Shown: positions 1 to 36,102 of the stretch, in pieces
Numbering within the stretch: the first letter of the stretch is position 1
Layout: the number at the start of each line of letters is the position of its first letter
Origin: an uncultured Rhodospirillales bacterium
GTDB lineage: Bacteria; Pseudomonadota; Alphaproteobacteria; CAAGCB01; CAG-977
Direction: 5' to 3'
NCBI GenBank assembly: GCA_902777205.1
Contig: CACYSU010000004.1
Location: 68,125 to 104,226, forward strand
Length of the DNA: 36,102 nucleotides
Made by a program: the position numbers and the translations under genes
The notes under the pieces: generated by a model
The model's input: the letters and a program-made list of their open reading frames with translations, nothing else
Database searches by the model: none
Told to the model about the DNA's origin: nothing

Positions 1-206
1 ATTTAAGCGAAATCGCCGTCAAAGACGGGCAAAAGATCAAAAAAGGCCAAAGGATCGGCCGCATCGGCATGACCGGCCGTGCGACGGGACCGCATTTGCA
101 CTGGGTCGTATCGTGGAAAGACAAGCGGGTCGATCCGCAGGTGTTCCTGAACAATTCGGCGAAATTCTGCCCACCCGCGAAAAAATCCAAAAAGAACAAG
201 AGGTAA
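1..206 (+). CDS. M23 family metallopeptidase, C-terminal fragment
   Basis: Only the last 67 codons are in the window; the gene begins before base 1. The readable protein contains GQRIGRIGMTGRATGPHLHW, the conserved ending of the LytM/M23 zinc endopeptidase (peptidoglycan hydrolase) domain. In this family the HxH of PHLHW supplies a zinc ligand and a catalytic histidine. Shortly after comes VDPQVFL, the usual end of the domain, then a lysine-rich tail. Such proteins cut peptide crosslinks in the cell wall, or act as EnvC/NlpD-type amidase activators. Because PHLHW is intact, the first role is more likely. The N-terminal targeting region is not visible. The next gene starts 4 bases after the stop, so the two are probably co-transcribed. 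Confidence 0.9.
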   Translation, partial: LSEIAVKDGQKIKKGQRIGRIGMTGRATGPHLHWVVSWKDKRVDPQVFLNNSAKFCPPAKKSKKNKR

Positions 207-210
207 CGTC

Positions 211-1005
211 ATGAAAAAACACTTATTGATCGGCGCGTTTCTGGCTGTGTCGGCGGCGACGCCCGCATCGGCGCAAATCTTTTACAACGCCGGATCGGGA
301 TTTGATTCGACGGGTTCGACAACGTCCGGCGGAACGGCCGCGCGCGTTTCCAACAGCGATTTCGATTCGGATCACGAAGAAGCCCCGTTTGAAAAGGCCG
401 TCGCAAAAGAGATTCGCGAACGCATCCGCGCCGACGCGGCCTATATCGTCGGCGAACCCGACGAAACGCTGTGTTACGGCGTCGCGCGCAAAAGCCCGAA
501 AAAACGCAGCGCGACGATCGACGGGTACGCGCACACCGGCAACTGCGGTTCGCTGAACGAAACCGGCATGGCCGAAGTGCAGAAAACGCTGTTCAACGCG
601 GCCAGCTATGATTTGAACGTGACAAAGATTTCGTCGTGCGTCATCACGCCGCGTCTGGCTTTGCGGTTCAGAAAAGGGTTCGACATCGTTGACGTGATCC
701 TGTCGGGCGGCACCTGCCCCGCCGTCCAGTTCCTGTACGCCGGCGACACCAAGGAATTTTCCGCCAAACCGATCAAGGAATGGCTGGACACGTTCATCGA
801 CGCCGTTTCGTCCGATTTGGAACCCGTGAACGCCGCCGATATGGAAAAAGCGGCCGGCAATATGTTCAAAAAGCGCGATCCCGCCGCCGAGGAAGCCCCC
901 GCGGAACCGCAGCCCGCCGCCCCCGTCATGTGGGGACGCCGCGTCGTCCGCCCGCAGCCGGAGGACGCGCAGACCGACCCGAACGTTCCGCCGCCCCCGC
1001 GGTAA
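211..1005 (+). CDS. Exported protein of unknown function with proline-rich tail
   Basis: A 264-residue protein that I do not recognise. It starts with a clear signal peptide (MKKHLLIGAFLAVSAATPASA, likely cleaved after ASA near residue 21), so it is periplasmic or exported. The ATG has a good ribosome site (AAGAGG, about 197-203). The mature part has a central globular region of about 60-200 with four cysteines (in LCYG, GNCGS, SSCV and GTCP), which could form two disulfides. The last 45 residues are rich in Ala, Pro and Glu. It follows the M23 peptidase after 4 bases, so a cell-wall or periplasmic role is plausible by context only. A rho-independent terminator lies just downstream. Confidence 0.85.
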   Translation: MKKHLLIGAFLAVSAATPASAQIFYNAGSGFDSTGSTTSGGTAARVSNSDFDSDHEEAPFEKAVAKEIRERIRADAAYIVGEPDETLCYGVARKSPKKRSATIDGYAHTGNCGSLNETGMAEVQKTLFNAASYDLNVTKISSCVITPRLALRFRKGFDIVDVILSGGTCPAVQFLYAGDTKEFSAKPIKEWLDTFIDAVSSDLEPVNAADMEKAAGNMFKKRDPAAEEAPAEPQPAAPVMWGRRVVRPQPEDAQTDPNVPPPPR

Positions 1006-1012
1006 GGATATG

Positions 1013-1039
1013 AAAAAGCCTCCGACCGGAGGCTTTTTT
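1013..1039. terminator. Bidirectional rho-independent terminator
   Basis: The inverted repeat GCCTCC/GGAGGC (1018-1023 and 1028-1033) around a GACC loop is flanked by five A on the left and six T on the right. It can therefore terminate both the plus-strand gene ending at 1005 and the minus-strand gene ending at 1045. Confidence 0.85.
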
Positions 1040-1044
1040 GTTTT

Positions 1045-1560
1045 TCATTTTTTAACCGTTTTCAGCCATTCCTTGTACGGCAGGCCGTCCAATATCAAAT
1101 CGACGGGATAGGCGCGGCCGTTTTTATCCGCGGACACGACCACCCGCGGATCTTTCACGCGGCCGTTCACGGCGTTTTCCAACAGCCGCGCCGATTTTTC
1201 GGAAACATAGAACCGGTTGACGCTGATGTCGCGGAAATGTTTGCGCCGTTCGCAATATCCCGTGATGAACCGGCCGGAACAGCGGGACTTGTCCAAAACG
1301 ACCCTGTCGTCGCCGATGCAGAAAAACGCGCCGGTCGGATCCTTGTCCGTCAGGCGGTAACATTCGGACGGAAAAGCGTCGTAATCCGCCCGTATCGCCA
1401 GATACCGCCCCGCCAAAATATCGCGCGGATCAAACCCGTGAACGGGCAGGACGACTTTCGCCCCGTTCGCGACGGACAGATGCACGGCGGCCGCCCACGC
1501 CACCCAGACGACGACCGGCAGGCACAGCAAAAAATTCGTTTTATTCCAAAATTTCCGCAT
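1045..1560 (-). CDS. GDYXXLXY family membrane-anchored protein
   Basis: A 171-residue protein with one N-terminal membrane helix (FLLCLPVVVWVAWAAAVHLSV), then GFDPRDILAGRYLAIRADY. This matches the signature of the GDYXXLXY family (PF14345, usually G-DPRD-LRGDY-L-Y); the Asp of GDY is Arg here. The biochemical function is unknown; the domain is predicted to lie outside the membrane. An in-frame ATG at 1578 would add six residues, but AAAGGGGGC lies just before the ATG at 1560, so I use 1560. The gene overlaps the end of the DUF2157 gene by 20 bases. DUF2157/DUF4401 plus GDYXXLXY is a known recurring pair, so the two products likely work together in the inner membrane. Confidence 0.85.
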   Translation of the reverse strand: MRKFWNKTNFLLCLPVVVWVAWAAAVHLSVANGAKVVLPVHGFDPRDILAGRYLAIRADYDAFPSECYRLTDKDPTGAFFCIGDDRVVLDKSRCSGRFITGYCERRKHFRDISVNRFYVSEKSARLLENAVNGRVKDPRVVVSADKNGRAYPVDLILDGLPYKEWLKTVKK

Positions 1561-2641
1561 GGACGCCCCCTTTGGCAAACATCTTTTTCAACCACTTGTC
1601 GCCTTTGTAACATCCGCAGGCGATCGCCAGAATGAACATTCCCGAAACGATCAGCCCCGCCCCCGTGTTCAGCAAAGACCCGAACAGCGACAGCCAAACG
1701 GTCAGGATGCGACACGCCGTCAAAACGCCCAGCAGACGGGCGGTTTTCTCCCCGCCGAAATGGTACGCGGCGAAAATGAAATACAGCAGAACCGCCAGCT
1801 GGGACAGATACACCGTCCACGCGCAAACGGGCAGCAGGAACGAAACCGCATACAGCCCCGTTCCGCCCCACAGCAGGCGGCGGCCGGCCGGATCGTTTTT
1901 CCCCGCCGCGACGAACAAGGCGAACACCGCGGCGACGGCCAGCGGCGCATAGGGGAATCCGGCATCCCAGTTCAAACCGTCACACATCAAACAGCCCGCG
2001 CACAACGCGAACGCCCCCGCGCGCAGCGGCGCGACGAACACGCGCGCCCCTTTGATTTTCAACAGCACGAAAAACAGTGCGAAGAACAGGAACGATCCCT
2101 GCACCGGCGTTTCAAACCATTCCGTCACCCGCCGCCAAAACGTCACGCCCCACGGGGAACAGGACAGCGACAGGACGAAAATGAAATCCCACACATACCC
2201 CGCGAACCCTTTGTTCATCAGCAGCACCGGCGGGAACGCCAGCGCCGACCAGAACAGAAAAGCGGCGTAAGTGTCGCTTTTGATATGGTAAATCTGCCCG
2301 ACCAGCCCGATCGCAGCGAACAGCAGCACCGCGTAAAACAGCATACCGCCCGTGAACGCGGCCGGATGCGACCGCCGCACCCGCGCCGATCCGACGGCAC
2401 ACGCCGTCAGCAAAACGAACATCGACGACAGCTTCGCCGCGTCCGGAATGTTCGCCCAGTTTGACGCGACGATCGCGGCGATGCCCAGCGCGATTGACAA
2501 GAATCCCAGAAACATGATGATGGAAAACAGGGAAAGGTACGATTTGCGGCTTTGTTCAAACGCGGCGATCCGCCGCGCCTGTTCATCCGAGATCAATCCG
2601 TTTTCCACCCATTTTTGCGTTTTGCGCGCGACAGAAAACAT
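1541..2641 (-). CDS. DUF2157 multi-pass inner membrane protein
   Basis: A 366-residue protein. Its cytoplasmic N-terminus (VARKTQKWVENGLISDEQAR and following residues) has the typical start of DUF2157, a short helical segment that precedes the membrane region. From about residue 36 onward it is a series of roughly ten to twelve hydrophobic helices. The function of this family is not established. The ATG has AAAGGGG seven bases upstream. It is the first gene of a two-gene operon with the overlapping GDYXXLXY protein. A near-consensus promoter lies just upstream, overlapping the region that serves the divergent DUF3015 gene. Confidence 0.85.
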   Translation of the reverse strand: MFSVARKTQKWVENGLISDEQARRIAAFEQSRKSYLSLFSIIMFLGFLSIALGIAAIVASNWANIPDAAKLSSMFVLLTACAVGSARVRRSHPAAFTGGMLFYAVLLFAAIGLVGQIYHIKSDTYAAFLFWSALAFPPVLLMNKGFAGYVWDFIFVLSLSCSPWGVTFWRRVTEWFETPVQGSFLFFALFFVLLKIKGARVFVAPLRAGAFALCAGCLMCDGLNWDAGFPYAPLAVAAVFALFVAAGKNDPAGRRLLWGGTGLYAVSFLLPVCAWTVYLSQLAVLLYFIFAAYHFGGEKTARLLGVLTACRILTVWLSLFGSLLNTGAGLIVSGMFILAIACGCYKGDKWLKKMFAKGGVHAEILE

Positions 2642-2670
2642 AAAACAGCCCCTTTGCAGTCAGTTCTGTG

Positions 2671-2697
2671 TTGATTTTACTGGACTTTTCCTATATT
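2671..2697 (+). promoter_or_regulatory. Possible promoter for DUF3015-DUF4105
   Basis: TTGATT (2671-2676) and TATATT (2692-2697) are separated by 15 bases, shorter than ideal. It overlaps the minus-strand promoter, so the two transcripts may compete. This is weaker than the opposing promoter. Confidence 0.3.
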
Positions 2698-2702
2698 GTC
2701 AC
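2674..2702 (-). promoter_or_regulatory. Sigma-70-type promoter for the DUF2157 operon
   Basis: Read on the minus strand: GTGACA (2702-2697), a 17-base spacer, then TAAAAT (2679-2674). Each box is one base off the consensus and the spacing is ideal. It lies 33 bases upstream of the ATG at 2641. Confidence 0.6.
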
Positions 2703-2737
2703 GAATTGTTTCGTATTCTTTTGAAGGGGTTTACCTA

Positions 2738-3184
2738 ATGAAAAAGTTTTTGGCTTCCGCTGCTTTTGTCGCAGCGTTTTCCGCTTCTCAGGCTTTTGCG
2801 ATCGACAGCACGGGCTGCGGTTTGGGTTCCTTGCTGTGGAGAGGCCAGTCCGGTCTGGGGCCGCAGATTTTGGCGGTGACGACGAACGGCACGTTCGGAA
2901 CGCAGACGTTCGGCATTTCGACCGGCACGTCCGGCTGCGACCAGAACGGCCGTATTTCCGGCGGCACGGGTCGGCTTTTCGCTTTTCTGGAAAACAATCT
3001 GGAACAGTTCGCGGTTGACGCCGCGCGCGGTTCGGGCGAAACGATTGAAACGATCGCCGCTTTGACCGGCAAATCCGCCGACAAGGTCAGCGAAGTCGTT
3101 CAGGAAAACTTTGCGTTCATTTTCGACAGCCACGACGTTTCCGCCGTCACGGTCACGCTGAAAGTTTCCGAACTGCTGGCTTAA
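2738..3184 (+). CDS. DUF3015 family periplasmic protein
   Basis: A 148-residue protein. MKKFLASAAFVAAFSASQAFA is a signal peptide cleaved after residue 21. The mature start carries the DUF3015 hallmark: CGLGSLLWRGQSG, then QILAVTTNGTFGTQTFGIS and TSGC. The two conserved cysteines probably form a disulfide. The second half is helical and acidic (ARGSGETIETIAALTG). The role of DUF3015 proteins is unknown. I start at the ATG at 2738 because GAAGGGG precedes it and a signal peptide begins there; an earlier in-frame ATG at 2696 lacks both. The next gene, a DUF4105 protein, starts 25 bases downstream; these two families recur side by side, suggesting a joint envelope function. Confidence 0.9.
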   Translation: MKKFLASAAFVAAFSASQAFAIDSTGCGLGSLLWRGQSGLGPQILAVTTNGTFGTQTFGISTGTSGCDQNGRISGGTGRLFAFLENNLEQFAVDAARGSGETIETIAALTGKSADKVSEVVQENFAFIFDSHDVSAVTVTLKVSELLA

Positions 3185-3209
3185 CGACTCTCGGGGGCAA
3201 CAGCGGGTT

Positions 3210-5165
3210 ATGAAGCGGATTGCCTCTGTCGGGTTGATGATATGGCTCTGCTGCTGCGGCGCGTCCGCTGCGGCGGAGCCTTTTTCTTTGCCCGAAAAAC
3301 AACGGGACTACCTGGCCGGCCTGCTGGAACGGGCGCGGCGGGAACGGCTGTCCGACGCCGCGCAATGGCGGCGGCTGCTGCATTTTCACGACCGCCTGAT
3401 CTCCAGGGAAAGCACCATTGATTCCGCGGCTTTTTTTATGGCGGAAAACGGAAAAACGGATCCCGCGGCGGAATTGGACGCGACGCTGCGCGCGTTTTTC
3501 ACGCCGGTTGAAAACGTCGCGAAAATCGACGGCAAAGCGGCGAGCTACAACCACCCGCAATGCCTGTTTCCGGCGCGCTACGAATGGCTGAACGAACGGC
3601 TGTCCTTTGACAAAACGCTGTTAAAGCCCGTTGACTGCTCCGATTACCGCGCGTTCAAAAACGCCGTCGCGGCCGAACGCGTCGCGCTGATTTTCACCAG
3701 CGCGTATATGGGCAATCCGGCGTCGTTTTTCGGCCACACCCTGCTGCGTCTGGATTCCAAAGGCGAAACGCCGCTGTTGTCCCACGCGCTGAATTACGGC
3801 GCGATCACCGGATCGGACGGCGGTCTGCCGTTCATTTTCAAAGGGGTTTTCGGCGGTTACAACGGTATTTTTTCGGTGTATCCCTATTACGACACGGTCA
3901 ACCTGTACAACAACATGGAAAACCGCGACATTTGGGAATACCGTCTGAACCTGCCGCAGGCACGGGTTGACCGGCTGGTCGCGCACATATGGGAATTGGG
4001 GCACAATTCCGCGCGCTATTTCTTTTTTTCCGAAAACTGTTCGTATATGCTGCTGGAAACGCTGAACGCCGCCCTGCCCGATCGGGATCTGACCGACGCG
4101 TTTTACAAACCGCTGTTTTCCAGCTACACCATTCCCGCGGACACGATCCGCGCCGTTTTAAAGCAGGACGGCATTTTAAAAGAGGCCGTCTATCGCCCGT
4201 CGCGGCAAAGCCGGTTGAAGCACGCCTACGCCGCCATGTCCGCCGCGGAAAAGGAACAGCTGCACAAACTGCTCAAAGCGCCGCGCGCCGTTGACGAAGT
4301 CGCCGCCTCCGCCCTGACGGACGGGGAAAAGGCAAACGTGTTCGTCACCGCCTACGAATACGTCCAGTACGCGTTCATCGCCGGCGACGTTCCGCTGGAT
4401 GAAATGCGCCGCGATTCGATCCGCATCCTGACGCCGCTGAGCGCGCTGCGCGACAAATCGACGATCACGCAAGTCCCCCGTCCGGCGAAACGCCCCGACG
4501 AAGGCCACCCGTCCGGAACGGCCGGATTGTCCGGCGGGCGCAAAAACGGACGGACGTTCACCGATTTGCTGGTGCGCCCCGCCTATCACACGTTGCTGGA
4601 CGAAACGGCGGGATATCTGCCGTTCGGAGAAATATCGTACATGGCCGGAACGTTGCGGTGGTATGAAAACGAAAACGATTTGCGGCTGCAGAAATTTGCG
4701 CTGGTGGACATCACATCGCTGGCACCGCGCGACAAACTGTTCGCGCCGGTGTCGTTCAAGCTGAACCTCGGATTTGAAAGCTATAAATCCCCCGACAGGG
4801 AAAAAGAGAGCTACGTTTTCACCGCGGGCGCGGGCGCGGGGCTGACCAAACAGGTGACGGACGGCGCGGTTGTATATGCCATGGCCAACCTGTACGGCAA
4901 AGCGGGCGGATACCTGTCCCATAATTCGATGGCCGGCGTCGGCGTACAGGCGGGGTTTGCGGCCGACCTCGGCGTCATGCGCCTGACCGGCGACATCGAA
5001 CGGATTTTTTACACAAACAACAACGCGGACATCTGGCGTTATCAGGCGGCCGCCGGCGTCACGCTGACAAAACACTGGGGGGCGGAGGCCGGATACGTTT
5101 TTGAAGACAGCCGTCTTTATTCCGATTCGCACGAAGTGCGCGCCGGACTGGTCTGTCACTTTTAA
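3210..5165 (+). CDS. DUF4105 (Lnb N-terminal type) protein with C-terminal beta-barrel-like region
   Basis: A 651-residue exported protein; the signal peptide is MKRIASVGLMIWLCCCGASAAA. The DUF4105 domain is marked by GNPASFFGHTLLRLD (about 168-182) and FFSENCSYMLLETLNAAL (about 272-289), with the family's conserved His, Asn and Cys. The last ~200 residues alternate polar and hydrophobic positions and the protein ends HEVRAGLVCHF. A terminal Phe after such strands is typical of outer-membrane barrels, so surface or outer-membrane location is inferred. The catalytic role is unproven; the fold is thought to be NlpC/P60-related. GGGGGC at 3192-3197 is the ribosome site. It ends 3 bases before the convergent CheA-like gene, with no clear terminator between them. 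Confidence 0.85.
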   Translation: MKRIASVGLMIWLCCCGASAAAEPFSLPEKQRDYLAGLLERARRERLSDAAQWRRLLHFHDRLISRESTIDSAAFFMAENGKTDPAAELDATLRAFFTPVENVAKIDGKAASYNHPQCLFPARYEWLNERLSFDKTLLKPVDCSDYRAFKNAVAAERVALIFTSAYMGNPASFFGHTLLRLDSKGETPLLSHALNYGAITGSDGGLPFIFKGVFGGYNGIFSVYPYYDTVNLYNNMENRDIWEYRLNLPQARVDRLVAHIWELGHNSARYFFFSENCSYMLLETLNAALPDRDLTDAFYKPLFSSYTIPADTIRAVLKQDGILKEAVYRPSRQSRLKHAYAAMSAAEKEQLHKLLKAPRAVDEVAASALTDGEKANVFVTAYEYVQYAFIAGDVPLDEMRRDSIRILTPLSALRDKSTITQVPRPAKRPDEGHPSGTAGLSGGRKNGRTFTDLLVRPAYHTLLDETAGYLPFGEISYMAGTLRWYENENDLRLQKFALVDITSLAPRDKLFAPVSFKLNLGFESYKSPDREKESYVFTAGAGAGLTKQVTDGAVVYAMANLYGKAGGYLSHNSMAGVGVQAGFAADLGVMRLTGDIERIFYTNNNADIWRYQAAAGVTLTKHWGAEAGYVFEDSRLYSDSHEVRAGLVCHF

Positions 5166-5168
5166 CCT

Positions 5169-7763
5169 TTAATTTTCCGGATTGAACACCGGCACTTTGC
5201 GTCCGCGGTAAACGATGCAATCCGTCGCGGCATCCGACGGCGGAATGTCGATAATGTCAACAACGTCCAAAATCGCCAGCGCGAACGTATCGAAAATCAA
5301 AACCGCCTGCGCGTAGGGATAGCTGTCGCGCGAACAGGAATCTTTCAACGGCAGGCGTTCGCCCTGCGTTTCAAAATACTTTTTATGCGCCAACGACGCA
5401 GGCGGGAACGAAAAATCCTCGACGCGCGCGACATCGTCAACGCGCACCGCGCCGAACACGGCGGGTTCCGACCGGAACACCAGATAGGAAACGGGGGTTT
5501 TGCCGGCCTGATCCGCGGGAACGGCGTCCTTGACCGAAACGATGCGTTTGGGAACGGGCGGACGCGTTTGTTCCCACAATCCGGACAAATCAATCCATTC
5601 GACTTCCGCCCCGCTTTCCAGCAAAACGCACGGCACCAGCCACGGCGCGCCGCTTTCCGATCCCTTGTCCGAAAAAGCGACCAGCTGTTCCGTGTCGAAA
5701 ATCTGCTGCACCGGAATCAGCGCGCCGAACACGCCGGATTGGACGACCAGCCCGTATCCGGCCGAATCCGCCGCCGCCGGATTGAAATTCAAAACCGGCA
5801 AAGTCAGTCCTTTCCAATAAAACGAAGCCGCTTCGCCGTCCGATTGCGGCTTGATGGAAAATTCGCTTTCCCGCAAAAACACCGTTTCCGAAACGGCGTT
5901 CAGCGGCAGGGCGAACCGGCGGCCGTCCTGACCGAAAATCAACACGCGGTCGAACAGGTATTTTTTCGGAACGGAAAAACGGACGTTCAACCCGCCGTCA
6001 AACACGGCGTCGATCCGCCCGCCGGCCTTTTCCAACATCCGCGCGACGGCGGTCAGCCCGCGTTCGCCGTCCTGACCGGAAAAGCGGACGGCGCTGTGGA
6101 ACAGGTAAAGCGTCGTCCCGTCCGGCGAAACGGGCGCGGCCGGATCGACGATCCCCGCCGCCGCCGCGGCGTCGCGCAGCCGGTCGAAATCGAAAATCCG
6201 CCCGTTGTCGGCAAATGAAAAACGCATGAACGCGCCCTCTTGCGCCGCCGTAAAAGTCAGGGTCAGCACCTCGGCGTCATCGGGACGGGCAAACCGGAAC
6301 GCGTTGTCGATCAACGCCTCCAGCGTTTTTTCCAAAACGGTCAAAGCGTCCTTGTCCAAATTGGCGTCAACCGCCGCGTTGATTTGCAAACGGCATTGCC
6401 GCCGGTATTTCTTTTCCGCCTTTTGCGCGATTTTTTGCAAAAACAGGGGGATCCGGACAAACGGCCGCATCCGGATGTTTCCGGCCAATTCCCGCAGCGC
6501 CGCCAAACCGGCGCGGGCGGATTTCGTCGCCGCCCCCGCCAACGCCAAAGCGGCCAGATCCTTTTGGATTTTTTCGGCGTTGTACGGCCACGCGGCGGCT
6601 TTCAGCTCCGCGCAAAGGAAATCGCCGCGTTTTTTCTGCTGTTCCAAAGCTTTTTGCGCGCGCTTCACGTTTTCCCGTTCGGCGTTCAAGGATTCCTGCA
6701 GCGCGACGAAACGCGTGTTGAATTCGATGTGCTGGCGTTCCAAATCGCGCTTTTCGCCCAGCATGATTTCGGTGTTTTCCTTTTCGACGTTCAATCGGGT
6801 CAGCGCGTCCTGATATTCCCGTTCCAGCTTTTCATACTGCGACGACATCCGCTGTTGGTCCGCGCCGATTTCGTCGCGGAAATCCTCCAGCGTTTTCAGG
6901 TGGATTTTCAATTCCTCGGCGCGGGCGCGGTTTTGCTGCAATTCCTGATACAGCTGGGCTTCGCGCTGTTCGCTCAGGTTTTCTTTTTCCCCCAGCAGGG
7001 CGTTCAGCTCTTGGATTTTGCGTCCCATTTCGCTCAACGCCTCGTTTTTCGTTTCCAACAGTTCCAACGCCTGTTTTTGCTGCCGTTCCTGATCGACCAG
7101 CTTTTCCTGACACCCCTGCAGAGCCACCCGCGTTTCGGCCAGATGATCCTCCAAATCGGCCTGCAGCTTTTCCTGCTCGCCCAGCCTGTTCATGACGGCG
7201 GCGATTTTTTCCTGCGCCGCGGCCTGACGGCGTTCCTCTTCAAACAGGACGTTTTCCTTTTGCTTCAACGCCGCGTCCTGTTCGCTGAGCGCCTGCGCCC
7301 ACACGACCAGCTGTTCCTCGCGTTCGTCCAAAGCGGCCTCTTGCGCCGTCAGGTCGGGAGCGGCGGCGGAAAAGGCGGATGCGGCGGGCGCGGCGGATTG
7401 CGGCGGCGTTTCAACAACCGGCAGCAGATCGGCGTCCGATTCGCGCGGTTCGCGCTTCAACCGTCCGGCCGCGGCCAAAATCTTTTTCACGCGCTGGAAT
7501 TTCATCAAAACGTCGGGCAAGGCGGTCAACCCGCTTTTTTGGCTCAAAAAACCGCGCACGGCGGTCAAAGCGGCGTCGGACAGGCGATAGGCGCGCACGA
7601 AACCGGCGAACGGCGCGACCGCGCGCACATAATCGAAAAAATCGCCCAATCCGTTCCAAACGTTTTCATCGGCCGGATTTTTTTCCAAAGCGGGCAACAG
7701 CTTTTCCACACCGGAAAGCTTTTCCTGCGCCTGATTTAAAAAATCATCGACCAAATCCGTCAT
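5169..7763 (-). CDS. CheA-like protein with degenerate Hpt and kinase domains, long coiled coil and two CheW-like domains
   Basis: An 864-residue cytoplasmic protein (residues below counted from the TTG one codon earlier). Residues 4-75 resemble a CheA Hpt domain, but the phosphorylated His is gone; there is no His before residue 208. About 140-385 is an uninterrupted Glu/Gln/Lys-rich coiled coil. Next comes a CheA-type HATPase (N box ALIDNAFRFA 484-493, FADNGRIFDF 518-527, GERGLTAV 567-574). The glycines of the G1 and G2 boxes are partly lost. From 603 there is a CheW-like (P5) domain (VLIFGQDGRRFALPLNAVSE) and a second around 755-865. The ATG at 7763 follows AAAGGGG; a TTG lies one codon earlier. 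It lies 11 bases after the ChpT gene, so the two are co-expressed. It is probably a scaffold or pseudokinase rather than an autokinase; weak ATP binding cannot be excluded. Confidence 0.8.
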   Translation of the reverse strand: MTDLVDDFLNQAQEKLSGVEKLLPALEKNPADENVWNGLGDFFDYVRAVAPFAGFVRAYRLSDAALTAVRGFLSQKSGLTALPDVLMKFQRVKKILAAAGRLKREPRESDADLLPVVETPPQSAAPAASAFSAAAPDLTAQEAALDEREEQLVVWAQALSEQDAALKQKENVLFEEERRQAAAQEKIAAVMNRLGEQEKLQADLEDHLAETRVALQGCQEKLVDQERQQKQALELLETKNEALSEMGRKIQELNALLGEKENLSEQREAQLYQELQQNRARAEELKIHLKTLEDFRDEIGADQQRMSSQYEKLEREYQDALTRLNVEKENTEIMLGEKRDLERQHIEFNTRFVALQESLNAERENVKRAQKALEQQKKRGDFLCAELKAAAWPYNAEKIQKDLAALALAGAATKSARAGLAALRELAGNIRMRPFVRIPLFLQKIAQKAEKKYRRQCRLQINAAVDANLDKDALTVLEKTLEALIDNAFRFARPDDAEVLTLTFTAAQEGAFMRFSFADNGRIFDFDRLRDAAAAAGIVDPAAPVSPDGTTLYLFHSAVRFSGQDGERGLTAVARMLEKAGGRIDAVFDGGLNVRFSVPKKYLFDRVLIFGQDGRRFALPLNAVSETVFLRESEFSIKPQSDGEAASFYWKGLTLPVLNFNPAAADSAGYGLVVQSGVFGALIPVQQIFDTEQLVAFSDKGSESGAPWLVPCVLLESGAEVEWIDLSGLWEQTRPPVPKRIVSVKDAVPADQAGKTPVSYLVFRSEPAVFGAVRVDDVARVEDFSFPPASLAHKKYFETQGERLPLKDSCSRDSYPYAQAVLIFDTFALAILDVVDIIDIPPSDAATDCIVYRGRKVPVFNPEN

Positions 7764-7774
7764 CAAACGCCCCT

Positions 7775-8383
7775 TTAACGCCGTTCCGCCATTGTCAGAA
7801 CCCAGCCGTTTTCATCCCGCGCCGCGTCCAATCCCCAATTCCGTTCCGCCAGACATTCGCGCAAAAACACGGACGGCACGGCTTTCGGCGGCACGTCCGC
7901 AGCCGATTCGTCCGAAACGGGAACATCCGCGACGACCGCGCCGGCCGCCGCGACGGTGATTTTCCGATCCCCCGCGCGCGCCGTGAACGTGATTTTCCCG
8001 CCGCGCGTCAAGCTTTCGGCCGCGACCTGTCCGGCCAGCAGCAGCAAACGGAAATAAAACAGCGGGACTTCGTCGTCCGTTTGCCATTCGCAGGAAAAGC
8101 GCACGGCCTTGTTTTCAACCGTTTTCAGGTATTCCTCAAACACCCTGCGCGTTGACGCTATGTCCGACAAAGGCCCTTCGTTGCCGAACGCCGCGCGGAA
8201 AAACCGCAGCCGCCCCATCAGCGTGACGGCGTTGTCGCGCGCCAGTTCCAACGTTTCCGCGTCCGCGCCGCCCAATTCGGACAACAGCTCCAAACTGCTG
8301 GAAACGGCGCCGATGACGCCGGCCAGATCATGGCTGAAACGCGTCAGGGCGGATTTGAAAAAAGCGACATCTTTGTTTGACAC
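7775..8383 (-). CDS. chpT: ChpT-type histidine phosphotransferase
   Basis: A 202-residue protein matching ChpT. The DHp-like helix carries RFSHDLAGVIGAVSSSLELL with His18, the expected phospho-acceptor, followed by a second helix ending in RLRFFRAAFG. This is the ChpT pattern: HDL-GP-GAV-NGLELL, then RL-FFR-AFG. The rest is a Bergerat-like domain that in ChpT does not bind ATP. In Caulobacter, ChpT passes phosphate from CckA to CtrA and CpdR. Neither partner gene is in this window. The start is a GTG with AAAGG upstream. The CheA-like gene follows directly, which suggests the two proteins share a pathway. The divergent upstream region contains an inverted repeat and a CtrA-like half-site. Confidence 0.85.
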   Translation of the reverse strand: MSNKDVAFFKSALTRFSHDLAGVIGAVSSSLELLSELGGADAETLELARDNAVTLMGRLRFFRAAFGNEGPLSDIASTRRVFEEYLKTVENKAVRFSCEWQTDDEVPLFYFRLLLLAGQVAAESLTRGGKITFTARAGDRKITVAAAGAVVADVPVSDESAADVPPKAVPSVFLRECLAERNWGLDAARDENGWVLTMAERR

Positions 8384-8410
8384 GGCGCAAAACCTTTCGT
8401 AAAAATCCGG

Positions 8411-8452
8411 ACGGACAAGCGTTTTCGCCTTGATCGGTATCGACTTGTCCGT
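8411..8452. repeat. 9-bp perfect inverted repeat, possible operator
   Basis: ACGGACAAG (8411-8419) and CTTGTCCGT (8444-8452) are perfect inverted copies, centres about 33 bases apart, in the divergent region between chpT and the small ORF/pilin pair. The right arm lies just before TATACT (8463-8468), a possible -10 box for the plus-strand genes. There is no T-run, so it is not a terminator. An operator for a dimeric regulator is a possibility. Confidence 0.45.
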
Positions 8453-8475
8453 TGTTTTCTTATATACTGATTAGG

Positions 8476-8490
8476 TTAAACAATCTTTAC
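8476..8490 (+). promoter_or_regulatory. CtrA-box-like sequence TTAA-N7-TTAC
   Basis: TTAA (8476-8479), seven bases, TTAC (8487-8490) differs at one base from the TTAA-N7-TTAA core known for CtrA in Caulobacter. It lies 25 bases upstream of the ATG at 8515. It fits the nearby ChpT and pilin genes, but a short motif with one mismatch can occur by chance. Confidence 0.25.
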
Positions 8491-8514
8491 CATCGCGACG
8501 GAGCGTTTTTTGAA

Positions 8515-8760
8515 ATGAAACCGGTCACCTCTTTTTCATCGGGATTGGAACTGAACACGGACAGGATCGCCGCCGCGTCGAAACAACGGCGCGCCGACCG
8601 GCCGGCCGCGACGGCGGAAAACGGCCGCGAACCGGCGCAGCAGGCGTCGGCGTTCCGGCGCGAAATCCCGATGCCCGACAACGCCGCTTTCGTCGATGTG
8701 GATGGCAAACGGTATTTTTTGAACGCGCCGCGCGGCACATACGTCAACATCGTCGTTTAA
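8515..8760 (+). CDS. Small protein of unknown function
   Basis: An 81-residue protein with no recognised family. The N-terminal half is polar and low in complexity (many Ala, Arg, Ser). The C-terminal half, MPDNAAFVDVDGKRYFLNAPRG, looks like a small beta hairpin ending in TYVNIVV. It has no signal peptide or membrane segment. The ATG at 8515 has a weak CGGAG 11 bases upstream; an upstream in-frame TTG at 8452 has no ribosome site. It lies 14 bases before the prepilin-like gene, so the two are probably one transcript. A role linked to the pilin is only suggested by position. Confidence 0.6.
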   Translation: MKPVTSFSSGLELNTDRIAAASKQRRADRPAATAENGREPAQQASAFRREIPMPDNAAFVDVDGKRYFLNAPRGTYVNIVV

Positions 8761-8774
8761 AGGGGGATCGCGCC

Positions 8775-9371
8775 ATGATTTTGAAATCGAATGAAAAAGG
8801 GGCGACTTTGGTCGAAGTGCTGGGCGTCATGGCCGTTTTGGGGGCGATCGCGGTGGGGTTGTTCGCCGGCATCGCGCGCGTGCAAAAACAAATCAAAATC
8901 ACGCAGGCGCACGAACAGGTCACCCGCATCGTCAAACGGATGCGCACGCAATTCGCTTCCTTTCATCTGACAGATTCCCAAATTACGGCGGAAAATCTGG
9001 AAAAAGCCGGCATTTACGACAGCGGCGACGTCGGCGAAGACGGGGCGGTCAACGTTTTCGGAACATCTATGAACATCGAAAACGCTGTTGTTGACGGATA
9101 TCCCGTTTTCCGCCTCAATTACAACGCCATTCCGTCAAACGTGTGCGAGGATCTGATCATGTCCGATTGGGGCGACGACCCGTCCAGCGGTTTGCGAACG
9201 ATTTACGCCGCCCCCAACGGCCCGAATTTCAAGGCCTTCTATTGGAAAAAAGATATGGCAGATTGTGGTTCAAACGGATCTTCTCATTGTATGCCGCCGC
9301 AGCTGGACGACGTAATTGAGGAATGTACCCGCGCCCCCAGCCTTTGGATTACCTGGGAATATTATTACTGA
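8775..9371 (+). CDS. Type IV prepilin / pseudopilin-like protein
   Basis: A 198-residue protein with a classic class III signal: a short positive leader MILKSNEKG, then ATLVEVLGVMAVLGAIAVGL. The prepilin peptidase would cut after Gly9, giving Ala at +1 and the invariant Glu at +5, followed by the hydrophobic assembly helix and an amphipathic helix (QKQIKITQAHEQVTRIVKRM). The globular part has four cysteines (VCEDL, DCGSNG, HCMPP, ECTRA), suggesting disulfides. The protein ends in a Tyr/Trp-rich stretch, SLWITWEYYY. GGGGG precedes the ATG. No pilus ATPase, platform protein or peptidase is visible here, so the assembly machine must be elsewhere. It could be a major or minor pilin or a type II secretion pseudopilin. 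It abuts the convergent LpoB-like gene with no spacing. Confidence 0.85.
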   Translation: MILKSNEKGATLVEVLGVMAVLGAIAVGLFAGIARVQKQIKITQAHEQVTRIVKRMRTQFASFHLTDSQITAENLEKAGIYDSGDVGEDGAVNVFGTSMNIENAVVDGYPVFRLNYNAIPSNVCEDLIMSDWGDDPSSGLRTIYAAPNGPNFKAFYWKKDMADCGSNGSSHCMPPQLDDVIEECTRAPSLWITWEYYY

Positions 9372-9914
9372 TCACTTTTTGCGCACGACGGGCGTGACCG
9401 TTTCCCACAGCATCATGCCCGTTTTCAAATCGGTCAACACCAGCTGCAGGTAATATTCCTGCCGTTTTTTGCCGCCGCGGACATAGGCCGTGCGTTGGGT
9501 CACACGCCCCGAAACGTTCATTTGCGGCGCGGCGTTTTTCGTCCCCGCCGTCACGACGCGCACTTTGCGCCCCGCCGCCAGCTCGGCGGCCACCCGACGT
9601 TTGATTTCCGCCGTGTCGAACCCTTTTTTCGTCGTATCAACGATATGCGAAACCGTCACGGTATAGCGATCCGTCCCCGCGTCCAGCGTCCCCGACCGCA
9701 TCATATTGCGCACGGCCGTTTGAACGGCGCGCCGGAAATCCGCCGCCGTGATTTCGTCCGCGGGTTTCGGGTTTTCCTTTTTTTGTTCGACCACCGGCGC
9801 TTGAACGGCGACCGGCGGCACCTCTTCCTTTTTTTCAACCGCAGTATCCGCCGCGCAGGCGCAGGCGTTGATCAAAACCGCCCCCAGCGCCGCAGAATAA
9901 AAATACCGTTTCAT
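9372..9914 (-). CDS. LpoB-like lipoprotein (penicillin-binding protein activator family)
   Basis: A 180-residue protein. The N-terminus MKRYFYSAALGAVLINAC looks like a lipoprotein signal, with Cys18 after LINA; the lipobox is not ideal. A Glu/Pro/Lys-rich linker (about 25-55) follows, then a globular domain. Its end, GRVTQRTAYVRGGKKRQEYYLQL followed by VLTDLKTGMMLWE, matches the C-terminus of the LpoB family (PF13036; typically LTD-KTG--WE). In Enterobacteria LpoB activates PBP1b from the outer membrane; in other bacteria the partner is unknown. GGAGGGGG lies just before the ATG. The gene follows the AsmA-like gene by 18 bases, so it is the last gene of the upp operon. Confidence 0.75.
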   Translation of the reverse strand: MKRYFYSAALGAVLINACACAADTAVEKKEEVPPVAVQAPVVEQKKENPKPADEITAADFRRAVQTAVRNMMRSGTLDAGTDRYTVTVSHIVDTTKKGFDTAEIKRRVAAELAAGRKVRVVTAGTKNAAPQMNVSGRVTQRTAYVRGGKKRQEYYLQLVLTDLKTGMMLWETVTPVVRKK

Positions 9915-9932
9915 ATCCCCCTCCGTCCGGCG

Positions 9933-12900
9933 TTATCGCCGTTTGATAATGATTGATCCAGTTTTCTTGCCTTGTTCGGGTTCGGCCGGCGCCGCCGCCG
10001 GCTGTTCCGGCGTCAGCGACTGCAAAACCGCCGATCCGCCCGTTGTTTTTTTTCCGGCCGTCGCCGCGGACGGCGCGCCGTCGGTGCGGACGATCGTCCG
10101 CTGACGTTCGCGTTCGGCGGCCTCTTGCTTGGCCTTTTCGGCCGCGGCCTTTTCCTCCGCCGCTTTTTTAGCGGCTTCCTCGGCCTTTTTCTTTTGTTCT
10201 TCGGCCTCTTGCTTCGCTTTTTCGGCCGCTTTTTCCTGCGCGATCTTCTGCGCGACGGCGTCCAGCGTCTTTTGATGAATCGCCTTGATCCGTTCCAGCT
10301 CCGCTTCGCCTTTCACCTGCAAAACGGTCAGTTCGGCGACGGACAAAGCTTCGTTTTCCGCCTGTTTCTGCAAATCCTTCAGCGGTTCGATTTTAGCCAG
10401 CATATCGTTGATGTTTTGTTCGATCGCCGTCAGATCCGCGTGTTCGGTTTGCAGCTTGACGGCTTCGCGCAGCATCAGGTTCGCCCGCCGTTCGCAATCA
10501 TACACGGCGCCTTTCGCCCCGACTTTCATTCCCGTGTCGTAATCGGAATCCAGCTGTTTTTCCTTGCTGAAATAAACGTCTTTGGCCTTTTGTTCAAACG
10601 CGTCAACCAGTTTTTGCGACAACTTGCCGCCGTCGCCCGACGCCGCCGTGTGAATGTCCTTGCTCAGCGTTTTCAACGCCTCCGCCGTCCGATCCAACGG
10701 CGTGAAATATTTCTGCGCCTGAAACGCCTTGCTTAAAAACGGACGCATCGCCTCGGTCTTTTTTTCCAATTCGGTCAAGGCCTGATCCACGCGCGCGGCC
10801 GTGTCCGACAACTCGTCGCGCCAGTTTTCCTGCTGCAGCGCCTGTTCCTTTTGCACTTTTTGGTGTTCGCGTTCCAGCTGTTGGCGTTTTTCCTCTTGGA
10901 TTTTATCGCGTTCGGCCGCCAGATCCTGTAACAGGTCGGAAACGTTTTCCGTCAAAACCGCGTTCGATCCGTCTTTCTTTTCCACCGAAAACGCCAGCGG
11001 CCGGACTTTGTCCATCGTCGGGAAAGACAGGCCGGCCGTCAGCCGGCGAACGTTCGCGTCATAAGTGAAACGCGCCGTTTTGTTTTCTTCGCCGTCGTTG
11101 ATAAAGGACGCGTTGTTCAAACCGAACGTTCCGTCCTTGATCGTAAATCCCGCGGTAAAGCGTTTCATCTCCGTTTTGCCTTGGAAAATGTCGGCGACGG
11201 CCTCCGCCCTGTTTGTGTTTTCCTTTTGCAAAGCGGACGTGATCAACGTAGGATCAATCCAATACAGCGTTCCCCTGTCGAATTCCAGCGTCCCCGTTCC
11301 GGCCAGCGACGCGAACAAATCGTTCATCGACGATCCCGCGCCTTTCAATTTCGCGTTGACAACCATTTTTTGGATTTCGCCCGCGTCCGACAGGAAACAA
11401 TCAAACAGCTTCGCCGGAATCCACAGGTTGGACAAACGCGCCGCCGCCTGCATGGCGACGGTTCCGTCCGCCGACGTGACGAAATTGAACATCCCGCCGA
11501 AATTCGCGCCGTTCCATGTGGATTGACGCAGGTCGATTCCGATTTTATCCTCGCCGATCTTGACAATGCCGTCCATGCCGGACAGAACGAAGGAATTAAG
11601 GGCGAACGTGTCGGCCTTGACGGTCGCGATCATGTTGTAGCCGCCCAAAAACGAAAAATCGAATTTCTTTTTGCTGAACGTCAGCGTGTCCGCCAAACGC
11701 GTCAGGACGCCGTTTTTACCCAAAACGTCGTCTTCGCCCTCCTGCCCGTCCACCGACGGCGCGTCCATGAAATTAACGCGCGGCATCAACCCCAGCGGCG
11801 CCAGATATTCCGCCGTCAGATCCAGCGCGACCACGGGACGGCCGGCTTTGCTTTCGACTTTCAAACTGCCGCGCGCGGCGCTGTCGCCGACCTTGACATC
11901 CATGTCCGTCAACCGGACGCCGTCCTTGTTTTTCAGCAGGTTGCCTTTCAGCGAAACCATCCCCGGGTTGGCCAGAACGGGACGGTATTTGTTTGAAAAC
12001 AGGTTGATGAACGACCGGAAATTCTGGTGCCAGACGTTGACGGCCGCGTTCCAATCGAACACGTCTTCCGCCGACTGGCGGAACCCGCCCGCCGCATCGA
12101 AACGCGACGCGCCGAAATCCGACTTCATGTCGAACCGCATCATATGCGGCGTCCCCGTCAATTTGGCGAAGAATGACAGCAGTTCGTCCGATTCGCTGAT
12201 GCCCCGCGGCACGGTAACGCCCAACGCCTGCGCCAGCGACGACAACCGCGTGGCGGACGCGGTGACGACAAAATCGTTGAACTTCGGTTCGCCGCCGAAT
12301 CCCTCGGCCTCGCCCTTTATTTTGATGTTGGAGGTCTGCAGCTCTTTGACGGATATTTCGTTGATTTTCATCTGGCCGCGCGAAACGGCGAAATCCGCCC
12401 TGACGCTTTCGACGTTGAAATCCGCCCACAGCAGCGATTCCGTTTTCAAATCGACCGCAATATCGGCGTCGTTCAAAAACGCCAGCGAATCGAACAGCGC
12501 GCGCACCTGCCGCGTCGGCGTCAAAGCGGCGAAATCCTTGCGTTTTTCGGCGTATTTTTTGCTGGTTTGCGGAAAGTATTCGCTTAAATTCAGCTGGGAA
12601 AACGCGCCGGAAACGTCCAGCGTTTTCCGCCCGCCCGTGCGCCAATCGACCGCGCCGGCGAACGTCGTTTTATCCAGCGTCACGTCCGCCTGCGACAGCG
12701 AAAGCCGCCCGCGCGCCGCCGTGAAATCCGTTTTCACCGTGAAATGGCGCAGCAGGTTTTGCGGAATTTCCTCCGCCCGCGCCAGCCCCAACCAATCCGC
12801 CAGCGCGCCGAAATTTTCCGTTTCAGCCGTCATTTTCCCCGACAAAGCCGGCGTTTTCAAAAACGTCGCGGTCGCGTCGGCCGTCACGAACGTGTCGGCG

Positions 12901-14234
12901 GGCAGCGTCGCCGAAAACTCTTTGAACCGCAGCCCGTCCGGCGCGGATTCGACGCGGGTTTTCAGCTGGTGGATCGCGTCTTTTTTATAGGCGAACGTGT
13001 CGAATGACACGTCGATTGAATAGCTGTCCTTCGTGCGCGAAAAATAACCGGTTTTGGCGAAAAATCCGGCCAGCGCGCCGATGTTGTCCATAAAGGGGTC
13101 GGCGTCGAATTTTGAAAAGATGAACGATCCGCCCACCACTTTGGGCAGCAGGTTTTCGGCCAGTCGGCTCTGTCTGGCCGGCGTGTCGTCCAGCCGGACT
13201 TCCTGCGTCGGATTGGCGGGGTCGCGCAAAATAATGTCGTCGTCGTCGTCGGACAGGTCTTCCTCGTCCTCCTGCGCCTGCAGCGCCGACGCCTCTTGCG
13301 CGGACAAGGTGCGCGCGGTCAGCTTGCCCGTCGCGGACGACGTGCCGTATTTGAACAGGATGTCCGTCATTTCCGCGGTTCTGGTCTGCGCGTTCTTGCT
13401 CAGCTTCAAATTGCCGATAACCGGCTGGAACACGGCGGAAGGCAGGCTTTCATGCGGATAAAGCAGGGCGAAAAACTGATCCGGTTTGCGGATGTCGAAC
13501 GACAGCCCGCCCGTCAGCAGGCCGCGATCCGTTTCCGTCAGCCCGTAGCGGCCGTTGAACACGAACGACGATTCCGCCGGCGCGTTGATCAGGCGCAGGG
13601 AAAAATCGGGTGACCGGCCGTTTTCAAACTTTTCAACCTTCAGCGAAAAACCGAAACCGGACGCCAGCGCGCCGAAATTGCCCTCTAAAAAGAACGGTCC
13701 GCGCGCGCTGTCCGCGAACATTTCGACGTTGACGCGTTCCCATTTCTGAACGGGCGTGTATTTGTCCGTTTTGACTTCGGCCGCGCCGTCCGTCAGCAGC
13801 AGACTGTCGAATCCGACCGTCGAATTCGCCCCCGCGCGGTCGAAAAAAGCCGTCTGCCAGTTCCATTTCCCGTTCGGCAGCGTTTCAAAATACAGCCGCG
13901 GCGAATGAAGCGTCACCTTTTTGACTTTGATTTTCCGACGGAACAGCGCCGCCGTGTCGAACAGGATTTCGGCGCGTTCGGCGGTCATCATCCGCGGATA
14001 GGACGCGTTCGGAACGTTGCCCAGCTCCACCCGTCCGATCCGCAGCATCGGCGACGGTTTCATGACAAAAGCGGGCGTTCCCTGAAAACTCAGCGTCAGC
14101 CCTGTTTGCTCCCTGACGGCGGCGCGCGCTTCCTGCGCGTATTTGTCCCAGTTGATGTTGGTCGGCAGGATGAAATAAATCCCCGCCGCGGCTAACCCCG
14201 CCAAAACGATCAGAATGATGACAAGCTTTTTCAC
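9933..14234 (-). CDS. Giant AsmA-family protein with long C-terminal coiled coil
   Basis: A 1433-residue protein. Residues 4-24 form an N-terminal membrane anchor and are followed by the AsmA N-terminal pattern (NINWDKYAQEARAAVREQTG, then TPAFVMKPSPMLRIGRVELG). AsmA-like proteins are long periplasmic proteins of the bridge-like lipid-transport type, implicated in outer-membrane lipid homeostasis. Residues 321-335 are an acidic run (EDEEDLSDDDDD). Unusually, about 1103-1382 is a helical, Lys/Glu/Ala/Gln-rich coiled coil resembling TolA, followed by a low-complexity tail ending in IIIKRR. The start is GTG at 14234 with AAAAGGGGCGG upstream. It sits between upp (24 bases upstream) and the LpoB-like gene (18 bases downstream). 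The upp linkage is probably only transcriptional; the LpoB linkage is functionally suggestive. Confidence 0.85.
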   Translation of the reverse strand: MKKLVIILIVLAGLAAAGIYFILPTNINWDKYAQEARAAVREQTGLTLSFQGTPAFVMKPSPMLRIGRVELGNVPNASYPRMMTAERAEILFDTAALFRRKIKVKKVTLHSPRLYFETLPNGKWNWQTAFFDRAGANSTVGFDSLLLTDGAAEVKTDKYTPVQKWERVNVEMFADSARGPFFLEGNFGALASGFGFSLKVEKFENGRSPDFSLRLINAPAESSFVFNGRYGLTETDRGLLTGGLSFDIRKPDQFFALLYPHESLPSAVFQPVIGNLKLSKNAQTRTAEMTDILFKYGTSSATGKLTARTLSAQEASALQAQEDEEDLSDDDDDIILRDPANPTQEVRLDDTPARQSRLAENLLPKVVGGSFIFSKFDADPFMDNIGALAGFFAKTGYFSRTKDSYSIDVSFDTFAYKKDAIHQLKTRVESAPDGLRFKEFSATLPADTFVTADATATFLKTPALSGKMTAETENFGALADWLGLARAEEIPQNLLRHFTVKTDFTAARGRLSLSQADVTLDKTTFAGAVDWRTGGRKTLDVSGAFSQLNLSEYFPQTSKKYAEKRKDFAALTPTRQVRALFDSLAFLNDADIAVDLKTESLLWADFNVESVRADFAVSRGQMKINEISVKELQTSNIKIKGEAEGFGGEPKFNDFVVTASATRLSSLAQALGVTVPRGISESDELLSFFAKLTGTPHMMRFDMKSDFGASRFDAAGGFRQSAEDVFDWNAAVNVWHQNFRSFINLFSNKYRPVLANPGMVSLKGNLLKNKDGVRLTDMDVKVGDSAARGSLKVESKAGRPVVALDLTAEYLAPLGLMPRVNFMDAPSVDGQEGEDDVLGKNGVLTRLADTLTFSKKKFDFSFLGGYNMIATVKADTFALNSFVLSGMDGIVKIGEDKIGIDLRQSTWNGANFGGMFNFVTSADGTVAMQAAARLSNLWIPAKLFDCFLSDAGEIQKMVVNAKLKGAGSSMNDLFASLAGTGTLEFDRGTLYWIDPTLITSALQKENTNRAEAVADIFQGKTEMKRFTAGFTIKDGTFGLNNASFINDGEENKTARFTYDANVRRLTAGLSFPTMDKVRPLAFSVEKKDGSNAVLTENVSDLLQDLAAERDKIQEEKRQQLEREHQKVQKEQALQQENWRDELSDTAARVDQALTELEKKTEAMRPFLSKAFQAQKYFTPLDRTAEALKTLSKDIHTAASGDGGKLSQKLVDAFEQKAKDVYFSKEKQLDSDYDTGMKVGAKGAVYDCERRANLMLREAVKLQTEHADLTAIEQNINDMLAKIEPLKDLQKQAENEALSVAELTVLQVKGEAELERIKAIHQKTLDAVAQKIAQEKAAEKAKQEAEEQKKKAEEAAKKAAEEKAAAEKAKQEAAERERQRTIVRTDGAPSAATAGKKTTGGSAVLQSLTPEQPAAAPAEPEQGKKTGSIIIKRR

Positions 14235-14258
14235 GAACCGCCCCTTTTGCTGTTTTCC

Positions 14259-14915
14259 TTATCTGGTTTTCGTCCCGAACAGACGGTCGCCCGCGTCGCC
14301 CAACCCCGGCAGAATGTAGCCGTGTTCGTTCAGCTTTTCGTCCAGCGACGCGACATAGACCGGAACATCCGGATATTTTTGCGTGAAAACGCGCACGCCT
14401 TCGGGCGCGGCGACCAAAGCCAGAAAAACGATCTTGCTTTCCGGCACGCCGTGTTTGATCAGCGTGTCAACGGCGGCGGCGGCCGAATTGCCCGTCGCCA
14501 GCATCGGATCGACCAGAATGAACAGACGGTCGTCAACGGGCGGCAGCTTGACCAGATATTCCACGGGTTTCAGCGTTTCGGGATCGCGGTACAGCCCGAT
14601 ATGCCCGACGCGCGCGGACGGCACCAGCTGCAGCAGCCCGTCGGCCATGCCGATGCCGGCGCGCAGAATGGGAACGACCGCCAGCTTTTTCCCCGCGATG
14701 ACGGGCGCGGTCGTTTTGCACAGGGGCGTCTGGATTTCCTCGAACGTCAGCGGCAGGTCGCGCGTGACTTCGTACCCCATCAGCAAAGCGATTTCCTTGA
14801 GCAGTTCGCGAAACGTGCGAGTCGATGTCGTTTCGTCGCGCATCAATGTCAGCTTGTGCTGGATCAGCGGGTGTTTCAAAATGTGCAGATTTGGGAATTC
14901 GGAACCGTTTGACAT
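14259..14915 (-). CDS. upp: Uracil phosphoribosyltransferase
   Basis: A 218-residue enzyme that makes UMP from uracil and PRPP in pyrimidine salvage (cytoplasm). The PRPP-binding loop is [10 protein letters not shown] (about 135-144). The uracil-binding C-terminus [17 protein letters not shown] is intact, and [10 protein letters not shown] (85-94) is also typical. Length is normal for Upp. I choose the ATG at 14915, which has AAGGA nine bases upstream; an earlier ATG at 14939 adds MIFYKDAF without a good ribosome site. A strong promoter lies at 14955-14983. It is divergent from the nucleoside-catabolism operon, which would supply uracil if a phosphorylase acts on (deoxy)uridine made by Cdd. 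Confidence 0.97.
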
Positions 14916-14954
14916 AAAAGCATCCTTATAAAAAATCAAAAATGTCCTCTTAGA

Positions 14955-14983
14955 GTTATACGTTACGTCCGCCGTAAAACCAA
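14955..14983 (-). promoter_or_regulatory. Promoter of upp-asmA-lpoB operon
   Basis: On the minus strand: TTGGTT (14983-14978), 17 bases, TATAAC (14960-14955). The spacing is ideal, and it lies 40 bases before the upp ATG. Confidence 0.6.
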
Positions 14984-15037
14984 ATTATTTTTTACATTTG
15001 CGACATTTCCGGCGCGCCGAAAAAGACGATTTATGAC

Positions 15038-15067
15038 TTGACGAAGGTTTGAGCTATATCTTAAAGT
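15038..15067 (+). promoter_or_regulatory. Probable promoter of the cdd-deo operon
   Basis: TTGACG (15038-15043), 18 bases, TAAAGT (15062-15067). The -35 box is near consensus and the -10 box is moderate; the cdd ATG follows 28 bases later. I see no DeoR or CytR site that I would trust. Confidence 0.45.
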
Positions 15068-15095
15068 GCATAAAAACAATAAAAAGGTGGCAACT

Positions 15096-15497
15096 ATGAA
15101 CACTTTGGACACGATGCTGCAAATGGCGCGCGACGCCATGGATCGGGCGTACGTCCCTTATTCCGAATTCCGCGTGGGCGCCGTGATCAAGGCGCAAAGC
15201 GGCCGGCTGTACGCCGGATGCAATGTCGAAAACGCTTCGTACCCCGTCGGGTCGTGCGCCGAACAGGGCGCGATTTCGGCCATGGTTTTGGGCGGCGATT
15301 TGAAAATCGAGGAAATGGTCGTCATGGGCGACGGTGAAAACCTGACTTCGCCCTGCGGCGCCTGCCGTCAACGCATCCGCGAATTCGCCGCGCCCGACGT
15401 TTTGATCCACATTTGCGACAGGACGGGTGTTCGTAAAACCATGACTCTGGCCGAACTTTTACCGGTTTCGTTCGGGCCGGAAAATCTTCAACGCTAA
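15096..15497 (+). CDS. cdd: Cytidine deaminase
   Basis: A 133-residue enzyme that deaminates cytidine and deoxycytidine to uridine and deoxyuridine. It is the short, tetrameric type, with three zinc cysteines: Cys54 in SCAEQGA (Glu56 is the proton shuttle), and Cys87 and Cys90 in SPCGACRQ. The substrate motif is NVENAS (43-48). I start at the ATG at 15096, which has AAAGGTGG directly upstream; an ATG at 15066 adds only a Lys-rich extension. It is the first gene of the operon cdd, purine nucleoside phosphorylase, deoC, deoA, deoB. Confidence 0.97.
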   Translation: MNTLDTMLQMARDAMDRAYVPYSEFRVGAVIKAQSGRLYAGCNVENASYPVGSCAEQGAISAMVLGGDLKIEEMVVMGDGENLTSPCGACRQRIREFAAPDVLIHICDRTGVRKTMTLAELLPVSFGPENLQR

Positions 15498-15530
15498 ATC
15501 GGAATGTCTTTGTTAAAAAAGAGGAAGTTT

Positions 15531-16346
15531 ATGAAAGAAACCATTACTCAGGTCGCAGAACAGATCAAATCGAAAATCGGCGACCGCCAACCTAAAATCG
15601 GTATCATTCTGGGCAGCGGACTGGGCGGCATGGCCGAAACCATCGAAAACCCCGTCGTCATCCCTTACGAAGAAATCGAAGGTTTCCCCCGTTCCACCGT
15701 GTCCGGTCACGCCGGCCGTCTGGTCGTCGGAAAACTGAACGGCGTTGACGTGCTGTGTATGCAGGGACGCGTCCATTTTTACGAAGGACATTCCCCCGCC
15801 GCTTTGGCGCTGGTCATCCGCGCGTACAAAAAACTGGGCATCGAAAAGCTGATTCTGACGAATGCGTCGGGTTCTTTGAACGTTGACATGGGCCCCGGCA
15901 GCCTGATGATCATTTCCGACCACATCAACCTGTCGGGATGCAACCCCCTGATCGGCCCGAACGACGAAACCGTCGGCCCCCGTTTCCCCGATATGACTTA
16001 CGCTTATGACGCGGAATTGCGCGCGAAGTTGCTGGAAACCGCCGAAAAAGAAGGCATCAATATGCGTTCCGGCGTTTACCTGATGACATCGGGTCCGAAC
16101 TTTGAAACGCCGGCCGAAATCCGGATGTTCCGCATTCTGGGCGCGGACGCCGTCGGTATGTCCACGGTTTCCGAAACGCTGTGCGGCGTGCATTGCGGCA
16201 TGAAAGTCGTCGGCGTTTCCGTCATCACCAACTATGGCGCGGGCATGGTGTCGAACAAACAAACGCACGCCGAAACGATCGCGCAGGCCAACGAAGCCGG
16301 TAAAAAACTGCAGCGTATTCTGACGCGCTTTGTCAAGGAGATCTGA
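15531..16346 (+). CDS. punA: Purine nucleoside phosphorylase (trimeric, PunA/XapA type)
   Basis: A 271-residue enzyme that splits purine (deoxy)nucleosides with phosphate into base and (deoxy)ribose-1-phosphate. Family marks are GIILGSGLGG (phosphate loop), VSGHAGRLVVGKL, GRVHFYEGH, LTNASGSLN, TSGPNFETPAEIRM, DAVGMSTVSE and ITNYGAGM. These belong to the mammalian-like trimeric class, not the hexameric DeoD class. The ATG follows GAGGAAG. It ends one base before deoC, so translation is probably coupled. The product (deoxy)ribose-1-phosphate is the substrate of DeoB, encoded downstream. The symbol is by family; substrate range (for example xanthosine) cannot be read from the sequence. Confidence 0.95.
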   Translation: MKETITQVAEQIKSKIGDRQPKIGIILGSGLGGMAETIENPVVIPYEEIEGFPRSTVSGHAGRLVVGKLNGVDVLCMQGRVHFYEGHSPAALALVIRAYKKLGIEKLILTNASGSLNVDMGPGSLMIISDHINLSGCNPLIGPNDETVGPRFPDMTYAYDAELRAKLLETAEKEGINMRSGVYLMTSGPNFETPAEIRMFRILGADAVGMSTVSETLCGVHCGMKVVGVSVITNYGAGMVSNKQTHAETIAQANEAGKKLQRILTRFVKEI

Positions 16347-16347
16347 G

Positions 16348-17109
16348 ATGACGGATATGAAGGAAATCGCCGCGAAGGCTTTGTCCCTGCTGGATCTGAC
16401 CAGCTTGAACGACGACGACACGGATGAAAAGATCGTCGCCTTGTGCGCCAAAGCGCACGGCGAATTCGGCAAAACGGCCGCCGTCTGCGTGTGGCCGCGC
16501 TTTGTCAAAACCGCCAAAAAGGAATTGGAAGGCACGGGCGTCGGCATCGCGACCGTCGTCAACTTCCCCCACGGCGGCACGGACGTTGACGCCACCGTCG
16601 CCGAAACGAAACAGGCCGTCGCCGACGGCGCCGACGAAATCGACGTCGTCCTGCCGTACAAGGCGTTCATGGACGGGGACAAGGAAACGGCCGCCGCTTT
16701 GTTGAAAGCCACGCGCGAAGCCTGCAAGGGCAAGGTGATGAAAGTCATCATCGAATCGGGCGTTCTGGCGCACGCGGCGCTGATTTCCGACGCGTCCCGC
16801 CTGTCGATCGAATGCGGCGCGGATTTCATTAAAACCTCCACGGGCAAAACGCCCGTTTCCGCCACGCTGGAAGCGGCCAACGCCATGTTGGAAGTCATCC
16901 GCGAATCCGGCAAACCCGTCGGTTTCAAAGCGTCCGGCGGCGTCCGCACCACGGAACAGGCCGCCGATTACCTGACGCTGGCCGACAAGATCATGGGGCC
17001 GAAATGGGCGACGCCGAAAACGTTCCGCTTCGGCGCCAGCGGTCTGCGCGACAGCTTGCTGGCCTCCATGGGATACGGCAAAGCTCCGGCGGAAAACAAA
17101 GGGTACTAA
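16348..17109 (+). CDS. deoC: Deoxyribose-phosphate aldolase
   Basis: A 253-residue TIM-barrel enzyme that splits 2-deoxyribose-5-phosphate into glyceraldehyde-3-phosphate and acetaldehyde. The Schiff-base lysine is Lys162 in FIKTSTGK. The helper residues are Asp99 (DEIDVVLPY) and Lys194 (GFKASGGVR), equivalent to E. coli Lys167, Asp102 and Lys201. I use the ATG at 16348, with AAGGAG upstream; it follows the phosphorylase stop by one base. An in-frame start at 16330 would overlap the previous gene. deoA follows after 3 bases. Confidence 0.97.
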   Translation: MTDMKEIAAKALSLLDLTSLNDDDTDEKIVALCAKAHGEFGKTAAVCVWPRFVKTAKKELEGTGVGIATVVNFPHGGTDVDATVAETKQAVADGADEIDVVLPYKAFMDGDKETAAALLKATREACKGKVMKVIIESGVLAHAALISDASRLSIECGADFIKTSTGKTPVSATLEAANAMLEVIRESGKPVGFKASGGVRTTEQAADYLTLADKIMGPKWATPKTFRFGASGLRDSLLASMGYGKAPAENKGY

Positions 17110-17112
17110 CAT

Positions 17113-18432
17113 ATGCTGGCGCAGGAAGTCATCCGCCATAAACGCGACGGCCAGAAACTGACGGACGAGGAAATCGAATTCTTTGTCAAAGGGGCGACCG
17201 ACTGGTCCGTTTCCGAAAGTCAGATCGCGGCTTTCACAATGGCGGTGTTCCTGCGCGGCATGGATTTGGACGAAACGGTCGCCCTGACCCGCGCCATGAC
17301 CCGTTCGGGGGAAATGCTGGACTGGTCGGACAAAGGGTTGGACGGCCCCGTCGTTGACAAACATTCGTCGGGCGGCGTCGGCGACAGCGTCAGTCTGGTT
17401 CTGGCGCCTTTGCTGGCGGCGTGCGGCGGTTACGTCCCGATGATCGCGGGGCGCGGGCTGGGACACACCGGCGGAACGTTCGATAAAATCGAATCCATTC
17501 CGGGATACGCGGCCATGCCGTCGTCCGAACGCCTGTACGCCGTCACGCGCGAAGCGGGATGCGCCATCATCGGGCAAACGGGCGATCTGGCGCCGGCGGA
17601 CAAACGTTTTTACGCCATCCGCGACGTTTCCGGCACGGTTGAATCCATGCCGCTGATCGCGTCGTCGATCCTGTCGAAAAAGCTTTCGTCCGGACTGCAG
17701 GCGCTGGTCATGGATTTGAAGTGCGGCAACGGGGCGTTTATGACCGATTTGGACGAAGCGCGGACATTGGCGCGCACGATGACGGCCGTCGCCAAAGGCG
17801 CGGGCGTCCGCGCCGAAGCGTTGCTGACGGATATGAATCAGGTTTTGGGCGATTGCGTCGGCAACGCCCTTGAAGTCGCCGCCGCCGTTTCCTATTTAAA
17901 AGGGGAAAGGCGCAATCCGCGTTTGCACGAACTGACCATGGCGTTGTGCGGCAAAGCGTTGATTTTGACGGGATTGGCCGCCGACGACAACGACGCGCGC
18001 GCGAAATTGGAACGCGCGCTGGATTCGGGCGAAGCGTTGGAACGTTTCGCCAAAATGGTCGCCGGATTGGGCGGCCCCGCCGATTTCACGGACAAACCGT
18101 CCGAATATCTGCCCGCGGCGGCGATCGTCCGCCCCGTTTTTGCCGAACGGACGGGATTTGTCACCGCGATGGACACGCGCAAAATCGGCGAAACAATGAT
18201 CGTTTTGGGCGGTCAGCGCAAGAATTTCGACCAACGGCCGGATTACGCCGTCGGTTTTACGGACTTTATCAAGGTCGGCGAGGAAATCCCCGCCGACAGG
18301 CCTATCGCCGTCGTTCACGCCGAAAGCGAAGACGCTTTCGCCGAAGCGGAACAGCGGCTGCGGTCGGCCGTTTCAATCGGCGACGAACGCCCCGCCGCGG
18401 GGTTGCTCGTCTATGAAACGGTGACGGCTTAA
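17113..18432 (+). CDS. deoA: Thymidine phosphorylase
   Basis: A 439-residue enzyme that converts thymidine (and deoxyuridine) plus phosphate to the base and deoxyribose-1-phosphate. The phosphate loop [14 protein letters not shown] (81-94) is canonical, with Lys83, Ser85 and Ser94 matching E. coli Lys84, Ser86 and Ser95. [19 protein letters not shown] is present, and [20 protein letters not shown] holds the pyrimidine-binding Arg, Ser and Lys. Length is normal for the family. It lies between deoC and deoB with short gaps. A second, divergent homologue lies downstream at 19751-21037; the contrast between the two is described there. Confidence 0.97.
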
Positions 18433-18455
18433 CTTTTAACGAAGGGAAAATCTCA

Positions 18456-19691
18456 ATGAAACGGGCAATTATTCTGATGATGGATTCGTTCGGCTGCGGC
18501 GAAGCGCCGGATGCCGAGGCTTTCGGCGATGTCGGCGCGAACACGCTGGGGCACATCGCCCAAGCCTGCGCCGAAGGCAAAGCCGAAAACGGGCGCACGG
18601 GACCGTTGAAACTGCCGAATTTGTGCAAACTGGGACTGGGCGAACTGTACAAACAGTGCAACGGCGAATACGCGCCGAACATGGAAATCCCCGTGTCCGA
18701 AATCAAAAGCGTTTACGGCTATTCCAAAGAAGTCAGCAAAGGCAAGGACACGACATCGGGGCATTGGGAAATGGCCGGCGTTCCCGTGATGTTCAAATGG
18801 GGTTACTTCCCCGCCGAATATCCCAGCTTTCCGGCTGAAATCATCGACGAATTCGTCAAACGTGCCAAAATCCCCGGCGTTCTGGGCAACAAAGCCGCGT
18901 CCGGCACGGTCATTTTGGAGGAATTGGGCGAAGAAAGCGTCAAAACGGGCAAACCTATCGTTTATACATCCGCGGACAGCGTGTTCCAGATTTGCGCCCA
19001 CGAAAAGCATTTCGGTTTGGAACGCCTGTATGAAATCTGCCACATCGCGCGCGACATTTTGAATGAACACACCGAAAACGGCGTGATCGCCCGCGTGATC
19101 GCCCGTCCGTTCGACGGCGAAAACAAGGAAACGTTCAAACGCACCGGCGGCCGCCACGATTATTCCGTTCTGCCCCCCGCCCCGACCGTTCTGGACAAGA
19201 TGAAAGCCGCCGGCGGCAACGTCATTTCCATCGGCAAGATCAGCGACATTTTCGCCGCGCAGGGCATTACGAAAGCTTTGCCCGCCGTCGGTTTGGAACA
19301 GCTGTTCGACGTGACGCTGGATCAGATCCGCACCGCGCCCGACAATTCGATCATCTTCCCGAACTTCGTGAACTTCGACATGGACTGGGGTCACCGCCGC
19401 AACGTGTCGGGTTACGCCGCGGGGCTGGAATATTTCGACAGCCGCCTGCCCGAACTGTTTGCGGAAATGAAAGAAGGCGACATTTATTTCATCACGGCCG
19501 ACCACGGTTGCGACCCGACGTTCAAAGGAACCGACCACACGCGCGAACACGTGCCCGTGATCATGTTCGGCAAAGGAATCGCCCCGCGCTACATCGGCCG
19601 CCGCGACACCTATTCCGACATCGGTCAGACGATCGCCGAATACTTCGGTCTGGAACCGTTTGAAAACGGCAAATCGTTTTTGAACAAGTAA
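18456..19691 (+). CDS. deoB: Phosphopentomutase
   Basis: A 411-residue, metal-dependent enzyme of the alkaline-phosphatase superfamily. It converts (deoxy)ribose-1-phosphate to the 5-phosphate, linking the phosphorylases to DeoC. Visible marks are the metal ligand Asp10 ([14 protein letters not shown]), the phospho-acceptor motif [12 protein letters not shown] (Thr99), [10 protein letters not shown], and [18 protein letters not shown] with further metal ligands. GAAGGGA precedes the ATG. It is the last of the five tightly spaced genes; a hairpin follows. Confidence 0.97.
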
Positions 19692-19699
19692 CCTTATCG

Positions 19700-19728
19700 A
19701 AAGGGCATTCCCGCGGGGATGCCCTTTT
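19700..19728 (+). terminator. Rho-independent terminator or attenuator after deoB
   Basis: A 12-bp stem (19700-19711 with 19716-19727, one G-T pair) around a CGCG loop is followed by a short T tract. The stem reads AAAGGGCATTCC against GGGATGCCCTTT. The next gene lies only 23 bases downstream on the same strand, so read-through may give the deoA paralog a lower level than deoA itself. Confidence 0.65.
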
Positions 19729-19750
19729 CCGCCTTTTCGGAGAACTCCCC

Positions 19751-21037
19751 ATGCTGCCGCAGGACATCATTCGCAAAAAACGCGACGGACAAACGCTGGA
19801 TAAACAGGAAATCGACGAATTTGTTCAGGGCATCAACGACTGGTCGATATCCGACGGACAAATCGCGGCGCTGTTGATGGCGGCGCTGGTCAACGGGCTG
19901 GACAACGGCGAATTGACCGCCTTTGTCAACGCGATCGTCGAAACGGGCATCATCCTGAATTGGGACAGCGTCGATCTGAACGGCCCCGTGACATCGGTTT
20001 ACACCATGCCCGACGTGGGGGACAAATCGGAAATCATTCTGGCGCCTTTGCTGGCGGCGTGCGGCGCGTACGTCCCCATGATCTGCGAACGGATGCAGTA
20101 TCACACCGGCGGCACGCTGGACAAGCTGGACAGCATCAAAGGGTTCACGTCGCGGCCGACTTTGGCGCGTTTCAAAAAAGCACTGCGGGAAAGCGGGTGC
20201 GCGTTCATGTCGCCGACGGAGCAAATCGCGCCGGCGGATATGCGCATCCAAGCGATCCGCGACGTGACGGCCACGGTCAGCAGCATCCCGCTGATGATCA
20301 TGTCGCTGTTGGTCAAAAAAATCGCCAGCGGCGTTAAAAACGTCACGATTGATGTCAAGGGCGGCAACGGCGCGCTGACCCCGTCGGAACAAGAAGCGGA
20401 AACCTGCGCCGCCCGAATCGCGGAATGCGCGCCGGCGTTCGGATTGAACCCGAACATCGCCTTTACGACGGCCGACCACGTCATCGGCCAGAACGTCGGC
20501 AACGCGCTGGAAGTTTACGAAGCGTGGGCGTACCTGACCGGAACGGGGCCGCGCGACGGCGAACTGCACGACGAAATTTTGAACATCTGTTCCGGCGCGC
20601 TGATCCAAAACGGCATCGCCGCGACGAAAGAGGAAGCCGTTGACAAAATCGAACAGGCCTTGGGTTCGGGACGGGCGGCGGAATGTTTCGGCCGGATGCT
20701 GTACGAACAGGGCGTGCAGCCGAATTTCCTGTCCAATCCGTCGGCTTTCCTGCCGTCCGCGCCGGTCGTCCGCCCCGTCTATCCGGACAAAGAAGGATAC
20801 GTCGAAAAAATGAACCTGCGCTGGATCGGGCTGGCGACGCTGGAAATGGGCGCCGGCCGCCTGTATCAGGAACAGTCGCTGGATTACGCGGCGGGATACA
20901 GCAACGTCTGCCGTCCGGGGATGTACGTTTCCGGCCGCATCCCCTTGGCGTTCGTGCACGCGGGCGACGCGCAGACGGCCGAATTGGCCGCCGTCCACCT
21001 GAAAGGCGCGATCACGATATCAGAACAGCCGGTCTGA
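19751..21037 (+). CDS. Divergent thymidine phosphorylase paralog lacking the phosphate-binding loop
   Basis: A 428-residue homologue of DeoA, collinear along its length, including the C-terminal domain. The phosphate loop is altered: where deoA has [14 protein letters not shown], this one has TSVYTMPDVGDKSE (81-94). Lys83 is Val, His84 is Tyr, Ser85 is Thr, both glycines are Pro/Asp and Ser94 is Glu. The next glycine-rich turn, normally [10 protein letters not shown], reads ERMQYHTGGT. By contrast the pyrimidine-binding residues are kept: Arg170 (IRDVTATV), Ser185 and Lys189 (MSLLVKK). The protein is otherwise well preserved, which argues against simple decay. It may bind pyrimidine nucleosides without phosphorolysis, use another acceptor, or pair with DeoA. 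It follows the deoB hairpin and overlaps the tail of glnE by 18 bases. Confidence 0.9.
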   Translation: MLPQDIIRKKRDGQTLDKQEIDEFVQGINDWSISDGQIAALLMAALVNGLDNGELTAFVNAIVETGIILNWDSVDLNGPVTSVYTMPDVGDKSEIILAPLLAACGAYVPMICERMQYHTGGTLDKLDSIKGFTSRPTLARFKKALRESGCAFMSPTEQIAPADMRIQAIRDVTATVSSIPLMIMSLLVKKIASGVKNVTIDVKGGNGALTPSEQEAETCAARIAECAPAFGLNPNIAFTTADHVIGQNVGNALEVYEAWAYLTGTGPRDGELHDEILNICSGALIQNGIAATKEEAVDKIEQALGSGRAAECFGRMLYEQGVQPNFLSNPSAFLPSAPVVRPVYPDKEGYVEKMNLRWIGLATLEMGAGRLYQEQSLDYAAGYSNVCRPGMYVSGRIPLAFVHAGDAQTAELAAVHLKGAITISEQPV

Positions 21038-23926
21038 CGCCGCCGTTTGCGCCGTTTTCTTGATTTTTTCCAATAAAGACGCCTTATCGGCGACGCCGCA
21101 CATCCGGCACAGCAAACGGACGGTCGGGGCGGATACGTCGTCCCATTCCTTTTCCGCATCGTCGCCGCACAGGGAAAACACGGCGGACAACAACGTCCAC
21201 AACCTGTACGCGGCGATCAGGTTTCGCGCCCTTTCCTTTTCGACCAATCCGGCATCCGCCGCCTTTTCCAAAACAGGGACGACGGCCTTTTGCAATAATT
21301 CCGGATAGCGTCCGGCGAACTTCAGTTGCAGGTATTGTACCGAAAATTCGATATCAATCATCCCGCCGTCGCCGTATTTGATCAGATCGCGCGCGCACCG
21401 GATGCGAGTTTGATTTTTGATTTTCAAGCGCATTCCCGCTACGTCCGCCGCCAGCGTTTCCGGATCGCGTGAACGGCGCAGGCATTTTTCGATTTCGCCG
21501 CCCAAGACCTCCCGTTCGCCCCAAACGACATCGGCTTTGGTCAACGCCATCATCTCCCACGTCCAAGCGGACTGTTCGTAATAGCGGACGAACGCGTCCA
21601 GCGAAACGGCGGCGGGGCCCGCGTTTCCCGACGGGCGCAGGCGCATATCGACCGGCCACAAAACGCCGTCGCGCGTGTTCGCGGTCAGCGCGCCGACGAA
21701 ACGCTGCGCCAGACGCGCGTAATAAACGCCGGCGGACAGGCCGGAAACGCCGCCCGCGGACACCGCCGAAGCGTCGGGAACGTCGTAAACGAACAGAATG
21801 TCCAAATCGGATGAAAAACTCATTTCCGCGCTTCCCGCTTTGCCCAGCAGGATAAAGGAAAACGCCGCGCCGTCGAAACGGCCGTATTTTTCCTCAAACG
21901 GTTTCATCACCACCGGCCGGACCGCCGTCAACACCGCGCGCGCCAAATCGGCCAGCCGCCGCCCCAGTTCGCCGCGATCCATCAGCCCGCGCAAAAACAA
22001 AACGGCGCACCGGAATTTCTGTTCCCGCGCGAAACGGCGCATCGCGTCCAAAACCTGTTCGTCGTCGTCGGCCAGCTCCGTCAAGCTTTGCGCTTCCGCC
22101 GTCAATTCGTCCCGCGACGGAAACGGCGAAAAAAAGGACGGGTTCAGCACGGCGTCGAACAGGTCGTTGTGGCGGATCAGCTCGCGCGACAAGGCCGGCG
22201 CGGCGCAAATCAGCTCGGTCAGCAGATCCAGCAAAGCCGGACGGGATTGAAACAGCGCGAACAGCTGCACTCCCGCGGGCAATCCTCTTAAAAACTCGTC
22301 AAAAGCCAGAAAGGCCGCGTCCGGATTTTCGCTTTTGGCCAGCGCGCCGAACACCGGCGTCAACAGATGTTCCATCAACGCGCGCGCCCGTTCGCTGCGC
22401 AACGCCCGATAACGTCCCGACAGCCACCCGCGCACCGTTTCGCCGATCAAAACCGTATCTTTGAACCCCGCGGCAATCAATCGGGCGGCCGTTTCCGGCG
22501 GCAGCTCCGCCCCGCCGAACGACAGTTCCGGCGTTTCCGGATCGTGTTCCTCCGTCCCGCCGAACAGCGAATCGTAAACGCGGCGCACGCGCGCGCAATG
22601 ATCCGACAGCACGCGCAAAAAGGATTCGCGGCTTTCAAATCCGCAAAACCGCGCCAAAGCGTCCAGCCCCGCCGCCGTTTCGGGCAGGGTTTGCGTCTGC
22701 TGATCCTCGACCATTTGCAGCCGGTGTTCCAATCGGCGCAGAAAATCGTAAGCGGCCGCCAGATCGTCCCTGTCGCGCGGATCGACCCACCCCGCCGCGA
22801 CCAACGCGTTCAAAGCGACCAGCGTTCCTTTGGCGCGCAAAGCGGGATCGCGCCCGCCCCACAACAGCTGCTGCAGCTGGGTGTAAAATTCGATTTCGCG
22901 AATCCCCCCCTGCCCCAATTTGATGTTGAATCCCGCCTTGTCCGGCGTGTCCGTGCTGCGCGCGCCCTGCATCCGCTTGATGTCGCCGATTTGGCGCAGC
23001 GCGTAAAAATCCGTCGTCCGGCGCCAGATGAACGGCTTGATTTCTTTTAAAAACGCCGCGCCGGCGGCTTTGTCGCCCGCGACGATGCGCGCTTTGATAA
23101 ACGCCGCGCGTTCCCAGTTTTGCGCAAAGCTTTCGTAATAGCAGGCCGCCGCCTGCGTCCCCAGCGCGACGGGCGTCGATCCGGGATCGGGGCGCAGCCG
23201 CAAATCGACGCGGAACACGTATCCGTACGCCGTTTTGTCGTCCAGCAAAGCGATGATTTCCCGCGTCATGCGCACGAAAAACGAACCGGCGTCCCTTTTG
23301 CCGGCATAGGGGGCTTTGTCCCCGTCGTACAAAACGATCAGGTCGATGTCGGACGAATAGTTCAATTCCAGCGCGCCCAGCTTGCCCATCGCGATCAGGA
23401 AATAGCCGCAATCCTTTTCCGGCCGCGCGGGATCGGGCAGGATCAGGTTGCCCTTTTTATGCGCGCGCAGCAAAACGGCGGCCGTCGCGATTCGCGCGCA
23501 GGCGTCCGCCAAAACGGACAGCGCGTGCGTCACCCGCGTCAAATTCCAATCGCCCGCGATGTCCGCCAGCGCGATGACCAAAGCGGCGCGCCGTTTCAAA
23601 AATCGCAATTCGCGCGACAAAACATCCAAATCCGTTTCCGTCGCGTACAAACGCGCGAACGTCGTTTTCAGCAAACCGGAAAACGCCGAATCCCATCCTT
23701 TTTCAATGATTTGCGCGACGAATTCGGGTTCGGCCAGAATCAGCCGGATCAGATACGGCGACGCGCCGTTCAGCCGGTTTAGAAACGAACGGACGAACGC
23801 GTCGGCCCGCGCCGTTTTCAAAAACGCCGCCGTTCCGGCCGGACAGGCGTCGCGTTTTTCGATCCATTCCTGATAAAAAGGTGTGCCGTACGACGGAAAA
23901 TTCATGTTTTTTTGTTCTGAAATCAT
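21020..23926 (-). CDS. glnE: Bifunctional glutamine synthetase adenylyltransferase/deadenylylase
   Basis: A 968-residue enzyme that adds or removes AMP on glutamine synthetase in response to PII and glutamine. It has two nucleotidyltransferase domains. The N-terminal one, for removal in E. coli, has YSSDIDLIVLYDGD (190-203) and FRVDLRLRPDPGS; the C-terminal one, for adenylylation, has SSDLDILFVYD (705-715) and VDMRLRPSGNAG. Both Asp pairs are intact, so both activities are likely. The start at 23926 has no clear ribosome site; an ATG at 23905 is possible. Its 3' end overlaps the deoA paralog on the other strand by 18 bases. glnB and glnA lie about 5 kb away on the opposite strand. Confidence 0.97.
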   Translation of the reverse strand: MISEQKNMNFPSYGTPFYQEWIEKRDACPAGTAAFLKTARADAFVRSFLNRLNGASPYLIRLILAEPEFVAQIIEKGWDSAFSGLLKTTFARLYATETDLDVLSRELRFLKRRAALVIALADIAGDWNLTRVTHALSVLADACARIATAAVLLRAHKKGNLILPDPARPEKDCGYFLIAMGKLGALELNYSSDIDLIVLYDGDKAPYAGKRDAGSFFVRMTREIIALLDDKTAYGYVFRVDLRLRPDPGSTPVALGTQAAACYYESFAQNWERAAFIKARIVAGDKAAGAAFLKEIKPFIWRRTTDFYALRQIGDIKRMQGARSTDTPDKAGFNIKLGQGGIREIEFYTQLQQLLWGGRDPALRAKGTLVALNALVAAGWVDPRDRDDLAAAYDFLRRLEHRLQMVEDQQTQTLPETAAGLDALARFCGFESRESFLRVLSDHCARVRRVYDSLFGGTEEHDPETPELSFGGAELPPETAARLIAAGFKDTVLIGETVRGWLSGRYRALRSERARALMEHLLTPVFGALAKSENPDAAFLAFDEFLRGLPAGVQLFALFQSRPALLDLLTELICAAPALSRELIRHNDLFDAVLNPSFFSPFPSRDELTAEAQSLTELADDDEQVLDAMRRFAREQKFRCAVLFLRGLMDRGELGRRLADLARAVLTAVRPVVMKPFEEKYGRFDGAAFSFILLGKAGSAEMSFSSDLDILFVYDVPDASAVSAGGVSGLSAGVYYARLAQRFVGALTANTRDGVLWPVDMRLRPSGNAGPAAVSLDAFVRYYEQSAWTWEMMALTKADVVWGEREVLGGEIEKCLRRSRDPETLAADVAGMRLKIKNQTRIRCARDLIKYGDGGMIDIEFSVQYLQLKFAGRYPELLQKAVVPVLEKAADAGLVEKERARNLIAAYRLWTLLSAVFSLCGDDAEKEWDDVSAPTVRLLCRMCGVADKASLLEKIKKTAQTAASDRLF

Positions 23927-23934
23927 ATTCTTGG

Positions 23935-23963
23935 TGGAAAGAGCGCGACAGTAATTCTATATT
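23935..23963 (+). promoter_or_regulatory. Possible promoter of the YhdP-like gene
   Basis: TGGAAA (23935-23940), 17 bases, TATATT (23958-23963). The -10 box is good and the -35 box moderate. It is followed by AAGGGG (23976-23981) and the GTG start. Confidence 0.35.
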
Positions 23964-23988
23964 GGAATCCGTTTTAAGGGGTTTGTCC

Positions 23989-26900
23989 GTGCTGCGCAAG
24001 TTTTTCAAACTTTTTTTGATGTTTTTTCAAATCGCCGTCGCTTGTCTGCTGATCGCGGCCGGCGCGTTTTTCTGGCGTCTGCACAAAGCCCCGATCGATA
24101 TCACGCCTTACGTCCCCTATTTGGCGCAGGCGGCGTCATCGACCGACATCATCACCGGATTTTCCGTTGAAAACGCGCAAATGCGGTGGGGCGGCATCCG
24201 TCATCCGGTCGATTTCGCCTTTACCGGCCTCAAAGCGTTCGACGACGGCGGCCGGCTGGTTCTGTCCGTTCCGAAAATGTCGTTTTCGTTCAGTCTGGCC
24301 GCGTTGGCGCGCGGAACGGTCGCGCCGCGAACGATCGCCCTGTACCGCCCCTATCTGCATTGGCAGATCGACCCGCACGGCGAATTGCGGGACACGGCCG
24401 ACGGGGAAAACGCCGTATCCGTCAAAACGCTGCTTTCCCTGCTGAAAAACGAAAAGCACCTGACCGAATTTTCGCTGGTCAAGGCGGCGGTGAAAATCAC
24501 GGACGCCCTGCACGGCGCGGAATGGAACATTCCGACGGCCGACCTGACCTATTCCCGCCGGTTCCGTAAAAACCACCTGACCGGAAACGTCGCCGTCGAA
24601 ATGCGCGACAAGCGGCTGATGAACGTTGAAATCGGCGGAAAATGGCGCGGGAAAGGGAAAAAGATGACCCTGTCCCTGAACATCGACAATCTGGATCTGA
24701 CCGCGTCAACGGCCGCGCAAAAATACCCCTATCTGAAAAATTTCACAACGCCCGTCGCCGTCAAAATCGACACGCGGCTGAACGCCGTCCCGTTGATGCG
24801 CGGCGACTGTCTGTCCGATTGGCGCAAAGCCGTCGATGCGATCGACTTCACCGTCACGGGCGGCAAAGGCATCGTCAACCTGCCCGCCCCCGTCATCGCC
24901 CGTTTCGATATGAAACGTTTCAAAATCAACGGTTCGTGGCACGGGGCGGCGAACAATTTCGATATCGACTCTTTCCGGCTGGTCGTTCAAAACGGCGGCA
25001 AAGCGTGGGGGAATTTTTCGGTTTCCGGCATCGGCGACGCCCTTGATTCCGGCGATTGGGAAAAGGTTCAGGCGACCCTGAACGCCGAAGCCGTCAACAT
25101 CCCCGTCGATATGCTGCCCGATTACTGGCCGGCGTCCATCGGCCCCGACGTTCACGGGTGGGTCAAGCGCAATTTGAACGGCGGCATGATCACGGGCGGT
25201 CAATTCGCCCTGCATTTCAAAGGCGTGAAAGAAGGCGGCATCGACGCCGACATGGTGGACGGTTCCGTTGACATCACCGGTACCAAAGTGGATTACATGG
25301 ATCAAATGCCGTCCGTCGCCGACGTGTCGGGCAACGTCAAGCTGGCGCGCGACAAAATCACGATCACCGTCGCCGCCGGCCACACGGACAGCATCGCGAT
25401 CGCCAACGGCGGCACGCTGATTTTCCGCGACCTGACCAGCCCCGTTTCAACGGCCGATTTGAATTTGAACCTGACGGGCGGAGTGCGCGACATCCTGACC
25501 GTATTGGACGCGCCGCCGCTGAAACTGACGACCGACATGGGATTGCAGGCCGGCAAAACGACCGGAACGGCGACGGGGAATCTGCGTTTGTCGTTCCCCT
25601 TGGGCGACGCGTTCAAAGGCCCCGACCAAATCAAAATCGGCGCGTTCGCCGACGTGCGCAACGCGGATATCGGCGACATCGCCTTGGGCTACGGACTGCA
25701 GGACGCCATTTTGAAACTGAACCTGAAAGGGAGCGACCTGTCTTTGAACGGGACGGCGCTGTTCAATTCCGCCACGGCGAAATTCGATTTGACGCAAACG
25801 TTCGACCATACAAAGGAAACGGCCGCCGACATCCGGCTGCACGTCGATTTGAACGAACGCGCGCGCGCCGCCCTGAACCTGCCCGTTTTCAGCAACCCCG
25901 ACGCGGTGCGGGACGTTTTGCCGGCCGATCTGCGTCTGGTTTTGAAAAACGACAAAACGGGCGTGCTCGACCTGACCGGCGATTTGACGCAGGCGGACAT
26001 CGACATCCGCGAAATCGGGTGGGTCAAACCGCCCAAAACCGGCGGCAAAGCGGTGTTTCAAATGCGGATGAAAAACGGCAAGCCGCAGGACATCCCCCTG
26101 ATCCGCCTGTCCGACGACACGGGGACGGACATCCGCGGCAGCATCGCTTTCGCGCGAAACGGCAGCCTTGAAAACATCGAAATCGACCCGATCCGGACGG
26201 AACACACGGACGCCGCCCTGCGCGTCGCGTTCAAACCGGACGGCGGCGTCGCGATCGACATGACGGGCGCGAAGCTCGACCTGTCGGGACTGATCGGCCG
26301 CGGCACGACGTTCAAATCCGCCGACACCGCGGACGAAGCGGCGGAAACGCCGCCCGAACAGGAAAGGGACATCGTCATCAACGCCGCCGTTGACAACATC
26401 CGGTTAAGCAAGAACGGGTATGCCGAAAACAACGCCTTTTCCGCCGAATACCGGTCGGGGTGGCGGAAAATGGACGCCACCGGCTACGTCGGCGAACAAA
26501 AAGTGCCGATGATCCTGTCCCTGACGCCAACGGGGGAAAAGGACAAGTACGCCGTTTCCCTGACATCAAAGGACGCCGGATACACGCTGAAAGCGTTGGA
26601 TTACATTTCATCGGTCAAAGGCGGGGATTTCAAGCTGAACGGTGTTTACACGTCCGGCGTCGGATCGCAAGGAACGCTGGAGATTTCCGATTTTTATCTG
26701 GAGGAACAGCAAACCCTGACGCGGCTATTGATGCTGACAAGCCTGACCGGCATCATCGACACCCTGCGCGGCGAAGGCCTGTTTTTCGACAAGGCGGAAA
26801 TCCCCTACACCACGGACGACAAAAACCTGACCCTGACCGTCAAGGACGCCGTCATCGCCGGCGCGTCGCTGGGCGTGACCATGAGCGGCAAATACTACCG

Positions 26901-27267
26901 CGAAACGGGATACATGAACCTGCGCGGATCGCTGGTGCCGTTTTACACGATCAACAGCCTGCTGGGCAAAATCCCCCTGATCGGCCGGATATTTTCCGGC
27001 GAAAAGGGCGGCGGTTTGATCGCGCCGACCTATACGATCAAAGGCAAACTGCCCTCGCCCGACATTTCCGTCAACGGATTTTCCGCTTTGGCGCCGGGGG
27101 GCGTCCGTTCGCTGTTCGGCGCGCTGGTTGACGACATCGACGACGGCGACCCGACAAAAGCCGCCGCGGACGCCGCCAAAAACGCCGCGCCCGTTCCGCC
27201 CGCCCCCGCCACACCGCGCGATCCGTCGCGGGAAAAGGAATTCACCGACATTCTGCATCACGAATAA
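23989..27267 (+). CDS. YhdP/AsmA-like (DUF3971-type) periplasmic lipid-transport family protein
   Basis: A protein of about 1092 residues. It has one N-terminal membrane helix (LFLMFFQIAVACLLIAAGAFF) and a very long periplasmic beta-rich body. The start of the body (FSVENAQMRWGG and following residues) and the C-terminal section (GTLEISDFYLEEQQTLTRLL; then GLFFDKAEIPYTTDD; then GSLVPFYTINSLLGKIPLIG) fit the DUF3971 and AsmA-like C-terminal regions of YhdP/TamB-type proteins. In E. coli these move phospholipids toward the outer membrane. I choose the GTG at 23989: it has AAGGGG seven bases upstream and begins right before the membrane helix. An ATG at 23881 would overlap glnE and add a non-membrane extension. 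It ends with an Ala/Pro-rich linker. This is the second AsmA-like protein in the window. Confidence 0.8.
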   Translation: MLRKFFKLFLMFFQIAVACLLIAAGAFFWRLHKAPIDITPYVPYLAQAASSTDIITGFSVENAQMRWGGIRHPVDFAFTGLKAFDDGGRLVLSVPKMSFSFSLAALARGTVAPRTIALYRPYLHWQIDPHGELRDTADGENAVSVKTLLSLLKNEKHLTEFSLVKAAVKITDALHGAEWNIPTADLTYSRRFRKNHLTGNVAVEMRDKRLMNVEIGGKWRGKGKKMTLSLNIDNLDLTASTAAQKYPYLKNFTTPVAVKIDTRLNAVPLMRGDCLSDWRKAVDAIDFTVTGGKGIVNLPAPVIARFDMKRFKINGSWHGAANNFDIDSFRLVVQNGGKAWGNFSVSGIGDALDSGDWEKVQATLNAEAVNIPVDMLPDYWPASIGPDVHGWVKRNLNGGMITGGQFALHFKGVKEGGIDADMVDGSVDITGTKVDYMDQMPSVADVSGNVKLARDKITITVAAGHTDSIAIANGGTLIFRDLTSPVSTADLNLNLTGGVRDILTVLDAPPLKLTTDMGLQAGKTTGTATGNLRLSFPLGDAFKGPDQIKIGAFADVRNADIGDIALGYGLQDAILKLNLKGSDLSLNGTALFNSATAKFDLTQTFDHTKETAADIRLHVDLNERARAALNLPVFSNPDAVRDVLPADLRLVLKNDKTGVLDLTGDLTQADIDIREIGWVKPPKTGGKAVFQMRMKNGKPQDIPLIRLSDDTGTDIRGSIAFARNGSLENIEIDPIRTEHTDAALRVAFKPDGGVAIDMTGAKLDLSGLIGRGTTFKSADTADEAAETPPEQERDIVINAAVDNIRLSKNGYAENNAFSAEYRSGWRKMDATGYVGEQKVPMILSLTPTGEKDKYAVSLTSKDAGYTLKALDYISSVKGGDFKLNGVYTSGVGSQGTLEISDFYLEEQQTLTRLLMLTSLTGIIDTLRGEGLFFDKAEIPYTTDDKNLTLTVKDAVIAGASLGVTMSGKYYRETGYMNLRGSLVPFYTINSLLGKIPLIGRIFSGEKGGGLIAPTYTIKGKLPSPDISVNGFSALAPGGVRSLFGALVDDIDDGDPTKAAADAAKNAAPVPPAPATPRDPSREKEFTDILHHE

Positions 27268-27329
27268 GGGCGACGCCGGTTTTCGTCCTTTCCGCGCCGT
27301 CGCCTTTGCGCGCCGCCCTTTTTCCGGAC

Positions 27330-27360
27330 AAAAAAAAGGCAGACGCGAATCCGGTCTGCC
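27330..27360 (-). terminator. Rho-independent terminator of tRNA-His
   Basis: Read on the minus strand, the stem GGCAGAC/GTCTGCC (27360-27354 and 27344-27338) is followed by eight T (27337-27330). It lies 35 bases past the 3' end of the tRNA. Confidence 0.85.
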
Positions 27361-27394
27361 GAGTTTCCATAAGAAAGGAAAAAATGAAGAAAAA

Positions 27395-27472
27395 TGGGGC
27401 GAAAGATGAGATTCGAACTCACGACATCCGGAACCACAATCCGACGCTCTAACCAACTGAGCTACTTTCGCC
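27395..27472 (-). tRNA. tRNA-His (GTG)
   Basis: The minus strand folds as a full cloverleaf. The acceptor stem is GCGAAAG/CTTTCGC, the D stem is GCTC/GAGC, and the anticodon stem is TCGGA/TCCGG with loop TTGTGGT and anticodon GTG. The T arm carries TTCGAAT. The discriminator is C73 and CCA is encoded (27397-27395). The extra G at 27472 is the encoded G-1 that pairs with C73, the identity feature of tRNA-His. It has its own promoter and terminator. Confidence 0.97.
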
Positions 27473-27482
27473 ATCGGGAATT

Positions 27483-27511
27483 TATCTACCCTGTTTGCCG
27501 ACGGTTGTCAA
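27483..27511 (-). promoter_or_regulatory. Strong promoter of tRNA-His
   Basis: On the minus strand: TTGACA (27511-27506, perfect consensus), 17 bases, TAGATA (27488-27483), 10 bases before the tRNA 5' end. CCTGTT (27490-27495) and AACAGG (27510-27515) form an inverted repeat spanning it. Confidence 0.8.
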
Positions 27512-27574
27512 CAGGTTATTTAAAAAAAGGATTCCGGTTCGCGCCGAACGCGGCGGACGGTCTTTCCGATTCCG

Positions 27575-27603
27575 TTGAAAAACGCCCTTTCCCGTGCTAA
27601 AAT
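27575..27603 (+). promoter_or_regulatory. Promoter of the HExxH protein gene
   Basis: TTGAAA (27575-27580), 17 bases, TAAAAT (27598-27603); both boxes are one base off the consensus. GAGGG and the ATG at 27632 follow. Confidence 0.7.
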
Positions 27604-27631
27604 GCGTTTGAATTTACAAAGAGGGCGAAAC

Positions 27632-29112
<1,481 letters not shown>

Positions 29113-29116
29113 CCAA

Positions 29117-29145
29117 GGCTGTTACCATAAAACCAGCCGCTTTTT
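29117..29145 (+). other. Weak hairpin with T-run between glnB and glnA
   Basis: GGCTG (29117-29121) and CAGCC (29134-29138) can pair, followed by GCTTTTT. The stem is only five pairs with a long loop, so it may lower or modulate read-through into glnA, but it is not a convincing terminator. Confidence 0.3.
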
Positions 29146-29159
29146 AAAAGGGAAAAAAT

Positions 29160-30581
29160 ATGGTTAAAGACATCAAAGACGCTGAAGGCCTGCTACAGTT
29201 TGTAGCAGAGGAATCAATCGTTTACGTTGATTTTCGTTTCACGGACTATAAGGGTAAATGGCACCATGTCAGCTATCACAACTCCGTTTTGGACGAAGAT
29301 TTTCTGGAAGACGGTTTGATGTTCGACGGTTCATCCCTGCCGGGGTGGTGCACGATCAACGAATCCGATATGTTGTTGAAACCGGATTACACGACGACGG
29401 GCGTGGATCCTTTCGCGGCGCAAAAAACGGCTTTTGTCATTTGCAACATTGTCGATCCGATCACCGGCCAACCGTATGCCCGCGACCCGCGTTCCACGGC
29501 GAAAAAAGCCGAAGCCTATCTGGCTTCGACGGGAATCGCCGATTCCGTTTACGTCGGGGCCGAAGCCGAATTTTTCGTCTTTGACGATGTGAAAACGTGC
29601 ATTTCCCCCGAAAAAATCTCGTTTGAAATCTCTTCGATCGAAAGCGACGCTTCGGCGGACAAGGATATCGTCGGCGGCAATTCCGGTCATCGCCCGGGAA
29701 TCAAAGGCGGTTATTTCCCTTTGCCCCCTGTTGATTCGGCGAACGACCTGCGTGCGGAAATGCTGACCGTGATGGCGCAGCTGGGGCTGCCCGTTGACAA
29801 ACACCACCACGAAGTCGCCGCCGCCCAGCACGAACTGGGCTTCGCGTTCGGCAAAATGATCGACACGGCGGACAACCTGCAAAAATACAAATACGTCGTG
29901 CGCAACGTGGCGGACGCTTACGGCAAAACGGCGACGTTCATGCCCAAACCCGTCATGGGCGACAACGGTTCCGGCATGCACACGCATATGTCGCTGTGGA
30001 AAGACGGCAAACCTTTGTTCGCGGGCGCGGGATACGCCGACCTGTCCGACAAGGCGCTGTATTTCATCGGCGGCGTGATCAAACACGCCCACGCCGTGAA
30101 CGCGTTCACCAACCCGACGACCAACAGCTACAAACGTTTGGTTCCGGGGTTTGAAGCCCCCGTCCTGCTGGCGTATTCGTCGCGCAACCGTTCGGCGTCC
30201 TGCCGTATTCCGTTCGGTTCCAGCCCGAAAGCGAAACGCGTCGAAATCCGGTTCCCCGATCCGACCGCCAACCCGTATCTGGCGTTTGCGGCGCTGATGA
30301 TGGCGGGGCTGGACGGCATTGAAAACAAAATCAATCCGGGCGAACCGATGGACAAAAACCTGTACGACCTGCCGCCGGAAGAATTGAAAGACATTCCTTC
30401 CGTCGCCATTGACCTGCGTCAGGCTTTGGACGCGCTGGACGCCGACCGCGCCTTTTTGAAAAAGGGCGACGTGTTCACCGACGACCTGATTGATTCCTAT
30501 TTGGAAATCAAGCGCGCGGAATTGAAGGAATTCGACCGGACTCCGCATCCGCTTGAATACAAAATGTATTATTCGCTGTAA
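29160..30581 (+). CDS. glnA: Glutamine synthetase type I
   Basis: A 473-residue dodecameric enzyme that makes glutamine from glutamate, ammonia and ATP. Family marks: [67 protein letters not shown], and [18 protein letters not shown]. Tyr402 in [11 protein letters not shown] is the GlnE adenylylation site, so the enzyme belongs to the regulated GSI-beta type. AAAAGGG precedes the ATG. It forms an operon with glnB, and the M48 protease gene follows its stop by 4 bases, so that gene may be co-expressed. Confidence 0.98.
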
Positions 30582-30585
30582 TACG

Positions 30586-31911
30586 ATGCGGCGCGCCGTT
30601 CTGATTTTCGGGCTGATCTTCTGCCTGTCTGTCGGGACGGCGCGTTCGCAAACCCTTTCATTGGTGCGCGACGAGGAAATCGAGCGCGCCCTTTTGTTTT
30701 ATCTGACTCCCTTGTTTGAACAGGCCGGATTGGACACGCGCAGCATGGCCGTCCATCTGGTCAAAGACGATTCGATCAACGCGTTCGCCGCCAAAGGGCT
30801 GCACGTTTTCGTCAACACCGGTCTGCTGGCCAAAGCGGACAACGGGCAGGAAGTCGTCGCCGTTTTGGCGCACGAAACGGGGCATATCGCGGGCGGCCAC
30901 ATCGTGCGGATGTACGAAAATATGCAAATCGCGCGGCGCAGTATGCTGCTGTCCATGATTTTGGGATCGGCGGCCGTCGCGGCCGGCGGCGGAACGGACG
31001 CGGCCGTCGGGGCGGTTCTGGGCGGCGTCAATTCCATGCAAAGCGTCTTTGCCGCCTATCGCCGCAGCGAAGAAAACGCCGCCGATCAAACGGCCGTGAC
31101 TTTGCTGAAAAAAACGGGACACGACTTTTCCGGATTCGCCGCCATTATGTGCAAACTGCAATCGCAGGAGGAATGGCAGACGACCGGCGGCTTTGAATTG
31201 TGGCAATCGCATCCGGCCGTTCGGGAACGGCTGGCGTTGATTTTGAACCAACCCGCGCCCGCGCGGATCGACGCGAAACGGATCGACGCCGAAAACGCCC
31301 TGTTCGACCGGATCCGCGCGAAACTTTACGGTTTTCTGTACCCGTCAAAGAAAACGCTGGAACGCTATCCCGCAACGGACGACAGCCTGCCCGCGCGTTA
31401 CGCCCGAACGATCGCCGCCTATCGCGACGGACGGTTCAAGGAAGCGATGACCGGCGTCAACGCTTTGATCGCCGATTATCCGGACGATCCCTATTTCTAC
31501 GAGCTCAAAGGGCAGATTCTGTTTGAAACCGGCCGCGCGGCCGACGCCGTCGAACCGTACGGCAAAGCCGCCGCCCTGCTGCCCGATTCGCCGTTGATGC
31601 GCGTCGGATTGATCCAATCGCTGGTCGAACGGGGCGACGCGGACGGATTGACGCGGGCGCGGCGGGAACTGGCCGCTTTGCCGGACGCGGCGAACGACCT
31701 GCCCCTTGTCTGGCGGCTGCGCGCCGTCGTGTACGGCCGGTCGGGACAAACGGAAATGGCCGATTACGCCTTGGCCGAATACAACGCGGCGGCCGGAAAC
31801 GCGCGGCAGGCCGCCTTTTTCGCCCGCAAAGCGTTGAAAAAACTGCCGGACGGGTCGTCCGCCGCCGTGCGCGCGCGGGACATTTTGGAAAACGCCGGCG
31901 GTGAAAAATAA
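30586..31911 (+). CDS. M48 family metalloprotease with C-terminal repeat domain (BepA-like)
   Basis: A 441-residue exported protein; the signal peptide is MRRAVLIFGLIFCLSVGTARS. The catalytic zincin motif is LAHETGHIAGGH (HETGH at 96-100), with a third ligand Glu163 in RSEENAADQTA. The order and spacing match BepA/YfgC, a periplasmic protease-chaperone that controls LptD and BamA assembly. About 265-440 consists of helical repeats of TPR type (for example FKEAMTGVNALIADYPDDPYFY and AADAVEPYGKAAALLPDSP). The ATG at 30586 begins the signal peptide 4 bases after glnA; an upstream ATG at 30553 would overlap glnA. There is no good Shine-Dalgarno sequence, so translation may be coupled. Confidence 0.9.
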   Translation: MRRAVLIFGLIFCLSVGTARSQTLSLVRDEEIERALLFYLTPLFEQAGLDTRSMAVHLVKDDSINAFAAKGLHVFVNTGLLAKADNGQEVVAVLAHETGHIAGGHIVRMYENMQIARRSMLLSMILGSAAVAAGGGTDAAVGAVLGGVNSMQSVFAAYRRSEENAADQTAVTLLKKTGHDFSGFAAIMCKLQSQEEWQTTGGFELWQSHPAVRERLALILNQPAPARIDAKRIDAENALFDRIRAKLYGFLYPSKKTLERYPATDDSLPARYARTIAAYRDGRFKEAMTGVNALIADYPDDPYFYELKGQILFETGRAADAVEPYGKAAALLPDSPLMRVGLIQSLVERGDADGLTRARRELAALPDAANDLPLVWRLRAVVYGRSGQTEMADYALAEYNAAAGNARQAAFFARKALKKLPDGSSAAVRARDILENAGGEK

Positions 31912-31930
31912 ACTTCCGGCAAATAAATTG

Positions 31931-31959
31931 TTTTCACTTTTCGCATTTTGATTTATTAT
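31931..31959 (+). promoter_or_regulatory. Promoter of the DsbA-like gene
   Basis: TTTTCA (31931-31936), 17 bases, TATTAT (31954-31959). It is a moderate -35 box with a good -10 box, 34 bases before the ATG. Confidence 0.45.
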
Positions 31960-31993
31960 CCTTGTTCAGGTCTTGATAAAAAAGGAATGAAAA

Positions 31994-32746
31994 ATGTTGC
32001 GAAAATTAGCTGTTTTGTTTTTGTTCGCCGCTGTCGTCCTGCCCTCTTCGGCGCAGGCGAAATTCTTGCAGTTCGGTTTGAATGAAAGCGAAGTCAAAGA
32101 CATCGTCAAGGAATACCTGCTGGAAAATCCCGAAATCGTCAAAGAGGCGCTGGACAACTACCAGATCAAAGAAGCGCAGGCCAGAAAGCAGGCTCTGATC
32201 GCCAAATTGCAGCCCAGCCGCGCCGCTTTGGAACGCGACCCGAACACGCCCGTGATCGGCAACCCCGACGGCGACGTCACGATCGTCGAATTTTTCGATT
32301 ACAACTGCGGTTATTGCAAAATGATGTTCCCGAAAGTTTGGGAATACGTCCAGAACGACGGCAACATCCGCTGGGTGCTGAAAGATATGCCGTCTTTGAG
32401 CGAAACGTCCGATTTGGCCGCGCGCGCCGGTTTGGCCGCCAACAAACAGGGCAAATACTTTGAAATGCATCAGGCGATGATTTCCCACAGCGGCCAGCTG
32501 ACCGAAGACGACATCATCACCTACGCCAAATCGTCCGGTTTGGATATGAAAAAATTTGAACAGGACAGAAAAGACAAAGCGTTGGACAAGATTTTGAACG
32601 CCAACCGTATTCTGGCTTCCCGTTTTGAATTCCGCGGCATTCCGGATTTCATCATCGGCGATTTCATTTCGCCGGGGGCCATGATGGGCGACGAATTGGA
32701 CGTCAACGTCAAAGCCATCCGCGAAAAAGCCGCCGCCGCCGAATAA
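31994..32746 (+). CDS. DsbA/ScsC-like periplasmic thiol oxidoreductase
   Basis: A 250-residue protein. MLRKLAVLFLFAAVVLPSSAQA is the signal peptide. Residues 30-70 (VKDIVKEYLLENPEIVKEAL) form a helix like the N-terminal ScsC-type region that drives oligomerisation. The thioredoxin fold follows, with VEFFDYNCGYCKMMFP giving a CGYC active site (105-108) and a probable cis-Pro217 in GIPDFIIGD. Most DsbA-like proteins have Thr or Val before this proline; here it is Ile. It likely makes or shuffles disulfides in exported proteins. Several cysteine-containing exported proteins are encoded in this window. The partner DsbB or DsbD is not here. AAAAAGGA upstream is the ribosome site; a terminator follows. 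Confidence 0.9.
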   Translation: MLRKLAVLFLFAAVVLPSSAQAKFLQFGLNESEVKDIVKEYLLENPEIVKEALDNYQIKEAQARKQALIAKLQPSRAALERDPNTPVIGNPDGDVTIVEFFDYNCGYCKMMFPKVWEYVQNDGNIRWVLKDMPSLSETSDLAARAGLAANKQGKYFEMHQAMISHSGQLTEDDIITYAKSSGLDMKKFEQDRKDKALDKILNANRILASRFEFRGIPDFIIGDFISPGAMMGDELDVNVKAIREKAAAAE

Positions 32747-32769
32747 TCGGCCGCGCGCAGATTTTCATC

Positions 32770-32798
32770 AAAAGCCGCAGGGAAACTTGCGGCTTTTT
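32770..32798 (+). terminator. Rho-independent terminator
   Basis: A perfect 9-bp stem AAAGCCGCA/TGCGGCTTT (32771-32779 and 32788-32796) with a continuing T tract, 24 bases after the DsbA-like gene. Confidence 0.88.
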
Positions 32799-32854
32799 CT
32801 TTTGTCCCCCGTATGGTAATATTCCTTTCATCCGACCGGAAAGGAACGCCCGTA

Positions 32855-33481
32855 ATGAACGAAGTTTATTTCATCCTGCTGAACCAATTCGCCGATTGGG
32901 AATTCGCCCCGTTGGCCTGCGCGGTCAACCAATTTTCGGGCTGGACGGTGAAAACCGTTTCCCTTTCCCGAAATCCCGTGCGATCCATCGGCGGGCTGAC
33001 CGTCACGCCTGATTGCGACATCGGCGGCATTGATTGGCACGCCTGCAAAGGATTGATTTTAATCGGCGGGTACGCTTGGCGCACGCCCGAAGCGCGATCC
33101 GTCGCCCCCGCCGTCGCAACGGCGTTAAAAGACGGCGCGGTTGTCGGCGCGATCTGCGACGCGACAACTTTTCTGGCCTCGACGGGCGCGTTGAACAACG
33201 CCGCGCACACGGGCAATATGATTTCGGATTTGAAACTTTCCGCCAACTACACGGGCGAACACCTTTATAAACCGGAACAGGCGGTCAGAGACGGCAACAT
33301 CGTCACCGCGAACGGATGCGCGCCGCTGGAATTTGCCAAAGAAACGCTGATCGCCCTCGGCCTGCTGAACGAAAACGAAGCCGGACGGTGGCGCAACGCG
33401 TTTAAAAACGGCCTGTACGAAGCGACCGCGGACGCGATGTGGTGGTTTGAAAAAATCAAACAGGAAAACGGCAAGGCCTGA
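32855..33481 (+). CDS. DJ-1/PfpI family protein
   Basis: A 208-residue cytoplasmic protein of the glutamine-amidotransferase-like DJ-1/PfpI superfamily. Typical marks are Glu16 (FADWEFAPL), the strand-turn LILIGGYAWR, and the nucleophile elbow VVGAICDATTFLA with Cys101. The middle (HTGN, TANGCAPLEFAKETLIALGLL) matches the usual end of the domain. Members include chaperones, glyoxalases and proteases, and the role here cannot be chosen. The ATG at 32855 has AAGGA upstream, better than the start at 32813. The lipoprotein gene follows its stop by one base. Confidence 0.85.
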   Translation: MNEVYFILLNQFADWEFAPLACAVNQFSGWTVKTVSLSRNPVRSIGGLTVTPDCDIGGIDWHACKGLILIGGYAWRTPEARSVAPAVATALKDGAVVGAICDATTFLASTGALNNAAHTGNMISDLKLSANYTGEHLYKPEQAVRDGNIVTANGCAPLEFAKETLIALGLLNENEAGRWRNAFKNGLYEATADAMWWFEKIKQENGKA

Positions 33482-33482
33482 T

Positions 33483-34046
33483 ATGAAAACAACTTTGTTC
33501 ACATTGCTGATCGCCCTATCGCTTCTAAACGGCTGCGTCAAAGCGGAAAAGCCCGAAGTCCGCGTTTCATCCAACGTGGACGAAGAGGGACGCTACTATC
33601 CCTTGGACGGGACGCCGATTACCATATCAAAAGCGGGATACGGCACCGCGACGTTCACCCTGACGCCGCAAAAGAAAACACGCCTGATGTCCACCGCGTC
33701 CGGCGATGATTCGATTTGGCAACGCAAAGACATAACCCCTTTTTCCCAAAACGACGCAAGTATAAGCACGGCAAGCACGACCGTGTTCATCAGCTTTCTA
33801 TCCGCTTTTTCATCCGACGGCCAAAGCACTCAGAAAGTATCCGAAATTGGCCGATTTTCGGAAGCGTCCTATGCCGGCACAACGGGCGTCGCGTTCCTGC
33901 CGATTTACACGGTCGGCTTCTCAGTCCCCTATTTTGCGGAGGAATACGAACCCGCGCAATACTACGTCTATCTGTTCAAAGAACAACGTGACGAAAACGA
34001 AGAACGATGGTGGCAAATCAGCTCGCTTCGTCCTGAAAAACTATAA
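33483..34046 (+). CDS. Lipoprotein of unknown function, 3' end apparently frameshifted
   Basis: A 187-residue reading frame. MKTTLFTLLIALSLLNGC is a lipoprotein signal, with Cys18 after LLNG. The body (WQRKDITPFSQNDAS and following residues) is beta-rich and unrecognised. Near the end the frame reads ERWWQISS and then stops after LRPEKL. From about 34012 the +1 frame is clearly coding instead and runs to 34200. The gene therefore probably extends to 34200 with a one-base shift near 34010-34030. It starts one base after the DJ-1 gene, so the two form an operon. It could be a true mutation, a sequencing error or programmed frameshifting; I see no slippery run at the junction. Confidence 0.7.
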   Translation: MKTTLFTLLIALSLLNGCVKAEKPEVRVSSNVDEEGRYYPLDGTPITISKAGYGTATFTLTPQKKTRLMSTASGDDSIWQRKDITPFSQNDASISTASTTVFISFLSAFSSDGQSTQKVSEIGRFSEASYAGTTGVAFLPIYTVGFSVPYFAEEYEPAQYYVYLFKEQRDENEERWWQISSLRPEKL

Positions 34047-34200
34047 ATCCGCCGACCAAAACGAATTTTTGAAAACATTGCAAAAAATGACGGAATTGAA
34101 CGAAAAAACATTAAAAGAAATCATCAAAAACAATCCCACCCCCGACATCGCGGCGAACGCTGTCATCACCGCCCTGCAACAACGGGAAAAACAGCGATAA
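34012..34200 (+). pseudogene. Displaced C-terminal coding segment of the lipoprotein (+1 frame)
   Basis: In the +1 frame the sequence reads FVLKNYKSADQNEFLKTLQK, then MTELNEKTLKEIIKNN and a helix ending in LQQREKQR at 34200. Codon use (GAC ATC GCG GCG AAC and so on) matches the local genes. There is no start codon with a ribosome site at the beginning, so it reads best as the displaced end of the gene starting at 33483. A separate short gene is less likely. Confidence 0.55.
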
Positions 34201-34323
34201 TTTTTTTCCGCCGTTCGTTCTGTCTGGTAAAAAACGACACGAAATCTCCTTGTCATCCGTCCTCCCCTCCTCTTCCACTTTTTTTCAACACTCCAACGAT
34301 AAAACATTTTAAGGAATACAATT

Positions 34324-35244
34324 ATGCCCGACAAACAAAATGTTTTCTATCACTACACATCCGTTGACGCTTTATACAACATTGTCTCCAATCGAACCTT
34401 TTGGCTGGCAAATGCCAAATCGTCAAACGATAAAACCGAAGGGAATTTTTCGATTGAAGAGTTTTGCGATATCCTTTCCGATGTAAAACACAACATTGCC
34501 TCTCCGTCTATTTGTAATGCGATAGACCTTTTTAAGGAAAATTGCAAAGAACTACATAAAAGCAGGAGCTTTTACATTTTAAGTATGACAACCATGAAAG
34601 ACAATTTAACACATTGGGAACGATACGCTTGTGGAAAGAATGGTGTGGCAATAGCTTTATCTGAAAATTTATTTAAAACGCTTGACAATAAAATATTTTC
34701 ATTATTCAGAAAAGATGTGATATTTGACTTCAATGTAATATATGCAAAAGAAAAATGCATAAACACAATTATTGAACATCTAACAGAAACTTTTGATATG
34801 TTTAAAACGCATCAAAACGCAGATATTATTTTAAGAAGCACATTATCAAGAATGTTTTATAGAATATCATACTGCATAAAAAACAATTCATTCAAAGATG
34901 AAAATGAGTGCAGAATATTGCTGGACTCAGATGAAATGAAAAACCGTTTATATGCTCTCCAAAAAGGAATTCCTTTGGGTGAAAAATACGCCACAGAAAT
35001 AATTAAAAAACAATATTTTAATTTATTAAGCTGTTTGAGTCTTGAACAAACTTACTTTGCCCCTATTCGTGGAGAAATCCGCAGCTTACATCATCTGAAT
35101 CTAAGTGAAATTTGGGACAGCGATTTGATCCCCGAAATTATGTTAGGCCCGAACTGCCCGCAAAGCGTGGAAGAACTCCGCGCTTTTTTGGATGCGAACG
35201 GATTGCAAAACACAAAAATAACGGAATCAAAAATCCCGCTTTGA
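34324..35244 (+). CDS. DUF2971 domain protein, AT-rich, likely acquired
   Basis: A 306-residue protein. The start, FYHYTSVDALYNIVSNRTFWLANAKSSNDKTEG, is the DUF2971 signature (YHYTS, W-, NDP-E type). FYILSMTTMKDNLTHWERYACGKNGVAIAL is its middle motif, and IPEIMLGPNCPQS its conserved end. The function of the family is unknown; members often sit near mobile elements and anti-phage loci. Base composition changes sharply: for example 34741-34800 has 15 G/C in 60 bases, far below the flanking genes. The last ~120 bases are again richer in G/C, suggesting a mosaic. AAGGA precedes the ATG. A phage-like fragment follows, so acquisition by transfer is likely. Confidence 0.8.
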   Translation: MPDKQNVFYHYTSVDALYNIVSNRTFWLANAKSSNDKTEGNFSIEEFCDILSDVKHNIASPSICNAIDLFKENCKELHKSRSFYILSMTTMKDNLTHWERYACGKNGVAIALSENLFKTLDNKIFSLFRKDVIFDFNVIYAKEKCINTIIEHLTETFDMFKTHQNADIILRSTLSRMFYRISYCIKNNSFKDENECRILLDSDEMKNRLYALQKGIPLGEKYATEIIKKQYFNLLSCLSLEQTYFAPIRGEIRSLHHLNLSEIWDSDLIPEIMLGPNCPQSVEELRAFLDANGLQNTKITESKIPL

Positions 35245-35419
35245 TGATTTTCCATTTTGTTTTAGTTGCTGCCCCGTCGGCTTTATTCCGATCGCCCTCG
35301 CGCCTCATCATCGTCCGCCCCGTTCATTCATCTTGATTTTTCCTTTCATCAATGCCATCATACAAATATGTGGAATGTATTGTAGGGCTATGTAGCAGCC
35401 ATCCCAATCAATGCATTTT

Positions 35420-35450
35420 AAGGCAGGTCGCTACTTGACCTGCCTTTTCT
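35420..35450 (+). terminator. Rho-independent terminator
   Basis: A perfect 10-bp stem AAGGCAGGTC/GACCTGCCTT (35420-35429, 35437-35446) with a T-rich tail. The final codons of the minus-strand PBECR2-like fragment run through this hairpin, and its stop lies in the loop. Confidence 0.8.
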
Positions 35451-35706
35451 TATAGGCAAGAAAGCCGTTGCGCTGTTCATTCACATATTCGTTTCTTATC
35501 TGTTTTTCCTCACCTGTTCCGGCTGGAAATGTCGTTACGCCGCGCCATTGCTCTTTATCTTTCTCAAATACGGTCAAACAATGACTGCCGTTCGTATTTT
35601 CAAAGATTTTGATGTAACGGCGGCGCAAAGTTTTTTTCCCCGTATTGTTTCCCCACATTAACCGGATTTCATCGGGCTCTTTAATCGTTTCAGCCAATAA
35701 ACGCAT
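35431..35706 (-). pseudogene. Fragment of a phage-type PBECR2-like (barnase/EndoU-like nuclease) domain
   Basis: A 91-residue reading frame that resembles the end of a larger protein. LLAETIKEPDEIRLMW, then LRRRYIKIFENTNG, HCLTVFEKDKEQWRGVTTF and RNGFLAYKKR fit the C-terminal PBECR2 nuclease-fold domain found on phage head-morphogenesis (Mu F-like) proteins and toxins. That match is by memory of the motif. Upstream on the same strand (35712-35840) other frames hold related pieces: MPYEWLDCAPPES, then, past seven consecutive T, FLREFGADIEKAEIYKDV. The segment between YKDV and MRLLAET is shorter than expected. The parent gene is thus broken by at least two shifts and a probable deletion. Prophage remnant is the best reading. 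Confidence 0.55.
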
Positions 35707-35840
35707 ATGGATGCCGCGATCTAATGTCCGTCACGTCTTTGTAAATCTCCGCCTTTTCGATGTCCGCTCCGAACTCGCGCAAAAAAATCCGCTTTCGGGA
35801 GGGGCGCAGTCCAACCATTCGTAAGGCATCCCTCAGAGTA

Positions 35841-36102
35841 AAGCGCTAACCGGGCAAAAGCAGATTTCAAATATCAATATACGCTGCAATGATCAGAATA
35901 TCCAATTCCGTTATTACACGTCCACTTTATCCATATCCAAGATGTGTCTTATCTACGCCACGTATGATGCACTTTGTCGGCAATCATACTCCGGCGATCT
36001 GCATCCCGCGGCCTTGGTTTTTGTCGCCTGTTTTTTTGTTCCCCTGCGGTTAAGACCGGCGTTCGGTGCGTTTTAGGCACATTCCACGTCCGTCAAGTTA
36101 TC
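35841..36102 (-). mobile_element. Probable degraded IS5-family transposase remnant
   Basis: No intact reading frame exists here. One minus-strand frame reads TPVLTAGEQKNRRQKPRPRD and then MIADKVHH, followed by a stop. LTAGE and IADK resemble the stretch around the second catalytic Asp in IS5-type DDE transposases (LTAGQ and ADKGYD). A further possible match is ILIIAAYIDI ending at about 35870. Terminal repeats were not found, and the element may continue beyond the window. With 35707-35840, this is the only stretch over 300 bases without an intact gene. Confidence 0.35.

Follow-up and report, generated by a model that had tools for sequence, protein, structure and literature searches.

The window, i.e. 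the whole analysed stretch of 36,102 nucleotides, contains a deo cluster of the gene order cdd-punA-deoC-deoA-deoB-deoA2, from which upp is divergently oriented (see Table 1). All cluster genes other than deoA2 were named without conflict by curated models, and the DeoA of the window possesses the complete set of K84, H85, S86, S95, R171, S186 and K190 (E. coli numbering). The product of deoA2, 41% identical to the adjoining DeoA, fails one model of thymidine phosphorylase (TP) and passes another: TIGR02643 gave 410.4 bits, below its cut-off of 570.7, and PRK05820 gave 399.7 bits, above its cut-off of 269; the model of pyrimidine nucleoside phosphorylase (PyNP), TIGR02644, reached 346 bits and thus remained below its cut-off of 409. 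As the curated PRK05820 accepts DeoA2 as a thymidine phosphorylase, the protein is probably mis-annotated under this name in the databases. The 3' end of deoA2 runs 18 bases into the convergent glnE open reading frame (window positions 21020-21037), an overlap that is also present in the genus loci L003-L008.

Table 1. Genes of the deo cluster and sequence features of deoA2 (window coordinates; residue exchanges given as E. coli TP residue to DeoA2 residue)
Feature	Position	Strand	Evidence or remark
upp, uracil phosphoribosyltransferase	14259..14939	-	PRK00129, 279.2 bits; divergent from the deo genes
cdd, cytidine deaminase	15066..15497	+	PRK05578, 149 bits
Purine-nucleoside phosphorylase, punA type	15504..16346	+	PRK08202, 380.7 bits
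deoC, deoxyribose-phosphate aldolase	16330..17109	+	TIGR00126, 226.1 bits
deoA, canonical thymidine phosphorylase	17113..18432	+	TIGR02643, 633.6 bits, above cut-off
deoB, phosphopentomutase	18456..19691	+	TIGR01696, 491.1 bits
Terminator-like hairpin with T tract	19700..19727	+	between deoB and deoA2
deoA2, TP-fold paralog	19751..21037	+	intact open reading frame, 428 aa
Altered phosphate loop, residues 81-94, TSVYTMPDVGDKSE	19991..20032	+	K84 to V, H85 to Y, S95 to E; E94 invariant in 12/12
Glu94 codon	20030-20032	+	within the altered phosphate loop
Altered glycine turn, residues 113-122 (ERMQYHTGGT)	20087..20116	+	M115, Y117, H118, G120, G121 invariant in 12/12
Base-holding R170, S185, K189 kept; new invariant Q167 (E. 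coli Y168)	20249..20317	+	alignment to E. coli TP

All three Pfam domains of TP (PF02885, PF00591 and PYNP_C) were recognized in DeoA2 above their cut-offs. The AF2 model, calculated from a shallow alignment of 14 rows, reached a pLDDT of 84.5 and a pTM of 0.86; its best PDB matches were exclusively TP and PyNP structures (TP of Salmonella, E. coli and human, and PyNP), and with TM scores of 0.87-0.91 to TP it adopts the three-domain NP-II fold. The model is weakest at the altered turn 114-117 and at residues 172-177 (pLDDT below 50) and, in consequence, does not fix the geometry of the pocket.

The active sites were compared on the basis of an alignment of DeoA2 to the E. coli TP sequence of 1azy, in which the DeoA2 residue number equals the E. 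coli number minus one. In TP, the phosphate ligands are K84, S86, S95, S113 and T123 (E. coli numbering). Their counterparts in DeoA2 are V, T, E, C and T, i.e. T123 is the only one of the five to be kept. R115 is likewise retained, as are R171, S186 and K190, which, like His85, contact the pyrimidine in TP (PMC5238616). His85 is substituted by Tyr in DeoA2, and further replacements comprise G88P, G116M and G118Y; the remodelling extends to the base/sugar side (L117 to Q, Y168 to Q), and the ligand may for this reason be other than a pyrimidine nucleoside. A preceding sequence-only reading had described the exchanges of K84, S86 and S95 for V83, T85 and E94 and the retention of R170, S185 and K189; this change of loop and turn is real and the numbering was right. 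Its view that the nucleoside site had been kept holds for the Arg/Ser/Lys triad, but the exchanges at H85, S113, L117, G118 and Y168 had been missed.

DeoA2 is encoded in all 12 genomes of the source family of gut and rumen bacteria (the order has no others among the genomes examined; the named relatives are metagenome-assembled genomes). The copies share 55-100% identity with that of the window and adjoin the deoA of their own genome; wherever enough flank was read, they occupy the slot behind deoB in the same gene order. K84 is found in none of the 12 proteins, Glu at position 95 and the triad R171/S186/K190 in every one of them. In DeoA2 numbering, E94, M115, Y117, H118, Q167, R170, S185 and K189 are invariant, and M86, P87, C112 and Q116 are conserved in 11 of the 12; E. 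coli position 85 is occupied by Tyr in nine proteins, by His in two and by Cys in one. Because the same pattern recurs in 12 of 12 genomes, the active-site remodelling is not a product of chance. The occurrence of the altered loop in related genomes had been set as a check beforehand: the loop was found throughout the family, neither confined to one genome nor accompanied by disabling decay. A local pair of frameshifts as source of the odd loop was rejected on account of its conservation in 12 genomes.

Strong purifying selection acts on deoA2. The mean pairwise dN/dS within the genus was 0.062 for DeoA2 versus 0.134 for DeoA, a rough estimate as synonymous sites are near saturation and only the 17 unsaturated pairs were used; dN alone conveyed the same message (0.120 versus 0.227). 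The pocket segments evolve more slowly than the gene as a whole (dN 0.026 for residues 108-126 and 0.062 for residues 158-192), and conservation amounts to 83% at the turn versus 65% at residues 3-65. Of the 66 pairs formed by the 12 genomes, 60 show higher conservation for DeoA2 than for DeoA. DeoA2 combines three features expected of a pseudoenzyme of the TP family: lost catalytic residues, a retained fold and purifying selection. Within genus g3, it is DeoA that erodes (K84 to I and S95 to G in G011, R115 to V in G010, S95 to N in G008), and the DeoA2 pattern stays; in G011, the DeoA (G011:C43; L030, L086) has lost K84, S95 and the glycine turn (ERGSSYYTSTADK). As the DeoA2 pattern is unchanged in this genome, DeoA2 does not seem to depend on an active DeoA for its role. 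In the deo cluster of G011, the phosphate site is no longer intact in any TP. For the source family, a private or decaying gene was rejected on the grounds of the 12/12 presence and the dN/dS of about 0.06.

The covarying hairpin between deoB and deoA2 is found at the same place in all 12 family genomes, approximately 25-30 bases before the deoA2 start and usually with a T-rich stretch behind it. Across 10 aligned genomes, five of its 12 pairs were changed on both sides and 95.8% of the cells pair; none of 500 shuffles reached the observed number of double-sided changes. The pattern of the hairpin has a single site in the whole genome, and it was not seen at the corresponding place of the second copies of other families (see below). 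The hairpin was absent from the output of the terminator scanner, whose loop and stem rules may miss a structure of this kind. The hairpin is a possible intra-operon attenuator: there is little space for a promoter between hairpin and deoA2, so the gene is presumably transcribed through it and hence at a reduced or regulated level, and the extent of read-through would probably set deoA2 expression.

Second deoA copies without K84 and S95 are present in four further alphaproteobacterial families. They follow deoB directly in G013, G061 and G080 and are located on another contig in G032 and G163 (the orders of G013, G080 and G061 are represented by one genome each among those examined). Position 95 is occupied by P, D, N, Q and P in these copies; outside the source family, the base triad is retained in G061 only (in two frameshifted pieces), whereas G013, G080, G032 and G163 have lost part or all of it. 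The common trait of the 17-member paralog lineage is the loss of K84 and S95, and no single new catalytic residue has been gained. The copy of G061 (G061:C234:1-1044, L063) shows a frameshift or stop and runs off the contig end; it represents a pseudogene or an assembly error. In the maximum-likelihood tree, DeoA2 forms a clade (D2) with a support of 100/99, and DeoA2 and all other second copies (X2) are placed on one side of a branch supported by 94/88; as X2_G080 and the copies of G032 and G163 are long branches, the grouping of all second copies is not firm. Since the slot after deoB is shared, one old duplication is the simplest reading, and DeoA2 and the second copies of the other families probably arose from it. 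The D2 profile, whose self-score was 821 bits and whose scores elsewhere did not exceed 430 bits, recovered no further member from 398 genomes of the phylum. A widespread DeoA2 subfamily was rejected, the 28 new best loci of this search all carrying the canonical DKHSTGGVGD loop. Phage and plasmid matches to DeoA2 were below 60% identity, and the annotated ones among the listed matches carry, as far as names go, those of thymidine or pyrimidine nucleoside phosphorylase.

The uridine released by Cdd had been thought to lack a route because no uridine phosphorylase gene was seen in the window. This was wrong: the gap does not exist, as a uridine phosphorylase gene is located elsewhere in the source genome (G000:C1:213032-213700; TIGR01718 304.4 bits, cut-off 280.3). 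A second Udp-like NP-I phosphorylase (G000:C3:46767-47318, L077) scored 186 bits and thus stays below the uridine phosphorylase cut-off of 280. An IU-type nucleoside hydrolase is encoded in 11 of the 12 family genomes; the source genome G000 (98.8% complete) gave no IU nucleoside hydrolase match and none to the AMP-phosphorylase-like protein of about 500 aa of the 11 other family genomes. No udk above cut-off was detected in the family genomes.

As to what DeoA2 does, an ordinary phosphorylase is very unlikely; here the sequence-only reading finds good support in the fact that the loss of K84, S95, S113 and, mostly, H85 is conserved. A phosphorylase with another substrate or a rebuilt anion site (e.g. 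R114, K92, T122) is likewise highly improbable: position 123 is Thr or Ser in all 12 proteins, position 115 Arg or Lys and VGDK invariant, but K84, S95 and S113 are replaced in nearly all 12, and the acidic Glu put into the site should repel phosphate. Hardly credible is a decaying duplicate without function, which would agree with the frameshift or stop of the G061 copy and with the larger number of residues lost from the copies of other families, but not with the low dN/dS, the intact gene in 12/12 family genomes and the invariance of the newly introduced residues. DeoA2 could also act as an inactive heterodimer partner that tunes DeoA. The TP fold is kept, including the N-terminal helical domain that carries the dimer contacts in TP; deoA and deoA2 lie in one gene cluster and co-occur in 12/12 genomes, and NP-II enzymes are two-domain dimers (PMC7226091). 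This partnership nevertheless appears quite unlikely: it is weakened by G011, where DeoA2 is unchanged and DeoA has lost its phosphate residues, and by the location of the strongest conservation at the altered pocket instead of the N-terminal domain; moreover, of the two proteins the supposed client DeoA is the less conserved, and the hairpin lies between the coding regions of the two.

A more serious rival, although still unlikely, is an enzyme that would hydrolyze pyrimidine nucleosides, or exchange their bases as a transferase, independently of phosphate; in it, R170/S185/K189 would stabilize the leaving base and Glu94 would activate water or form a glycosyl intermediate. The proposal is chemically coherent, and a Glu in the place of the phosphate would suit such an enzyme. 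The candidate catalytic carboxylate E94 is invariant in 12/12 (the neighbouring turn 114-117 being one of the two weakly modelled stretches), and no part of DeoA2 is more constrained than the pocket. In favor of the proposal, MTA/SAH nucleosidase differs from the NP-I phosphorylases by a similar shift, with the phosphate site lost and a Glu gained, and nucleoside deoxyribosyltransferases employ a Glu nucleophile. However, the second copies found in the other four families do not share the Glu, the catalytic-site His is Tyr or Cys in 10 of the 12 DeoA2 proteins, the free sugar resulting from hydrolysis would be unusable by DeoB and DeoC, and uridine is already served by Udp. Since the lineage shares the loss of catalytic residues and not the gain of one new residue, we lean, tentatively, towards a pseudoenzyme that serves the deo pathway by binding a ligand; DeoA2 would then be a TP-fold protein without phosphorolysis whose pocket has been repurposed. 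According to this pseudoenzyme proposal, an old TP paralog would have abandoned phosphate-dependent cleavage and been kept for another job: the Arg170/Ser185/Lys189 pocket would still take a pyrimidine base, a nucleoside or a related ligand, the former phosphate pocket, lined by Val83, Tyr84, Cys112 and Glu94, would now exclude phosphate, and the protein, e.g. a nucleoside sensor or regulatory protein, would close its two domains upon the ligand.

It is conceivable, with some reserve, that DeoA2 is the founding member of an NP-II branch without phosphorolysis, devoted either to Glu-based cutting or swapping at the glycosidic bond or to nucleoside sensing in control of deo salvage. The literature searched contained no such branch, and no TP pseudoenzyme or second deoA on point; if true, DeoA2 as a sensor or phosphate-free glycosidase would be, as far as this literature shows, without precedent in the NP-II fold, and a Glu94-based hydrolase or transferase would be a more striking result than a pseudoenzyme. 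Among known systems, thymidine phosphorylase DeoA (NP-II, TIGR02643; 1azy, 4x46, 5ey3) resembles DeoA2 in fold, domain order, deo operon setting, 40-41% identity and the base triad R171/S186/K190; in contrast, DeoA2 has lost K84, S95, S113 and mostly H85, carries G88P, G116M, L117Q, G118Y and Y168Q and stays below the TIGR02643 cut-off. PyNP (TIGR02644; 1brw) exhibits the same fold (TM about 0.89), but DeoA2 lacks the same phosphate loop and fails the PyNP model. AMP phosphorylase and the PRK04350 archaeal-type 'thymidine phosphorylase' belong to the same superfamily, of which the protein of about 500 aa in 11 other family genomes (named by a model in one of the 11) is a separate member; it shares only about 20% identity with DeoA2 and is not the origin of the latter. 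A salvage-enzyme paralog beside an active one is also known from the APRT of T. brucei and is reported to be kinetically inactive (PMC8836349); it has an unrelated fold and occurs in a eukaryote, and no homology is claimed. DeoA2 represents a natural experiment: fold and base pocket are the same, the phosphate site has been removed by evolution, and the change has been held family-wide.
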